A DNA stretch of 60,534 bases from Bacteroidales bacterium. GTDB lineage: Bacteria; Bacteroidota; Bacteroidia; Bacteroidales; F082. The position numbers were made by a program, and so were the translations under genes. A model generated the notes under the pieces. That model was given only the letters and a program-made list of their open reading frames with translations, had not been told where the DNA came from and ran no database searches. This document shows, piece by piece, positions 1 through 60,534 of the stretch. Within the stretch, counting starts at the first letter, position 1, and every line of letters starts with the position of its first letter. The DNA lies in assembly GCA_015491905.1 (NCBI GenBank), contig WGGC01000200.1:1-60534 (forward strand). The letters run 5' to 3'.

Positions 1-2
1 CA

Positions 3-476
3 CTGGCCATTATTTTACCCGAATATAAGCCTTACGATTTTATTATAAAGTCAGGTTTGGGTGATGATGCTGGTTTTATTCCCACAGATGAGCAAATGCG
101 CCATCTTGATTTTCCTGAGATATTTGCAGTGGGTGATGCAACATCTTTGTCTGTTCCAAAATTAGGGCATATTGCTGTAATACAAGCCGATATTGCTGCA
201 AAAACTATTGCTAATGAGTTAGGGAAGAAAGTGAAAATTCCCAAATTTGATCCGGCAGTTCTTTGTATCATGGAAAGAAGTAATTATCAGGCTACTATGA
301 TATACTCTAATGTTTTATATAATGGCAAATTAGATGAAACAATAGATGGATATGTCGCTTTTGGAATGAAATGGAGTTTTGACTTTTATTACAATTTCAC
401 AAGGGGTCATATGCCACCTGAGTTTGCTGAAAAACTACTGGTGAACCACCTGAATAAAAAAACAAAAAAATTATAA
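3..476 (+). CDS. NAD(P)/FAD-dependent oxidoreductase, sulfide:quinone-reductase-like (C-terminal part)
   Basis: The reading frame is open to the left edge, so the N-terminal part, including the first dinucleotide-binding fold, lies outside the window. The visible ~157 codons carry the second FAD-contact motif of two-dinucleotide-binding-domain flavoproteins, IFAVGDAT, followed by a helix that closes the active site (HIAVIQADIAAKTIANEL). The C-terminal region (WSFDFYYNFTRGHMPPEFAEKLL) resembles the membrane-associating tail of sulfide:quinone oxidoreductase-like enzymes, which pass electrons from sulfide or NAD(P)H to quinone. It ends 32 bases before narK on the same strand, so it may feed the quinone pool used by the nitrate reductase downstream. 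The substrate cannot be decided from this fragment; NADH dehydrogenase II-like activity is the alternative. Confidence 0.7.
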   Translation: MAIILPEYKPYDFIIKSGLGDDAGFIPTDEQMRHLDFPEIFAVGDATSLSVPKLGHIAVIQADIAAKTIANELGKKVKIPKFDPAVLCIMERSNYQATMIYSNVLYNGKLDETIDGYVAFGMKWSFDFYYNFTRGHMPPEFAEKLLVNHLNKKTKKL

Positions 477-508
477 ACTATTTAATTTAAATATCTAAAA
501 CATAAGAC

Positions 509-1834
509 ATGGAAGAAAAAATGAGTAAAACCAGTTTGATGCAAAAGTATCATTTAAAAGGAACGCCAACTTCAGGATTGATTATGGCGACTTTTGGATT
601 TTTTATCGGATTTGCCGCCGTTTCCTTATACGGTCCTGTAGCTAGCAAATTTAAAGAGATTTTGGGAATGTCGGGTTTTTTACTTGGATTGCTAGTGGCA
701 GCACCTAATCTATCCGGCTCGTTATTGCGCATTCCTTTTGGTGCATGGGTAGATAAATCCGGCGGAAAAAAACCAATCCTTACCTTGTTCCTTTTGGCAA
801 TTCTCGGAATGCTGGGTTTAACCATTCTTCTATTGTTGTATTATCCTGATCATCTTACAAAAGATATGTATTGGTTTATTGTGCTTTTTGGTATTTTAGG
901 AGGGTCAGGCATTGCTATTTTTTCACCTGGTATTGCACAAACATCCTATTGGTTTCCAAAGAAAAAACAAGGAATTGCACTTGGCGTTTATGCCGGATTA
1001 GGTAATTTGGCGCCGGGACTGTTGGGAATATTTTTACCTATTGCTTTACATTCCTTAGGTTTAACAAATTCATATCTGATTTGGTTAGGCTTTTTATTAA
1101 TCGGTACAGTTATATATTGGATATTTACGCATGATGCTTATTATTTTCAGTTAAGAAAAAAAGGTGTTGATCCGGATGAAGCGGCAAAAGTTTCCAAGGA
1201 ACTAGGTCAAGAATTAATACCCTCAGGGAGCACTCTTGAATCGTTAAAAATTTCAGCAAAAGTACCAAGCACTTGGGGATTGGTTTTACTTTACTTTACT
1301 TCATTTGGCGGTTTCCTTGCCCTTACAGTATGGTTTCCTACTTTTTGGGTAAAAAGTTATCATTATGACATAAGAACAGCAGGGCTATTAATGGCGCTTG
1401 GTTTTTCATTGCTATCTTCTTTAATTCGTGTGTGGGGTGGTCATGTCAGCGATAAATTTGGTGGTGAGCGCATTGCAATTTTCAGCTACTTTACCGTTTT
1501 GATTGGTGCCGTACTCATTTTCTTTTCTCATGCTTTCTGGATTGCACTTGTTGGTGAAATCACTATAGGTGCAGGAATGGGCGTTGCCAATGCAGCTGTT
1601 TTTAAATTGGTACCTAAATATGTTCCCACTGCCACAGGAGGAGCTGCCGGTTGGGTTGGCGGACTTGGTGCTTTCGGTGGGTTTGTTGTGCCGCCCATAC
1701 TCGGTATTTTTATCGATCATTATGGAAATGCGGGTTATGCTAAAGGCTTTATTGTTTACATTATTCTGGCTTTAATTTCTATCATTACTTCATTTATTTT
1801 ACTAAAAGCACATAGCAAAAAGAAAACGGCTTAA
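509..1834 (+). CDS. narK: NarK-type nitrate/nitrite transporter (MFS)
   Basis: A 441-residue major facilitator superfamily protein with about 12 hydrophobic segments, placed directly before narGHJI. Both nitrate-signature glycine-rich stretches of the NNP family are visible: GLGNLAPGLLG near residue 165 and GWVGGLGAFGGFVVPP near residue 375, the latter after GAGMGVANAAVFKLVP. The MFS loop motif (GAWVDKSGGKKP) follows transmembrane segment 2. It should import nitrate and/or exchange it for nitrite across the inner membrane. Two starts are possible: the first ATG, or an ATG four codons later (MSKTSLMQKY). Spacing of 45 bases to narG suggests one transcript. Confidence 0.92.
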   Translation: MEEKMSKTSLMQKYHLKGTPTSGLIMATFGFFIGFAAVSLYGPVASKFKEILGMSGFLLGLLVAAPNLSGSLLRIPFGAWVDKSGGKKPILTLFLLAILGMLGLTILLLLYYPDHLTKDMYWFIVLFGILGGSGIAIFSPGIAQTSYWFPKKKQGIALGVYAGLGNLAPGLLGIFLPIALHSLGLTNSYLIWLGFLLIGTVIYWIFTHDAYYFQLRKKGVDPDEAAKVSKELGQELIPSGSTLESLKISAKVPSTWGLVLLYFTSFGGFLALTVWFPTFWVKSYHYDIRTAGLLMALGFSLLSSLIRVWGGHVSDKFGGERIAIFSYFTVLIGAVLIFFSHAFWIALVGEITIGAGMGVANAAVFKLVPKYVPTATGGAAGWVGGLGAFGGFVVPPILGIFIDHYGNAGYAKGFIVYIILALISIITSFILLKAHSKKKTA

Positions 1835-1879
1835 CAAACTATTATAGCTAAGTATAAATAGCATAAAAAGATTTAAATT

Positions 1880-4800
1880 ATGAATAAAAAACCATCCTAT
1901 TTGTTTAAAAAGATGCGCTTTTTTAAAGTGCGTGAGGAATATTCTGATGGCTGGAGCGAATTAAATTCTCAGGGAAGAGAATGGGAGGATTTCTACCGTC
2001 GCCGTTGGCAGTATGATAAAGTTGTAAGAACAACTCATGGGGTTAATTGTACAGGATCATGCAGCTGGCAAGTATATGTTAAAAACGGTATCATTACCTG
2101 GGAAAATCAAGCTACTGATTATCCTTCTACAGGGCCCGATATGCCGGATTACGAGCCCAGAGGTTGTCCACGAGGAGCTTCTTTTTCGTGGTATACTTAT
2201 AGCCCATTAAGGGTAAAGTATCCTTATGTACGTGGAATATTATTAAATTTTTGGCGTGATGCATTGAAAGAAACCCATGACCCGGTAAAGGCCTGGCAAT
2301 TGATTGCAGAAAATCCTGAAAAAACTAAAGCATATAAATCAGCACGTGGAAAAGGAGGTCTTGTTCGTACATCATGGGATGAGGCCAACGAACTTATCAC
2401 GGCTCAAATGCTTTATACAATACAAAAATATGGGCCGGATAGAATTACTGGTTTTACACCAATTCCCGCCATGTCGATGGTTAGTTATGCCGCTGGTTCA
2501 AGATTCCTCTCTTTATTAGGAGCCTCCATGCTTAGCTTTTACGATTGGTATGCCGACCTACCTCCTGCCTCACCGCAAGTGTGGGGAGAACAAACCGATG
2601 TGCCGGAAAGTGGAGACTGGTATAATGCCGGTTATATTGTTATTTGGGGTACAAATATTCCGCTAACTCGAACACCTGACGCACACTTTATGACTGAAGT
2701 ACGCTATAAAGGTACCAAAGTGATTTCTATCAGCCCCGACTATGCTGAATCGGTAAAGTTTGCCGATGAATGGTTGGCCATAACTCCTGGTGCAGATGGA
2801 GCACTGGCACAAGCAATGACACATGTAATTCTTAAAGAATTTTATGTGGATAATAAAACAGAATATTTCAATAACTATGTTAAAAAATTTACAGATCTTC
2901 CGTATTTAGTACTTCTTAAAGAAAACGACTCTGAATTTACTGTTGATCGATTTTTACGGGCATCCGATTTAAATGTCCCAGTTGAAAAGCCTGAATGGAA
3001 ATTAGTAGTGTTGGATGAAAAAACCAACAGTATGATTATTCCAAATGGTAGTGTTGGACATCGTTGGGAAGGGAAGAAAAATTGGAATTTGGAAATGAAA
3101 GATGAAAATGGTACTGAATACGAACCCCGATTAAGTATTCTGGGTGTTGAGGACGAAACTATAATTCTAAATCTCCCCTATTTTGATGATCATCAAAGAA
3201 CAGTATTAAAAAGAAGCGTACCAGTTAAAACAGTAGAAATTAAGGGAGAAACTTTTTATGTAACTACTGTTTTTGATACCATGCTGGCAAATTATGGTGT
3301 TTCGCGTGATAAAAAACACCAGGGATATCCAAAAGATTACGAAGATTTGCAAGCCTATACTCCTGCCTGGCAGGAACAATTTACGGGTATCAAAGCTAAG
3401 CAAGTAATTAAAATAGCCCGTGAGTTTGCCCAAAATGCAGTCGAAACAAAAGGCCGATCAATGATTCTTATGGGTGGTGGAATAAACCACTGGTTTCATG
3501 CCGATATTAATTATCGCACCATACTCAATTTAGTACTTTTAACAGGTTCTGAAGGCGTAAATGGCGGAGGATGGGCGCATTATGTAGGCCAGGAAAAAGT
3601 CCGTCCATTCGAAGGTTGGGGAACCATTGCCTTTGCCAAAGACTGGTCATTACCACCTCGATTGCAAAATGCAACCTCCTTTTTCTACTTTGGGACCGAT
3701 CAGTTTCGCTATGATGAGATACCAATGAGTGAACTCAGTTCACCAACCATTAAGAAACCCAGATATGAGCATCCCGCTGATTATAATGTACTATCGGCAC
3801 GACTGGGATGGTCTGCTTCCTACCCCCAGTTTAATACCAATCCATTAAAAATGGTAGAAGAAGCGCAAAAGTTAGGTGCAAAAACCAATGAAGAAGTAAT
3901 TAAGAAAGTAGTTGATGATTTAAAAAATAAGAAATTAGAATTCTCCATTGAAGATCCTGATAATCCGGTGAATTTTCCTCGAACCTTGTTTGTATGGCGC
4001 GCTAATTTAATCTCCAGTTCAGGAAAAGGTCATGAATATTTTCTTAAACATCTACTGGGGACAAATCAGGCAGGAGTGCTTGCCTCAGAAGCTAAAGCGA
4101 ATACAAAGGAGGTGAAGTGGACGAAAGATGCCCCCGAAGGAAAATTAGATTTACTGGTTAATCTGGAATTTAGGATGTCGGGAACAGCATTATACTCTGA
4201 TGTAGTACTTCCTGCTGCCACATGGTACGAAAAAACAGATGTCAGCAGCACTGATATGCATCCCTATGTGCATCCATTTAATCCTGCTATTAATCCGCCA
4301 TGGGAAGCAAAATCAGATTGGGATATCTTCAAAAATCTTGCTAAGGTTTTCTCCAAAAAGGCAGAAACCTATCTTCCTGAAATCCAAACTGACTTGGTGG
4401 CAGCTCCACTGCTTCACGATACACCCGGCGAGATTGCACAACCTTTTGGTAAAATTAAGGATTGGAGTAAAGGCGAGGTAGAACCAATACCGGGAAAAAC
4501 ATTACCCAAATTGGTAATTGTAGAACGAGATTATAAACGTATCTACGATAAGTTTGTATCTCTGGGGCCGCTATTGGAAAAGAATCCTATTGGTGCTGAT
4601 GGCGTTGCTTGGTCAGGAAAAGAAGAGTATGATCAGTTAAAGGGTATGATTGGGAAGCATACCCAAGGCTTTAACAAAGGTATGCCCAAATTGGAAGATG
4701 CCGCTAAAGTTGTTGATGCCATGCTTACCCTTTCAAGCTCAACCAATGGCAAAGTAGCCATGAAAGCCTGGAAGGTGGAAGAAGATAAAACAGGAATGCC

Positions 4801-5566
4801 TATTAAGGATTTTGCCAAAGCAAGGGAGTCAGAACATTTTACCTTGGAGAATATTACCCGGCAGCCCAAGGAGGCCATTTCTACGCCCGTTTTTACCGGA
4901 AACAACAAAAATCGGCGATATACTCCTTTCGTAAATAATATAGAACTCTCGGTACCTTTCCGTACCCTTACCGGACGCCAACAGTTTCTGGTAGATCATG
5001 AAACATTCTTAGAGTTTGGCGAAGGCTTACCTGTTTATAAGCCAACTTTACATACCAAAGCATTTTATCCAAATGTGGATCGTATTCCGGAAGAAAAAGG
5101 TAAAACTATAGGGCTGAAATACCTGACCCCACATGGAAAATGGAATATTCACTCCATGTACTATGATAATGAGCATATGCTTACCTTGTTTAGAGGTGGA
5201 CAAACAATCTGGATGAATAATAAGGACGCCGATAAAATTAAAGTGCGCGATAACGATTGGATTGAAATGTACAACCGTAATGGAGTTGTTGTTGCCCGAG
5301 CTGTTGTTTCGCATCGTATGCCTGAGGGATCTACTTTTATGTATCATGCCCAGGATCGAACTATTTATACCCCCATGACAGAAATTACTCATTTATCGGG
5401 AGGAACACACAACAGTCCTACTAAAGTTCATGTTAAACCAACGCATTATGTGGGTGGTTATGCACAACTTAGTTATGGATTTAATTACTACGGTCCCACA
5501 GGAAATCAAAGGGATTTAAAAGTGTTTATTAGAAAACTTAAAAAAGTGATTTGGCATGAAGATTAA
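1880..5566 (+). CDS. narG: Respiratory nitrate reductase, molybdopterin catalytic subunit alpha
   Basis: A 1228-residue protein of usual NarG length. It binds bis-MGD molybdenum cofactor and reduces nitrate to nitrite. The N-terminal 4Fe-4S site (FS0) has the NarG-specific histidine ligand: H53, C57, C61 and C96 (in HGVNCTGSC and RGCPRG). The Mo-ligating aspartate sits in YDWYADLPPASPQ at residue 222, the same number as in E. coli NarG. The conserved run WGEQTDVPESGDWYN follows. There is no twin-arginine signal peptide, so the subunit is predicted to face the cytoplasm, unlike the outward-facing archaeal-type enzymes. It overlaps narH by 11 bases, implying translational coupling. Membrane-bound Nar is not common in Bacteroidota; acquisition by transfer is possible but not shown here. 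Confidence 0.96.
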   Translation: MNKKPSYLFKKMRFFKVREEYSDGWSELNSQGREWEDFYRRRWQYDKVVRTTHGVNCTGSCSWQVYVKNGIITWENQATDYPSTGPDMPDYEPRGCPRGASFSWYTYSPLRVKYPYVRGILLNFWRDALKETHDPVKAWQLIAENPEKTKAYKSARGKGGLVRTSWDEANELITAQMLYTIQKYGPDRITGFTPIPAMSMVSYAAGSRFLSLLGASMLSFYDWYADLPPASPQVWGEQTDVPESGDWYNAGYIVIWGTNIPLTRTPDAHFMTEVRYKGTKVISISPDYAESVKFADEWLAITPGADGALAQAMTHVILKEFYVDNKTEYFNNYVKKFTDLPYLVLLKENDSEFTVDRFLRASDLNVPVEKPEWKLVVLDEKTNSMIIPNGSVGHRWEGKKNWNLEMKDENGTEYEPRLSILGVEDETIILNLPYFDDHQRTVLKRSVPVKTVEIKGETFYVTTVFDTMLANYGVSRDKKHQGYPKDYEDLQAYTPAWQEQFTGIKAKQVIKIAREFAQNAVETKGRSMILMGGGINHWFHADINYRTILNLVLLTGSEGVNGGGWAHYVGQEKVRPFEGWGTIAFAKDWSLPPRLQNATSFFYFGTDQFRYDEIPMSELSSPTIKKPRYEHPADYNVLSARLGWSASYPQFNTNPLKMVEEAQKLGAKTNEEVIKKVVDDLKNKKLEFSIEDPDNPVNFPRTLFVWRANLISSSGKGHEYFLKHLLGTNQAGVLASEAKANTKEVKWTKDAPEGKLDLLVNLEFRMSGTALYSDVVLPAATWYEKTDVSSTDMHPYVHPFNPAINPPWEAKSDWDIFKNLAKVFSKKAETYLPEIQTDLVAAPLLHDTPGEIAQPFGKIKDWSKGEVEPIPGKTLPKLVIVERDYKRIYDKFVSLGPLLEKNPIGADGVAWSGKEEYDQLKGMIGKHTQGFNKGMPKLEDAAKVVDAMLTLSSSTNGKVAMKAWKVEEDKTGMPIKDFAKARESEHFTLENITRQPKEAISTPVFTGNNKNRRYTPFVNNIELSVPFRTLTGRQQFLVDHETFLEFGEGLPVYKPTLHTKAFYPNVDRIPEEKGKTIGLKYLTPHGKWNIHSMYYDNEHMLTLFRGGQTIWMNNKDADKIKVRDNDWIEMYNRNGVVVARAVVSHRMPEGSTFMYHAQDRTIYTPMTEITHLSGGTHNSPTKVHVKPTHYVGGYAQLSYGFNYYGPTGNQRDLKVFIRKLKKVIWHED

Positions 5567-7046
5567 AGCACAAGTAGCAATGGTTTTAAACCTTGACAAA
5601 TGTATTGGCTGCCACACTTGTAGTGTGACTTGTAAAAATACCTGGACAAACCGTCCGGGAGCCGAATATATGTGGTTCAATAATGTTGAAACCAAACCGG
5701 GAATAGGATTTCCTAAAGAATGGGAAAACCAAGAGAAACATAAAGGAGGATGGAAACTGCAGAAAGGTAAACTACAGCTTAAATCCGGAAATCGTTTTTG
5801 GGAATATTTAAATATTTTTCATAATCCGGATTTGCCAACTTTGGATGAATATTACGAACCATGGACCTACGATTATGAAAAACTAATTAATAGTCCTGCC
5901 GGAAAATCTCAGCCAATGGCCATGCCTAAATCTCAGATTACCGGTGATGCTATGGAAATTACCTGGGGGCCAAACTGGGAAGATGATCTGGCTGGTTCTA
6001 AAGAAACAAGCCACCTCGATCCTAACTTACAAAAGTTGGAACAGGAAATTAAGATGGAATTTGAAGAAGCCTTTATGATGTATTTGCCTCGTATATGCGA
6101 GCATTGTCTTAACCCTGCTTGTGTTGCTTCCTGCCCTTCAGGTGCAATGTATAAGCGTGATGAAGATGGGATTGTATTGGTTGATCAGGAAGCCTGTAGA
6201 TCTTGGAGGTTTTGCATCTCCTCTTGCCCTTACAAGAAAGTATATTTCAATTGGAAAACGCATAAGGCAGAAAAATGTACCTTATGTTTTCCTCGCATTG
6301 AAAATGGTATGCCAACCATTTGTTCCGAAACCTGCGTGGGACGTATCCGCTATATGGGTATTTTATTGTATGATGCTGATGGCGTAGAAAAAGCAGCCTC
6401 CACCCCTGACGAAAAAGAATTGTATCAGGCGCAATTGGGTCTGTTTTTAGACCCTTCCGATCCCGAGGTTATTAAGCAAGCGCAAAAAGATGGCATTTCT
6501 GATGACTGGATTGAAGCAGCACAAAAATCACCTATTTATAAACTAGCTATTGAACAAGGTATTGCTTTACCGCTGCACCCTGAATATCGTACTCTCCCAA
6601 TGATGTGGTATGTGCCACCTTTAAGTCCTGTGCTTAAAATGTTTGAAGGAGATGTGGCGGCAACCAATCCCAATGAGATCTTTCCAGCCATTGACCAAAT
6701 GCGTATCCCAATTCAATACTTAGCCAACCTGTTAACAGGCGGTAATGAAGAAGTTATTCGTACTGTATTAAAGAAAATGATATTGATGCGTCAATATATG
6801 CGCAGCAAAGATATTGGAAAATCATTTGATGAAAATATTCTTGATGAAGTGGGTATTAATGCACAAACTATTGAAGAAATGTATCGATTATTAGCTATTG
6901 CAAAATATGAAGATAGATTTGTTATTCCTACTTCACATAAAGAGAAATATGAGGACTTATACCATGAGCAAGGCATGACAGGCTTTGAATATACTCAAGC
7001 GTGTAACTCGTGTATGCCACAAAATAAACATAACACTAACACCTAA
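5556..7046 (+). CDS. narH: Respiratory nitrate reductase, iron-sulfur subunit beta
   Basis: A 496-residue four-cluster ferredoxin that carries electrons from NarI heme to NarG. The first cysteine group is C16, C19, C22, C26 (CIGCHTCSVTC). Further groups are CEHCLNPACVASC, CRSWRFCISSC and CTLCFPRIENGMPTICSETC. In CRSWRFC a tryptophan replaces the second cysteine, the normal NarH signature for a 3Fe-4S cluster. The C-terminal half keeps the NarH-specific region with GGNEEVIRTVLKKM. The start overlaps the end of narG, and the stop is five bases before narJ. Standard member of the narGHJI operon with no visible defect. Confidence 0.95.
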   Translation: MKIKAQVAMVLNLDKCIGCHTCSVTCKNTWTNRPGAEYMWFNNVETKPGIGFPKEWENQEKHKGGWKLQKGKLQLKSGNRFWEYLNIFHNPDLPTLDEYYEPWTYDYEKLINSPAGKSQPMAMPKSQITGDAMEITWGPNWEDDLAGSKETSHLDPNLQKLEQEIKMEFEEAFMMYLPRICEHCLNPACVASCPSGAMYKRDEDGIVLVDQEACRSWRFCISSCPYKKVYFNWKTHKAEKCTLCFPRIENGMPTICSETCVGRIRYMGILLYDADGVEKAASTPDEKELYQAQLGLFLDPSDPEVIKQAQKDGISDDWIEAAQKSPIYKLAIEQGIALPLHPEYRTLPMMWYVPPLSPVLKMFEGDVAATNPNEIFPAIDQMRIPIQYLANLLTGGNEEVIRTVLKKMILMRQYMRSKDIGKSFDENILDEVGINAQTIEEMYRLLAIAKYEDRFVIPTSHKEKYEDLYHEQGMTGFEYTQACNSCMPQNKHNTNT

Positions 7047-7051
7047 TAATT

Positions 7052-7576
7052 ATGGATAAAAAAGAATTGTTAAAGTTAATTTCCATAATGCTGCAATATC
7101 CTGATGAAGAAATATATACAATGGAATTGCAACAATACATTGATGCTATAGAAGAAACTGAAATAGCTAATTTTATTATTGATTTCGGAAGATATTATAA
7201 AGAAAATGACTTAAGTATACTTCAGGAAAATTATGTTCAAGCATTTGATTTTAACGATAAAATGAATTTATATCTTACTTATTCAAAATTGGGTGATGAA
7301 AAAGAGCGAGGACAAACATTGGCAGAACTTAAGGAGATTTACAAATTTGCCGGTTTTGAACTAGTATCTTCAGAGTTACCTGATTATCTTCCTCTACTTT
7401 TAGAATTTGTTTCGCATGCCGATGAAAAGATAAGAAAAGATTTACTTAATCGCTTTCGTGAAACAATTATTGAAATGCAAAAAATTCTTGCTGACAAAAA
7501 AAATCCTTACGCAAATCTATTGCAAGGATTAGTTTTAATTATTAATTCCATCACTTTAAAAGAAGTTTTATTATGA
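7052..7576 (+). CDS. narJ: Nitrate reductase maturation chaperone (NarJ/TorD family)
   Basis: A 174-residue mostly helical protein between narH and narI, the standard position of narJ. NarJ binds apo-NarG in the cytoplasm and holds it for molybdenum cofactor insertion and membrane docking; it is not part of the final enzyme. Recognisable family features are an early LLKLISIMLQYPDEE segment and the ELPDYLPLLLEF motif near residue 110. It is at the short end for NarJ proteins. The stop overlaps the narI start by four bases (ATGA), so the two are likely translationally coupled. Assignment rests on motif and position. Confidence 0.9.
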   Translation: MDKKELLKLISIMLQYPDEEIYTMELQQYIDAIEETEIANFIIDFGRYYKENDLSILQENYVQAFDFNDKMNLYLTYSKLGDEKERGQTLAELKEIYKFAGFELVSSELPDYLPLLLEFVSHADEKIRKDLLNRFRETIIEMQKILADKKNPYANLLQGLVLIINSITLKEVLL

Positions 7577-8271
7577 ACTATTGGAATCAATTTCTTTGGG
7601 TAATTTTTCCCTATATGATGATAGCGACAACTATCATTGGGCATATTTACAGATATAGTACGGACCAAATGGACTGGAGCTCCAGATCATCAGAATTTCT
7701 TGAAAAGAAAACTTTGCGATGGGGAAGCATGCTTTTCCATTATGGTTTTATCTTTGTTTTTTTTGGACATGTTTTGGGATTACTGATACCTGAAAGTTTT
7801 ATTACTAATAACATTGGAATGAATAATGAAACTTATCACAAAATTGCTATTTCTTTTGGTGGAATTGCCGGTATAGCAACCGTAATAGGTATTTCCATTC
7901 TCCTTTTTCGTCGTTACGGAAATAAAAAAGTTTCGAAAACCAGTAGCTTTAATGATAAATTTATTATCGTACTATTGGTTTTGGTAATTGGTTTTGGAAT
8001 CTATAATACTATATTTTATAACCTTACCACAACAGGCGATTTTAACTACCGGCTTTCTATTTCACCTTGGTTCAGAAGCTTGTTTATATTTTCACCGGAT
8101 CCTTCCTTAATGGTCCATGCTCCTATCACTTACAAAATTCATGTTTTATTGGCGTTTTTAACTTTTGGAGTATGGCCGTTTACACGTCTTGTGCATGTAT
8201 GGAGTCTACCAATAGCCTATATAAAACGACGACATATTGTTTATCGCAGAAGGTGTGGTGAGGTTAAATAA
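7573..8271 (+). CDS. narI: Respiratory nitrate reductase, cytochrome b subunit gamma
   Basis: A 232-residue integral membrane protein with five predicted helices. It oxidises quinol through two b hemes and anchors NarGH on the inner membrane. Candidate heme-ligand histidines are in LFHYGFIFVFFGHVLG (residues about 56-66) and in the last helices (YKIHVLLAFLTFG and RLVHVWSLP). The FHYG and FxxGH patterns are typical of NarI. It overlaps narJ by four bases and closes the operon; a MITE-like element begins about 40 bases after its stop. No obvious terminator hairpin directly follows. Confidence 0.93.
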   Translation: MNYWNQFLWVIFPYMMIATTIIGHIYRYSTDQMDWSSRSSEFLEKKTLRWGSMLFHYGFIFVFFGHVLGLLIPESFITNNIGMNNETYHKIAISFGGIAGIATVIGISILLFRRYGNKKVSKTSSFNDKFIIVLLVLVIGFGIYNTIFYNLTTTGDFNYRLSISPWFRSLFIFSPDPSLMVHAPITYKIHVLLAFLTFGVWPFTRLVHVWSLPIAYIKRRHIVYRRRCGEVK

Positions 8272-8312
8272 AGTGTATTTAAATTTATCAATTTAAATAT
8301 TTGATATTACTA

Positions 8313-8531
8313 TTGTCCAATAAAAATAGGAAGATGTAAATTATTATCAAACTATCTTGCCTCAGTCCTAAAGAATGGATTAGTTGCCAATAATTTACAT
8401 CAGTCTAAGACTGAATAAGACAAAATAAATTGTTGGCAATTAATCCAAAAGGAAGGTAAAATAATACTTAAACCTCTACTATCCTATAATTATATGGATT
8501 TAAGTTTAGATTAAACATCTTTATCGGACAA
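8313..8531. mobile_element. MITE-like element, copy 1
   Basis: A non-coding ~219 bp segment that begins TTGTCCAATAAA and ends TTTATCGGACAA, giving nearly perfect 12 bp terminal inverted repeats. It is closely related over its whole length to the segment at 52557-52780, with a conserved interior block AATTGTTGGCAATTAATCC and a second block ATACTTAAACCTCTACT. No reading frame of note is present, so it would depend on a transposase encoded elsewhere. Flanking bases 5' CTA and 3' CAAA are shared by both copies, so the true element could be a few bases longer; a target-site duplication is not clear. Confidence 0.7.
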
Positions 8532-8693
8532 CAAAAATCTGATCTGTATAATCTGTATTGACAATAAAAATATACAAAAGAGGATTGCCTGTATGTCCAA
8601 AGATAAAAAAAATATAGGCTACAACGAATATAATACATAATATATTGAAGATAAACATTATAGAAATAAATAAAATTTGTAGTAAATTAAAAA

Positions 8694-8737
8694 ATAATGG
8701 TTTAAAAATGCTGCATGCAGCATTTTTAAACCGTTAT
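8694..8737. repeat. 44 bp near-perfect palindrome
   Basis: Centred on GCATGC, the two arms match over 22 bases each with one G-T position. It lies 37 bases upstream of the DUF488 start. As RNA it would make a very stable hairpin, but without the T-run expected of a terminator. It may be a terminator-like insulator, a recombination site or a transposon scar. The function is unknown. Confidence 0.75.
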
Positions 8738-8773
8738 AGGCAACATTGCTAAACAAAACAGGAGGCGAGAAAG

Positions 8774-9145
8774 ATGATAAAAGTAAAAAGAACTTATGAA
8801 AAACCTTCAGAAGAAGATGGATACCGTATACTTGTGGATAGACTGTGGCCAAGAAACGTTAAAAAAGAGAAGGCAAATATTAATCTTTGGTTGAAAGAAA
8901 TAGCTCCTTCAAATGAGCTTAGAAAATGGTTTTCTCATAAGACGGAAAGATGGGAAGAGTTTAGAGTGAGGTATAAAGAGGAGCTTAAAGGTAAAGTGGA
9001 ATTGATAGAAATGATAAAGAAACTTAAAAAAGAGCATGAAACAATAACCCTTTTATTTTCAGCTAAGGATATTAATCACAACAACGCAGTTGTGTTGTTA
9101 GAAGCGCTAAAAGACGAAAATAACAGAAGTAGCAATATCGCCTAA
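8774..9145 (+). CDS. DUF488 family protein
   Basis: A 123-residue small cytoplasmic protein with the hallmark motifs of the DUF488 (YeaO-like) family: YRILVDRLWPRNVKKEKA, LWLKEIAPSNELRKWF and the ERWEEFRVRYKEEL segment. The biochemical role of the family is not established. The start is preceded by a perfect AGGAGG (8760-8765) at eight bases. That is striking because the neighbouring genes show no Shine-Dalgarno and this phylum rarely uses one, so recent acquisition is likely. The gene stands alone between a large palindrome upstream and a GCCTAACAAGC motif downstream, an arrangement that looks like a mobile gene cassette. Confidence 0.88.
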   Translation: MIKVKRTYEKPSEEDGYRILVDRLWPRNVKKEKANINLWLKEIAPSNELRKWFSHKTERWEEFRVRYKEELKGKVELIEMIKKLKKEHETITLLFSAKDINHNNAVVLLEALKDENNRSSNIA

Positions 9146-9838
9146 CAAGCAGACATATAGTTCGGCTGTGTTTCGCTTAAATCCATCCTAATGATTGGAC
9201 TTGGCATGTCCACCACACGGTGTGTACAATTCCCCTACCGAAAAAATTCTGTTGAATATTTTCGTTTAATGAAAGATGAGCAAAAAGTAAACTATTGAGT
9301 TCATTGAAGAATATAAATACCTAATAATCAGTAACTAATATTGACTTTAGTCAAAGGCATAAAGAACGAAATAAAGCATTAATAACATTTGGAATATTGG
9401 ACATAATAACTCTGATAAAATCATTCAGTTACTGGAACAGACTGAATAAAAGATTATAAGCGTACAGTCATTCCGATTGGGATAATTTCAAAATTAGTAG
9501 ATGCATTTTTTGGAACTTTTTCTAAATTTAAAAACATGGTTACTAATCAGTGCGCAAGTTAGCAATAAAATTAAATGAATTTGAAATCAGACTATAAGAT
9601 ATTGAATTTGGTAAAGTACTTGAATTCAGCACTTGAAAGTTAACATTAGTTGGAAGCATGAGAAACAATACAGCTATGACAAATTTGCAATAGAAAAAAT
9701 ATGAGAATAAAATTCAACCCACAAATAGCACAAATATCTCGATTTATCGGGATTTGGTTTTGTCTATAATTTGGGCAAAAGTTAATACCATGTTGAAAAC
9801 CAGAAGAGCTATTTTTCCCTTCGCGCCAAAATATTTTA
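9146..9838. other. Gene-free stretch
   Basis: About 690 bases between the DUF488 gene and the Wadjet leader hold no convincing coding region. The first bases after the stop, GCCTAACAAGC, resemble an integron-type 7 bp core. A short inverted repeat (TGGAC...GTCCA) and a CACACGGTGTG palindrome occur at about 9199-9228. The rest is AT-rich with scattered stops and may be decayed sequence. Confidence 0.5.
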
Positions 9839-9846
9839 TACTTTTG
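9839..9846 (+). promoter_or_regulatory. Candidate -7 promoter box for the jet operon
   Basis: TACTTTTG fits the Bacteroidota -7 consensus TAnnTTTG. If used, it would give a leader of about 150 bases before jetA, and that leader contains the conserved sequence at 9913-9985. No clean TTTG -33 box is visible at the expected distance, so this is tentative. Confidence 0.35.
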
Positions 9847-9912
9847 AATATATTTTTAGAACCGTAAGGTAAAATTATATGAAACGAATACCGATTGCTC
9901 GGTACAGGCTGT

Positions 9913-9985
9913 GACAATTTTTACTCTTAGCCCACAGGGGCATGATTAAAATATTGTTCTCGAAATATTTAGGGTCACCTAATCA
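9913..9985 (+). repeat. Left copy of a conserved ~70 bp upstream sequence
   Basis: This sequence shares TGACAATTTT, CCCACAG, ATGATTAAAATATT and AAATATTTAGGGTCACC, in the same order, with the reverse complement of 20123-20193. In both places it ends about 20 bases before an ATG: jetA here and the cytochrome P460 gene there. The two copies face each other across about 10 kb. It may be a shared operator or leader, or the boundary of an inserted segment. Confidence 0.7.
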
Positions 9986-10000
9986 ATAAATTTTAAACAG

Positions 10001-11197
10001 ATGAATACTTTTAACGATATTAAAGAATTAGTAACCGCTCTCAAAAGAGAGGAGAAACTAATATCTGAAATGTTTGCTAAAAGAAAATCATTACCATATC
10101 AATTGAATTATGCCAGAGAATTAGTAGATTATGAAGATAGTAGAATTGATTTTTTAATTCAACACTCAGTAATAAACGAAAATGGAAGTGTTGTTGAATT
10201 AGACGACCTTTATCGTGAGTTTTTTGAACAAGTTTTAGACGTAAACGAAGAAATAAACCTTTCATATATTGATGAAAATATCAAAAATATAAAAGAGAAT
10301 ATTAATTACTATTTCAACGAAAATAATGAAAACAAAAGATATGCATATTTAAGAATAATAAAAAAAACTCTAAAAAAAATTGGGCTAATTACATTGCGTA
10401 GCGTTGTAGATATTAGACGTAATATTGAAAACACCTTTAAGAATGAGACTAATTATAAAAACAAACAACTGAAATTAAAAAACCTTGATAATAAACGAAT
10501 TATTGTTAACGATTTAATTAAACAGACGCTTAACCTTACAGATAAAGATGAATTAACATTCTTTACAGTTGCTATTGATGAAGAACTATCAAAAATAGTA
10601 ATAAATCTAAAAGGCCAACTAAATCAAAGTTCTCATAATTTAATTGAGATTGAAAAGCAAATTATTGATTACCTAAATCAAATAAAACATCAGGAGAGAT
10701 TTGTTGAGAAACTACGCAAATTAAAATATTTGAAAGACCACTTTTTAATTCAAGCTGAAACAAATATAAAACAAGTATTATCCCAAAATAATGATATTAT
10801 TTTTGAAGGTAAAAATATTGAACCTTTAAAATTGTCGATTACACACTTACAAATTGATGAAGATGCCAGATTAAATATCGAGAGAATTGCAAAGCATCAT
10901 TCGGAAAGAAAAAACATAATCCCCTTGCTCGCCGATAAAATTTCAGATGAATTTTTAGAAGATAGCGTTGAAGAAGAAATTTTTATTGATTTAGAAGAAG
11001 TGAAAAACGGTTTTATTGCTTCAAGTGATAATCTATTTAATTTTATTATGAAATATAACTTTATGAAAGAAGTTGATTTTAATGAGCGAGTGACGGTTTA
11101 TTGCCAAATGGTATCACAGTTTGAAAATAAATTGACAATAGAAGATAATTATGAAACCCAAAATGAGATTGAATACGCCTTGGTGTACCCAAAATAA
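10001..11197 (+). CDS. jetA: Wadjet-like JetA (MukF/kleisin-like subunit)
   Basis: First gene of a four-gene operon with the order, sizes and overlaps of Wadjet JetABCD systems. The 398-residue product is soluble and mostly helical, with an N-terminal region typical of winged-helix kleisin-type subunits (RKSLPYQLNYARELVDYEDSR), long middle coiled segments (about residues 90-260) and an acidic C-terminal domain. In Wadjet, JetA is the MukF-like kleisin that bridges the heads of the SMC-like JetC and carries JetB. Sequence similarity alone would not name it; the call rests mainly on the unmistakable JetC and JetD that follow. It is separated from jetB by six bases. Base use is markedly A-rich compared with the nar genes, consistent with transfer. 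Confidence 0.78.
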   Translation: MNTFNDIKELVTALKREEKLISEMFAKRKSLPYQLNYARELVDYEDSRIDFLIQHSVINENGSVVELDDLYREFFEQVLDVNEEINLSYIDENIKNIKENINYYFNENNENKRYAYLRIIKKTLKKIGLITLRSVVDIRRNIENTFKNETNYKNKQLKLKNLDNKRIIVNDLIKQTLNLTDKDELTFFTVAIDEELSKIVINLKGQLNQSSHNLIEIEKQIIDYLNQIKHQERFVEKLRKLKYLKDHFLIQAETNIKQVLSQNNDIIFEGKNIEPLKLSITHLQIDEDARLNIERIAKHHSERKNIIPLLADKISDEFLEDSVEEEIFIDLEEVKNGFIASSDNLFNFIMKYNFMKEVDFNERVTVYCQMVSQFENKLTIEDNYETQNEIEYALVYPK

Positions 11198-11203
11198 AAG
11201 ATA

Positions 11204-11773
11204 ATGACAAAATACACTTTTAAAATATTTGAAATTCTGCGCAAAGGGCAATTTATTTGTTCTAATAGCCCAAATGACGACATAAAAACCTTATATAAAA
11301 TTTTAGAAGACGATGGTACTTTTGTAGAACTTTACGACTATTTTAAAGAAATAAATTATCTATTAGAAAGGGGTAATGAGTATTTTTATTTTAGCAGAAA
11401 CGAGAATAATACCGATTTGGGAAGAAAATTAGAGAAAGCATTTGATTGGATTGATATTATTGATTTTTTTAATGCGTTTAATTCTTCTTTTGATGTTGGC
11501 TTTCGCTTTACCCCTTCTGAGATACATAGCCAGTTAAATATTAATGCAGATTTAAAATTCAAACTTGAAAACCTTAAAAGTATAAAACTTGAAAAGAAGA
11601 ATTATTTAGAACGTATAAAAAAAATAATAGAAAAATTAGAAAAAGATAATTACATAAGTCTTGAAAATGAACTTTCTGAAACTTATAAAGTTTTAACATC
11701 ATTTCATTATTTAAAAGATTTAATTAACACTATTAATATTCCTGAAAGTATAGAAAATGAGATACCTGAATAA
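11204..11773 (+). CDS. jetB: Wadjet-like JetB (MukE-like subunit)
   Basis: A 189-residue helical protein whose size and position match JetB, the MukE-like winged-helix subunit (DUF4194-type in described systems) that binds JetA and helps load the complex on DNA. Visible features are a short N-terminal helical domain (KYTFKIFEILRKGQFI), a central YFYFSR turn segment, and a C-terminal heptad-rich helix pair (about residues 125-170, LKSIKLEKKNYLERIKKIIE). It overlaps the start of jetC by 17 bases, so the two are probably translated together. The identification is contextual rather than motif-based. Confidence 0.75.
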   Translation: MTKYTFKIFEILRKGQFICSNSPNDDIKTLYKILEDDGTFVELYDYFKEINYLLERGNEYFYFSRNENNTDLGRKLEKAFDWIDIIDFFNAFNSSFDVGFRFTPSEIHSQLNINADLKFKLENLKSIKLEKKNYLERIKKIIEKLEKDNYISLENELSETYKVLTSFHYLKDLINTINIPESIENEIPE

Positions 11774-14700
11774 AGTTATTTTTATAAATAGTGCCACAAT
11801 AAAATTTGCAGAAATAAATATTGATGGCAATGTGCATTTTACGGGAACACAAGGCGTTGGAAAAAGTGTGTTATTGAGGGCTATTTTATTTTTTTATAAT
11901 GCTGATAAAACAAAACTTGGTATTCCGCGAGAAAAAAAACGTTTTGATGAATATTACTTTGAGTATCAGAATTCATATATTATTTATGAAGTAATAAAAG
12001 ACAATATTCCTTTTTCTATATTAGCTTATAAAGTAAATGGCAGAGTGGCTTTTCGCTTTTTCAATTCGGCTTTTCGCAAAGAATTATTTATTGATAAAAA
12101 TGGAAGAGCATTTGAAAGTTGGGACAAAATAAGAACAGCTTTTGGAAAAGACATTTACTATACAAAGCTAATACCTAATTATGAAGAATACCGACAAATT
12201 ATTTATGGCGATAATAAAGGGATGAAGCCTGAATTTAGAAAATATGCTATTATTGAAAGTAAACAATTTCAAAATATCCCAAGAACAATTCAAAATGTTT
12301 TATTAAACTCAAAATTAGAAGCTCAATTTATTAAAGACACTATAATAAATTCTATAAACGAGGAAGAAATTAAAATTAATTTAGAGAATTATTCAAAAAA
12401 TCATCTTCGTGGATTTGAAACTCAACTTAACGATATAAAATTATGGTTTAAAAAGAACAAAAAAGGACAGAACCCTGTTCAGAATCAAGCAAATAATGTA
12501 ATTGATAACTATAGAAGAGTAAATTTCATTATAAAAGAAAAAAATGAACTTGCAATAAATTTAGCTTATAGAATTAATTATATCGAAAAAGAAAAACCCA
12601 ATTTAGTATCAAATCACAGAAAAGAAGATGAGAAGCTTTTTGGATTAATTAAGCAAATTGAAAACCAGGATAAATTACATAAAAAAAGAGAACAAGATAT
12701 TATTTCAGATATTAAATTATTTAAAAATAAGCTAACAGAAGCTAAACAAAAACAAGAAGAATACAGGAGTAAAAATATAACTGAAATAATTAAGAAAATA
12801 TCACGCAAAAAAGATTTGTTGACAGAGCAGGAAGTAAAAGAAAAAGAAAAGAATATTCTTACGAGTGAATTTTCAGATATTAAACATAAATACGAAAGTT
12901 TAGTATCGCAAGCACAAAATCAACAAGAAAGTTTTTTTAATAATAAGACTTCTGAAATTAACGATGTTAAGATAAAATTTGCAGATGCTAAAAATAATAT
13001 TATTGAAAAATATCGTAAAATTATTGATGAAATAAAAGCAGATAATCAAGACCAAATAGATAAACATAATAATGAAAAAGAAATAATAAAAGAAAGAGAA
13101 AATGATTTAAAACGAAAAAAATCGGAACTTAAACACCTAGTTTTTTATAATGATGAAATAGAAAAGTGCAAGAATAGAACTATTGAATTAAATCAAAAAA
13201 TACAGAATTCTGAAACAGAAATAAAAAATGCACAGAACGAAATAAAATCATTAAGGAAAAATTGGGAATTTAAAGAAAAAGAGATCCTTAACAATACTAA
13301 TGGCTTAATAAAAGAACAGCAAAAACTTAAAGAAAAATGCACTTCTGATATTGCCGAAATAAACCATAAAATACAATCGAGTAAAAAATCGCTCTATGGT
13401 TGGCTAACTGATAATATATCGAATTGGGAAAGTAGCATAGGTAAAGTTATTGACGAACAAGTTTTGTTTAGCTCTGAGCTAAATCCACAACTTACTGATA
13501 AAAATTCTAATACTATTTTTGGCATAGAAATTAATCTAAATGCTTTACAAAACAAGGTTAAAACCGTTCAAGAATATCAATCAGAAATAGAAAATATTGA
13601 AAAAGAAATAAAAAATATTGAAAAAACTATTCTTCAAATAAATCAACAAAAAGATGATAATGTAAAAAAAATAAGAATTAAGTTTAGAAAAAAATTAAGC
13701 GGTTTTAACGAAAGTAAAGTAGAAAATGAATATCGAATTAATCAAACAAAAGAAGCGTTAAAGAAAAATAAAATAGCATTAGAAGAATGGAAATTAAAGT
13801 CAAAAACAAAAAAGAGTAAAAGAAACGATATAATTGAAGAAGGGCTTGAAAAGACAGCTATTGAGAGACAAAAAAACAGTGAAGATATTAAAAGACTAAA
13901 TAACTCAATAAAAGGAAAAATAACCAAAACAGGTAATATCGAAAATGAAGAAATAGCCAAAATAGAACAAATTAAAGATGAGACTATTGAGCAATTAAAT
14001 ATTACGATTATTAATAATAGAGGCGAAACTTCTAAACGCATTGAAGAGTTAAAACAGCAACAGTATTCAGAACTAAACGATAAAGGTGTAAATACAAGCC
14101 GAGTAGAAAAGATAGAAAAAAGACTAAATGAGATAAAACAAGACTTACAGTTTATAGAAGATAATCAACGTATTATGTATGATTATGAAAAAGATAAAAG
14201 AGAATTGTTTGATAAAATACAAGAATTTAATACCGAAAAATTAAGATTAGAAAAACGCCTTATTTCGTTAGAAAAAGAGCATACAATTGAAAAAGGGAAG
14301 CTAAAAACTAAGTCTCAAATACAAAATGAAATAGTTAAATCTCTGAAAGATAAAATAGATGAATTCGAGAAAGATTTAACTGAATTTGAAGAATTTGAAA
14401 AATCAGAAGTTTTTGAAGATATTCAAGATTATTTCACAAAAAATATAATATTAAAAAATACAGAAAACACAGCAACTTTATTAATTTCAGAAATTAAAGA
14501 TAAACATTATAGTATTAGTAAAAGAATAGATGAATTAAAACAATCTGTAAATAAGTTTATTGGAAACTTTGATGATAATAATATATTCAATTTCAAAGTT
14601 ACGTTTATTTCAAATAACGATTATTTCAACTTTGCTTTGGATTTAAAAGAATTTATTGAAGAAGATAAGATTACTGAATTTGAAAAAAGGATTAACGAAC

Positions 14701-15458
14701 GTTTTGTTGATATAATTCAATTAATAGGTAGAGAAACAACCAGTCTACAATCAAAAGAAGCGGAAATAGAAACTGTAATTAGAAAAATTAATAATGATTT
14801 TTCAAAACGAAATTTTGTTACTGCAATTAAAGGTATGGAAATGCGAACTCAGCCAAGTTCAAATAAAGTTGTTCAATTACTGGTTCAAATAAAAGAGTTT
14901 AACGATAAACACGGATTGGAATTAGGTGAACGTGATTTATTTACATCTGCAAATTCAGGCAAGAAAAACGAAAGAGCTGTTGAATTGTTAAAACAACTGA
15001 TTACCGAATTAGATAAACAGAAGAACTCCATACTAACTCTTTCAGCTTCATTCGATTTACAATTTAGAATAATTGAAAACGATAATAATTCAGGCTGGGT
15101 AGAAAATCTATCTAACGTAGGTAGCGAAGGAACAGATGTGTTAGTTAAGGCAATGATTAATATTATGTTGCTAAATGTATTTAAAGAAAGCGCATCAAAG
15201 AAATTTAAAGATTTTAAATTGCATTGTATGATGGATGAAATAGGAAAACTTCATCCTAATAATGTAAAAGGAATTTTGAGGTTTGCCAACGATAGAAACA
15301 TACTTTTAATAAATAGTTCACCAACAAGTTACAATGCTACTAACTATCGTTATACATATATTTTATCAAAAGTAAAATCAGGAGCAAACACCTATGCTAC
15401 TAAAATAAAACGATTAATTAAAGCAAATAATAGTATTGCCGATGAATTTAAGTCTTAA
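11757..15458 (+). CDS. jetC: Wadjet-like JetC (SMC/MukB-like ATPase)
   Basis: A 1233-residue SMC-type ATPase. The N-terminal head has a Walker A motif GTQGVGKS at residues 30-37. Two very long coiled-coil arms (about residues 240-560 and 620-1000, rich in Lys and Glu heptads) flank a central hinge-like part near residues 560-620 (SLYGWLTDNISNWESS). The C-terminal head has an ABC signature-like NVGSEGTD at about residue 1120 and a Walker B, HCMMDEIGKLHP, with D1160-E1161. In Wadjet the JetABC motor extrudes loops on closed circular DNA and presents small plasmids to the nuclease JetD. The gene overlaps jetB and jetD. The very A-rich codon use stands out from the flanking nar and housekeeping genes. 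Confidence 0.9.
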   Translation: MRYLNKVIFINSATIKFAEINIDGNVHFTGTQGVGKSVLLRAILFFYNADKTKLGIPREKKRFDEYYFEYQNSYIIYEVIKDNIPFSILAYKVNGRVAFRFFNSAFRKELFIDKNGRAFESWDKIRTAFGKDIYYTKLIPNYEEYRQIIYGDNKGMKPEFRKYAIIESKQFQNIPRTIQNVLLNSKLEAQFIKDTIINSINEEEIKINLENYSKNHLRGFETQLNDIKLWFKKNKKGQNPVQNQANNVIDNYRRVNFIIKEKNELAINLAYRINYIEKEKPNLVSNHRKEDEKLFGLIKQIENQDKLHKKREQDIISDIKLFKNKLTEAKQKQEEYRSKNITEIIKKISRKKDLLTEQEVKEKEKNILTSEFSDIKHKYESLVSQAQNQQESFFNNKTSEINDVKIKFADAKNNIIEKYRKIIDEIKADNQDQIDKHNNEKEIIKERENDLKRKKSELKHLVFYNDEIEKCKNRTIELNQKIQNSETEIKNAQNEIKSLRKNWEFKEKEILNNTNGLIKEQQKLKEKCTSDIAEINHKIQSSKKSLYGWLTDNISNWESSIGKVIDEQVLFSSELNPQLTDKNSNTIFGIEINLNALQNKVKTVQEYQSEIENIEKEIKNIEKTILQINQQKDDNVKKIRIKFRKKLSGFNESKVENEYRINQTKEALKKNKIALEEWKLKSKTKKSKRNDIIEEGLEKTAIERQKNSEDIKRLNNSIKGKITKTGNIENEEIAKIEQIKDETIEQLNITIINNRGETSKRIEELKQQQYSELNDKGVNTSRVEKIEKRLNEIKQDLQFIEDNQRIMYDYEKDKRELFDKIQEFNTEKLRLEKRLISLEKEHTIEKGKLKTKSQIQNEIVKSLKDKIDEFEKDLTEFEEFEKSEVFEDIQDYFTKNIILKNTENTATLLISEIKDKHYSISKRIDELKQSVNKFIGNFDDNNIFNFKVTFISNNDYFNFALDLKEFIEEDKITEFEKRINERFVDIIQLIGRETTSLQSKEAEIETVIRKINNDFSKRNFVTAIKGMEMRTQPSSNKVVQLLVQIKEFNDKHGLELGERDLFTSANSGKKNERAVELLKQLITELDKQKNSILTLSASFDLQFRIIENDNNSGWVENLSNVGSEGTDVLVKAMINIMLLNVFKESASKKFKDFKLHCMMDEIGKLHPNNVKGILRFANDRNILLINSSPTSYNATNYRYTYILSKVKSGANTYATKIKRLIKANNSIADEFKS

Positions 15459-16302
15459 AATAGCGAAAATATTAGTCAGACTCGAAAATGGAGAAACTAT
15501 TCCTGCAAGCTCTGCCAAGAATAGACTAATTGATGAATTGGTTAATGAGAATATTATATTAAAATCAGGAAAACATAAAAAAACATTACAGTTAATAAGC
15601 AATGAGCAGTTAAAATTATATCTTTCAAATCAATTACAAATAAATAGTTTGGAAGCGTATATTTCTTTATTAAAGAAAAAAGAGAGTAGTAGAGCCGACT
15701 TTGTTAAAATTACTACTAATTCTAAGATTTCTAAACAAAGAGTTTTTAAAGGTTTTTTAGTTAATTCTTATTTGCCAATAAATGCAATATTAAACAATCA
15801 AACTTTTGTAATAAATCCGATAGATGGCAGTTTTGTATTTATTTATGATTACGAAAATTTTATTATAGACCCATACATTACAATTGTTGGAGTAGAAAAT
15901 TCTGAAAATTTCAGACAAATTCAAAAGCAAAAATATCTTTTTAAAGGAATAAACCCATTATTTATTTCTCGTTATCCGCAAAACCAAAATAAAGATTTTA
16001 TAAAATGGATGAAATCTATACCTAACAGATATTTACATTACGGTGATTTTGATTTTGCAGGCATTGGAATTTATCTTAATGAATACAAAAAACATTTAAA
16101 TGAAAGAGCATCATTTTTTATTCCTTCAAAAATTGAGGCTTATCTAAAATCGGAATATGCAAGCAGAGAACGATATGATAACCAGAAAATTAATTTTAAT
16201 GTATCTAATATCGAAGAACCAAAATTAAAAAACCTTGTTCGTGTAATTGAAAGAGAAAGAAAAGGTTTAGACCAAGAATTTTTCATTAATAGAATTAAAT
16301 AA
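15436..16302 (+). CDS. jetD: Wadjet-like JetD (Toprim nuclease, topoisomerase VI A-like)
   Basis: A 288-residue protein with a C-terminal Toprim fold related to topoisomerase VI subunit A and Spo11. The catalytic glutamate is in TIVGVENSENF (E154), and the metal-binding DxD is in LHYGDFDFAGIG (D204 and D206). An N-terminal winged-helix-like region (about residues 1-120) probably binds DNA. In Wadjet, JetD cuts DNA that the JetABC motor has extruded. It is shorter than the ~390 residues I recall for classical JetD, with a compact N-terminal part, so it may belong to a divergent subtype. It overlaps jetC by 23 bases; a second in-frame ATG two codons later is an alternative start. Confidence 0.85.
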   Translation: MPMNLSLKIAKILVRLENGETIPASSAKNRLIDELVNENIILKSGKHKKTLQLISNEQLKLYLSNQLQINSLEAYISLLKKKESSRADFVKITTNSKISKQRVFKGFLVNSYLPINAILNNQTFVINPIDGSFVFIYDYENFIIDPYITIVGVENSENFRQIQKQKYLFKGINPLFISRYPQNQNKDFIKWMKSIPNRYLHYGDFDFAGIGIYLNEYKKHLNERASFFIPSKIEAYLKSEYASRERYDNQKINFNVSNIEEPKLKNLVRVIERERKGLDQEFFINRIK

Positions 16303-16544
16303 TATTCAAGACAATTATTCAGAAATACTACTATACAAAACTGAAGATGGAAAATAAAAATAGACCTTTATTTTGACGCAGATAATTTGTAGCTCACACA
16401 AAAGCTAATGTCAGAGCTGTTTGAGTATAGCACCAATACTATTTCATTACATCTAAAAAATATTTTTAGTCCTTGAATTTTAGTAATATCTTTGTCCTGT
16501 AGCATAATGGTATCTTTATTTGTTATCACTACAAAAAAAAACAC

Positions 16545-16587
16545 TAATAATCAGGTCATTATCCTGATTATTATGTTGCTTTTTTTC
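16545..16587 (+). terminator. Rho-independent terminator after the jet region
   Basis: An 11 bp inverted repeat (TAATAATCAGG / CCTGATTATTA) with a 7-base loop is followed within a few bases by seven T residues. It lies about 240 bases after jetD and before the retropepsin-like gene, so it should end jet transcription. Confidence 0.7.
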
Positions 16588-16664
16588 AAATTTATTATCC
16601 AATAACATTTGTATTTATTGGATGCGAAACTTCAGTTAATAATTAAAATTTATCTAATCAAAAA

Positions 16665-17492
16665 ATGAATTTAACTACAAAAAAAACATTTTACACTTTA
16701 TTATTTATTTGTAGCACTTTAGTAGGCTTTGCACAGGATACGATACATCTTAAGCCTTATGTAAGTGAGCTGAAATCAGTCGAAGTTTTCATCAATAATA
16801 AAAAATATAATTTTCTTTTTGATGCCGGAGGAGGAGAGACTATTATTTCTCCCAGTATTGCTAAACTCTTGAATAAAGAAGTATATGGATGTTCAACAGG
16901 AATCAGAATGAATGGTGAAATGATTAGGTATCAAAATGTTGATAGCGTATCTATCAAAATGGGTAATATTAAAATTTTCCATAAAACCATTGGGGTATGG
17001 GATATTATGAGTATTTTACCAAAAGAATTCCCTAAAATTGACGGTGTTCTTTCTCTAAAATCTTTCGGAAATAATATTTTAACAATAGACCTCTCAAATA
17101 ATATTTTGATTGTTGAAAATAAGGCTTCCGCAAAAAAACAAATTGAAACAAAAACTATTTTACCAAGCCGCTTTGCAAATGGGACCGATGGAACTGAATT
17201 GACTTTATTTATTGGTCTTCCTAAATATGATAATATGTACTGGTTTCTTTTTGATACAGGTAATATTGGTCCTGTGATTCTTTCACCTGAATGTGCTGCT
17301 CTTTGGGGACTCCAATCCAAAACTAAAGATTCTAAATCCTTAGCTAAACTTGAATTTATTATTGGTAAAAACAAAATTGAAACAAATACATATTCAGAGA
17401 AGATAATATATAATGGGGTTTTAAATTTTGAAACTATTAGCAAGTATATTTTCACCATTGACTTTAGAAAAAAGGAAGTTTGGGTTAATTAA
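16665..17492 (+). CDS. Secreted retropepsin-like aspartic protease homologue
   Basis: A 275-residue protein with an N-terminal signal peptide ending near FAQ (residue 24). It contains two aspartic-protease-type motifs, FLFDAGGGETIIS at about residue 53 and FLFDTGNIGPVILS at about residue 195, each followed by a hydrophobic strand as in retropepsin folds. Two half-domains in one chain would let it act without dimerising. Whether it is active is unclear, since the first site has DAG rather than DTG/DSG. It stands alone between the jet terminator and an uncharacterised gene, and its role is not known. Confidence 0.65.
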   Translation: MNLTTKKTFYTLLFICSTLVGFAQDTIHLKPYVSELKSVEVFINNKKYNFLFDAGGGETIISPSIAKLLNKEVYGCSTGIRMNGEMIRYQNVDSVSIKMGNIKIFHKTIGVWDIMSILPKEFPKIDGVLSLKSFGNNILTIDLSNNILIVENKASAKKQIETKTILPSRFANGTDGTELTLFIGLPKYDNMYWFLFDTGNIGPVILSPECAALWGLQSKTKDSKSLAKLEFIIGKNKIETNTYSEKIIYNGVLNFETISKYIFTIDFRKKEVWVN

Positions 17493-17658
17493 AAACTACC
17501 TATAAGAATACATATAATACATTGATTAAAATATAGTTATGTCAAATATTATAACTATACAGAAACGATATACTAAAGTGAAAGTTATAGGTTTCAGAAT
17601 GCTCAAGGCCTCGAATGCTGGACCATTATGTGCAATCACCATTCGATGAAAATTTTAG

Positions 17659-18087
17659 ATAACGACAAAATTAGAGCCTTGTACTATTTACACATCTTAT
17701 GGATTGAATGCTTTTGTTAAATCCTATGAATTATCAGCACCATCTTGGGCTTCTTATATTCCTAGTCCTGTTTTTAGAGGTATCCTTTCAACGAAAGTAG
17801 ATTCTGTTTTCATAAATGGCCCTTCAATTCAAGGACATAGGCCGATGGCTAAAACGATAGTAGTAGATACTGTAATTTATATCAGATCAGTTAAATATGA
17901 AAATATTCTAGTTACAATATATTGGGATGAGTCTTGTATTTGGAGTGGTTATGGAAATTCACCTGAAGAATGTGCAAGTATAAAAGAATATTATGGAAAA
18001 AATATTGGATTAATAAAACGTGAACACAGAAATCATAATGATACAATATTCATAAAAGATTTTGAATTAATTGATTACCACATTTAA
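17659..18087 (+). CDS. Uncharacterised protein, probably 5'-degraded
   Basis: An open frame of about 142 codons whose downstream part looks protein-like (SWASYIPSPVFRGILST, VKYENILVTIYWDESCIWSG). No ATG lies near the 5' end; the only nearby initiator is a TTG at 17704, and an ATG at 17699 is in another frame and stops at once. No signal peptide, membrane segment or known motif is visible. The gene could be a fragment whose start was lost, or it could use TTG. No function is proposed. Confidence 0.4.
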   Translation: MTTKLEPCTIYTSYGLNAFVKSYELSAPSWASYIPSPVFRGILSTKVDSVFINGPSIQGHRPMAKTIVVDTVIYIRSVKYENILVTIYWDESCIWSGYGNSPEECASIKEYYGKNIGLIKREHRNHNDTIFIKDFELIDYHI

Positions 18088-18508
18088 TTATAAGTAACAC
18101 ACAACAACAGGCTAATTATAAGCTGGCGTTAAGTACGTAAATAAACGGAATAACAATTATTTATTGGTGCCCAGTTACGAAAGTATAGCATTTCAATTTG
18201 CCCGCCAGCAGATGGCTACAAGACGTTAGAACTAATTTCCTAATATCTGATACAGAAAGATATAGCATTTTAATAAAAAAATTGGCGTGAGAACAGGCGG
18301 CGCAATTACATCAGTATGGGTGGCACAACTTGGACCAGTCTATCCAATCCGATTTTTTAAACAAAATAAGCTATCTTCTCCCCCAGCGGCAAAAAGGCTT
18401 ATATTTGCTTGGAATTTTTAAACGCTAACCCGATTATTAACCAAATGAAGATGGCTTTTTAGAAGGAATGCCGTTAGCAACTATTAAAAACTTAAACCTG
18501 AATTCAAA
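18088..18508. other. Gene-free stretch with repeat-like motifs
   Basis: No coding region is supported. A TATATTTG box at about 18399 could be the -7 element for the LytTR gene. The pair GCTAAC (18424) and GTTAGC (18473) forms an inverted repeat 44 bases apart just before that gene, resembling the paired cores of integron attC sites. A piece at about 18283-18350 (GTGAGAACAGGCGGCGC) looks like an old coding fragment but has no usable frame. Confidence 0.45.
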
Positions 18509-19564
18509 ATGAAATTGAACAAATTTTTACTTCCTTTTATCTTATTACTATTAGGAATAGTTTTTTATTTTAGTTTTAACTTTACATTTACTTCAGTATC
18601 AAACAACTTGCTCCAACAGCAAGTGGAAATGTCTAAAAGTCAAGCAAATTTAATATCAAATCTTTTAGCTACAAGGCTTGAAAATGGAATTTCTAAAAAT
18701 GCAGTTGCTTCTGAATTACAAAAAAGTATTGAAAATTTTAATACTGAAAACAGTTTTGTTTGTATGTTTGATAATACAGGGAAAGAAATCTGTCATCCAA
18801 ATAAAGAAAAAATAGGAAAAATACTTACCGAAAATAATTCAGTAATTCAATTAGGTTCAAATTTTGAAATTGAAAATAACTTTAAAAGCGCAATTATAAA
18901 TAAAAAATCAACAGGTGGTATTCGAAAAATGAAGAACCATACTGAAATTGTGTATTTAAGTCCTGTAAGAAACAGCGATTGGATTATTGCTTCTCATTCG
19001 AATATAGAAAAAGAAAAAATCCTAATTAATAAGCTAAAAGAAAAATTACTTTTTACATTCATTATTCTATGGCTTTTGAGTTCTTTATTAATCTTTTACT
19101 TTCTTAATCTAATAAATAAAAGAAATTTAAAAGAAATTTCAGAAAATAATAAAACCATAAGTGAAAAATATTTTAACGAATTGAAAACTATCCAAACTAA
19201 GTTTATCACTCCAGAAAAAAAACAAATAGAACGTCTTTTAGCTGATAAAGGAACAAAATTATCACCAGTTGTCATTAATAATATTGCCTACGTCTTTACT
19301 CAAAATAGAATTACCTATATAGTTGAACACAACGGAGAAAAATCAACTATCAATTTAACATTAGATGAACTCTTTAAAACTTTTAACGAAAACAAATTTT
19401 ATAGAGTATCAAGGCAAGTAATTCTATCCGCTAAATCAATAGACAAAATTGAAAAATATGGAAATACTCAATTAAAAGTTTTAACAGATCCTCCTTCGCC
19501 CATTGATATAATTATAAGTAAAGCAAAACTCACTGAATTTAAAAAATGGGTAGGCAAAAATTGA
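18509..19564 (+). CDS. Membrane sensor with cache-like domain and LytTR DNA-binding domain
   Basis: A 351-residue one-component regulator. A transmembrane helix (residues about 8-30) and a second one (about 173-198, FTFIILWLLSSLLIFYFLNLI region) enclose a ~140-residue extracytoplasmic domain with single-cache features (LISNLLATRLENGIS, FVCMFDNTGKEICHPN). The C-terminal ~100 residues form a LytTR domain (NNIAYVFTQNRITYIVEHNG, FYRVSRQVILSAKSIDKIE), which binds direct-repeat operators. It would sense an external ligand and control transcription from the membrane. It is tail-to-tail with the cytochrome P460 gene with no bases between the two stop codons. Its targets are not evident; the adjacent secreted heme protein and binding protein are candidates. 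Confidence 0.85.
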   Translation: MKLNKFLLPFILLLLGIVFYFSFNFTFTSVSNNLLQQQVEMSKSQANLISNLLATRLENGISKNAVASELQKSIENFNTENSFVCMFDNTGKEICHPNKEKIGKILTENNSVIQLGSNFEIENNFKSAIINKKSTGGIRKMKNHTEIVYLSPVRNSDWIIASHSNIEKEKILINKLKEKLLFTFIILWLLSSLLIFYFLNLINKRNLKEISENNKTISEKYFNELKTIQTKFITPEKKQIERLLADKGTKLSPVVINNIAYVFTQNRITYIVEHNGEKSTINLTLDELFKTFNENKFYRVSRQVILSAKSIDKIEKYGNTQLKVLTDPPSPIDIIISKAKLTEFKKWVGKN

Positions 19565-20110
19565 TTATTGCAATTTCTGAAACTTAGTAAAAACATATCC
19601 ATTATCTTTTGCCAGATTATGACAAGAGATACAACTTACTGTTCCTTTATCCCAACTTTTATACTTACCTCCTTTTTTGACAAATCTTGCATATCCCCAA
19701 TTACCAGGTTTTTTAGGAAAACGTATTTTATCTTTTATCATATATTCAATCCTCTGAATTTTATTTGCTTCAAGTGCAACGTCAAAGTTTTTCATTTTTT
19801 CAACATTCCATCCTATTTTAACAATTTTACTTCCTTCAGGAAAGGGTTGGTTTTTATAAAAAGCTTTAAAAGCTTTCTTGTTTGCTAAAACATACCGCAA
19901 TTCATTTTTATCTGTACGATAATGCGCCGCAACAATCTTATAATTTTTATAATTTTTTACTTCTGTAAAAGATAAATTGTTATTTGGCATAACTAAATCC
20001 GGAACATCTGAAATAATATGATAATCAGATTCATTTTTATCATTGCACGAGATCAAAGAGAAAGAAAATAGTATTACTAGAAGAATTACTGAGTTTTTAA
20101 TTACTTTCAT
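19565..20110 (-). CDS. Cytochrome P460-like lipoprotein
   Basis: A 181-residue protein with a lipoprotein signal peptide and lipobox-like cysteine (SLISCND, about residue 22). The fold features match cytochrome P460: NYKIVAAHYRTDKNELRYVLANKKA in the first half, WGYARFVKKGGKY in the middle, and a single heme c site CISCH followed by DNGYVFT at the C-terminus. P460 proteins oxidise hydroxylamine or bind NO, so a link to nitrogen oxides from the nitrate reductase in this window is plausible but unproven. It lies about 110 bases after an AcfC-like gene on the same strand, and the conserved sequence also seen before jetA sits in that gap. Confidence 0.85.
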   Translation of the reverse strand: MKVIKNSVILLVILFSFSLISCNDKNESDYHIISDVPDLVMPNNNLSFTEVKNYKNYKIVAAHYRTDKNELRYVLANKKAFKAFYKNQPFPEGSKIVKIGWNVEKMKNFDVALEANKIQRIEYMIKDKIRFPKKPGNWGYARFVKKGGKYKSWDKGTVSCISCHNLAKDNGYVFTKFQKLQ

Positions 20111-20122
20111 ATATTTAATTCT

Positions 20123-20193
20123 ATTAATTTGGTGACCCCTAAATATTTAGGAGATAATATTTTAATCATTACTCTGTGGGTCAAAATTGTCAT
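20123..20193 (-). repeat. Right copy of the conserved ~70 bp upstream sequence
   Basis: Read on the minus strand, this matches 9913-9985 over TGACAATTTT, CCCACAG, ATGATTAAAATATT and AAATATTTAGGGGTCACC. It contains the 14 bp palindrome CCTAAATATTTAGG. It sits just upstream of the P460 start at the same spacing as the other copy has from jetA. Confidence 0.7.
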
Positions 20194-20219
20194 GCTCGTT
20201 TCCTAGTAAAATTGTTATA

Positions 20220-20978
20220 TTATTTAGAGGTTCTCCATCCCCATTTTTTGAATATTGGCTGGACTCTTTTACTCTGAACAAAATTAAAAAATTCTTTAGC
20301 ATTTTTTGAATTAGAGCCTTTTGTTGTTAATGCAATACCACAATCTCTATAAACAGTATATTTCTCTTTTACTGGAATAAAATCAGCTAAACGACTATTC
20401 GATATTTGCCAAATATTCCAAGTCACCCAAACATCAATTTTCTTATCGTCAATCCATTTTTTCTTTGCTACACCACTATTAGCTGCAAAAAAAGTTATAT
20501 TTTTTCTTAATGCTTTTAGCTTGTCTATATCTTTAGTTTTACCAATCATTGTTTCCCATACACCTGTTAATCCTGCACCTGTTACAACCAAAATATGAAT
20601 ATCTGGTTTTAATAAATCAAGTAATGAATGTATGCCTTTAGGATTGCCGGGGCGAACCAATATCCCTGATTTCCTTAAATATAAAGGCGAAATTGTACTC
20701 GTTTTTATATTGCTGAATTTTTTTGTGAAATCTGTCATCATATATTCAGAACCACTATAAATAATATCAGCATTTTTCTTCGCCTTCATTTCCCATTTAG
20801 ACACGGGTCCTTTATTTACAATTACAGTAATATTATGTATTTTACTAAACTCTTTTGCAATATCATTCATTGCAGGATATGGGCCGCCGGGTCCATAAAC
20901 ATAGATAGTGTCTTTTTGTGCAAATATTGTGTTTTGTATTCCTATAACAAATAGAATTACGAATATTAAATTTTTCAT
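20220..20978 (-). CDS. AcfC-like periplasmic substrate-binding protein
   Basis: A periplasmic binding protein of the AcfC/ModA type. I prefer the ATG that begins MKNLIFVILFVIG, since it gives a proper signal peptide ending at FAQ; a longer upstream extension of 29 codons adds a second hydrophobic stretch and looks wrong. Diagnostic segments are YVYGPGGPYPAMNDIA, DIIYSGSEYMMTDF, LYLRKSGILVRPGNPKGI, GAGLTGVWE, VWVTWNIWQI and FKKWGW. The ligand of this family is uncertain; relatives bind oxyanions such as molybdate or sulfate. No transporter permease or ATPase is adjacent, so it may work alone or with a distant transporter. The P460 gene follows on the same strand. Confidence 0.85.
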   Translation of the reverse strand: MKNLIFVILFVIGIQNTIFAQKDTIYVYGPGGPYPAMNDIAKEFSKIHNITVIVNKGPVSKWEMKAKKNADIIYSGSEYMMTDFTKKFSNIKTSTISPLYLRKSGILVRPGNPKGIHSLLDLLKPDIHILVVTGAGLTGVWETMIGKTKDIDKLKALRKNITFFAANSGVAKKKWIDDKKIDVWVTWNIWQISNSRLADFIPVKEKYTVYRDCGIALTTKGSNSKNAKEFFNFVQSKRVQPIFKKWGWRTSK

Positions 20979-21133
20979 GTTATTAGTTTTTAATTTTATT
21001 TCTTTAAACTGAAGTAGTACAAGCGAATAAAAAAATATAAAAGTTAATAAGGATATTATTTTCATAATTTAATCATTATTAATACAAGGTTTGTTTTCAA
21101 TAATAGATAAAAACAAACCTTGTATAATTATAT

Positions 21134-21976
21134 TTATAATGGTGCTACCGTTGTTGTAATATTAGCAACTGGCCAAATACCACCTGGTGCAGGAAAACTT
21201 ATTCCTTTATTATCTCCTCTAACATTATCTTGACCAAAATAATATAATGGCCATCCTTTATAGGTTAATTGTGTTTTCCCATATACATCAATAGTTCCAA
21301 AATCAGCAGCATTTAAATTGCTTGGCACCTTAGCTGGCGTAATTTCTGCAATTGGCCATATGGCATTATTCCCAAAGTCTGATGCAGTAAAAGTATTTGT
21401 GTTGTTTGAATCGTGACTAAAAGTATATAGTGTATTTCCATAACTATCTACAATGTAACCCGTTTCTCCAATACCTGGTGTATAATCACTTAAGTAATCA
21501 ACTCCGTCATGACCAATTAGTTGATTAAAAACATACATAACACTATAATCAGGTTTTGCAATAAACCAATCACCATTTACACCATCTCCAAATGTATCCC
21601 CTGCTTTAACATCTGAAATATAATGATACAAGGGCCATCCTTTATAAGTTGTTTGCATAGACCCATCAGCTCTAGTTATCGTACCAAAATCTGCAATATC
21701 TAAACCATTATCAATGGTAATATTTGCTTCGTAAAATATAGGCCAATTATTTAAACACCCATTTACACAATGTGAAGTACCATTTGCATCATCAGCAAAG
21801 AAATATAAAGACTTCCCTTGAGAATCTGTTAAAATAGATCCAAATTTGGCATCAACTTTCAATTGTACTTTGTTTGGAACTGGAGTTGGAACTGGAGTTG
21901 TAACATCATTTTTTTTACAACTCTGAAAACTAAATCCTGTTGCTACTATGAGCAATACTAAAAAAACTTTTTTCAT
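21134..21976 (-). CDS. Secreted lipoprotein with PF03640-type repeats
   Basis: A 280-residue exported lipoprotein (signal peptide with lipobox GFSFQSC). The mature part contains repeats of the 'secreted repeat of unknown function' family: GKSLYFFADDANGTSHCVNGCLNNWP, then ADFGTITRADGSMQTTYKGWPLYHY, and a second set with GNTLYTFSHDSNN, AADFGTIDVYGKTQLTYKGWPLYYFGQD. Each repeat ends in a GWPLYY motif. In other bacteria these proteins are periplasmic or surface-exposed, sometimes near redox or heme genes. It is the first of three minus-strand secreted proteins followed by AcfC-like and P460 genes; the 155-base gap leaves operon membership open. Confidence 0.85.
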   Translation of the reverse strand: MKKVFLVLLIVATGFSFQSCKKNDVTTPVPTPVPNKVQLKVDAKFGSILTDSQGKSLYFFADDANGTSHCVNGCLNNWPIFYEANITIDNGLDIADFGTITRADGSMQTTYKGWPLYHYISDVKAGDTFGDGVNGDWFIAKPDYSVMYVFNQLIGHDGVDYLSDYTPGIGETGYIVDSYGNTLYTFSHDSNNTNTFTASDFGNNAIWPIAEITPAKVPSNLNAADFGTIDVYGKTQLTYKGWPLYYFGQDNVRGDNKGISFPAPGGIWPVANITTTVAPL

Positions 21977-22348
21977 AATTTACTTGTTATTTAATAATTA
22001 TTTAATGCTGCAAATATCTTATTCAAAATTCAATTAATAAAAGAAATATTACTGAATAAACTATTTTAATAACTGAAATGACCATTTTTATACCTAAATA
22101 AAGATAGTTAAACTGTAAAGATAACAGTTGCTAACACCTAAGCATATAAAAATCCAGTAGTTCGTCAGCGTCTACGGTTTTTTATGCATTGTTGAACCTG
22201 TCTGCCATGGCCAACCTTGCACAATACAGATCATAGTAGTATCGGATAGTTATGATGATATGTATTTCTAATAAAGTGTGAGATTGGCATTAGGGTTCAA
22301 TTTAATATTGGCACCTAATCTTAGTATCATTACTAAAAATTCATAAAT
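21977..22348. other. Gene-free stretch
   Basis: No gene is supported. At about 22131-22190 a TTGCTAACACC motif precedes an imperfect inverted repeat (AAGCATATAAAAATCC / GGTTTTTTATGCA). It again looks like a cassette-type recombination site, but is too imperfect to call. Confidence 0.4.
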
Positions 22349-22666
22349 TCAATTAGTAAATGCCACTTTTAGAGGAATAATAAAGCAAACATGAAATTGG
22401 CAATAAATCCTAATATAGAAATCAATATTTGTCATAAAGTATCGAATTCGCCTTAAAGATGAATCCCTTTTTGCACTATGGGCAAAGGCTATTGCTAAAT
22501 CCTCAAATCGAACTATCCTAACTTGGTTTAAGGCTATTATAAAGAGAGCTATTAGCTTTAATCTAGCTATGTTAATGCTTTTGCCCAAAACGGTGTCTAG
22601 GGCTTCAAATAAAATACTACTTTTGGTTTCATCTCTGGTATTGATGTATCTGGTTCTATCTCGCAA
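22349..22666 (-). pseudogene. IS4-like transposase remnant (N-terminal part)
   Basis: The translated segment INIARLKLIALFIIALNQV, then FEDLAIAFAHSAKRDSSLRRIRYFM, matches what I recall of the N-terminal region of IS4-type DDE transposases of Bacteroidota. After RRIRYFMTN the sequence loses similarity and ends at a stop; the catalytic DDE part is absent. No terminal inverted repeats were found nearby, so this is an old fragment. Confidence 0.55.
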
Positions 22667-22891
22667 ATAAAACTTTAAGATACTGAATATCAGAGTATTA
22701 AATATTTATTTTCTCAAAAGTTATTAGCATATTACTTTCAATATCAGGCGATTAAATCGATTTATTGAAAAATTGTCATATACTTAGGCAGAAATGAGAA
22801 ATATTTTATTCTACAATCATTATCGCAAAACTTTTTGGCAACAGTTATTATAAAAAATAGTTCCCCTTTTTCTAATATAATTTATCGCACT

Positions 22892-23428
22892 ATGAAAGAA
22901 TCTGACGAAAACCTGACTCCGAAAGAAAAAATAAATCAAGAAAATTTTGTAATGAAATCAAAGCTCATCTTAAAGGGTGGATTATTACATGACAACACTG
23001 AAATTGATCCGGAACTTGAAAACATATTCCTAAAAAATGTATTGGCTTTTGAAAATGCAAAAATAAAACCTCTTTACGAAATACTTGGTATTGACCCTAG
23101 GGAATATCCGCCGGTTGACCTGCTGTCGGAAGATGAAATTTCCAATTACCTCCAAAAGCTTATCTCACTACTCGAAGCACAGCGGTTCCATCTTCAATTA
23201 CAGGAAAGTGTGCCCAACAACATTATCTATCAATTTTTAACCAAAGAATACCTGCTTGAGCAAACTGAAAACATTCACGGTATTGATTGTATTATTGATG
23301 GCTGTGGTGGTGACTGTCCATCCTGTTTTCAAAAAGATTACTGCTCCATCAAAGATGATATCTGGCCTCCCGACGAACTAAACGCTGAAATTGAAAGAAG
23401 AAAAAAGAAAGACAAAGATAATAGCTAA
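22892..23428 (+). CDS. Uncharacterised protein with cysteine-rich motif
   Basis: A soluble protein of about 178 residues from the ATG that begins MKESDENLTPKEK; a longer frame upstream lacks protein-like character. The C-terminal part contains CIIDGCGGDCPSCFQKDYC, five cysteines spaced as in a metal-binding knuckle, followed by DDIWPPDE. The middle is helical (EDEISNYLQKLISLLEAQRFHLQL). I do not recognise a named family; it looks like a conserved Bacteroidota protein, possibly partnering a mobile or phage gene since it lies beside the transposase remnant. No function is proposed. Confidence 0.6.
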   Translation: MKESDENLTPKEKINQENFVMKSKLILKGGLLHDNTEIDPELENIFLKNVLAFENAKIKPLYEILGIDPREYPPVDLLSEDEISNYLQKLISLLEAQRFHLQLQESVPNNIIYQFLTKEYLLEQTENIHGIDCIIDGCGGDCPSCFQKDYCSIKDDIWPPDELNAEIERRKKKDKDNS

Positions 23429-23959
<531 letters not shown>

Positions 23960-24103
23960 TATTCTTGCGAACTTTTGATGTTCTTTAGCTTTTTAGCGGC
24001 TGCAAAATTAAACCTTTTTCAGTTTTATACAACTATTATTTTATTTTATTTGAAAATATTTTCGGTTTTCATTTATTACACTCTAAATACATGCTCCTTC
24101 TTA

Positions 24104-24190
24104 ACTAAATAGGGCTTGCTGAAAAACACATAAAACAGTAATCTATAAATATTTATAAATGTATTCCGCATGATAAGTGCAAGGTTTTTG
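24104..24190 (+). repeat. Left end of an IS-derived element (copy A)
   Basis: AACTAAATAGGGCTTGCTGAAAA is followed by ATATTTATAAATGTATTCCG and a GCAAGGTTTTTGAGC segment. The same order, with substitutions, appears on the minus strand at 45536-45825. No right end was found here and no transposase is present, so this is a remnant or solo end. Confidence 0.5.
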
Positions 24191-24551
24191 AGCCAATCAA
24201 TGATTTATCTTTTACCTTTAATTTTTTTATACCCAATGCACAAGACTATAAACATCTGATTAAGCACTGTCTATGGATAGACTATTCATTATTTTCTTTT
24301 CAATAAAAATTATTTGTATGCTTATACCAAAATATTTATCACTTTTGTTCCTTTATAAGTGTTTTATGGCTAAAAATATCGATTTAATACTATTGAAGTA
24401 TTATTCAGCTTACTTTTTGCGTATTGTAGGAAACAGTATTTAATTCAAGGCAGCAAAATAAAATGCTAATAAAGTAAAAGACATCAAACAACGACAAGGA
24501 AATTATAATCAATATTTTAGTATATTGGCTCGTCCATAAAATAATAAACCA
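24191..24551. other. Gene-free stretch
   Basis: No gene, RNA or clear signal is seen between the IS-like remnant and the NhaC-type antiporter gene. Confidence 0.5.
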
Positions 24552-26096
24552 ATGAGTAACACCTCAAAAGTAAAAGAAATAAAAAAAGCAAATTTACTCC
24601 AATCATTTGCTCCAATCATTGTGCTTATTGGCTTGCTATCAATAAATATTAGCATCTGGCACGACGATTCTATTGGGGGCGCCAACCAACTGGCTTTAAC
24701 TTTTGCTGCAGCTTTTGCTGCCATTATTGCCTTTAGATTAAATGTTCCATACCAACGAATTAGCAAATTTATTGTAAATAATATTAGTGATGCCATGCCC
24801 TCTATTCTGATTCTATTACTAATTGGAGCATTATCGGGAACATGGATGATTAGTGGTGTAGTCCCCACTCTCGTAATCTACGGTTTAGATTTGTTAAGTC
24901 CCGATTATTTTCTTTTTGCTACTGTCATTATTAGCGCTATAGTATCGCTTTCCACAGGAAGTTCATGGTCCACTATTGCGACTATTGGTGTAGCCCTTAT
25001 GGGAATAGGTGTAGCCCTTGGCTTTTCATCGGGAATGGTAGCAGGGGCAATTATCTCCGGCGCCTATTTTGGCGACAAAATGTCTCCCCTATCCGATACC
25101 ACTAATTTGGCTTCTGCTATGGCCGGAACTGATATTTTTACCCATATCAGATATATGCTTTATACCACCATTCCAACCATGCTTATTACATTAATAATAT
25201 TTCTTGTGTTAGGATTTATGCACAAGGGTTCAGCCACACCAACAGGAGTAATAGATATGAAAAATGCCATCGAATCAAGCTTTACAATAAGTCCATGGCT
25301 GCTCCTTGTCCCTGCTATATTAATCTATGTAATTATAAAAAAAACACCACCGCTAACTTCTTTATTTATTGGCACTTTGGCAGGTAGTATTGCCGTAATA
25401 ATATTTCAACCAACTATTATCACTCAACTATACCCAACAATAATAGCCCATGGTAATCCAAAACAATTAAGTGAGTCCATTCCCTTTTATAAACAGGCCT
25501 ATGTTGTTATCTCGCAAGCGTGGTTTGGTGCTTCTGAAGTTGCCACCGGCAATATTAAAATCGACAAACTCTTATCCACAGGAGGAATGGCAGGGATGCT
25601 TAATACTATTTGGCTTATTATTACTGCAATGACTTTTAGTGGCGCCATGGAATCTGCCGGACTTTTGCTTCGGATAGCTGATTTTTTTATTAAATATGCT
25701 AAATCTACAGGCAGTTTGGTGGCAACAACGGTTGCTAGTTCTATTTTTATGAATATTACTGCTTCGGAACAATATATTTCAATTGTTGTACCGGGGCGGA
25801 TGTATGCTGATATTTATCGTAGAAGAAAATTAAAACCGGAGTTATTAAGTAGATCCTTAGAAGACGGCGGCACAGTAACATCGGTGTTAGTACCCTGGAA
25901 TACAGGTGGTGCCGTTAACTCATCAGTACTTGGTGTGGCAACATTATCCTATTTACCTTATGCTTTCTTCAACCTTATAAGCCCACTAATGTCAATATTC
26001 TTTGCCTATTTAAATATCAAGATACGCCACTATACTGATAAAGAATATAATGAATTAATGGAAATAGAAAAATTGCAAGATGTGGCCGGCCTTTAA
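24552..26096 (+). CDS. nhaC: NhaC-type Na+/H+ antiporter
   Basis: A 514-residue polytopic inner-membrane protein with about 11-12 hydrophobic segments. Family-typical stretches are LSTGSSWSTIATIGVALMGIG, GAYFGDKMSPLSDTTNLA (the Asp-rich discontinuous helix characteristic of NhaC), ITASEQYISIVVPGRMY and EDGGTVTSVLVPWNTGGAV. It should export Na+ (or take up an organic acid, as in related malate/lactate exchangers) using the proton gradient. It is monocistronic on present evidence, with an inverted repeat and T-run shortly after its stop. Confidence 0.9.
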   Translation: MSNTSKVKEIKKANLLQSFAPIIVLIGLLSINISIWHDDSIGGANQLALTFAAAFAAIIAFRLNVPYQRISKFIVNNISDAMPSILILLLIGALSGTWMISGVVPTLVIYGLDLLSPDYFLFATVIISAIVSLSTGSSWSTIATIGVALMGIGVALGFSSGMVAGAIISGAYFGDKMSPLSDTTNLASAMAGTDIFTHIRYMLYTTIPTMLITLIIFLVLGFMHKGSATPTGVIDMKNAIESSFTISPWLLLVPAILIYVIIKKTPPLTSLFIGTLAGSIAVIIFQPTIITQLYPTIIAHGNPKQLSESIPFYKQAYVVISQAWFGASEVATGNIKIDKLLSTGGMAGMLNTIWLIITAMTFSGAMESAGLLLRIADFFIKYAKSTGSLVATTVASSIFMNITASEQYISIVVPGRMYADIYRRRKLKPELLSRSLEDGGTVTSVLVPWNTGGAVNSSVLGVATLSYLPYAFFNLISPLMSIFFAYLNIKIRHYTDKEYNELMEIEKLQDVAGL

Positions 26097-26106
26097 AGTA
26101 TGTATG

Positions 26107-26163
26107 AGCCTCTTTTTCTCAAAGCATTACAAATATGATTGCGAGACAGAGGCTATTTTTTTT
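26107..26163 (+). terminator. Possible terminator after the NhaC gene, overlapping the next promoter
   Basis: AGCCTCT and AGAGGCT form a 7 bp stem with a long loop, followed by A and a run of eight T. The T-run also forms the spacer of the promoter for the downstream DksA-like gene. Confidence 0.45.
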
Positions 26164-26170
26164 ATCTTCG
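26139..26170 (+). promoter_or_regulatory. Promoter of the DksA-like gene
   Basis: A TTG at 26139-26141 and TATCTTCG at 26163-26170 are spaced by 21 bases and resemble the Bacteroidota -33/-7 promoter. The start codon lies only seven bases after the -7 box, predicting a nearly leaderless mRNA. Confidence 0.5.
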
Positions 26171-26177
26171 CCAGCCT

Positions 26178-26513
26178 ATGAATGCAGAGGAAAAATTAAG
26201 ATTACAAGTAGAAGTACAAAAGCGATTGCTGCGCCTTGAAGAGCAAATAATAGAATTAAAAGAGCTCTCAAAACCTATTGCACCCGACTGTGCCATTGGA
26301 AGGGTAAGTCGCATGGATGCAATTAATAATAGAAGCATTAATGAGGCTGCATTAAACAAAAAGCTTATTCAATATGACGGTTTAAATGCAGTTTTAGAGA
26401 ACCTTCATAGAGATGATTTTGGCAAATGCTTGGTCTGTGGTGATACTATTCCCATGGGTCGTATCATTATCGTCCCTGAAAATCGTAGATGTATTAAATG
26501 TTCCCAACGATAA
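26178..26513 (+). CDS. TraR/DksA-type zinc-finger protein
   Basis: A protein of about 111 residues from the ATG that begins MNAEEKLRLQVEV. The preceding in-frame extension overlaps the promoter and is not used here. The N-terminal half is a coiled coil (about residues 1-35) and the C-terminus carries a C4 zinc finger: CLVCGDTIPMGR, then CIKC. The central SRMDAINNRSINEAAL resembles the DksA/TraR family that binds the secondary channel of RNA polymerase. It is smaller than DksA and lacks a visible DxxDxA tip motif, so its effect on transcription may differ. Confidence 0.75.
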   Translation: MNAEEKLRLQVEVQKRLLRLEEQIIELKELSKPIAPDCAIGRVSRMDAINNRSINEAALNKKLIQYDGLNAVLENLHRDDFGKCLVCGDTIPMGRIIIVPENRRCIKCSQR

Positions 26514-26542
26514 ATTCACTATTATTTTTTTAAATTATTTTT

Positions 26543-28204
26543 ATGCAAAATATTAACGAAATACTTGAAGCCATAGACTCCTATATTGGAGGGGCCTCAT
26601 GGTTTGTTTTTATCCTTCTTGGAACAGGTTTGTTTTTTACACTCTATCTTAAATTTCCACAAATCCGATATTTTCGACATGCCATACGTATTTTATCAGG
26701 TAAATATGACAAGGCCAGCGATAAAGGTGATGCTACTCACTTTCAAGCCTTAGCCACCGCCCTATCGGGCACAGTAGGTACCGGAAATATTGCCGGCGTA
26801 GCTTTAGCTATCCACCTTGGTGGCCCTTCTGCCCTTTTTTGGATGATAGTAACTGCTTTTTTAGGAATGACAACTAAGTTTGTTGAAGTTAGTCTATCAC
26901 ACAAATACAGAGAAACCGCTGCCGATGGTTCTATCTCAGGTGGTCCAATGTATTATATGAAGAATAAGCTTAATATGAAATGGTTGGCAGCAATATTTGC
27001 TGCAGCAACAATATTATCCTCTTTTGGCACCGGAAATATGCCTCAAATCAATAGCATTAGCAATTCTGTATATAGTACTTTTGGTATAGAACATTGGATT
27101 ACAGGACTTGTATTGGCCATTATCTTAGGTTTTGTTATTATTGGGGGAATAAATCGTATTGTAAAAGTTACCGACAAATTAGTTCCCGGCATGGCACTTA
27201 TTTATCTCATTGGTGTTCTTGGTGTTATAATTTTTAATTGGCAAAATATTATTCCTTCCATTGAGGCTATTTTTGGAGGAGTAGTCAATGGTTCAGCTGC
27301 CACAGGAGGCTTCCTGGGAGCCAGCTTTGCCTTTGCTTTTAATAGAGGTGTCAACAGAGGTCTATTTTCCAATGAAGCAGGTCAGGGATCCGCTCCCATT
27401 GCCCATGCCGCTGCAAAAGCTCATGAGCCTATTTCTGAGGGCATGGTCGCTATTTTAGAACCATTTATCGACACTATTATTATTTGCTCATTAACAGGCT
27501 TGGCGTTGGTTTCTTCAGGTGTTTGGAATGAGAAACATGAAAATGAATTTCAATATGCAAGTATGAAAGTGCTCTCTAAAGTTTATCATTCCGATAATAA
27601 AGAAGACGCTAAAACACTTCACCTTTATTCTACTAATCAACAAAAACTTCCTCTATTTACAGGCAGTTTAAAAGTTATCAATGGAATTATTCAAAATAAA
27701 CTAACAATACTTCACTCACGATCTATTGCTGAAAATGTGGTGGTCAAAAAAGAAGGTAAGTTATTTAATGGGATTATTCCGATAAAAAAAGGGGACTTTC
27801 AGGATAGAAGTTGTAAAATCAGGGGAAAGAGTTTATTAAGTAGTGCCCCTCTAACTATTGCTGCTTTTAAGAGAAGCTATTTTGGACATTATGGAGAATA
27901 TATTATCACCATTGGATTATTACTTTTTGCATTCTCTACCTCTATTGCTTGGTCGTATTATGGAGGAAGAGCCGTAACTTATTTGTTTGGAGTCAAGTAT
28001 GTAATTTGGTATCGGGCTATCTATGTTATTGGTTTTTTTGTAGCCTCCTTTACCGATACTACCATCATCTGGACATTCTCAGGTATTGCCATCGCCTTCA
28101 TGACTCTCCCTAACCTATTTGGAATTCTTATGCTACGTAAGGATATGAAAACCACATTAGATAAATATTGGATAGAATTTAAAAAAGAAAATCCTGATGC
28201 TTAA
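26543..28204 (+). CDS. Sodium:alanine symporter (AGCS family) with insert
   Basis: A 553-residue inner-membrane symporter that takes up alanine or glycine with Na+. Signature stretches are [47 protein letters not shown] and [24 protein letters not shown]. It differs from typical ~450-residue AGCS proteins by a hydrophilic insert of about 110 residues between the helix ending LVSSGVW and the next helix (about residues 335-445, [18 protein letters not shown] onwards). The insert looks like a soluble cytoplasmic loop of unknown role. It follows the DksA-like gene by 29 bases on the same strand. Confidence 0.9.
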
Positions 28205-28229
28205 TGCCATTAAAATAGTATAGCATTTT

Positions 28230-30260
28230 TTACTTTCTTTTCTTTAAAAATCCAGTTTCCTTTTGAGGAAGGAATAAAGTATTACTCTTGACAGCCCTCT
28301 TTTGCAAATGCATATACTCTTTTATTTCTTTCTGCATCTTATTCTTAATCTGCTCATTATCAATAGGCTCCATCTTAATAGAATCGTGTAAACGGTACAA
28401 CCTATTGCCGGCAACTACAATATCATTATATAAATATTCATCTACATTTCTATTATTTCGCATAAAAAACAAGCGCTGTGTGGAATGAAATACAGTGGAC
28501 GTATCTAGCTCATGTCCTAAAGCTTCATTATATAATGACCCCTTTAAACCATATTTTTCCTCTAATAAGTTCACCATTGAAGGCATAATATCAAAATGAC
28601 TAACTACTCCCTTAAATTCTTGTGCTTTTTTCAATAATGGACTAAATATTACCAGTGGCACATGATATTTATCTAAGTTATTGGTTGCATAAAATAAAGC
28701 TGATTTATGATCTCCGGTAATAACAAAAATTGTTTTATTATACTCAGGTCTTTTTTTATATTCCCTAAAAAAGTTTCGTAACTCATTATCAAACATAAAA
28801 AAAGTTGAAAGTTGTTTTTTATGGGTAAGCGTATATTTATAGGGATAAGTTCCCTCCTTAATATCAGAAAGAGCTTCATCTACCTTATCAATATATTGCT
28901 GTTGATTATTAACAGAGAATGGTGAATGGGTACTTAATGTTAGGTATAAACTAAAATAAGGCTTCTTATTATCAACATAAGGAAATGAAGCCCTAAACAA
29001 AACATCATCACCATATCCCCATGTAAAATCGTCTTTCACCGGTGGCATTTTTTTATAGCCAACAAAATTATTGTATATCGAATCAATACCACAAGTATGA
29101 ACAAATGAATCCATGTGAGTAAAACCTATCCACCCACCATAAAACATTTGCGTTCGATATCCATTAGCCTTAAGCATTAATGGCAAAGAATAAAAGTGAG
29201 GATAGTGCTTATAATACGCCATAAAACCGGTTTTGCCTGGAGGTAGAGAAGCTAATACTGTAGGTAATACTCCAAAGGTACGTTCCGATGAACTTAATGC
29301 ATTATGCCAATACAAACTCTGCTCTGCCAAAGAGTCAAAGAAAGGGGTAAAGCTATGATTTGGTGAATATTTTCCCGACAAGGTATTACTCAGACTTTCC
29401 ACCACAACAAACACAACATCAGGTTTTTCTCCCTTGGGTAAAGCATTAAAAAATGGAGCCAGAGTACTTGAATTATCATCAATATACAAGAAGGGATAAA
29501 TGGTATTTACATAGGTCTTTGGCGTAACTTCCTTTTGTTGCCATTTTGCATTTAACGCCCTAATATTAGTAATGTCTGTCTCGTTATAATCAGCTCGATA
29601 ATGAAGAACCGCTTTAACAAAATAAATTAATTTATTTGCATTATTATAATATTGTTGTTCCGATTTAAAAGCATTGGGACTCACAATATACACATTGGTA
29701 GTTGCGGCACTGGCGATTAATATCAACCCGAAAATTAGAGCCGAGATACGCGATAATTGTACTTTGCTTATCAATAAATATACAAGAGCTAAAAAGAGGA
29801 ATATAACAAATACAACTGATGCTATACCCAAAAAGCTAATCCCACCTGAGATATTAATAACTGAAATAATGGACTTATAACTATACATGAATATCACCTG
29901 ATCCAAGGGAACTGAGGTTTTATAGTAATAGTATATCAACAACACATTCAACAACAAGCTTAACGTAAAAATGAAAAGGCTAATTAGCTTTGCAGTAATC
30001 CTACTGAAAAAGGCTATTACCATAAAAGGCAGCAGCCATAAACCCGCCAAAGAGAAAGACAGTAAAATTTCTAATCCCAAACTCTTTGCAAGGGTTAAAT
30101 AATTGACATCCTCAACATTCTGACTTATAGAAATCAATATCACATCTAATATTCCGGAAAAGAAGAAGATAATACTAAAGGCCATTGCAACCAAAGCAAA
30201 CCATTTAAGACTTGCCATTAGAGAAAAACTTCTTCTGTTAAAATATTGATTTAAAGTCAT
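28230..30260 (-). CDS. LTA-synthase-like sulfatase-fold membrane protein
   Basis: A 676-residue protein with five N-terminal transmembrane helices (within residues 1-200) and a large extracytoplasmic alkaline phosphatase/sulfatase domain. The catalytic nucleophile region is in VVFVVVESLSNTLSGKY, and metal-binding segments include FVITGDHKS and YHVPLVIFSP. This architecture matches LtaS/OpgB-type phosphoglycerol or phosphoethanolamine transferases that modify envelope glycans or lipids. Lipoteichoic acid is not expected in this phylum, so the acceptor is unknown. It lies next to glpK on the same strand (15 bases apart), suggesting a link with glycerol phosphate metabolism. Confidence 0.85.
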   Translation of the reverse strand: MTLNQYFNRRSFSLMASLKWFALVAMAFSIIFFFSGILDVILISISQNVEDVNYLTLAKSLGLEILLSFSLAGLWLLPFMVIAFFSRITAKLISLFIFTLSLLLNVLLIYYYYKTSVPLDQVIFMYSYKSIISVINISGGISFLGIASVVFVIFLFLALVYLLISKVQLSRISALIFGLILIASAATTNVYIVSPNAFKSEQQYYNNANKLIYFVKAVLHYRADYNETDITNIRALNAKWQQKEVTPKTYVNTIYPFLYIDDNSSTLAPFFNALPKGEKPDVVFVVVESLSNTLSGKYSPNHSFTPFFDSLAEQSLYWHNALSSSERTFGVLPTVLASLPPGKTGFMAYYKHYPHFYSLPLMLKANGYRTQMFYGGWIGFTHMDSFVHTCGIDSIYNNFVGYKKMPPVKDDFTWGYGDDVLFRASFPYVDNKKPYFSLYLTLSTHSPFSVNNQQQYIDKVDEALSDIKEGTYPYKYTLTHKKQLSTFFMFDNELRNFFREYKKRPEYNKTIFVITGDHKSALFYATNNLDKYHVPLVIFSPLLKKAQEFKGVVSHFDIMPSMVNLLEEKYGLKGSLYNEALGHELDTSTVFHSTQRLFFMRNNRNVDEYLYNDIVVAGNRLYRLHDSIKMEPIDNEQIKNKMQKEIKEYMHLQKRAVKSNTLFLPQKETGFLKKRK

Positions 30261-30275
30261 TTACACAAAAAAGAA

Positions 30276-31766
30276 TTATAATTTACTTCCTTTAATAACA
30301 TGGTCCACAATTCTACTCCATTCCTGATATAAGGATGCTGCTGTATCTTCTTCCATTTGAGTTGTAAAACGCTTGTTTACAGCATGGTTTGCAAGTATTT
30401 CGTCCATTGTCCAAAACCCCACAGCTAAGCCTGCCATATAAGCTGCTCCCAATGAAGTTGTTTCCACTATTTTGGGCCTATCTACCTCGATACGGATAAT
30501 ATCGGAAAGAAATTGCATTAAAAAATTATTAGCAGAAGCTCCACCATCCACAGCTAAGCGTTTCACTTTTATTCCTGCTTCGTCCTCAATAAGCCGAAGC
30601 ATATCGAGTGTTCTATAAGCCAGTGACTCAAGGGTAGCTCTCACAATGTGAGCTCGCTTTGTCCCCAAGGTAAGTCCCAATATTGCACCCTGAACATCAT
30701 TGTTCCAGTATGGAGCTCCCAAACCTGCCAATGCAGGAATTACTGTTACCCCTCCGGAATCTTTTACTGAATAGGCCAAATATTCACTCTCATCTGAGGA
30801 ATCGATTATCTGAAGATTATCACGGAGCCACTTAATTGCAGCACCGGCAATAAATATATTGCCCTCCAAAGCATATTTTACTTCGCCATTGATACTCCAT
30901 GCCACAGTTGTAAGCAAACCATTATCCGAAAAACGGGGCTTCTTTCCTGTATTCATCAACATAAAACTACCAGTTCCAAAAGTAGATTTAAGCATTCCTT
31001 TCTGAAAGCATGTTTGTCCAAAAAGAGCTGCTTGCTGATCTCCAAGAATAGAACCTATTGTTATCGTTTTCCCAAATACACTTTCATCTACCTCTGCCAA
31101 TATTCCACTACTATCTACCAGATTGGGAAGCAGTGCTCTCGGAATATTAAAAAACTCCAGTAGTTCCTCATCCCAGTCCAACGTATTTATATTAAAAAGT
31201 AAAGTGCGTGAGGCATTACTGAAATCGGTAATATGTTTTCTTTTTGCACTAAGATTCCACACCAGCCATGTATCTACCGTTCCAAAAGCCAACTCTCCAT
31301 TGATGGCTCTCTCCCTTGCCCCTTTCACATGATCCAGAATCCACTGTATCTTTGTTGCAGAGAAATATGAATCTACCACCAAACCGGTTTTCTTTCTTAT
31401 CATATCAATCTTCTTGGCCCTTATCTTCAAACATCTTTTCTCTGTACGTTTGTCTTGCCACACAATGGCAGGATATATAGGCTCTCCCGTTTCTCTATCC
31501 CAAATAATAGTCGTTTCCCGCTGATTTGTAAGTCCCAAACCCTCAATATCTTCAAGAGATATCTTCGAACCATTGAGTAAATCTTTAGCCGCTTTAATCT
31601 GAGTGTTATAAATCTCCCATGGATCTTGCTCTACCCAATTCCTTCGTGGATAAAACTGGCTAAATGATAATTGCTCCTTGGCAATAATATTCGCTTTATT
31701 ATCAAAAATTATTGCTCTGGAACTTGAAGTCCCCTGATCGAAAGAAAGAATATATTTTTTCTTCAT
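30276..31766 (-). CDS. glpK: Glycerol kinase
   Basis: A full-length 496-residue FGGY-family kinase that phosphorylates glycerol to glycerol-3-phosphate. Motifs: SFDQGTSSSRAIIFD at the N-terminus, GLTNQRETTIIWDRETGEPI, STFGTGSFMLMNTG, ALAGLGAPYWN and the C-terminal ATP-binding LAVDGGASANNFLMQ. No glycerol facilitator or GlpD is adjacent. Close spacing to the downstream sulfatase-fold gene points to one transcript. No defects seen. Confidence 0.96.
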   Translation of the reverse strand: MKKKYILSFDQGTSSSRAIIFDNKANIIAKEQLSFSQFYPRRNWVEQDPWEIYNTQIKAAKDLLNGSKISLEDIEGLGLTNQRETTIIWDRETGEPIYPAIVWQDKRTEKRCLKIRAKKIDMIRKKTGLVVDSYFSATKIQWILDHVKGARERAINGELAFGTVDTWLVWNLSAKRKHITDFSNASRTLLFNINTLDWDEELLEFFNIPRALLPNLVDSSGILAEVDESVFGKTITIGSILGDQQAALFGQTCFQKGMLKSTFGTGSFMLMNTGKKPRFSDNGLLTTVAWSINGEVKYALEGNIFIAGAAIKWLRDNLQIIDSSDESEYLAYSVKDSGGVTVIPALAGLGAPYWNNDVQGAILGLTLGTKRAHIVRATLESLAYRTLDMLRLIEDEAGIKVKRLAVDGGASANNFLMQFLSDIIRIEVDRPKIVETTSLGAAYMAGLAVGFWTMDEILANHAVNKRFTTQMEEDTAASLYQEWSRIVDHVIKGSKL

Positions 31767-31771
31767 ATTGA

Positions 31772-32452
31772 TTATTTCTGTTTTTCTATTATTCCACCGG
31801 TGGAGACTTTTTGAGATACAATTTTTGCCTCTCCTTTATAATATATCATCCCCCCCGTATTGGCACTAGCTTCCATTTTACCGTCCATAAGTATATCAAT
31901 CTTACCTCCTGCAACAGAACGCAACTTTGCCTCTTTCACCTTTAAATTAAAGCCATGAAATATCCCACCGGTATTGGTACTTACTTCTACATTATGTGCA
32001 TATCCCGATATATATAAGCCAGACCCTTGTATCACAATAGCCTTAAGACGCTTATTTTTTACTTTAATATGGGCCTCCGCTCCTTTACTCAATCGCAGAT
32101 TAAAATCTTCCGCATTAAAAACTTCTTTCGACTCCAACTCTACTCCTGCTTTGGCTATAATTTCGTCAAGATTTATATAATACAAAATAAGCTTTAAGTT
32201 TTTTGCATCCCCAATACCTGTATTACGAATAAATAACCTGCCTTTCTTCAATTCTGTGGTAACACTCCCTAAATCAAGGACTTCATCGGATGATAATATC
32301 GCATAATTTGAATCTGACTGTACTAATTCAACATGTATATTTCCAAAGAAATAGACCGAATGAAATTCACTAAAATGACGTTTTTCCCTGTTCTTAGCTT
32401 CAAGGCCGGAAAACACAAAAAATAAAACTATTAAAATTACTATCTTCTTCAT
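31772..32452 (-). CDS. Exported head-GIN domain protein (DUF2807)
   Basis: About 226 residues from the ATG that begins MKKIVILIVLFFVFSG, giving a signal peptide; a longer frame upstream is untranslated leader and contains the promoter (TACTTTTG, 32476-32483 on the minus strand). The mature protein is a right-handed beta-helix type repeat of the putative auto-transporter adhesin head GIN domain family: VHVELVQSDSNYAIL-like strands, GVELESKEVFNAED, GSGLYISGYAHNVEVSTNTGG and SVAGGKIDILM. Family members are envelope proteins of unknown role, widespread in Bacteroidota. It ends five bases before the glpK start on the same strand, so all three genes may be co-transcribed. Confidence 0.85.
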   Translation of the reverse strand: MKKIVILIVLFFVFSGLEAKNREKRHFSEFHSVYFFGNIHVELVQSDSNYAILSSDEVLDLGSVTTELKKGRLFIRNTGIGDAKNLKLILYYINLDEIIAKAGVELESKEVFNAEDFNLRLSKGAEAHIKVKNKRLKAIVIQGSGLYISGYAHNVEVSTNTGGIFHGFNLKVKEAKLRSVAGGKIDILMDGKMEASANTGGMIYYKGEAKIVSQKVSTGGIIEKQK

Positions 32453-32881
32453 AATGGGCTGATTTGTATAAAGCACAAAAGTAATAATATTAAGACAGAA
32501 TATGGAGGTTTTTTTAATTTCATTATAAGACAACGAATATTCCCGACTACTCTTTAGCCTATCTTTAACTCCTCCAAAGAGATATTGTCGCAAAAAACCA
32601 CTAATAACGACATACTCAATAACTTAATCATACAACTCCATGAAAATTATTCTTATAAATCCATCCTTTGCTGTATTCTCCTTACTATTCTATTTCCATA
32701 GCAATACTATTCAATACTATTGAAATTCGTACAAACTCAAAAATATTCTGAATTTATAGGCGGCATCTAAAAAACAAAAGGATATAAAATATGAACTTTT
32801 GTCATGTATATTACCTTTGGCAAGAATTATGAGTATGTAGTTTTAACTAAATTATTGAACAATAAAATAAATCATACTATT
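32453..32881. other. Divergent intergenic region
   Basis: Holds the minus-strand promoter of the head-GIN gene and a plus-strand TACCTTTG box (32812-32819), the likely -7 element of the thioredoxin gene. No other gene is seen. Confidence 0.55.
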
Positions 32882-33178
32882 ATGAGCAAATTTCAAGATA
32901 TAATAAATGGAGACAAGCCAGTGCTGATCGACTTTAGCGCAGAATGGTGCCAACCTTGTAAAATGATGCCCCCTATTCTTAAGCAAGTTTCGCAACAGCT
33001 GGGTGATAAACTTAGAATTCTTAAAGTTGATGTGGACAAAAATCAAAGCATTGCACGCCAATGGGGAATATCGAGTGTGCCTACTATAATGATCTTTAAA
33101 CAAGGCAAGCAAGTCTTTCGTCAAGCCGGAGTTATTAATGCTCAACAATTAATAACTATACTAAAACCCTATCTGTAA
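32882..33178 (+). CDS. trxA: Thioredoxin
   Basis: A 98-residue thioredoxin from the ATG that begins MSKFQDII; the frame is open further upstream but that part includes the TACCTTTG promoter. The active site is WCQPCK (canonical WCGPCK with Gln for Gly), preceded by VLIDFSAE, with the cis-proline in SVPTIMIFKQG. No signal peptide, so it is a cytoplasmic disulfide reductase. The Gly-to-Gln change between the cysteines' flanking positions could shift its redox potential. A strong terminator follows. Confidence 0.92.
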   Translation: MSKFQDIINGDKPVLIDFSAEWCQPCKMMPPILKQVSQQLGDKLRILKVDVDKNQSIARQWGISSVPTIMIFKQGKQVFRQAGVINAQQLITILKPYL

Positions 33179-33202
33179 TTAGGAAAAGGAAGAGGTATTA
33201 TA

Positions 33203-33262
33203 ATGAATTCAGAGATTTTATCAAAAATATTTTTATAGATAAAATTTCTGAATTCATTTTTT
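33203..33262 (+). terminator. Rho-independent terminator after trxA
   Basis: A 20 bp stem (ATGAATTCAGAGATTTTATC against its complement, one G-T position) is followed by seven T residues. The stem is long enough to act in both directions. Confidence 0.75.
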
Positions 33263-33315
33263 TATCTTCCCAATAATAAAGATATATATTCCAATTTTCA
33301 AAGCAAAGATTTCCC

Positions 33316-33323
33316 TATTTTTG
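33316..33323 (+). promoter_or_regulatory. -7 box four bases before a start codon
   Basis: TATTTTTG matches TAnnTTTG and is followed by TCGT and then the ATG of the next gene. Transcription would begin at or inside the start codon, implying a leaderless mRNA, or that the true start is further downstream. Confidence 0.45.
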
Positions 33324-33327
33324 TCGT

Positions 33328-33675
33328 ATGAATAGTAGCGAAGAGGATATAATAATATTACTAAGAAAAATTTGTGCTCTTAGTTTACCCCAAGAATTTG
33401 AAGCCACAGAAGATACCAATCGACAAATCCTTTTGGATAAGTTTAAACTTTCCGATAAAGATTTATTTGATACTGTATCTAATTTTTTAATGGCTTATGA
33501 CTCACACCAATTTATCATTAGTGATTATCAATTAAAAATGAAAGCTGCTGATTTGTGGAAATCTCAACTTAAGTCATTCAATTTAAACTTGGAGAATGCA
33601 AGCACCGGGTTAAAAACAATATGTAAAAACAAACACATCAATATTGATTACGAACTTGACAAATTATTAAATTAA
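33328..33675 (+). CDS. Uncharacterised protein upstream of nadD
   Basis: A 115-residue soluble helical protein without signal peptide, membrane segment or cysteine motif. It overlaps nadD by one base (TAATG), so the two are translationally coupled. I do not recognise the family. Context suggests a role linked to NAD synthesis or simply shared expression. Mapping the mRNA start would settle whether translation begins at this ATG. Confidence 0.6.
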   Translation: MNSSEEDIIILLRKICALSLPQEFEATEDTNRQILLDKFKLSDKDLFDTVSNFLMAYDSHQFIISDYQLKMKAADLWKSQLKSFNLNLENASTGLKTICKNKHINIDYELDKLLN

Positions 33676-34271
33676 TGGCCACCTTAAGTAGTAAAAAGAC
33701 GGGATTATTTTTTGGATCTTTCAATCCCATCCATGTTGGACACCTTATTATAGCGAATCATCTGGTGGAACATACCGATTTGGATGAAATATGGTTTGTA
33801 ATCTCTCCCCATAGTCCTTTCAAAAAGAAAGCAAGTCTTTTGGCCGATCACCATCGCTATGCTCTTGTCAATTATGCCGTTGAAGACAACTCTAAACTCT
33901 GGGCCTCTAATATTGAATTCGGATTAACACAACCTTCTTATACAAGTCATACGCTTAGCTTCTTAGAAGAAAAATATCCCATGAAAGAGTTTGCGCTAAT
34001 TATGGGTGAAGATAATATCGTTCATCTTGATAAATGGAAGAATCATCAATTTATTTTAGATAACTATTCCATTTATGTATATCCTAGGCCCGGCATTAAT
34101 CAATCTAAATTTCATGATCATCCTTCCATTAAAATCATTACTGACGTCCCCAAACTGGAAATAAGCTCTTCCTTTATTCGACGCAATATTCGTGAAGGAA
34201 AAGATGTTAGGTACCTCCTCCCTGAAAGAGTCTATCGCTATGTTAAAGAAATGCATTTTTACACTCACTAA
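33675..34271 (+). CDS. nadD: Nicotinate-nucleotide adenylyltransferase
   Basis: A 198-residue nucleotidyltransferase that adenylates nicotinate mononucleotide in NAD synthesis. The N-terminal GLFFGSFNPIHVGHL contains the HxGH nucleotide-binding motif, and the C-terminal SSSFIRRNIREGKDVRYLLP contains the ISSTxxR-type motif. LGEDN-type segment ALIMGEDN is present. Length is normal. Coupled to the small upstream gene. Confidence 0.94.
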   Translation: MATLSSKKTGLFFGSFNPIHVGHLIIANHLVEHTDLDEIWFVISPHSPFKKKASLLADHHRYALVNYAVEDNSKLWASNIEFGLTQPSYTSHTLSFLEEKYPMKEFALIMGEDNIVHLDKWKNHQFILDNYSIYVYPRPGINQSKFHDHPSIKIITDVPKLEISSSFIRRNIREGKDVRYLLPERVYRYVKEMHFYTH

Positions 34272-34382
34272 ATTGCTTATTCATAAAACTAAACTATACA
34301 ACGAGTTATTGACATTATGATATTCATTTGATATCAAAATAAAGAGAATACGTATAATATCCATTTCAAAGGACATTCAAAA

Positions 34383-34413
34383 AAAAAGACCGCCTTTGAC
34401 GGCAGTCTTTTAT
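34383..34413 (-). terminator. Terminator of yidC
   Basis: On the minus strand AAAGACTGCC and GGCGGTCTTT form a stem with one mismatch around a short loop, followed by eight T residues, about 20 bases after the yidC stop. Confidence 0.75.
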
Positions 34414-34432
34414 AATTATATTCGTTTCCGAA

Positions 34433-36391
34433 TTACTTTTTAGCTTTATATCCTTTTTGTTTAGCCATATCTTCCAATTTCTTCTGAAAGTTCGATTTTT
34501 TTGCCGGCTTCTTCTTATGTGCCTGCAATTTAGCCCTAATGGCATCTTCGTTAACAAACTTACGGATAAAATACATTTGTGAGAACGTAATAATATTAGC
34601 CAAGAAATAATAATAACTTAAACCGGCGGCATAATTATTGAAAAATCCTAAAAACATTATCGGCATAATATACATCATCGTTTTCATTCCAGGCATTTGC
34701 TGCGAGGAACTCATCATCTGATTATTCATCCGAGTGTATAAAATGGTAGAAACTGTCATTAACAGGGTAAATAAACTAATGTGATTTCCATAAAAACGAC
34801 TCAGCAGAGGAATTTGTTGTGACCAGCTATATATGGAATCGTATGTGGATAAATCGTGAGCCCAAAGGAAACCATGTTGTCTCAACTCAAAGGCAGCAGG
34901 GAAAAACCTAAACATCGCAAATAATATCGGCATCTGCAATAGCATAGGCACGCAACCGGCCATAGGATTTACACCAACTTTTTTGTAGAGTGCCATAGTC
35001 GCTTGCTGCTTTTTCATTGAGTCTTCCTTTTTAGGGAATTTGGCGGAAATCTCATCAATTTCAGGTTTTAACACCCTCATTTTAGCCGAACTCATATACG
35101 TTTTATAAGCAATTGGGAATAAAAACAGCTTCAATAGAACTGTCAATACCAATATAATAATTCCATAGTTCCAACCAAAGCCACTAAGGAAGTCAAAAAC
35201 AGGAATTACCACAAAACGATTTATCCATTGCAATAAGAAAAAGCCCCATCCCAAAGGAATCTGCCGTTCTAATTCAATATTATAAACCTTTAATACATCG
35301 TACTTATTAGTTCCGATATACATTCTCATGGGAATACTTTGAAAATCTGAAGAATATGAAAGAGGAATACTAATCTCCGAAGACATCGTTTTCAGATATT
35401 TTGGATTAGTAATATTAACATCCTTATATTCTTTAATTTTAGCCTTAGCAAAATCATTATCTGCAATTAATGTTACGGAGAAGAACTGCTGCTTAAAGGA
35501 AATCCATTGTACCTTGGTATCTAACTCTTTGCTATCCTCTTCTTTCATTTCACTGAGGTTATCAGCATTTTCTCCCGTATAGCGATAATAAACAGCAGTA
35601 TGTTTTATCTCCTGCTTAGCATCTTTTTCTTTGGAAAATAATTTCATATTCCAAAACAAAGGAATATCATTCATTCCCGGGGCGACAATGTCCGACATGC
35701 CCTTCATATTAAGGGTATAATTAATCATATAATCATCACCCTGAATAACATACACAAATTCAAGATACTTACTCTTATCTACTTTACCATTTGCATCATT
35801 GGGATAGATACGCATAGCAAAGCGGTATTCATCATTTGGTTTTACATAAACACTATCTTTAATATTATTTCCTTGTAAAACTACCGGTTCAAAGTACAAA
35901 TCTTTTGTTTCAACTCTTTTATCGTTGAGCAAATAACTCATGCTGGCAGTTTTACTATCGAATAAAACCAAAGGTAGGCTATCATAAGTCCTATAATTAT
36001 TTAATCGAGCATAAGTAATACTCCCTCCTTTGGACGATATTCGTAGTTTTACCTTTTCTGTCTCAATGATATAGTCTTTATTTTCACCATGCGACATAGC
36101 GGCAAACTTGCCAAACTTTTTTATTTGCATGGCATTCAGAGTCGAATCATTCCCTTCGGTACTTAGCTCTATCTCAATACTATCCTGTTCTAATTTTGCT
36201 AATTCAACTTTAGCTTTACGAAGTGAGTCTGCAATGCGTGCCTGACTGAATTTAATGATCCGCAAAGAATCTTCGGCTCTTTTTTTAGCTTCTTCTATTT
36301 TTACTTGTTCTTTTGATGGGGCTACAAACCACGAGTAGCCTATAAGAATGAGAAAAATAAATACAAAACCTAGTACTGTATTCTTATTCAT
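34433..36391 (-). CDS. yidC: Membrane protein insertase YidC
   Basis: A 652-residue insertase that places proteins into the inner membrane alone or with Sec. N-terminal anchor helix (residues 5-24, LGFVFIFLILIGYSWFV), a large periplasmic P1 beta-domain (about 60-370), then the five-helix Oxa1-type core with LLKLFLFPIAYKTYMSSAKMR, the cytoplasmic hairpin, NPMAGCVPMLLQMPILFAMF and ending with a basic Lys-rich tail that binds ribosomes. Length is usual for Bacteroidota. In many relatives yidC follows pyrG; here nothing related is adjacent. Confidence 0.96.
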   Translation of the reverse strand: MNKNTVLGFVFIFLILIGYSWFVAPSKEQVKIEEAKKRAEDSLRIIKFSQARIADSLRKAKVELAKLEQDSIEIELSTEGNDSTLNAMQIKKFGKFAAMSHGENKDYIIETEKVKLRISSKGGSITYARLNNYRTYDSLPLVLFDSKTASMSYLLNDKRVETKDLYFEPVVLQGNNIKDSVYVKPNDEYRFAMRIYPNDANGKVDKSKYLEFVYVIQGDDYMINYTLNMKGMSDIVAPGMNDIPLFWNMKLFSKEKDAKQEIKHTAVYYRYTGENADNLSEMKEEDSKELDTKVQWISFKQQFFSVTLIADNDFAKAKIKEYKDVNITNPKYLKTMSSEISIPLSYSSDFQSIPMRMYIGTNKYDVLKVYNIELERQIPLGWGFFLLQWINRFVVIPVFDFLSGFGWNYGIIILVLTVLLKLFLFPIAYKTYMSSAKMRVLKPEIDEISAKFPKKEDSMKKQQATMALYKKVGVNPMAGCVPMLLQMPILFAMFRFFPAAFELRQHGFLWAHDLSTYDSIYSWSQQIPLLSRFYGNHISLFTLLMTVSTILYTRMNNQMMSSSQQMPGMKTMMYIMPIMFLGFFNNYAAGLSYYYFLANIITFSQMYFIRKFVNEDAIRAKLQAHKKKPAKKSNFQKKLEDMAKQKGYKAKK

Positions 36392-36605
36392 TTGTTATAA
36401 TATTATTATATAATAAAACTATTCCCGTTAAGGGGCTGCAAAGATAATTTTTTTCATCGTAATATGTAAGTCTCTTTTTTATTTTATTATTCTTTAAACA
36501 TACATAACTATTATTCTGATTTACTGATTATTACAATATAAAATCCACCAATTAACTACATCAACATCCTAAGTTAGTATCGTATAAACTATCCTTAAAA
36601 CAAAA

Positions 36606-36643
36606 ATAGAGACTGGAAAAGCCAATCTCTATTTTATTTCATC
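36606..36643 (-). terminator. Terminator of the T9SS cargo gene
   Basis: On the minus strand AATAGAGATTGG and TCCAGTCTCTATT form a stem with a small mismatch and are followed by TTTGTTTT. Confidence 0.7.
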
Positions 36644-36673
36644 TGACTAAATAGTCAAATCTATCAAACCGTA

Positions 36674-38746
36674 TTATCTAACTATCAATTTAGCCTTATA
36701 AGTGGAATTATCATCTAGCCTAATTTCAATAAAATACTGGCCTCTGCTTAGTCCCGAACGTAATAATTCTATAGTGTTTCCACGACGTATATACTGAATG
36801 TTTATCCTTCGCATTTGCATATCAAAAACACGAAGTTTTAACTTATGATTTTTTACATCTTCAATATTAATGTTGGTCCTATCAGTCATTGGATTCGGGT
36901 AAATTGTGATATTTCCGGGAGCAAAAGCATCATCAATTCCTGCTCCCACCGACAAGGCCACATCCTGACATACCGGATTTGAAGCACCATACACATTAGA
37001 AGCTATTAGGCAAACATGAAATGTACCCCCTATGGCAGGAAAAGTATGAATAGGATTTTGCTGGCTGCTAGTAGTTGCATTGTCATCAAAATCCCATAAC
37101 CACTGTATTGGTGTATTTGTAGATAAATCAGTAAATTGTACTGTTGGATCTGCCGAAATATCAAAACTAAAGTTGGCCACCGGAGGAATAATAGTAGATA
37201 TGGATACGCTATGGCAAATTGAGTCACTACCTCCACGATTTACTATTTTTAAACATACTTGATAAGTTCCATTGCTGGTATAGGTATGACCGGTATTCTG
37301 TACTTGTGAATATACGCCATCACCAAAATCCCAATAAAAAGTATCCACTACTCCTGTTGATGCATCGGTAAAGAAAATATTAGGTGAATACGTAGTATCT
37401 ATGGTAAAAGCGGCCACTGGTGGCGGTGGCGGTGGATTATAACCCAGTTGAGTTATTGCCCGAAACTGAAAATCAATAATGCCACTAGTTCCATTTGCTG
37501 ACACCCAACCTGAAGCACCATACACAAAAGATCTGCCTCCACTGCCAGGCTCAGTAATCGCTGCCCAAACTACTCCTGAAGGAACGGTATAACCAATAAA
37601 GATATCACCGGTCAAACTATCCAATAAGGTAGAATCGGACCTTAAATCTACTACTGTCATCGCACTGGTATTTTGCAGAGTGGCCGCCGGGAACACTTTC
37701 TTTGGCGGAATAATATCCACACCGGGAACACCTCCAACACTAGTCCACACATGCACAAGCATAGAATCATTTGGACGATTAACATCGGTATAATTTCTTA
37801 TCAGCACAGAAGCAAGTTGTTGATTGCCTCCACCGGGAAGAGTAACTCGTACTGCTGCTCCAGAAGTAGATCCAATGGAATCGACAAAATCTACCTGCCC
37901 ATTATCGTATGATATATAATGACCTGCTATATAGCTAAATGTATCAGTATTAATTGCATTTGCCGCAGCCGAACTATCTACACCACGAAAATAATATTCT
38001 ACCAACGAACCTGCACTATATCGTGGAATGACAAAGGTATAATTAGTTGAAACAATATTCGTTGCACTAATATTCGTAAAAGCTCCTCCATCCACACGAT
38101 AACTCAAAAGAGCTGTGTCAATTCCTGAAATATCAATAAATTGAGCATTTAATGTATTAGGGCCTACACTCCCTTGATAAAATGCGTTGGGAGTATGAAT
38201 AATTAATGGAGCCGCATTATCTACGGTATCACTTGTTATAACAACATCGTCAATATACATTCCATCATAATTTACTGCTCCATCACTATAAAAACGAAAT
38301 CTGATTTTAACGTTAGAATTACCTACGTAGCCTCCTAAACTGTAATTGAACTGAGTCCACACACTCAATGTATCATCATAGCGGTCAAGATTGATCCATG
38401 TGGTACCTCCATCGGGAGAAACATCCAGATACATATAGTCGAAGCCACCTTCTATGGTATATTTACCCCAAAAACTTAATTCTGCCGACAAGGAAGAACT
38501 TAAATCTACTCCTGCCAACATGCTTGAGGAAATATAATTTAAATTGTTAGCGTAGTTGCCATAAGGGCTTTCCGACATGGAATGATTACTCGAATGGTAT
38601 GAGCTTGTTGTTAATCCCCAACTTCCATTCATTACCCAATTGGAGGTTCCTGATTCAAAGTTATCGCTAAATACTATAGATTGCGCTGTAATACTACCGG
38701 TAAAAGCAATCAGGAAAAAAAGTTGTAATAATAATTTCATAAGCAA
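36674..38746 (-). CDS. Secreted multidomain protein with PKD domains and T9SS type A sorting signal
   Basis: A 690-residue secreted protein. After a signal peptide (to about residue 21) comes a jelly-roll-like domain (FSDNFESGTSNWVMNGSWG to YIDDVVI, residues 24-172) of the type seen in immune-inhibitor-A and MAM-like proteins. Two PKD domains follow (FYWDFGDGVYSQVQNTGHTY and WLWDFDDNATTSSQQNPIHT). The C-terminal ~75 residues (ITIYPNPMTDRTNI to YKAKLIVR) are a type A sorting domain for export and surface anchoring through the type IX system. No catalytic site is evident; adhesion or substrate binding is likely. Confidence 0.88.
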   Translation of the reverse strand: MLMKLLLQLFFLIAFTGSITAQSIVFSDNFESGTSNWVMNGSWGLTTSSYHSSNHSMSESPYGNYANNLNYISSSMLAGVDLSSSLSAELSFWGKYTIEGGFDYMYLDVSPDGGTTWINLDRYDDTLSVWTQFNYSLGGYVGNSNVKIRFRFYSDGAVNYDGMYIDDVVITSDTVDNAAPLIIHTPNAFYQGSVGPNTLNAQFIDISGIDTALLSYRVDGGAFTNISATNIVSTNYTFVIPRYSAGSLVEYYFRGVDSSAAANAINTDTFSYIAGHYISYDNGQVDFVDSIGSTSGAAVRVTLPGGGNQQLASVLIRNYTDVNRPNDSMLVHVWTSVGGVPGVDIIPPKKVFPAATLQNTSAMTVVDLRSDSTLLDSLTGDIFIGYTVPSGVVWAAITEPGSGGRSFVYGASGWVSANGTSGIIDFQFRAITQLGYNPPPPPPVAAFTIDTTYSPNIFFTDASTGVVDTFYWDFGDGVYSQVQNTGHTYTSNGTYQVCLKIVNRGGSDSICHSVSISTIIPPVANFSFDISADPTVQFTDLSTNTPIQWLWDFDDNATTSSQQNPIHTFPAIGGTFHVCLIASNVYGASNPVCQDVALSVGAGIDDAFAPGNITIYPNPMTDRTNINIEDVKNHKLKLRVFDMQMRRINIQYIRRGNTIELLRSGLSRGQYFIEIRLDDNSTYKAKLIVR

Positions 38747-39000
38747 GATTTTAGTAAAAGTGAATAATTTAAAAAAACCTTTATTTACGATTTAACAATC
38801 ATAAAATCTAAAGGCGACTCAAAGATACTAAATTTTATAACATTCTAAGGTCATGCCTCCAAATTATTTAACTTTTTATTGTACACCTCCTTTTAGTTGC
38901 AAGAAAGTTTACAACCCTTAAATTATGAGTAGAATATACTGACATAAAGGTCGACAAAGCAGCATAGTACTATTTATTACCTTTGCTTTTTTTTCATAAG

Positions 39001-40581
39001 ATGCAGACAGTTAACAATACCCCTTTAAAAAAACACATATCATTTGAGTACACAAGTTTTGATAGAGTGGTTTTACGAGGATATGTTCAACAGTTATTTG
39101 TAGAAGGTTCTGTTATACAATTATTGCGTAATTTAGGTTTTAAAAGCCATAGCAATGGTGTTATGAGAATTCTGACTGATAAATTAAATGCTCACATCAA
39201 AAAGACATCTGAAAAACTAGGTGTTACAATACATTGGTGGAGTACAAAAGAGAAAAATCAATATCATTCAAAGATTAATTTTATCCAGGACCATTATAAA
39301 GAAGAACTAACAAAGAAGAACAAAAAAAGTAAAGTAATAGCAATAATTAAGTCTGTAGAAAATACAAGAACATTTGAGACTAAAAACATTAAAACCAAAG
39401 AAGGCAAAAACTTCTCTAAGATGTATTCATTAAACAAATTTGTCAGTCACTACTACATTTACATTGACGATGAAAAACTTGGGCTTTGCTATCTCAAAAT
39501 AGCATCCTACCTTCCTTTTGTCAGTGAATTTTACTTTAATGGGCATAATTTCTTAAAAAAACAATTCGATTTAAATGGCAAAGGATACACAATGAAAGAC
39601 AACTCTTTTACCAAAATAAAAGATTTAGAAATACTAAATAATTTGGCTAAGAATTTTCAGCCAAGTATTGCCATCAAGAGAGTAAAACATTGGATGGATA
39701 TCTTTTTTAAGTTTGACCAAGGACAAAAATCAACACGTTCAAAACTTTTACATCACAATTGGTTTACTTTTCAAACAGAAATTGCTACAAATCTTATATT
39801 TAAATTTGCCAAATCATATTTTGACAGAATACTTGCAAAATACCATACTATCGGATTGCCCGATAAGTTGACTGAAATATTCAGTCTTTCACGTAAAAAG
39901 ACAAATAGCAAGACGACACAGAATATATTTAAAACACAAGCTGTAATAAAGCATTGGTTAGAAAAAAACTCAATAAAATGTTACAATAAAAGCGGCTGTT
40001 TACTTCGAGTTGAAACCACAATTAACAAACCGGACTTGCCCGGTTTAAAGCTGAAAAAGCCAGCCATCAATCTGATGGCATATTATTGGTATGGGCTCAG
40101 TAGTAACAGTCGCTATATTGAAACAATATCTGATATTGATATTTCCATTTTAGATGAAAAGCTTTTTAGAAAATATCAAGATACTGTACTAAATCACAAA
40201 GGGGTAAAAATACCAGCTCCCGATTTAAGAAAAGAACATCAGGTAGATTTTATTAAGGCATTATTATCATCTGTTAATCGTTCTTTGGGATTCAGAAGCA
40301 AAGATTTGAAGCTATTATTAGGAGAAAACTGGAAAACTGCAAAAATTGCCTATGAATTGCGGAAATTAAGAGAGCGAGGAGCAGTAAAAAAGCTTCAATC
40401 TTCTCATTACTACCAACTTACAAAAGAAGGTTTTGTTTGGATTTTTTACTCATTTTTCAATTCCAAACATATGTTAAAGCCTTTATTATCTGGTAGTTAC
40501 TCTAATAGTAATATTTCAAACCCTGAGCAAGCATCAATTATTGAGGGTGCTTACTCCGATATAAAAAGGCTGTATCTTTGA
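39001..40581 (+). CDS. Large uncharacterised protein, possibly element-encoded
   Basis: A 526-residue soluble basic protein from the ATG that begins MQTVNNTPLKK; a TACCTTTG box at about 38971 supports this start, while an upstream TTG overlaps the promoter. I recall a widespread family of unknown function, often in several copies per genome, that shares FDRVVLRGYVQQLF, FYFNGHNFLKKQ, RVKHWMDIFF and a LLRVETTINKPDLPGLK segment. The C-terminal ~110 residues look like a winged helix (KDLKLLLGENWKTAKIAYELRKLRERGAVKKL). Repeated occurrence would fit a transposase or other mobile-element protein, but no catalytic motif is evident. The function is unknown. Confidence 0.6.
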   Translation: MQTVNNTPLKKHISFEYTSFDRVVLRGYVQQLFVEGSVIQLLRNLGFKSHSNGVMRILTDKLNAHIKKTSEKLGVTIHWWSTKEKNQYHSKINFIQDHYKEELTKKNKKSKVIAIIKSVENTRTFETKNIKTKEGKNFSKMYSLNKFVSHYYIYIDDEKLGLCYLKIASYLPFVSEFYFNGHNFLKKQFDLNGKGYTMKDNSFTKIKDLEILNNLAKNFQPSIAIKRVKHWMDIFFKFDQGQKSTRSKLLHHNWFTFQTEIATNLIFKFAKSYFDRILAKYHTIGLPDKLTEIFSLSRKKTNSKTTQNIFKTQAVIKHWLEKNSIKCYNKSGCLLRVETTINKPDLPGLKLKKPAINLMAYYWYGLSSNSRYIETISDIDISILDEKLFRKYQDTVLNHKGVKIPAPDLRKEHQVDFIKALLSSVNRSLGFRSKDLKLLLGENWKTAKIAYELRKLRERGAVKKLQSSHYYQLTKEGFVWIFYSFFNSKHMLKPLLSGSYSNSNISNPEQASIIEGAYSDIKRLYL

Positions 40582-40621
40582 TTATGTCTGAATTTAAGCT
40601 AATTTCGTAAACAGAAAAAAA

Positions 40622-40660
40622 CGTGAATTTTATTTACGTTTTTGAAAAGTTAAAACATAC
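40622..40660 (+). repeat. Copy of a ~38 bp sequence also present at 23732-23768
   Basis: CGTGAATTTTATTTACGTTT and the following bases to AAAACATA match the earlier copy with a few changes. It lies about 40 bases after the uncharacterised gene, where an element end would be expected. Confidence 0.45.
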
Positions 40661-40761
40661 AGCTAACACTTTTAAAAGCTAAAATGACTTTCTGTTTCTA
40701 TTTACAACGCATTACATTCAATTGCTCCCCAAAAAAAATCAAACAACTAATATAGTATGAT

Positions 40762-41535
40762 TCAATTCAGTTGGTCTTTTAAATAAGCATACCACTGCTC
40801 CATTCCTTCTCCTGTAGTGGCAGAAACCTCATAAAATACTAAGTGATGATTAATGAGCAAAGCATTATCCTTAAAGCTTTTAACATCAAAATTAACATAG
40901 GGTAATAAATCTATTTTGTTAATAATACAAATATCAGAAGTACTAAACATATCCGGGTATTTCAAGGGTTTATCATCCCCTTCGGTAACACTTAGGATCA
41001 CTATTCTATCCTTTTCTCCTAATTTAAAAAGAGCAGGACAAACTAGATTTCCTACATTCTCAATAAAGAGTATCGAATTTTTTTTAGGTTTTAATTCCTG
41101 AACAGCCTTTTTAATCATCTCACCATCGAGATGACATGCCTGTCCTGTATTTATTTGAATCACAGGTGTATTGGTAGCATCTATTCTATTGGCATCCTGC
41201 ATCGTTTGCTGATCCCCTTCTATTACACTAAAATTGACGCCCACCGACAAATCCGTAAGCGTACGCTCCAGTAATGATGTTTTACCCTATCCGGGTGAGC
41301 TTACCAAATTAAGTGCAATAATGTTATTTTCCTGAAAAAAAATTTCATTCTCTTCTGCCAATGAAGTGTTTGCTTGTAAGATATCTTTCTCCAGTTGAAT
41401 AATTTTATTACTTTTATCACCGGAATGATGAGAATGATCTAAAGCCAATTCCATCCCGGTAATCTGCCTGGGCTTTCCACCCGGCTTTCGCAGCAATAAC
41501 TGCTTTGTTGTTCCGCAACCGCAAGTTGTACACAT
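40762..41535 (-). pseudogene. hypB: hypB, nickel-inserting GTPase, interrupted by an amber codon in the P-loop
   Basis: Reading through one stop gives a normal ~257-residue HypB. Residues 1-82 contain the N-terminal metal-binding CTTCGCG and end NLVSSPG; codon 83 is TAG (41287-41289); the frame resumes GKTSLLERTLTDL. The stop therefore replaces the X in the Walker A motif SSPGxGKT, normally Ser or Ala. A serine TCG codon is one base from TAG. Downstream motifs are intact: VIEGDQQTMQDA, NTGQACHLDG, FIENVGNLVCP, INKIDLLPY, VSATTGEG. No frameshift or other damage is seen, so the loss is recent, a sequencing error, or bypassed by suppression. A separate downstream start (MSVGVNF) would lack the P-loop. 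Confidence 0.85.
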
Positions 41536-41556
41536 AATAGTTGATTTTTTTAATGG

Positions 41557-41901
41557 TTAATCTTCATAAGTTAATGCTTTTATCTTTAATTCTTTCCCCT
41601 GAATAAGTTCATTAAACAAACTATTACAATGGGGACAAGTATCATATAAATTAGCAATGGCAAACACAGCCCCGCAATCTTGACATTTTGCTTTAGCTTC
41701 AACCCAATTTATTTTTCTTTTTGCGGAGTTTAACACACTCCCTTTTACCCCCTGTGGCCATGCAAAATCAAGTGCTTCTTGCACTATTCCACTTTGGCTA
41801 CCAATCTCTAATTCTATGGTTGAAAAACTTGAAATATTAAGCTTCTCAGCTTCCGCCTTTGCAATATCTACAATACTTATTACTATGGATAACTCATGCA
41901 T
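41557..41901 (-). CDS. hypA: Hydrogenase nickel incorporation protein HypA
   Basis: A 114-residue metallochaperone with the nickel-binding N-terminus MHELSIV (His2) and a zinc ribbon CQDCGAVF and CPHCNSLF. It delivers nickel together with HypB for [NiFe] hydrogenase or urease maturation. It precedes hypB by 21 bases on the same strand. No hydrogenase structural gene or hypCDEF is in the window, so its client enzyme is elsewhere or lost. Confidence 0.93.
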   Translation of the reverse strand: MHELSIVISIVDIAKAEAEKLNISSFSTIELEIGSQSGIVQEALDFAWPQGVKGSVLNSAKRKINWVEAKAKCQDCGAVFAIANLYDTCPHCNSLFNELIQGKELKIKALTYED

Positions 41902-42522
41902 GATTCTATTGTTATTTAGATAACAAATGTAATTGTATTTTCCATACTATTTAATAATCACTTCCACCTCAATTAGCATAAATACATTGAGATTTATCAT
42001 TCTGCATCATTAATATCAGATAAAGAATTCTATATCATATTGTTAGTATTCTATGAAAATACAGAATAAAATTCTCAATTTAGTCACCATAAAATAAAAA
42101 GGGAAAGAATTTATGCAATTTATGATGGTTAAATTGGTATAAAATGGCTCAAAACAAACCTATTGTAGGTAAGGAATAAACTTATATTCTTATTTTTAAA
42201 AGGAGAACCCAAAGAGGGAATTCCTTCTTACCTAAGCCCCCTTTGGATTTCCCCTTTTCTGAAAAAGGGAAATAATATTTCGATTGATATTCAGAGTATT
42301 AACCTATATATATTTTACCCTTAAGCCAGAGGGGCTCTTCCTTTTTGTCTTGAAACAAAAAGGAAGTACTAACATTAAACTAGAACTAATCAAGTATTTT
42401 TGACGGCCAACAATGATTTAGTTTATTTATTCCAACAAATATTTTTATTGCCATTAAACCTTTTTCAATAAAAACTGTCCTCTATAGGAGTGAAATTATT
42501 AAATATATATAATCTTTAATTT
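41902..42522. other. Intergenic region with hairpin repeats
   Basis: No gene is supported. At 42196-42275 there is a repeat (AAAGGAGAACCCAAAGAGGG and CCCCTTTTCTGAAAAAGGG) related to those at 54767-54790 and 54891-54961. A further hairpin (CTTCCTTTTTGTC / AAACAAAAAGGAAG) lies at about 42339-42366. Confidence 0.5.
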
Positions 42523-42963
42523 ATGAAAATAAAACATTACGTATTTTCCAGTATTCTATTAGTATTAATGGGCTTAAGTTTTATGTCCTTTAACAAGGGT
42601 AACCAATGGAACCTCTATAAACAGAGTAAAGGAATTCAGATATATTATAAACTTACTAATTGTGACGATATTAAGAATGGACTCTTTCAAAATTACATTC
42701 TTTATAAAGTGGTAAATACAACCAACTACAATGTAGATATCAGCTGGAAAAACGAAGTGTGGTATAACAATCACTGCACAACTTGTGGACAAAATAAGGA
42801 AAACAAGAGAGTTAAACTCCAGTTAAAAGCAAACGAAACAATAATTGGAGATTGCAAAAACTCAAATTTAAGCCTATTTGCAGAATATAAAAACCATCCC
42901 AAGGTTGACAAACTAACTAAATTTGAGATTATTGATTTAAGCATTAAAATAGCATTGAAATGA
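42523..42963 (+). CDS. Small exported protein of unknown function
   Basis: A 146-residue protein with an N-terminal hydrophobic signal or anchor (HYVFSSILLVLMGLSFMSF). The mature part has paired cysteines, HCTTCGQNK, and one downstream cysteine, DCKNSN, within a beta-rich domain (IQIYYKLTNCDDIKNG, YNVDISWKNEVWYNN). It overlaps the following T9SS protein gene by four bases (ATGA), so the two are translated together. I do not recognise the family. It may be an accessory of the secreted partner. Confidence 0.65.
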   Translation: MKIKHYVFSSILLVLMGLSFMSFNKGNQWNLYKQSKGIQIYYKLTNCDDIKNGLFQNYILYKVVNTTNYNVDISWKNEVWYNNHCTTCGQNKENKRVKLQLKANETIIGDCKNSNLSLFAEYKNHPKVDKLTKFEIIDLSIKIALK

Positions 42964-44864
42964 GAAAAAACAGTATAACATTAAGCATTATAGCATTCTT
43001 CCTTACTGCTTTTAATACGCTATCCGAAGCACAGTGTGATATTACAGCCGTTGCTTATCCAATGACTGTTTGTGCCGGAGATCAGGTAATTCTAACTTCC
43101 TCTGGAAGTTGTGGCTATTTAATGAATAACCATTTCAATAACAATTCCATTGGTTCAGGTTGGAGCAGTACAGCCGCTAACCCTGTTTTTAATAATCCCT
43201 GTGGACCGGGGCCCAACGGACCCTATCTTTGGGTTGGTACAACAGCATCATCACAACGAACTCTTACTACCAATAATTATGACGTATCTGTAGGTGGTTG
43301 TACATTGAAATGGGATATGCGGTATGGAAGAGTTCAAGGCCAAGGCCCATGCGAAGATCCCGATGCCGCAAATGAGGGTGTTCACATGCAATATTCCACC
43401 AATAATGGTAGCACATGGACTGACTTTCCAGGACCTAATATTGAACCCTCAGGACCAAATTCTATCAACGGACCATTCTTTACTTCCACCTATGGATCAG
43501 GAGGTTACTGGCAACCATATTCTAGCCAAACACAACAAAATAATAGTTCGCTATACTATTGGCACACTTATAAATGTACTGTTCCTCCGGTTGCCTCAAC
43601 AACGAGCACTAAATTTCGATGGGCTCAATTAGCGAATAGTAGTCAAGGATGGGATGCTTGGGGTATTGACGAAGTTGGTATCACTTGCCCTAATCCATTA
43701 ACACATGTACAGTGGTCAACAGGAGATACTGTCTTTAATCCCGGGCAAATAACATTGGCCCCAAGACCAAATAATTTAGGCTATGATACTTGTTTTATTG
43801 TTCATATTTGGGATACACTAAATCTAAATGGGGCTTATGATACCGTTTGTATTCATGTACTTCCCATACCTACTGCTGATTTCACCGCCGATACCAATAT
43901 ATGTGAATATGACAGTACACTGCTCCATTTCATAGGAAGCGCCGACAGCAGCGCCGTCTTTACTTGGAGCTTAAACGGTCAAAATACATACAACAGAGGT
44001 TCTTTGGATACTTTACTGCCCACGGGGATATATTCTACTCAACTTACAATAAATCAAGGAGGATGTATGGCTACATCGGCAATAACAACTATTCATGTAA
44101 ATCCTAAACCCCTACTCTCTTTTTCATCTGATAAGTTTGAAGGTTGCGCACCCCTTACTCCCACTTTTACTAATTATAGCATTCCTACTAATTCTACTTT
44201 TACTTGGAATTTTGGCAATGGAGACACTCTTATCAATAACTCACCAACCTATACATATAATGACGCAGGTACATATACTGTTACTTTAAGTGGAATAACT
44301 CAACAATCATGTATTGACACACTTGTACTTTACAACCTAATTCATGTATATCCAAATCCAACAGCTAATTTCCTTATCACCCCATCAGTAACCAATGTAG
44401 ATAATCCTACAGTTCAGTTTACCGATATGTCCTCAAATAATGTCAGCTCATGGTATTGGAATTTTGGTAATGGCGATAGTTCCACAACACAGAACCCTAA
44501 CTATACTTATGCTGCCGATGGCAAAAATTATACTGTCTGGCTATACGTAAAAACAGACAAAGGGTGCATTGATTCCACCTCTTTGATTGTGAGGATAATA
44601 GTTGATAAAATAGAAGTCCCCAATGTAATTACTCCCAATGGCGATGGCGTTAATGATGTTTTCACTATTAAAAACATTGAAGCCGTTGAGTCTTCAACTG
44701 TTCTAATTTTTGACCGTTGGGGTAAGAAAATATTTGAATCTCATAATTACAAAAATGATTGGGACGGTGGAAATGCTGCCGATGGAACTTATTTCTACGT
44801 AATTAAGTACAGCAGTTTCTTAAAAAGCTATGAGAAATCAGGTACTTTAACCATTCTCCATTAA
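42960..44864 (+). CDS. Secreted PKD-domain protein with type B sorting (gliding motility C-terminal) domain
   Basis: A 634-residue secreted protein. Signal peptide to about residue 24 (LSEAQ). The N-terminal region (about 45-240) is a cysteine- and glycine-rich beta domain (NNHFNNNSIGSGWSS, WDAWGIDEVGITCPN). Two PKD domains follow (FTWNFGNGDTLINNSPTYTY and WYWNFGNGDSSTTQNPNYTY). The C-terminal domain VPNVITPNGDGVNDVF to DGTYFYVIKY is the type B, CHU-type, type IX sorting domain. Such proteins are released or attached to the cell surface and often act in adhesion. A strong terminator follows. Confidence 0.9.
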   Translation: MRKNSITLSIIAFFLTAFNTLSEAQCDITAVAYPMTVCAGDQVILTSSGSCGYLMNNHFNNNSIGSGWSSTAANPVFNNPCGPGPNGPYLWVGTTASSQRTLTTNNYDVSVGGCTLKWDMRYGRVQGQGPCEDPDAANEGVHMQYSTNNGSTWTDFPGPNIEPSGPNSINGPFFTSTYGSGGYWQPYSSQTQQNNSSLYYWHTYKCTVPPVASTTSTKFRWAQLANSSQGWDAWGIDEVGITCPNPLTHVQWSTGDTVFNPGQITLAPRPNNLGYDTCFIVHIWDTLNLNGAYDTVCIHVLPIPTADFTADTNICEYDSTLLHFIGSADSSAVFTWSLNGQNTYNRGSLDTLLPTGIYSTQLTINQGGCMATSAITTIHVNPKPLLSFSSDKFEGCAPLTPTFTNYSIPTNSTFTWNFGNGDTLINNSPTYTYNDAGTYTVTLSGITQQSCIDTLVLYNLIHVYPNPTANFLITPSVTNVDNPTVQFTDMSSNNVSSWYWNFGNGDSSTTQNPNYTYAADGKNYTVWLYVKTDKGCIDSTSLIVRIIVDKIEVPNVITPNGDGVNDVFTIKNIEAVESSTVLIFDRWGKKIFESHNYKNDWDGGNAADGTYFYVIKYSSFLKSYEKSGTLTILH

Positions 44865-44885
44865 ATTATTATAGCCCATACTTTT

Positions 44886-44917
44886 AAAAAAGCCTTGAGA
44901 TGCCTCAAGGCTTTTTT
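44886..44917. terminator. Bidirectional terminator
   Basis: AAAAAGCCTTGAG and CTCAAGGCTTTTT form a 13 bp stem with a four-base loop, flanked by an A-run and a T-run. It ends the T9SS gene on the plus strand and could also serve the minus-strand XRE gene. Confidence 0.85.
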
Positions 44918-45035
44918 TATATCCAATTGCACTCCATATTGTTACCTAAGACTCTTATTAATAACACATTCCCATAAAATAGCTAATCCAAAATTTCAAT
45001 TAACAGATTACCTTCATCAAATGCCCCTGCTCTAT

Positions 45036-45503
45036 TTATTTGGGGCAATAGTTTTCAAAACTTCCATCAGAATAAAAAATAACAATCCGCTCTATACCTT
45101 TAGCCTCTCGCTTATCACGCAGCTTGGTATTTTTAGCTTTTCGCTTATCCGATTCTTTAATCATTTCCTCTTTGCTAGGTAATACTTCCCTTGCCAAAGC
45201 TGCTTTAGTAGTGGATATCTTTTTATTTAACGTATCCAAGGAAGTGTGAACCTGCTGACCTAATTCGCTTCTTTCAGCGGATGTTTCGCCCCTTGCTGCC
45301 CTTACGTCTCCCTGACCGCTTATTAGCCAATTACTATCTATTTGAGGAAATTCTTTTAATATCTTCACAATATAATCGAGGCTCGCCTTGTTACGCCCTG
45401 AAAGCACATGCGACAAACCGGAGCGCGCAACTCCAATCTTGTCAGCAAATTGAGCAGCAGACAAGCTATTCTGCTCCATTATGGTTTTAATACGCTCTTT
45501 CAT
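45036..45503 (-). CDS. XRE-family transcriptional regulator
   Basis: A 155-residue protein. The N-terminal helix-turn-helix (LSAAQFADKIGVARSGLSHVLSGRNKASLDYIVKIL, residues 14-49) belongs to the XRE/Cro type. It is followed by a variable linker and a basic helical C-terminal part (SDKRKAKNTKLRDKREAK) ending RIVIFYSDGSFENYCPK, a pattern common in Bacteroidales. A large palindrome about 800 bases upstream (46302-46337) is a possible, untested, operator. No prophage genes are adjacent. Confidence 0.85.
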   Translation of the reverse strand: MKERIKTIMEQNSLSAAQFADKIGVARSGLSHVLSGRNKASLDYIVKILKEFPQIDSNWLISGQGDVRAARGETSAERSELGQQVHTSLDTLNKKISTTKAALAREVLPSKEEMIKESDKRKAKNTKLRDKREAKGIERIVIFYSDGSFENYCPK

Positions 45504-45535
45504 AAGTATATCTATTTTATAATAAGTACTTCAAA

Positions 45536-45825
45536 AACTAAATAAGGTCTGCTAAAAAGCTCAGAAACTATGTGTTGAACCTGTCGAAACGTGCATCTGT
45601 TTTTTTTGATTTCTGAGGTGTAGATGCATAAGAATACTTCAAGACGAAGACGCTAAAAAAGATTTGTGCTTCTGAGTAACAAAAGATTGCTTTTACAAGC
45701 TTTAATAATTGCACAGATTTTATACAATTATGCTCGAAAACCTTGCACTTATTATGCGGAATACATTTATAAATATCCATAGGTTAGTATTTTATGTCCT
45801 TTTCAGTAGATCCTAAATAAGCTAC
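45536..45825 (-). mobile_element. MITE-like, IS-derived element (copy B)
   Basis: Read on the minus strand, the ~290 bp segment starts near TTATTTAGGATCTACTGAAA, continues ATATTTATAAATGTATTCCG and ends TTTTTAGCAGACCTTATTTA, so its ends are imperfect inverted repeats of each other. The left part matches 24104-24190. No transposase is encoded; it looks like a deletion derivative of an insertion sequence. Confidence 0.55.
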
Positions 45826-46485
45826 CAAGCTCTATACGCCACAATTACAGAAAACCAAACCCCAATAGAAACAAGATAAAAAAAGGTTTGCTTCGCAAAA
45901 CAAATTCCTCAACAACAAAGCTTTATTTACCTTCCTTCCTCCAAATCAATTGTTATCCTCCGTTTGCTGCAAAATCCTTAGTGTTTTCAAACTAAATACT
46001 TACAACACAATCATTATAATCAATTACTGTTTTCTATAAATTCATTTAATATTAAGTTTACAAAAGTATACAATTCCATCGAATATAAAAATATAATTTA
46101 CATTTATACATAATATATCCACTAATTACAATTGTGAACTAATAGTTATGCATAATGTATAATTAGCAGATTTACAGCATTATATAACCCAATCCCATCA
46201 TGGCTTAATTTTATGTAAAAGATTAATTATTTACTTTATATAACCTTTTTATCTATTTGGTTTAGCGTATAGTATGAGTAACTATGTTATATTGTTCTTT
46301 TTCTTGTTCACAATTGTAATTACAATTGTGAACAAGAGTGTGTTATGCTAAAAAACAACAATTTCTATCCAAAGCCTAGCAGCAATATCCTTACTAAAGC
46401 CGACACTCTGGAATTAAAAACTAAAGTCAATAACAAATTCTGAATCGATTACAATCACTATTGTCCAAGAAAAAAGAGGAAAGAA
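45826..46485. other. Gene-free stretch with two related palindromic sites
   Basis: About 660 bases without a credible gene. ATTACAATTGTGAAC occurs once at 46125-46139 and again as half of the 36 bp palindrome at 46302-46337. A TATTGTCC piece at 46459 resembles the tip of the MITE-like elements. Confidence 0.5.
46302..46337. promoter_or_regulatory. Perfect 36 bp palindrome, possible operator
   Basis: The arms TCTTGTTCACAATTGTAA and their exact complement meet without a loop. A 15-17 bp half copy (TAATTACAATTGTGAAC) lies 180 bases upstream. Symmetry without a T-run suggests a protein-binding site rather than a terminator. Confidence 0.55.
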
Positions 46486-46533
46486 AAAACCCCCTACTCT
46501 ATTTTAAACAAAGTAGGAGGTTTAAAAAAAAAA
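46486..46533 (-). terminator. Terminator of rnpB
   Basis: Just beyond the RNA's 3' end on the minus strand there is a run of T, then a stem AAACCTCCTAC / GTAGGGGGTTT followed by another T-run. Confidence 0.65.
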
Positions 46534-46923
46534 AGAATCAAATCATAAGCGGGATTCTGTGCATAAAATAAATTTATGTCTTATCATTTATCTAGGCTAA
46601 GGTTCACACCTTAGCTCCATCGACCCACCCTCCGACTTAGCCGAGCAGACATTATTCAATAAAATTGAACGTCGGTTTACATGGTCTTTCATCCCATAAG
46701 GTTTACCCAACTACCGTGTCACCACGACAGCTCGTGAGCTCTTACCTCACATTTTCACCTTTACCACAACTCCAACAAAGAAGTTGTGGTAGTTATTTTC
46801 TGCGGCACTTGCTGTCATTTTCTGCCGAAAATGCCTTCCTGTTAGGAAGTATGGCGCTCTATGATGTCCCGACTTTCCTCCCCATATTCATTATAAATAT
46901 GCGGCGATAAGATCATTGACTCT
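46534..46923 (-). ncRNA. rnpB: RNase P RNA (type A)
   Basis: The catalytic RNA of RNase P, which matures tRNA 5' ends. On the minus strand the 5' conserved core GGGGAGGAAAGTCGGGACAT and the 3' core ACAGAATCCCGCTTA are both present, along with internal conserved GGGTGGGTCGATG-type and CACGGTAG sequences. P1 can be drawn between AGAGTCAA at the 5' end and TTGATTCT at the 3' end, which sets the boundaries. A TACTTTTG box at 46930-46937 lies seven bases before the predicted 5' end. Confidence 0.95.
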
Positions 46924-46929
46924 ATTTTG

Positions 46930-46937
46930 CAAAAGTA
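46930..46937 (-). promoter_or_regulatory. -7 box of rnpB
   Basis: TACTTTTG on the minus strand, seven bases upstream of the RNA 5' end inferred from P1 pairing; the two predictions agree. Confidence 0.65.
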
Positions 46938-46981
46938 AGCTAAAGCAAGCATATAATATCTAAGTATTTTCAATTAAATAA

Positions 46982-46990
46982 ACTACTTTT
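46982..46990 (+). promoter_or_regulatory. -7 box of ettA
   Basis: TACTTTTG followed by C, about 38 bases before the chosen ATG, and divergent from the rnpB promoter. Confidence 0.55.
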
Positions 46991-47027
46991 GCAAATATTA
47001 ACATATCAAATATTTTACATTATATTT

Positions 47028-48710
47028 ATGGCAACAGTTGACGATAAAAAGATCATTTTTTCCATGGTTAAAGTAAGTAAATCTTACGAAAATGGAAAAA
47101 ATGTACTTAAAAACATCTATTTAAGCTTCTATTATGGAGCAAAAATTGGTGTGATAGGATTAAATGGCTCTGGAAAATCAACATTATTACGGATAATAGC
47201 AGGCTTAGAGGAGAAATATCAAGGAGAAGTTGTATTCTCGCCGGGCTATACCGTTGGCTACCTTGCTCAAGAGCCCTATTTAGACGATAACAAAACGGTT
47301 AGAGAAATCATTGAAGAAGGCGTCCAAGAAACCATGGATATTCTTAAAGAATACGAAGAAATAAACATGAAATTTGCTGAGCCTATGAGCGATGACACGA
47401 TGACGAAACTTATTGAACGTCAAGGTGAACTCACCGAATTAATAGATCAGCATGATGCTTGGGAAATTGATTCACAGTTGGAAAGGGCAATGGATGCACT
47501 ACGATGCCCCGAAGGCAATACCCCGGTAAGGAATCTCTCCGGTGGAGAGCGAAGAAGGATTGCCCTCACAAGACTTCTACTTTCAGAACCCGATATTCTT
47601 TTACTCGACGAACCGACCAACCACCTCGATGCAGAATCTATTGATTGGCTAGAGCAGCATCTGCAACATTATAAGGGAACAGTTATCGCGGTAACCCATG
47701 ATCGCTACTTCCTTGACAATGTGGCCGGATGGATATTAGAACTTGACCGTGGTGAAGGAATTCCCTGGGAAGGAAATTATTCCTCTTGGCTTGAGCAAAA
47801 GACTAAGCGCATGGCTATGGAGGAAAAAACAGAGAGCAAACGCAGAAAAACACTGGAACATGAACTTGAATGGGTACGAATGGCACCAAAGGCACGACAT
47901 GCCAAAAGTAAAGCACGCCTTAAAGCCTACGATAGCCTTCTCAATAGTGACAGCAAGGAGAAATTAGAGAAATTAGAGATCTTTATTCCCAACGGACCTC
48001 GATTGGGAAATCAAATAGTTGAAGCCCATAAAGTATCTAAAGCTTTCGGCGATAAACTCCTCTTTGAAAATTTAGAATTTCATCTTCCTCCAAATGGAAT
48101 AGTCGGTATTATTGGGCCCAATGGGGCCGGAAAGACTACTCTTTTTAGAATGATAATGGACTTAGAGAAAGCAGACCAGGGTGAATTCATAGTAGGCTCC
48201 AGTGTTAAGATAGGATATGTAGATCAACAGCATGCTGATATTGATCCTGAGAAAAATATCTTTGAAACTATTTCGCAAGGAAATGAGCTTATCCAATTGG
48301 GGAATAGAACCATTAATTCCAGAGCCTATATTTCAAGATTCAACTTTGGAGGCAGCGACCAGAATAAAAAGGTCGGCGCCTTATCCGGTGGAGAACGCAA
48401 TAGACTTCATCTAGCATTAACACTAAAGCAAGAGGCGAACATATTATTACTTGATGAGCCTACCAATGATATTGATGTTAATACCCTTAGAGCACTTGAA
48501 GAAGGACTCGAAAACTTTGCCGGATGTGCAGTAGTCATTTCGCACGACCGGTGGTTTTTAGATCGTATTGCTACTCACATTCTTGCTTTTGAAGGCAATT
48601 CACAAGTTTATTGGTTTGAAGGAAGCTATAGCGAATACGAAGAAAATAAGAAAAAACGCCTTGGCAATGAAGGCCCTAAAAGAATACGATATAAAAAACT
48701 AAAAGCATAA
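47028..48710 (+). CDS. ettA: Energy-dependent translational throttle protein EttA (ABC-F ATPase)
   Basis: A 560-residue ABC-F protein with two ATPase domains and no membrane part. Start chosen at MATVDDKKIIFSM, after the promoter. First domain: Walker A GLNGSGKST, signature NLSGGERRR, Walker B ILLLDEPTNHLD. Second: GPNGAGKTT, ALSGGERNR, ILLLDEPTNDID. The linker (about 240-320, MEEKTESKRRKTLEHELEWVRMAPKARHAKSKARL) and the EttA arm region match EttA, which binds the ribosomal E site and links translation to ATP/ADP. A membrane-protein gene follows by nine bases. Confidence 0.94.
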   Translation: MATVDDKKIIFSMVKVSKSYENGKNVLKNIYLSFYYGAKIGVIGLNGSGKSTLLRIIAGLEEKYQGEVVFSPGYTVGYLAQEPYLDDNKTVREIIEEGVQETMDILKEYEEINMKFAEPMSDDTMTKLIERQGELTELIDQHDAWEIDSQLERAMDALRCPEGNTPVRNLSGGERRRIALTRLLLSEPDILLLDEPTNHLDAESIDWLEQHLQHYKGTVIAVTHDRYFLDNVAGWILELDRGEGIPWEGNYSSWLEQKTKRMAMEEKTESKRRKTLEHELEWVRMAPKARHAKSKARLKAYDSLLNSDSKEKLEKLEIFIPNGPRLGNQIVEAHKVSKAFGDKLLFENLEFHLPPNGIVGIIGPNGAGKTTLFRMIMDLEKADQGEFIVGSSVKIGYVDQQHADIDPEKNIFETISQGNELIQLGNRTINSRAYISRFNFGGSDQNKKVGALSGGERNRLHLALTLKQEANILLLDEPTNDIDVNTLRALEEGLENFAGCAVVISHDRWFLDRIATHILAFEGNSQVYWFEGSYSEYEENKKKRLGNEGPKRIRYKKLKA

Positions 48711-48719
48711 AACAATAAT

Positions 48720-49451
48720 ATGAAGAAAGCCGATTTTTTAATGGGATTGTTGATAACACTTCTGATAATGTTATTTCTTCCCTTTCCCTTTTTAAAAGAT
48801 TTTCAAAAGAATTTTCTTTTTAACCATAATTTATGGGTTGTCACTAGTTTTATTAAGTTTGGCGTCCTCTCTACCATCGGTGAATCCATTGGCTTAAGAA
48901 TTAAAACAGGCGTTTATAATTATAGTGGATTTGGCCTACTCCCAAGGAGTATTGTATGGGGATTTTTGGGGATAGCCATTAAAATGGCTTTTGTAATTTT
49001 TGCCACAGGTACCCCTATCCTACTCGAAAATTTCTTTCATATTCATAATGCCGTAGATTCGATGAAAACCAGTGATATATTTACAGCCAAGGCAGAAGGT
49101 TTAGGCTTTACTCGTTTTATCACCGCATTTTTTATCAGCTCATTTATGAACCTGATTTTCGCCCCGGTATTTATGACCCTTCATAAGATTACTGATATTC
49201 ATATTTTATCCACCGGAGGTAACTTAAAAGGATTCTTTACGCCAATTCCATTTCACAAAATTTTCCCCTCCTTAAATTGGGAAGTTCAATGGGATTTTGT
49301 TTTTAAGAAAACTATTCCCTTCTTCTGGATTCCTGCTCATACAATAACCTTTATGATGCCTTCTGAATATCGAATTGCTTTTGCAGCAATATTAGGAATT
49401 TTTCTGGGAATAATCTTAGCCATCGCTGCTCAAAAATCTCGTAAAGTATAA
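48720..49451 (+). CDS. Mpv17/PMP22-like membrane protein
   Basis: A 243-residue integral membrane protein with about four to five hydrophobic segments. The C-terminal stretch FFWIPAHTITFMMPSEYRIAF resembles the WPxxxxxxFxxxPxxYR signature of the eukaryotic Mpv17/PMP22 family of small membrane channels. Bacterial relatives are little studied. It is nine bases downstream of ettA and so likely cotranscribed, which may be incidental. Overall similarity elsewhere is weak to the eye, so the family call is tentative; otherwise it is an uncharacterised membrane protein. Confidence 0.5.
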   Translation: MKKADFLMGLLITLLIMLFLPFPFLKDFQKNFLFNHNLWVVTSFIKFGVLSTIGESIGLRIKTGVYNYSGFGLLPRSIVWGFLGIAIKMAFVIFATGTPILLENFFHIHNAVDSMKTSDIFTAKAEGLGFTRFITAFFISSFMNLIFAPVFMTLHKITDIHILSTGGNLKGFFTPIPFHKIFPSLNWEVQWDFVFKKTIPFFWIPAHTITFMMPSEYRIAFAAILGIFLGIILAIAAQKSRKV

Positions 49452-49508
49452 GGTTGAAGGTGAAATGATTACTATTAACCCAATTTATAAAACAGTTTTA
49501 AATAACCA

Positions 49509-50753
49509 ATGAACAAAGTATTTCTATTAACTATTTTTATTTTTCTTGCAAACACTGCATTTAGCCAAGACAGTACTAAAACAAGCAAGAAAAAGATTAA
49601 TATCCACACCCATGGTTTTATTAAATCCGATTATTGGTACGACAGTCGTCAAGTTGTATATGCCAGAGATGGATTATTTACTTTATTTCCAAAAGGAGTT
49701 GTGCTTGATAATAAAGGCAATGATATAAATGCCATTCCCAGTTTCAACTACAGTGCAATTACCAGTCGCCTAAACTTTAAAATTGATGGCCTTAAAGCCT
49801 TTGGAGCCTCCACATTTGCCTTTATTGAAGCCGATTTCTCCGGAATGTCAAATGTTAGCATTAATACGTTTAGACTACGCCATGCCTATCTGGAACTCGA
49901 TTGGAAGAAAAGTAGTTTACTATTAGGCCAATACTGGCATCCAATGTTTGTCTCCAAGGTCTTTCCAACAGTAATTTCGTTAAATACAGGAGCTCCTTTT
50001 CAACCCTTTATCCGAAGTCCACAAATAAGATATACCTACCGCTTGAAGCAACTTAAAATAATTGCAGCAGCTTTATCCCAACGTGATTATAGCAGTAAAG
50101 GTCCACTGGGTAGAAGTTATACCTATCTTTCCAATGGGCTTATCCCTAATCTGCACTTACAAATACAGTATCACAAAGGCAAGCATCTACTAGGTATAGC
50201 TATTGATTATAAATCATTAAGACCCCGATTAATTACCGACAGTAATATTATCACCAAAAGCAGAGTTAACTCCAAAGCTGTAATGGCATTTTACAAATAC
50301 AAAACTTCTAAGGTTGAATTTAAAACTAAAGTGATTTATGGAGAAAATATGACTGAAGACTTAATGCTCGGCGGATATGCCGTAACCAATATCGACACAG
50401 CCACCGATAGGAGAAATTACTCCCCCACTCGCGATCTCTTTGTTTGGACCAATATTATCTATCATAAAAAATTCAAGCATTTTAGTTTACGCCCTTCCCT
50501 TTTTATAGCCTATGCTAAAAATCTAGGCACTTTATCCAATACCACTAACATATTCTACGCAACAGCTCCTAATATTGATAAAATGTATCGTATTGCACCA
50601 AGTATTTCTGTTAAATCAGGCAATACCATGTTTGCCTTTGAATGGGAATACACCTCCGCCTTTTACGGCCATATTGATGATAATGCCACAGTATCAAATG
50701 CTAAACCTATTGCCAATAATCGCTTTATATTTACTGCTTTTTACTTCTTTTAG
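49509..50753 (+). CDS. Outer-membrane porin-like beta-barrel protein
   Basis: A 414-residue protein with a signal peptide (NTAFSQ cleavage near residue 20) and alternating hydrophobic strands typical of outer-membrane barrels, ending in an aromatic C-terminus (RFIFTAFYFF) recognised by the BAM machinery. The N-terminal pattern HGFIKSDYWYDSRQV and the segment SAITSRLNFKIDGLKAFGA followed by AYLELDWKKSSLLLGQYWHPMF resemble DcaP-like porins. The substrate is unknown. Promoter and operon partners are not obvious. Confidence 0.8.
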   Translation: MNKVFLLTIFIFLANTAFSQDSTKTSKKKINIHTHGFIKSDYWYDSRQVVYARDGLFTLFPKGVVLDNKGNDINAIPSFNYSAITSRLNFKIDGLKAFGASTFAFIEADFSGMSNVSINTFRLRHAYLELDWKKSSLLLGQYWHPMFVSKVFPTVISLNTGAPFQPFIRSPQIRYTYRLKQLKIIAAALSQRDYSSKGPLGRSYTYLSNGLIPNLHLQIQYHKGKHLLGIAIDYKSLRPRLITDSNIITKSRVNSKAVMAFYKYKTSKVEFKTKVIYGENMTEDLMLGGYAVTNIDTATDRRNYSPTRDLFVWTNIIYHKKFKHFSLRPSLFIAYAKNLGTLSNTTNIFYATAPNIDKMYRIAPSISVKSGNTMFAFEWEYTSAFYGHIDDNATVSNAKPIANNRFIFTAFYFF

Positions 50754-51109
50754 CCCAATTTACACTCTAATTATTAGAAAAAATTTCCCATTTTGAATCG
50801 TTTTTTCGCTAGCCTTTCGAAATAAAAATAAGCTACATGTCTATTAATAAGAGATTTACATATTACGGCACGCCTATTGCAAAGATGTTGGCAGGAGAAA
50901 GAGAAACAACCTTGTTTCTCGTATAGTTGTTTTAGAATAGCAATGTTAACCAAGAGAGTCCGCCCTGAGCAAGCGGACTTTTACTTTTATACCAAAAGAC
51001 ATAAAATTCACCGGCATAATCATTCCCTAAATTATTTATTCCATCAAAGTTATATTTGTAGCAATTAATCGGTTAAGCTATCAGATAATGCATCCATTTT
51101 TTATAAAAA
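50754..51109. other. Intergenic region
   Basis: No gene is supported. A terminator-like hairpin AGTCCGC / GCGGACT followed by T-rich sequence lies at 50957-50985 on the plus strand; its distance from the porin gene (about 200 bases) leaves open a long 3' end or a small RNA. Confidence 0.45.
50957..50985 (+). terminator. Candidate terminator
   Basis: A 7 bp GC-rich stem with a 9-base loop, followed by TTTTACTTTT. Confidence 0.55.
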
Positions 51110-51152
51110 AAAAGACCATAATAATTCTTTTACCAATTATTACAGTCTTTCT
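51110..51152 (-). terminator. Terminator of trpB
   Basis: On the minus strand AAAGACTGTAATAATT and AATTATTATGGTCTTT pair with one mismatch, followed by a run of nine T. It ends the trpB transcript about 20 bases after the stop, showing that no other trp gene follows. Confidence 0.8.
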
Positions 51153-51169
51153 GTATTAGCAGATTGCAT

Positions 51170-52333
51170 TCATAAGCGATCTACGTCCTTATCTCCTCTG
51201 CCCGAAAGGTTAATCACCACCAGTTTATCTTTATTTTTAAATTCTTTTAAAACCAATGCTACTGCATGAGCAGACTCAATGGCAGGTATAATTCCTTCGT
51301 ATTTCGATAAAATTCGATACGCATTTAAAGCTTCCACATCAGTTATCGGCATATATTTAACTCTATTGATACGCTTAAGATAAGCATGCTCCGGACCTAT
51401 TCCGGGGTAATCAAGACCGGCAGCAATAGAATACGAATCAATTGGATTTCCTTGTGCATCAGCCAAACATAAAGAATCGGCTCCTTGAAAAATCATATCT
51501 TTTCCCAATGTAAGAGTTGCTGCAGTTCGATCTGTCTCTATACCTTCTCCCGCAGCCTCAGCTCCCAATAAATCAACTTCCTCGTCTATAAAGTGTGCAA
51601 AAGCACCAATAGCATTAGAGCCTCCGCCAACACAAGCCACCACAGCATCAGGCAATCTTCCTTCGGCTTCAATAATCTGTTTTTTCATCTCCTTGCTTAT
51701 CACCGACTGAAAATACCTGACAATGGACGGATATGGATGTGGACCTACTGCCGACCCCAACAAATAAAAGGAGTTGGGATGCTCTATATAATATCCTAAT
51801 GCCGCATCTACTGCGTCCTTTAGTGTTCCTTGCCCATTCTCCACACTTATCACCTCAGCCCCAAGCAGCTCCATTCTTTTTACATTCATCTTTTGTCGCT
51901 CAGTATCTGTTTTCCCCATAAAAACCTTACAATTCATTCCCATTAGAGCAGCAACTGTTGCCGTTGCAACGCCATGCTGACCTGCTCCTGTTTCTGCAAT
52001 TATCTCTGTAGCACCCATTCGTTTAGCTAACAATATTTGCCCCACAGCATTATTGATTTTATGAGAACCTGTATGGTTCAGATCCTCCCTTTTTAGATAA
52101 ACCGTAGCTCCCAATTCTGCCGACAACCTATTGGCCTTATACAATGGTGATGGACGCCCCACATAGGTCTTTAATAATGAAAGATATTCCGAAACAAAAG
52201 CCGGATCATCTTTATAATTAACAAACTGCTCATACAGATTAAGCAATTTATCTTCCAATACCGGAGGCACATACATTCCTCCATAACGGCCAAAAAAGCC
52301 TACTTTCTCTTCAGTTAACACTGGATTTCTCAT
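51170..52333 (-). CDS. trpB: Tryptophan synthase beta chain
   Basis: A 387-residue PLP enzyme that condenses indole and serine into tryptophan. The catalytic lysine is K92 in LNHTGSHKINNAVGQ, and the phosphate-binding loop is VACVGGGSNAIG. The conserved KREDLNHTG, ETGAGQHGVA and C-terminal NLSGRGDKDVD motifs are present. It belongs to the TrpB1 group by length. TrpA and other trp genes are absent on both sides, so it is a single-gene transcription unit between its own terminator and an upstream attenuator. It may pair with a TrpA encoded elsewhere or salvage indole. Confidence 0.96.
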   Translation of the reverse strand: MRNPVLTEEKVGFFGRYGGMYVPPVLEDKLLNLYEQFVNYKDDPAFVSEYLSLLKTYVGRPSPLYKANRLSAELGATVYLKREDLNHTGSHKINNAVGQILLAKRMGATEIIAETGAGQHGVATATVAALMGMNCKVFMGKTDTERQKMNVKRMELLGAEVISVENGQGTLKDAVDAALGYYIEHPNSFYLLGSAVGPHPYPSIVRYFQSVISKEMKKQIIEAEGRLPDAVVACVGGGSNAIGAFAHFIDEEVDLLGAEAAGEGIETDRTAATLTLGKDMIFQGADSLCLADAQGNPIDSYSIAAGLDYPGIGPEHAYLKRINRVKYMPITDVEALNAYRILSKYEGIIPAIESAHAVALVLKEFKNKDKLVVINLSGRGDKDVDRL

Positions 52334-52359
52334 AATTTAAAAAATTTAAAAATTTAACA

Positions 52360-52388
52360 AAAAAAAAGCCGCAGAATAATTCTGCGGC
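52360..52388 (-). terminator. Attenuator terminator upstream of trpB
   Basis: On the minus strand GCCGCAGAATTATTCTGCGGC makes a perfect 9-10 bp hairpin with a small loop, followed by nine T residues, between a leader peptide and the trpB start. Placed before a gene and after a promoter, it must be a conditional terminator. Confidence 0.85.
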
Positions 52389-52424
52389 TTGTACTTTATA
52401 CTAATTTAAATATAGCTCTGCTAA

Positions 52425-52484
52425 TTACTCTCTTTTTAGATAAGTATTACGCCATTGCCATATATGTAGTTGTATCGAAATCAT
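52425..52484 (-). CDS. trp leader peptide
   Basis: A 19-residue reading frame, MISIQLHIWQWRNTYLKRE, on the minus strand. It carries two tryptophan codons separated by one codon (W9 and W11). It begins six bases after a perfect TATCTTTG -7 box and ends 37 bases before the attenuator hairpin. Two near-adjacent Trp codons in so short a frame just ahead of a terminator and trpB indicate ribosome-mediated attenuation: stalling at scarce Trp-tRNA should prevent the terminator. A clear competing antiterminator helix is not obvious by eye; a bulged pairing of TACTTAT with ATAAAGTA is one candidate. Confidence 0.85.
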   Translation of the reverse strand: MISIQLHIWQWRNTYLKRE

Positions 52485-52490
52485 AATGTG

Positions 52491-52523
52491 CAAAGATATA
52501 CTATTTTTTATTTGTACAACAAA
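52491..52523 (-). promoter_or_regulatory. Promoter of the trp leader
   Basis: On the minus strand TTTG at 52520-52523 and TATCTTTG at 52491-52498, 21 bases apart, form a textbook Bacteroidota promoter. The leader start codon is so close that translation is probably leaderless. Confidence 0.75.
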
Positions 52524-52556
52524 TAAAAAAATAACAAAATCATGTTTTTCACACTA

Positions 52557-52780
52557 TTGTCCGATAAAAATAGGAGGATGTAAATAATTATCAAACAATC
52601 TTGCCTTAGTCAGTCATAGACTTATTGATTGGTTACCAATAACTTATATCAGCCTTATATTCAATGAGGAAAAATAAATTGTTGGCAATTAATCCAAAAG
52701 GAAAACGATATAATACTTAAACCTCTACTAGCCTTTAATCATGAGGGTTTAAGGTTAGAGTAAATATCTTTATCGGACAA
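52557..52780. mobile_element. MITE-like element, copy 2
   Basis: A 224 bp non-coding element with perfect 12 bp terminal inverted repeats (TTGTCCGATAAA / TTTATCGGACAA), related over its length to copy 1 at 8313-8531. It lies just upstream of the trp promoter. Confidence 0.75.
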
Positions 52781-53190
52781 CAAAGATTTTTTTTATAATG
52801 AATTCAACTGGCATCTAAATTAATGAACTAAACGAAATATAGTATTTTTCTACAGAAAAGCACCCTAAGACTTATATCTCACCGCTTTATATCCTGTATC
52901 TTACTCTATCTTTAAACACAGTTGTGATCTACTCTTAATCCGCCACAAGTATTCATCAAATACCTTTATTCCATCACATATTTCAATTTAGCAATTAAAA
53001 CTACACCCTTGTAACAATAGTAATAATTTGATAAAAGCTCCCTCTTTATACACTTATGAATAGAATAATTATCGACTGCTATAATTCAAAGTGAACAACT
53101 CAATACCTTATAAATTACAAGCTTACCTATATTATTTTTTGTTTATGTATCTTTGCAAAATAATAAGCACCATACTCTAATCAATATTTT
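52781..53190. other. Intergenic region
   Basis: No gene is seen. TATCTTTG at 53149-53156 is the likely -7 box for the Omp85-like gene, 34 bases before its ATG. Confidence 0.5.
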
Positions 53191-54357
53191 ATGTCAAAAC
53201 CAATTCTTATAGTTATTTTTATTGCACTCTCTTTTATGATGGAGGCACAAGTGAATACCCAGTCGATAGATACAAAGAAAAAAAATGACACAACGGCTGC
53301 TCCTTTGCATAAGGCCATGATAGATAAATTTAAAAAGGTGAATGATAAAATTTATAGTTTGATGAATTATATCCCGGCGCCCATTATCTCATATAGTACA
53401 GAAACAAATTGGCTTTTCGGATTAGCCAAATTCAATGCTTTTGACTTAAATAAGAAAGATACTATTTCCCAAGCCTCATCCGTTGGTGCTACAACAGCAG
53501 CATCCTTAAATGGTCAGATGTTTTTGCATATTGGCTCCCATTTCCATTGGGATAAAGATAGAAATATTGTAGATAATAGCTTTGGCATCGAACGCTTCCC
53601 CAGAGCTTTTTGGGGCGTTGGTAACGATATAAATATTGATACGTCTAAATTAATTACCAAAAGTTTTCTTAATATCAACATCGACTACCGGCGAAAAGTA
53701 CTCCCTAATTTTTATCTTGGCATTGGGTACTATTATTATAATGTCTTTGATATCTCTTATTCTCTCGATACTATTTATCGCCCACAACAGTATAGAGGCT
53801 ATGATGGAGGGCTGAATTCCGGTTTTGGGCTTTCATTTAATTACGATACCAGAGATAATATTTATAATTCAAGCAAGGGAATATTTATTTATTTCAATGC
53901 ACAGTTTTATTCAAAAGCACTATTGGGTTCTGACTATATTTTTAATCGATATATAGCTGATCTACGCGCTTTCCATTCTGTGGGGAAATTTACTTTTGCC
54001 TACCAATTATACACCGAAGCTAATTATGGCAATATCCCTGTTTATTCCATGGCATTGTTGGGAGGCACCGACAGGATGAGAGGCTATTACAAAGGCCAGT
54101 ATAGAGATAAAACACTGATAGACGGACAGTTTGAGATTCGCAAACATTTATTCTGGTTGATTGGAGGAGTTGCTTTTTTAAGTATGGGAGAAGTAAATCC
54201 TGATTATTCCTATATTAATATAAGTCATCTTAAAATTACTGCCGGTGCGGGCCTACGGCTTATGGTCGACCAAAAGCATAAAACCAATCTACGAATGGAT
54301 TTTGGAGTTGGTAAAAATACAGTTGCTTTCTTCTTCGGCTTTAGTGAAGCATTTTAG
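53191..54357 (+). CDS. Omp85-family surface antigen-like outer-membrane protein without POTRA domains
   Basis: A 388-residue protein with a signal peptide ending near MEAQ, a short Lys-rich linker and then a 16-strand-like barrel. The C-terminal half has the bacterial surface antigen pattern: GGLNSGFGLSFNYDTRDNIYN, the substrate-lid-like GGTDRMRGYYKGQYRDK (with the conserved RGY turn of Omp85), and a final aromatic residue (FSEAF). No POTRA repeats are present, so it is not BamA or TamA itself; it resembles the smaller barrel proteins often found alone in Bacteroidota. Its cargo or substrate is unknown. Confidence 0.82.
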   Translation: MSKPILIVIFIALSFMMEAQVNTQSIDTKKKNDTTAAPLHKAMIDKFKKVNDKIYSLMNYIPAPIISYSTETNWLFGLAKFNAFDLNKKDTISQASSVGATTAASLNGQMFLHIGSHFHWDKDRNIVDNSFGIERFPRAFWGVGNDINIDTSKLITKSFLNINIDYRRKVLPNFYLGIGYYYYNVFDISYSLDTIYRPQQYRGYDGGLNSGFGLSFNYDTRDNIYNSSKGIFIYFNAQFYSKALLGSDYIFNRYIADLRAFHSVGKFTFAYQLYTEANYGNIPVYSMALLGGTDRMRGYYKGQYRDKTLIDGQFEIRKHLFWLIGGVAFLSMGEVNPDYSYINISHLKITAGAGLRLMVDQKHKTNLRMDFGVGKNTVAFFFGFSEAF

Positions 54358-54978
54358 CATAAAGTACTTTTGGGCAATTCAGCAATTCACAAGGCCGAAG
54401 CCAATACCAAAAATTGCTGAGCGCGCTATCCGCTATATCTATGGCATTAATTCTCCTTATACATTGATTCAAGGGTTTACCAATGCCATAGGATGCCGCT
54501 TCTATCGCTAGTGCGACGTAAAATATAATTATGCTAGCAAACGAAGATATTACTATGATTCAAGGAAGAAATAGAGACATTTTTTTTCAAAAAGGGGCAC
54601 AGATGATGTTGCATTCCTTTCAAAACAAATCATTGTTATCCCATAAAAACATGGATTAATTCTAGTTTACTCTTTTTTCTACAGATCAAAGAAGACACAA
54701 AAAAATCTTCGCTATTTTTTCTCTTCAATTAAAAGTTCAAACCTAATTTTTTCAATTATTTTTAAAAATCCTTCTTGGGGTTCTCCCTTTAAAAAAAAGG
54801 AAGACAACTATATTCTTTAGGTTCAATAAGGGTTTCAACATATTAATTTCATTAAAATTTATCAAATCTGCTACCACAAGTAACAATCCTTATCCCCCTT
54901 TTAGCAAAAAGGGAGAACTTAAAGGGGACAAAAAAATTCCCTCTTTAGGTTCTCCCTTTAGTAAATGCTTAACTATTT
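54358..54978. other. Intergenic region with hairpin repeats
   Basis: About 620 bases. No credible gene is present; a short open frame overlapping the Omp85-like gene end is dismissed. Two members of the AAAGGGAGAACC hairpin family lie at 54767-54790 and 54891-54961. Confidence 0.5.
54908..54959. repeat. Long hairpin of a dispersed repeat family, probable dnaJ terminator
   Basis: AAAGGGAGAACTTAAAGGGG and its near complement are separated by an eight-base loop. On the minus strand it is followed by TTTTTG, and it lies 20 bases after the dnaJ stop. The same sequence type occurs at 42196-42275. Confidence 0.6.
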
Positions 54979-56124
54979 CTATTGATGAAAATAATCACGC
55001 ATACGATCAAAGAAGCTTTTATCCTTCGATGTTGGCATTGGATCGAAAGTCTTAGAGTCTTTAAATTTCTCCATTATTTTCCTCTCTTCTCCGTTTAGAT
55101 GTTGCGGAGTCCATATATTTATGTTAACGAGCAAATCGCCAACGCCATGATACTCTACACTTGGCAAGCCTTTTCCCCTTAACCTAAAAACTTTACCTCC
55201 TTGTGTCCCGGCAGGGATTTTAATCTTAGCCTTACCATCAACGGTTGGTATTTCAATGGTAGTACCAAGCACGGCGTCAGGGAAACTAATATAATGATCG
55301 TAAAGTAAGTTGCTGCCGTCTCTCTTTAATTCATCATGAGGTATTTCTTCAATAACGACAATTAAATCGCCATTAATACCTCCCCTTGCCGCTGCATTTC
55401 CTTTGCCCGAAACGGATAGTTGCATACCATCCTCTACTCCTGCAGGAATATTAACAGTAATAACATCTTCCCCTTTTACTATCCCATTACCATGACAAAC
55501 CTTACATTTATGTGTTATTATTCTACCTTCACCACCACACTGAGGACATACGCTCTGAGTTTGCATGTGACCGAGGAAAGTTTGTTGCACTCGTGTCACC
55601 TGTCCTGTACCATGACAAGTAGAGCAAGTAGTATAATTTCCATCTTCTGCTCCGCTACCATTGCAGGCTTTGCAACTCACATATTTATTTACTTTGATTT
55701 TTTTCTCTGCGCCATGCGCAATCTCTTTAAGCGTAAGCTTTACCCTCACCCTTAAGTTACTCCCCCTGTTAACTCTACGGCCGCCACCTCGCTGACCACC
55801 GCCACCAAAGCCAAAGCCTCCAAAAATATCGCCAAACTGAGAGAAAATATCATCCATACTCATCCCATGGCCACCAAAACCTCCACCTGAGGCTGCTCCA
55901 TTTACTCCTGCATGACCAAACTGGTCATAACGTGCCCTTTTGTTCTCATCACTTAGCACTTCGTAAGCTTCAGCAGCTTCTTTAAATTTATCTTCTGCTG
56001 TCGCATCACCGGGATTTTTGTCAGGGTGAAACTGAATGGCCTTTTTGCGATAGGCTTTCTTAATCTCCTCTACCGTCGACGTTTTTTCAACCTCCAGAAT
56101 CTCGTAATAATCTCTTTTTGACAT
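54979..56124 (-). CDS. dnaJ: Chaperone protein DnaJ
   Basis: A 381-residue type I J-protein. The J domain (1-70) contains HPD in [13 protein letters not shown] glycine/phenylalanine-rich linker follows, then four zinc-binding CxxCxGxG repeats ([32 protein letters not shown]) and the C-terminal peptide-binding domain. It stimulates DnaK ATP hydrolysis and delivers unfolded clients. It follows grpE on the same strand by about 170 bases. Confidence 0.97.
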
Positions 56125-56294
56125 ATCTAATTGTATAATTATGGTTCTCTTTGTATTCTATATATATCTTAAATTCACAGCTTTTCCTATTCTAAATAAA
56201 CCTATATTAATAAAACGACCATAGGCAGACTTCCAATACAAAGCCTACCTATAATTAGCAGTTTACCTTTTATGAAAAGCTGTCAACTTATTAT

Positions 56295-56903
56295 TTAGTC
56301 TCCAACAACTACTTTGGCAAAGCGGATAACCTTGTCGTTCATAGTATAGCCTTTCTCTATTACATCAAGTACTTTTGACTTTAAATCTTCTGACGGCGCC
56401 GGCACTTTAGTAAGGGCTTCGTGCAAATCGGTGTCAAAAATTTCACCTATAGCTTTAATCTCTTCAACTCCTTTTTGCTCCAAGGTCTTCTTAAATTTAT
56501 TGTAGATAAGTTCCATGCCTTCTCTATGTGCTCTATTCTCCTCAGTATCTGCTGTGGCTTTCATTGCCCGTTCAAAATCGTCAATAATCCCAATAATGGA
56601 AATAATCACATCCTCACCGGCTGTTTTATATATATCAGCTTTTTCTTTAATAGTACGCTTTCTGTAATTATCAAATTCAGAATATAGACGTAAATATTTG
56701 TCATTTAGCTCTGCAATCTTTTCTTGCGACTCTTTCAGTTCTTCCTTCAGCTTATCCTCCTTGCTTTGTTTCTTTCCTCTTCCATATTTCTTCGATTTTT
56801 TTTCTGCCTTTTGGTCCGCTGTTGCCGCATTTTTGTCAGCTGTATTATTATCAGAATTCATATTCGATAATTCTTGCTCTTGTATATCTTTAGTATCATC
56901 CAT
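56295..56903 (-). CDS. grpE: Nucleotide exchange factor GrpE
   Basis: About 202 residues from the ATG that begins MDDTKDIQEQEL; a longer upstream frame is non-coding leader. A charged N-terminal tail is followed by a coiled coil (KEELKESQEKIAELNDKYLRLYSEFDNYRKRT) and the C-terminal beta domain with GMELIYNKFKKTLEQKGVEEI and KVLDVIEKGYTMNDKVIRFAKVVV. GrpE releases ADP from DnaK. It is upstream of dnaJ; dnaK is not in the window. Confidence 0.95.
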   Translation of the reverse strand: MDDTKDIQEQELSNMNSDNNTADKNAATADQKAEKKSKKYGRGKKQSKEDKLKEELKESQEKIAELNDKYLRLYSEFDNYRKRTIKEKADIYKTAGEDVIISIIGIIDDFERAMKATADTEENRAHREGMELIYNKFKKTLEQKGVEEIKAIGEIFDTDLHEALTKVPAPSEDLKSKVLDVIEKGYTMNDKVIRFAKVVVGD

Positions 56904-57130
56904 AACTTTTATGTTTATTATATTGGTTAATATATTGATTAACTGTATGTAATGTTTCTTTCTCCTTGTTATTAAAAACATGCCGAGACACTTGCTTTTA
57001 CCAAAATTGTTGCCAATATACGATTCGGGACATTTTGTCATAATGTATTTGTGACAATAAATAATAGGTCCCATTCTTATTCCTTTATATATACCAATAT
57101 ATAGCTATATTAAGATTAAGAAAATCAACT

Positions 57131-57138
57131 TACATTTG
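57131..57138 (+). promoter_or_regulatory. -7 box of feoAB
   Basis: TACATTTG, 26 bases before the ATG. No -33 TTTG is seen at the usual distance. No clear Fur box was recognised. Confidence 0.5.
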
Positions 57139-57164
57139 CATCGAAAAATTACAAATTCATAACT

Positions 57165-59666
57165 ATGCGTTTAAGCGACCTAAAGCAAGGAGAAAAAGGA
57201 ATAATTTCAAAGATTAGAGGAAGAGGCGCCTTTAGACGTCGGATAATGGAAATGGGATTTGTAAATGGACAAGAAGTTACCGTTGTAAAGCGGGCTCCCC
57301 TACAAGATCCCATTGAATACTCAATTATGGGTTATGAGGTTTCACTACGCGAATCAGAATCGAAATTAATAGAAATTATTAAACCGGGAGAAAGCATCTC
57401 CCATGATTTTGATTATAAAGGCACCATGACAGAGGACACAGGCCTTAAGCTAAGGGAAAAAGGATTGAGAACAATAAACGTTGCCTTTGTTGGAAATCCT
57501 AATTGTGGCAAAACTACTATCTTCAATGCCGTTACAGGAATGCATGAGCATGTGGGAAATTACAGTGGCGTAACTGTCGATTCCAAAGAGGCTGTTTTCA
57601 AGCATAAGCAATACAGAATTAACATCGTTGACCTACCGGGGACATATTCACTTACCGCCTATAGCCCTGAAGAACTCTATGTCAGGAACTTTATCCATAA
57701 CGAAATGCCCGATGTGGTTGTTAATGTGGTAGATAGCTCAAACCTTGAACGCAACTTATACCTTACTACGCAGCTAATTGATATGGATATTAAGTTGGTG
57801 ATAGCACTTAATATGGCCGACGAGCTGGAGAAACGACACGACAAACTCGACGATGAAACCTTGGCGCAGATGTTGGGAACCCCAATGGAAAAAACGGTTG
57901 GTGCTAAAAATATTGGAATCGACAAGCTCTTTGATCTGGTAGTAGAAGTTTATGAAGATAAGAATCCCATCGAACGTCATATCCACATTAACTATGGTAA
58001 ATGTTTGGAGAAATCAATACAGTTGGTGCAAGACCTTATCAAAGATAAAGCAAATTACGACCTTACTGACCGAATTTCTTCACGCTTTCTTGCCATCAAA
58101 CTTTTAGAAGGTGATAAGGATGCTTTCAAAAAAATTGAATCCTGCTATAATGCTTATGAAATTAAGCAAATGGTGGAGGAAAGGAGTAAGCGCATCGAAA
58201 CTTACTTTAAAGAAAATGCCGAATCTGCCATTACTGATGCCAAATATGGTTTTATCAATGGCGCTCTAAAGGAGACCTTTGTTCAGGGAAGCAGCTTCAA
58301 TAGACGCGATATTACTCGATTGATTGATACTTTTATTACCGATAAATTATATAGTTTCCCGCTTTTTATTTTCCTTATGTGGGTAATGTTTCAAGCAACA
58401 TTCTTGTTAGGAAGCTACCCTCAACAGTGGATTGCCGAAGGTATCGATATCTTTAGTACATGGATATCTTCAATATTGCCCAATGGGATTATCCGAGATA
58501 TACTTGTTGATGGGATTATCGGTGGCGTAGGAAGTGTAATAAGCTTTCTTCCCAATATATTGATACTCTTCTTTTTTATTGCACTAATGGAGGACACCGG
58601 CTATATGGCTCGTGTCGCTTTTATTATGGATAAAATAATGCATAAGGTAGGACTGCACGGCCGCTCTTTTATCCCTTTACTTATGGGATTTGGCTGCAAT
58701 GTTCCTGCTATTATGGCTACCAGAACTATCGAAGGAAGGCGCGACCGCCTTGTAACAATGCTGATAAATCCTTTTATGTCTTGCTCGGCACGGCTGCCGG
58801 TTTATGTGCTTATTATAAGCGCATTCTTTCCTAATCACCCGGGAACAATGTTATTCTTTATTTATTCCCTCGGCATTATGATGGCCGGTATTATTGCTTG
58901 GATTTTCAATAAAACTTTAATGAAAGCGAAAGAGTTTCCTTTTGTTATGGAGTTACCCCCATACCGAATTCCTACAGGACAAACTTTGGCAAAGCACATG
59001 TGGTTTAAGGCAGCAATGTACCTGAAAAAGATGGGCGGTATTATTCTTATTGCTTCACTATTAATGTGGGCATTGGGTTATTTCCCAAGAGAAATTAATT
59101 TCTCTAAAGATTATCAGGCCGAGAAACTTGCAGCAATACACCAAATTGATAATAAACTAAATGTCCCTACCGATAGTATCTCCCTACTTAAAGTAATGGC
59201 TTTGCGAAAGATTGATTTCGCTCAACAGGCAGAGCGCCAAGAGAAATCATATATTGGTCAGCTGGGACATTTGGTTGAACCGGCAATTAGGCCCCTTGGT
59301 TTTGACTGGAAAATTGGAGTAAGCCTTATTAGTGGAATGGCCGCTAAAGAAATATTAGTCTCTACCATGGGAGTACTCTATCAAACCGACCCAACAGCTT
59401 CGGGAACACAGTCGCTCACAACAAAACTCAAACAAGCAACCTATAAGTCGGGTCCCAAAATAGGACAGAAAATTTATACGCCCGTGGTAGCCATGGCTTT
59501 ACTAATATTTGTCCTTTTCTATTTCCCCTGTGTAGCAACACTCGCAGCTATTCGTAGAGAGTCTGGCGCATGGAAATGGGCCATCTTTGCAATGACCTAT
59601 ACCACCGCCATTGCTTGGATTGCCGCCTTTTTGGTTTACCAGATTGGAAATTTAATAGTGGCATAA
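57165..59666 (+). CDS. feoAB: Fused ferrous iron transporter FeoA-FeoB
   Basis: An 833-residue fusion. Residues 1-75 are a FeoA SH3-like domain (MRLSDLKQGEKGIISKIRG, MGFVNGQEVTV). From about residue 105 comes the FeoB G domain: VGNPNCGKTT (G1), VDLPGTY (G3), ALNMADELEKR (G4), with the GDI helix after. The rest is the polytopic channel with gate motifs GFGCNVPAIMATRTIE and CSARLPVYVL, and a C-terminal CVATLAAIRRESG segment. It imports Fe2+, most useful under anoxic conditions, which fits nitrate respiration. FeoA-FeoB fusions are usual in Bacteroidota. Confidence 0.97.
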   Translation: MRLSDLKQGEKGIISKIRGRGAFRRRIMEMGFVNGQEVTVVKRAPLQDPIEYSIMGYEVSLRESESKLIEIIKPGESISHDFDYKGTMTEDTGLKLREKGLRTINVAFVGNPNCGKTTIFNAVTGMHEHVGNYSGVTVDSKEAVFKHKQYRINIVDLPGTYSLTAYSPEELYVRNFIHNEMPDVVVNVVDSSNLERNLYLTTQLIDMDIKLVIALNMADELEKRHDKLDDETLAQMLGTPMEKTVGAKNIGIDKLFDLVVEVYEDKNPIERHIHINYGKCLEKSIQLVQDLIKDKANYDLTDRISSRFLAIKLLEGDKDAFKKIESCYNAYEIKQMVEERSKRIETYFKENAESAITDAKYGFINGALKETFVQGSSFNRRDITRLIDTFITDKLYSFPLFIFLMWVMFQATFLLGSYPQQWIAEGIDIFSTWISSILPNGIIRDILVDGIIGGVGSVISFLPNILILFFFIALMEDTGYMARVAFIMDKIMHKVGLHGRSFIPLLMGFGCNVPAIMATRTIEGRRDRLVTMLINPFMSCSARLPVYVLIISAFFPNHPGTMLFFIYSLGIMMAGIIAWIFNKTLMKAKEFPFVMELPPYRIPTGQTLAKHMWFKAAMYLKKMGGIILIASLLMWALGYFPREINFSKDYQAEKLAAIHQIDNKLNVPTDSISLLKVMALRKIDFAQQAERQEKSYIGQLGHLVEPAIRPLGFDWKIGVSLISGMAAKEILVSTMGVLYQTDPTASGTQSLTTKLKQATYKSGPKIGQKIYTPVVAMALLIFVLFYFPCVATLAAIRRESGAWKWAIFAMTYTTAIAWIAAFLVYQIGNLIVA

Positions 59667-59680
59667 GAATGAATATTTAG

Positions 59681-59688
59681 TATATTTG
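59681..59688 (+). promoter_or_regulatory. -7 box of tRNA-Pro
   Basis: TATATTTG about 85 bases upstream of the tRNA. Confidence 0.45.
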
Positions 59689-59772
59689 CGGCCTTAATTA
59701 TATTTACCATTAGCAAATAAAACGTTCATTATAACAAATAGAAACTAAAGGATCAAATAGAGTTTGTTTTTT

Positions 59773-59846
59773 CGGGGTGTAGCGCAGCCAGGTAGCGCGT
59801 GTCGTTCGGGACGACGAGGTCGTAGGTTCGAATCCTATCACCCCGA
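59773..59846 (+). tRNA. tRNA-Pro(CGG)
   Basis: Acceptor CGGGGTG/CACCCCG with discriminator A, D stem GCGC, anticodon stem TGTCG/CGACG with loop TTCGGGA giving CGG, T arm GTAGGTTCGAATCCTAT. CCA is not encoded. Confidence 0.96.
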
Positions 59847-60064
59847 CTAATCTCTTTTCTTATTTAACCATTTTGCAAACTGAGCTTAGGCTATTCTAAA
59901 AGCTTAGAGTTACAATTTTGCCATAATGGCTGTACATAAATTTAGATTTCACTTTTTTAAAGGACCCTAAGAAACCAAATTATTCATTCTATTTCTTGAA
60001 AAACAAATAGTTAGCAGCAAAATAATAAAAACTAAAAAATATTTTGATAAAATAGATAAATTAT

Positions 60065-60072
60065 TACCTTTG
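60065..60072 (+). promoter_or_regulatory. -7 box of the tRNA-like array
   Basis: TACCTTTG about 37 bases before the first half-tRNA, so the array is probably transcribed as one unit ending at the hairpin terminator after tRNA-Met. Confidence 0.5.
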
Positions 60073-60108
60073 CAGCCCTTAAAGAAGTAAATTTCTTTAG
60101 AACAACAC

Positions 60109-60155
60109 CGAGCTAGCATAGTTAGTTAGAGCGTCCCGATGCATATCGGGAAGGT
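60109..60155 (+). pseudogene. Half-tRNA unit 1
   Basis: A degenerate acceptor and D arm (CCGAGCTAGCATAGTTAGTT) followed by TAGAGCG and the hairpin TCCCGAT-GCAT-ATCGGGA where the anticodon arm should be, then AGGTC. The T arm and 3' acceptor are replaced by other sequence (GTCAAGCTAAAGCA). Confidence 0.65.
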
Positions 60156-60190
60156 CGTCAAGCTAAAGCAAGTACGGAAAAATACTACCT

Positions 60191-60240
60191 GCCGAGGTAG
60201 CTCAGCTGGTTAGAGCGTCCCGATGCATATCGGGAAGGTC
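60191..60240 (+). pseudogene. Half-tRNA unit 2
   Basis: The 5' half GCCGAGGTAGCTCAGCTGGT is identical to that of tRNA-Met downstream. The anticodon arm is the same TCCCGAT-GCAT-ATCGGGA hairpin, followed by AGGTC and then GACAAGCTAAAGCA instead of a T arm. It repeats unit 1 at an 84-base spacing. Confidence 0.7.
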
Positions 60241-60274
60241 GACAAGCTAAAGCAAATACGGGAAAATACTACCT

Positions 60275-60348
60275 GCCGAGGTAGCTCAGCTGGTTAGAGC
60301 GTATGATTCATAATCATGAGGTCGGCAGTTCAAACCTGCCTCTCGGTA
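60275..60348 (+). tRNA. tRNA-Met(CAT)
   Basis: A complete tRNA: acceptor GCCGAGG/TCTCGGT with two G-T pairs, discriminator A, D stem GCTC/GAGC, anticodon loop TTCATAA, variable loop AGGTC, T arm GGCAGTTCAAACCTGCC. Features of initiator tRNA are lacking, so it is the elongator (a CAT anticodon modified to read Ile AUA is the alternative). Confidence 0.93.
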
Positions 60349-60415
60349 CTTTAGCCACCCAATTGGGTGGCTTTTTTTGTATATCTGTACATTAACAAAT
60401 GCTATTGAAGAATAG
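60349..60415 (+). repeat. Tandem repeat unit, first copy
   Basis: The 67 bp after tRNA-Met, ending TGCTATTGAAGAATAG, recur almost exactly at 60469-60534 after the pseudo-tRNA, up to the window edge. The second copy has one change in the terminator stem (CCTCCC for CCACCC) and one T fewer. Confidence 0.85.
60353..60379 (+). terminator. Terminator after tRNA-Met
   Basis: AGCCACCC and GGGTGGCT form a perfect stem with an AATT loop and seven T residues. Confidence 0.85.
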
Positions 60416-60468
60416 AGCGTCCCGATTGAAAATCGGGAAGGTCGGCAGTTCAAACCTGACTCTCGGTA
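60413..60468 (+). pseudogene. 3'-half tRNA with GAA anticodon-like loop
   Basis: Starts at TAGAGCG with no acceptor or 5' D arm, then CCCGA-TTGAAAA-TCGGG, a normal-looking anticodon arm with a GAA (Phe) anticodon, then AGGTC, a T arm with one mismatch (GGCAG/CTGAC) and TCTCGGTA. The 3' half is a copy of that of tRNA-Met, so it looks like a chimera. It cannot form a complete tRNA. Confidence 0.65.
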
Positions 60469-60534
60469 CTTTAGCCTCCCAATTGGGTGGCTTTTTTGTA
60501 TATCTGTACATTAACAAATGCTATTGAAGAATAG
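60469..60534 (+). repeat. Tandem repeat unit, second copy
   Basis: Matches 60349-60415 and runs to the end of the window; more units may follow outside. Confidence 0.85.

Follow-up and report, generated by a model that had tools for sequence, protein, structure and literature searches.

The stretch of DNA analysed here, 60,534 nucleotides of contig WGGC01000200.1 from a Bacteroidales bacterium (the window), most probably (about 0.8) encodes a Wadjet-like (JetABCD/MksBEFG) system that is complete, belongs to a lineage other than type I and would cut small circular DNA. The initial annotation had described four overlapping or nearly touching genes in a Wadjet architecture. All four were found as intact ORFs on the plus strand within 10001-16302, and their identities as kleisin, KITE protein, SMC ATPase and Toprim protein were each confirmed by family or fold. 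The locus comprises the following features.

10001..11197, plus strand: JetA-like kleisin, 398 aa (ORF, fold matches of the predicted structure, 10 relatives aligned)
11204..11773, plus strand: JetB-like KITE protein of the MksE family, 189 aa (PF21980 match)
11757..15458, plus strand: JetC-like SMC ATPase, 1233 aa (PF12128 match; overlaps JetB by 17 bases)
15436..16302, plus strand: JetD-like nuclease, 288 aa with the TTG start as listed (PF23947, PF09983, fold, acidic residues)
16303..16482, plus strand: probable RhuM-family gene relic directly 3' of JetD, interrupted by a stop and shifted in frame

JetC is a MukB-like SMC ATPase. It matches the Pfam profile DUF3584 (PF12128) with 160.8 bits over residues 18-1190. 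The Walker A (G30-S37, GTQGVGKS), signature (N1120-D1127, NVGSEGTD) and Walker B (D1160-E1161) motifs first read from the sequence are present and invariant, or nearly so, across a 10-row alignment, and the Walker A pattern is kept in 80 of 81 JetCs. RecN, SbcC or a condensin had been named as possible alternative identities, and none of the Pfam RecN, SbcC or canonical SMC models matched JetC at E ≤ 1, the only Pfam matches at this level being DUF3584 and AAA_29, the latter below its cut-off.

JetA and JetB, initially placed mainly by position, can now be recognised independently. JetB belongs to the Pfam MksE family (PF21980; 141.7 bits, cut-off 27). No family was retrieved for JetA above the cut-off in Pfam, and none in PADLOC or NCBIfam. 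Its predicted structure (mean pLDDT 71) points to termini resembling winged helices, joined by a long helical middle. The top PDB matches come from MukBEF and MukE-MukF structures (E 1e-5 to 1e-3), with a chain of Escherichia coli JetABCD ranking eighth (E 1.1e-3), and JetA is read as a MukF-like kleisin.

JetD consists of a winged-helix-like N-terminal half and a C-terminal Toprim domain carrying E154, D204, D206 and E281. An ATG six bases 3' of the listed start, at 15442, agrees better with the starts of relatives and is probably the true start. In Pfam, the protein matches DUF7281 (PF23947, 39 bits) and JetD_C (PF09983, 22.5 bits, cut-off 22). The Toprim fold proposed for it is borne out by the predicted structure (built from 9 sequences; mean pLDDT 84), which matches the Topo VI-A/Spo11 fold with TM 0.36-0.43; the 50 fold matches listed include no chain of a solved JetD. 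All 79 full-length JetDs compared (a set in which L015 and L051 are the same contig) carry the three acidic residues previously singled out, E154, D204 and D206, as well as N155, G209, Q280 and E281. The N-terminal half contains no invariant tyrosine, the commonest, Y75, occurring in 72 of the 79 and being absent from several family members, as expected for a nuclease and not for a topoisomerase. JetD thus unites a CAP (winged-helix) domain and a Toprim domain with an acidic metal site and no catalytic tyrosine, and the locus as a whole has the make-up of a Wadjet operon in the broad sense.

This operon is conserved. In a scan of genomes, 514 stretches were confirmed to encode a JetC, representing perhaps 260-514 genes. 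Among the best 80 of these 514, the order A-B-C-D on a single strand was found in 70 loci, 67 of which also show the JetB-JetC overlap, and JetD is present in 72 of the 80. An arrangement shared by so many related loci is far beyond chance, and the conserved order and overlap indicate that the parts travel together.

The distribution of the clade is patchy and does not follow taxonomy. In the JetC tree, the window groups with rows whose record titles name Flavobacteriaceae, Crocinitomicaceae, Ichthyobacteriaceae, a Bacteroidales MAG, Fibrobacter and a Bathymodiolus symbiont. None of the 11 other genomes of the genus has an MksE match, which supports the accessory character first ascribed to the region, and the clade occurs in 10 of 148 other genomes of the window's own family. 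Across 395 genomes of the phylum, the MksE profile matched 60, with scores above 95 bits in just two, the window's (141.5 bits) and G506 (140 bits), and among 17 neighbourhoods fetched from these 60 only that of G506 (L145) belongs to the window clade. A plain protein search with JetC in 296 phylum genomes returned JetC itself and two weak partial matches (E 6e-5 and 9e-4). With a single genome besides the window's in the even phylum sample, the clade is rare in the phylum, and the idea that it is common there was rejected; within the window's own family it occurs more often.

The surroundings of the operon are variable. The conceptual translations of the relic resemble, as judged by eye, intact RhuM-like proteins adjoining JetC in L059 and L066; it lies outside the system proper. 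GajA, type I and type II methyltransferases, SoFic and RhuM lie immediately next to the operon in some loci, each in 2 of 136. Flanking genes are diverse, each PADLOC family accounting for at most 3 of 136 flanking proteins in a scan that dropped genes over 900 aa (3 of 139 near, 6 of 95 control). The gene on the right flank has no relative in 11 congeners, and the empty-site comparison was therefore without result. G+C is 24-27% in the operon and 30-40% on its left side; as a sign of transfer this is weak, because positions 18500-19999 are equally low (25-26%).

The initial annotation had considered a divergent subtype possible, and the comparison with known Wadjet types agrees with this. Wadjet type I (DUF3375, DUF4194, a DUF3584-like SMC and DUF3322/DUF2220) has the same kleisin-KITE-SMC-Toprim gene order, and its JetD likewise combines winged-helix and Toprim domains without an invariant catalytic tyrosine. 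The window differs in its JetA (398 aa versus 485 aa in the type I system L025, and without DUF3375), its JetB (MksE, without a DUF4194 match), its JetD (DUF7281, 288 aa versus 386 aa in L025) and its JetC, which lies beyond a long branch. Neither DUF3375 nor DUF4194 matched any window protein at E ≤ 1 in Pfam. In profile searches, no PADLOC model of type I, II or III matched JetC or JetD well. JetC1 was retrieved with 23.6 bits and JetD1 with 26 bits, JetA1 and JetB1 were not retrieved, and no PADLOC model of any kind matched JetA or JetB. Type II was represented by JetC2 at E 7 only; otherwise neither type II nor type III models were listed up to E 10, a level at which HMMER filters drop most weak matches. 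As a control, L025, a genuine type I system from the window's family, scored 632, 198, 1111 and 510 bits with JetA1-JetD1. Between types, the L025 JetC reaches 37 bits against type II, without a type III match at E ≤ 0.01, and the L025 JetD reaches 28 bits against type II and 25 bits against type III. The window's JetC and JetD scores against type I are about at this level of cross-matching between known types.

The JetC tree (65 rows) contained the window, 7 of 10 family loci, 35 of 80 genome loci, L145, 8 type I rows, 8 C-B-A-D rows and 5 others; 45 of the 80 genome loci and L017, L018, L021 and L152 were left out beforehand. L025 and L139 among the type I rows were scanned with PADLOC, and the others were assigned by gene sizes and order. 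The 44 window-clade JetCs fall on one side of a branch with support 96/94, and the eight type I JetCs on another branch with support 100/100. Since long branches meet in this tree (8.8 changes per column to type I, according to the treekit warning, which includes the type I and window-clade branches), no order is claimed among far groups. Searches with PDLC00591 and PDLC00556 gave weak matches only (12 and 7 of 200 genomes, respectively), so that among the known types the tree covers type I alone; of the placement envisaged initially, the separation from type I stands. It is unlikely, though conceivable given the weak JetC1 and JetD1 matches, the gene order common to the window and L025 and a tree confined to type I, that the window is an unusual form of a named type and no separate lineage. 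The far higher scores of L025 and the split between the two sets of JetCs, even across very long branches, argue against it. The results support reading the operon as Wadjet-like, but not placing it in any of types I-III.

The chromosomal condensins MksBEF and MukBEF are the other close comparison. They share with the window an MksE-family JetB, a JetA whose best folds are MukBEF/MukEF chains and a MukB-like SMC. MksBEF consists of three subunits without a Toprim nuclease, whereas the window carries JetD, as do most related loci, and the clade is patchily distributed. In Corynebacterium glutamicum, the genome of which also matches the MksE model, an SMC complex with the Toprim nuclease MksG (MksBEFG) is termed Wadjet type I (PMC10123090); compared by description only, MksG-like proteins are given there as DUF3322/DUF2220, versus DUF7281 in the window. 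Operons L181-L188, from the phylum of G550, encode a DUF3584 SMC of ~1230 aa, a JetB-like protein (MksE in the one scanned, 27.5 bits, cut-off 27), a kleisin-sized protein (405-417 aa in 7 of 8) and DUF7281 (5 of 5 last genes scanned). They differ from the window in their C-B-A-D order, and their JetCs form a separate well-supported branch. MksE matches in family f18 (g49, g54) were considered as condensins and rejected for L139, L140 and L156, where the kleisin-sized partner is DUF3375; the L140 MksE is also DUF4194 and the L139 SMC is JetC1, both marks of type I Wadjet. No JetC was seen near L140 and L156.

Six clade members keep JetA, JetB and JetC, and a search of their genomes with a JetD profile gave no match. 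This absence requires at least five changes on the tree. No JetD relic was detected in the six loci, the best match (E 0.74, L087) lying far from the operon. The nuclease thus seems to have been lost repeatedly in this lineage, which means that in some hosts the complex either has another use or is decaying. In L104, compared with L102, JetD is simply absent between JetC and tRNA-Met, and an OLD-like Toprim ATPase and a UvrD-like helicase (the latter named by eye) lie beyond the tRNA; we do not claim this Gabija-like pair as a replacement effector.

ScpA is also missing in three of the six JetD-less members. The ScpA profile (PF02616) found no match in 7 of 10 genomes searched (the window's genome, G297, G300, G418, G506, G444 and G445), versus matches in 9 of 14 control genomes. 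A Hi-C study that examined two members of the phylum reported no known condensin in either (PMC10197239). Together with the MksE affiliation of JetB and the retention of JetABC without JetD, the ScpA result could suggest that the window encodes mainly a chromosome-organising condensin (MksBEF) that keeps a Toprim subunit and replaces an absent Smc-ScpAB. We regard this as improbable: the genus lives without the complex, as the lack of MksE in its 11 other genomes indicates, the congener G297 has neither ScpA nor MksE, and JetD is kept in 72 of the best 80 of 514 loci with its acidic residues invariant. Identification of the clade as the Bacteroides condensin is likewise unsupported, the control Bacteroides ihuae being without an MksE match. 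A broader proposal, which we put forward only tentatively, is that the window belongs to a further Wadjet lineage (MksE, DUF3584, DUF7281), scattered in Bacteroidota outside the three catalogued types, which repeatedly yields nuclease-free JetABC condensins.

For the Wadjet-like system preferred here, the mechanism is carried over from type I biochemistry, as reviewed in PMC10586767. The JetA kleisin, together with dimers of the KITE protein JetB, would link JetC dimers into a JetABC complex that, powered by ATP, would load on DNA and extrude loops. Complete extrusion of a small circular DNA would free the JetD Toprim from autoinhibition and allow it to cut the circle, so that small plasmids would be lost and the long chromosome spared. 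Loop extrusion, circular-DNA sensing, cleavage and a defence role are thus inferred. Some relatives reside on circular plasmid records of 65-157 kb, and the system therefore does not bar every plasmid. Defence mainly against phage or replicating mobile DNA is the least probable alternative, at odds with the action of type I on circular plasmids described in that review (PMC10586767), even though antiphage-type first neighbours (GajA, restriction methyltransferases) occur in some loci and a JetC lies at the edge of one IMG/VR provirus contig; the lack of any JetC match in 50,697 phage records says no more than that the gene is not carried by phages.

The lineage is not recognised by the defence-system models used: the PADLOC release gave no good match for the clade members tested, and RefSeq labels on one complete plasmid copy read hypothetical proteins and ATP-binding protein. 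Surveys of barriers to plasmids in Bacteroidota therefore probably overlook such systems, which bears on the genetic tractability of the phylum. The main interest lies in the recurrent loss of the nuclease, partly in hosts without a recognised condensin. Repeated JetD loss with JetABC kept makes the published idea that MksBEF condensins arose from Wadjet in this way, as put in PMC10586767, directly testable. If the tentative proposal of nuclease-free condensins is true, JetABC could replace the missing condensins in ScpA-less hosts (B. fragilis S82, the L096 MAG and G506), and the lineage would offer a live example of defence becoming chromosome maintenance.

The window locus is a real, complete and divergent Wadjet-like system. 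An ORF check confirmed the coordinates of the four-gene Jet operon claimed in the initial annotation, with overlaps of 17 bases between JetB and JetC and of 23 between JetC and JetD (17 if the ATG at 15442 is the JetD start). The locus and its surroundings are as follows:

10001-16302, + strand: JetA (kleisin), JetB (MksE), JetC (SMC ATPase), JetD (Toprim nuclease)
Left of the operon: a nitrate-reductase-like operon (named from sequence) and a DUF488 gene
Right of the operon: a probable RhuM relic, then an aspartyl-protease-like gene

In Pfam, JetB matched MksE (141.7 bits), JetC matched DUF3584 over almost its whole length (160.8 bits) and JetD matched DUF7281 (39 bits) as well as JetD_C (22.5 bits, barely over the cut-off of 22), while both matches of JetA were below the cut-off. 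The identification of JetC as a Wadjet-type SMC withstood this search, in which no canonical SMC, RecN or SbcC family was matched at E<=1. By sequence, none of the four proteins had a convincing solved relative. Plasmid restriction is the best-supported of its putative functions.

The predicted fold of JetA (11 sequences, mean pLDDT 71, pTM 0.43) comprises helices and a strand pair near each end and a long helical middle, a predicted architecture like that of kleisins. Its six matches at E<=0.001 were all chains of MukBEF or MukE-MukF structures; a chain of the Escherichia coli JetABCD core ranked eighth (1.1e-3) and MukF(1-287) ninth. Because 93 residues had a pLDDT under 50, TM scores by query were low (0.17-0.33 in the first ten matches). 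The JetD model (9 sequences, mean pLDDT 84) resembled Topo VI-A and Spo11 in six matches (E 6e-6 to 7e-4; TM by query 0.36-0.43; alignments of 306-353 columns) that covered both halves of the protein, in keeping with the Toprim fold previously assigned to it. No solved JetD was among the 50 matches listed. E154, N155, D204, D206, G209, Q280 and E281 were invariant in 79 JetD sequences, a set in which L015 and L051 are one contig. Of 81 JetC proteins, 80 have the Walker A pattern, with a single difference in L084; 78 contain HCMMDE exactly, and 69 show the signature pattern, from which the remaining 12 deviate by one residue (e.g. VGSNGTD).

Against PADLOC v2.0.0, only JetC (JetC1, 23.6 bits) and JetD (JetD1, 26 bits) of the window gave matches, JetA and JetB having none. 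For comparison, the G434 type I system, from the window's own family, scored 632, 198, 1111 and 510 bits with the type I models, its JetC 37 bits with type II and its JetD 28 and 25 bits with types II and III (E<=0.01). The window's scores are like these cross-type scores, and its distance from type I is therefore about that between named types. In a tree of JetC heads (65 rows, in which long branches may attract), a single branch (96/94; 94% of bootstrap trees) split off 44 window-clade rows, eight type I rows lay on their own branch (100/100), and a third branch (100/99) held eight DUF3584 rows of the G550 phylum. We do not claim a formal new Wadjet type, since authentic type II and III proteins are absent from the tree.

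The loci of the G550 phylum (L181-L188) share the DUF3584 SMC with the window but have the order C-B-A-D instead of A-B-C-D, and DUF7281 was the last gene in all five of the eight that were scanned. Weak PADLOC matches were found in L181, L186 and L187 (loci scanned wholly or partly). Because of this gene order and these last genes, the sequences suggest a larger DUF3584-MksE-DUF7281 assemblage. Five MksE operons of the window's phylum with unplaced SMCs (L142, L143, L144, L146 and L147) had weak PADLOC matches or none. Two of them are four-gene operons located through MksE (L144:4735-10826, L146:7501-13623), whose last protein (305-317 aa) carries CEN and CDWDxxGL Toprim-like motifs with no Pfam match (L144 scanned); for their SMC (1056-1080 aa), PADLOC gave nothing at E<=0.001. 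In f18 genomes, L140:8813-10893 and L156:6520-8855 encode a DUF3375 kleisin and a next gene of 210-211 aa (DUF4194 in L140) with no evident JetC nearby, which could reflect decay or frameshifts.

Of 149 genomes of the family, including that of the window, 12 were positive with the MksE model; ten of the other eleven carry a window-type operon (in L018 and L021 the contigs end before JetD) and G434 the type I system. No match was obtained in the 11 further genomes of the window's genus. In a phylum-wide sample MksE was found in 60 of 395 genomes, and the window clade is rare there, as only the window's genome and G506 exceed 95 bits. A search of 84,980 species genomes gave 538 stretches with a match to a JetC motif, of which 514 encode a relative. 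These amount to somewhere from about 260 to 514 genes, since both motifs may be matched by a single gene (as in 34 of 80 fetched loci). The best 80 loci were fetched; their titles are almost all Bacteroidota, with one record each of Fibrobacter, Melioribacter, Desulfuromusa and a Bathymodiolus endosymbiont. With profiles from family alignments, 70 of the 80 had the order A-B-C-D on a single strand. The other ten were:

L057, L089: operon cut by the contig edge
L059, L066: A and B absent within the fetched stretch
L062: JetA and JetD on a separate contig (L155)
L079, L087, L094, L096, L104: no JetD

L062 and L155 belong to a Chitinophagaceae MAG (JetB-JetC at L062:3751-7966; JetA and JetD at L155:3335-8949, with MOSC, cytochrome c and cyclophilin genes between them). 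Three relatives from the family carry a Schlafen AlbA_2 and RecG-C-like gene (514-544 aa) within the operon, where it separates JetB from JetC:

L020:11127-12671
L021:2236-3813
L022:10768-12402

Among 136 first neighbours at other loci, four also carry SLFN_AlbA_2. No flanking gene was frequent, the top Pfam family occurring in at most five of the 136. At E<=1e-10, PADLOC gave 225 families among the 136 first neighbours versus 19 among 89 control genes; these are counts of families, not proteins, and some are generic (mad3 in 2/89 controls), so that they only hint at defence neighbourhoods.

JetD relatives occur on four plasmid records, and the three inspected contain all four genes:

L225: circular plasmid record, 65 kb
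L226: circular plasmid record, 76 kb
L227: circular plasmid record, 157 kb

A presumed anti-plasmid system is thus itself carried on plasmids, the status of the 65- and 76-kb records being less sure because the assembly they share has plasmid numbers reaching at least 29. In the Persicobacter psychrovividus plasmid pPP6, the operon lies three genes from a relaxase-like gene, and RefSeq names its products hypothetical protein (three) and ATP-binding protein. A full-length window-clade JetC lies at the edge of an IMG/VR provirus contig (L207:1-3657), and no adjacent JetD was found.

We found no literature on Wadjet with MksE in Bacteroid- groups or on DUF7281, and none on DUF3584 that concerned Wadjet judging by titles. 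A 2011 description of MksBEF reportedly covered a wide distribution and variable subfamilies, some of which have a Toprim partner; published work may therefore already include part of this diversity.

Five of seven genomes searched with a JetD profile had no match, namely those of L094 (Bacteroides fragilis S82), L096, L104, L087 and L079; in a further search of six genomes, G506 (99% complete) was the only one without a match. All six JetD-less loci have full-length JetA, JetB and JetC with the JetC motifs kept and no JetD relic seen; in L087:7451-12940 JetA is inverted and downstream of JetC. Assembly error is possible in each case, as only L094 is from a named isolate, the rest being four MAGs and one assembly. 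On the JetC tree, JetD state changed at least five times over 44 rows (38 with, 6 without), a count that itself gives no direction; loss is favoured because most rows have JetD. The losses look recent in L104, which has 84-85% DNA identity to L102 (where JetD precedes the matching tRNA-Met), and in L079, which matches L086 at 88% up to near the JetC end.

PMC10197239 reports no known condensin in the two Bacteroidetes studied and leaves the question open. ScpA (PF02616, positive in 9 of 14 control genomes) was found in three of the ten genomes searched (G446, G447 and G449); the seven without a match were the window genome, that of its congener G297, and G300, G418, G506, G444 and G445. The window clade is not supported as the general Bacteroides condensin, Bacteroides ihuae having no MksE match. 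That JetABC without JetD has a condensin role is a conjecture; simple decay is the obvious alternative, especially in the two recent cases. For the condensin question, the window clade offers natural presence/absence pairs.
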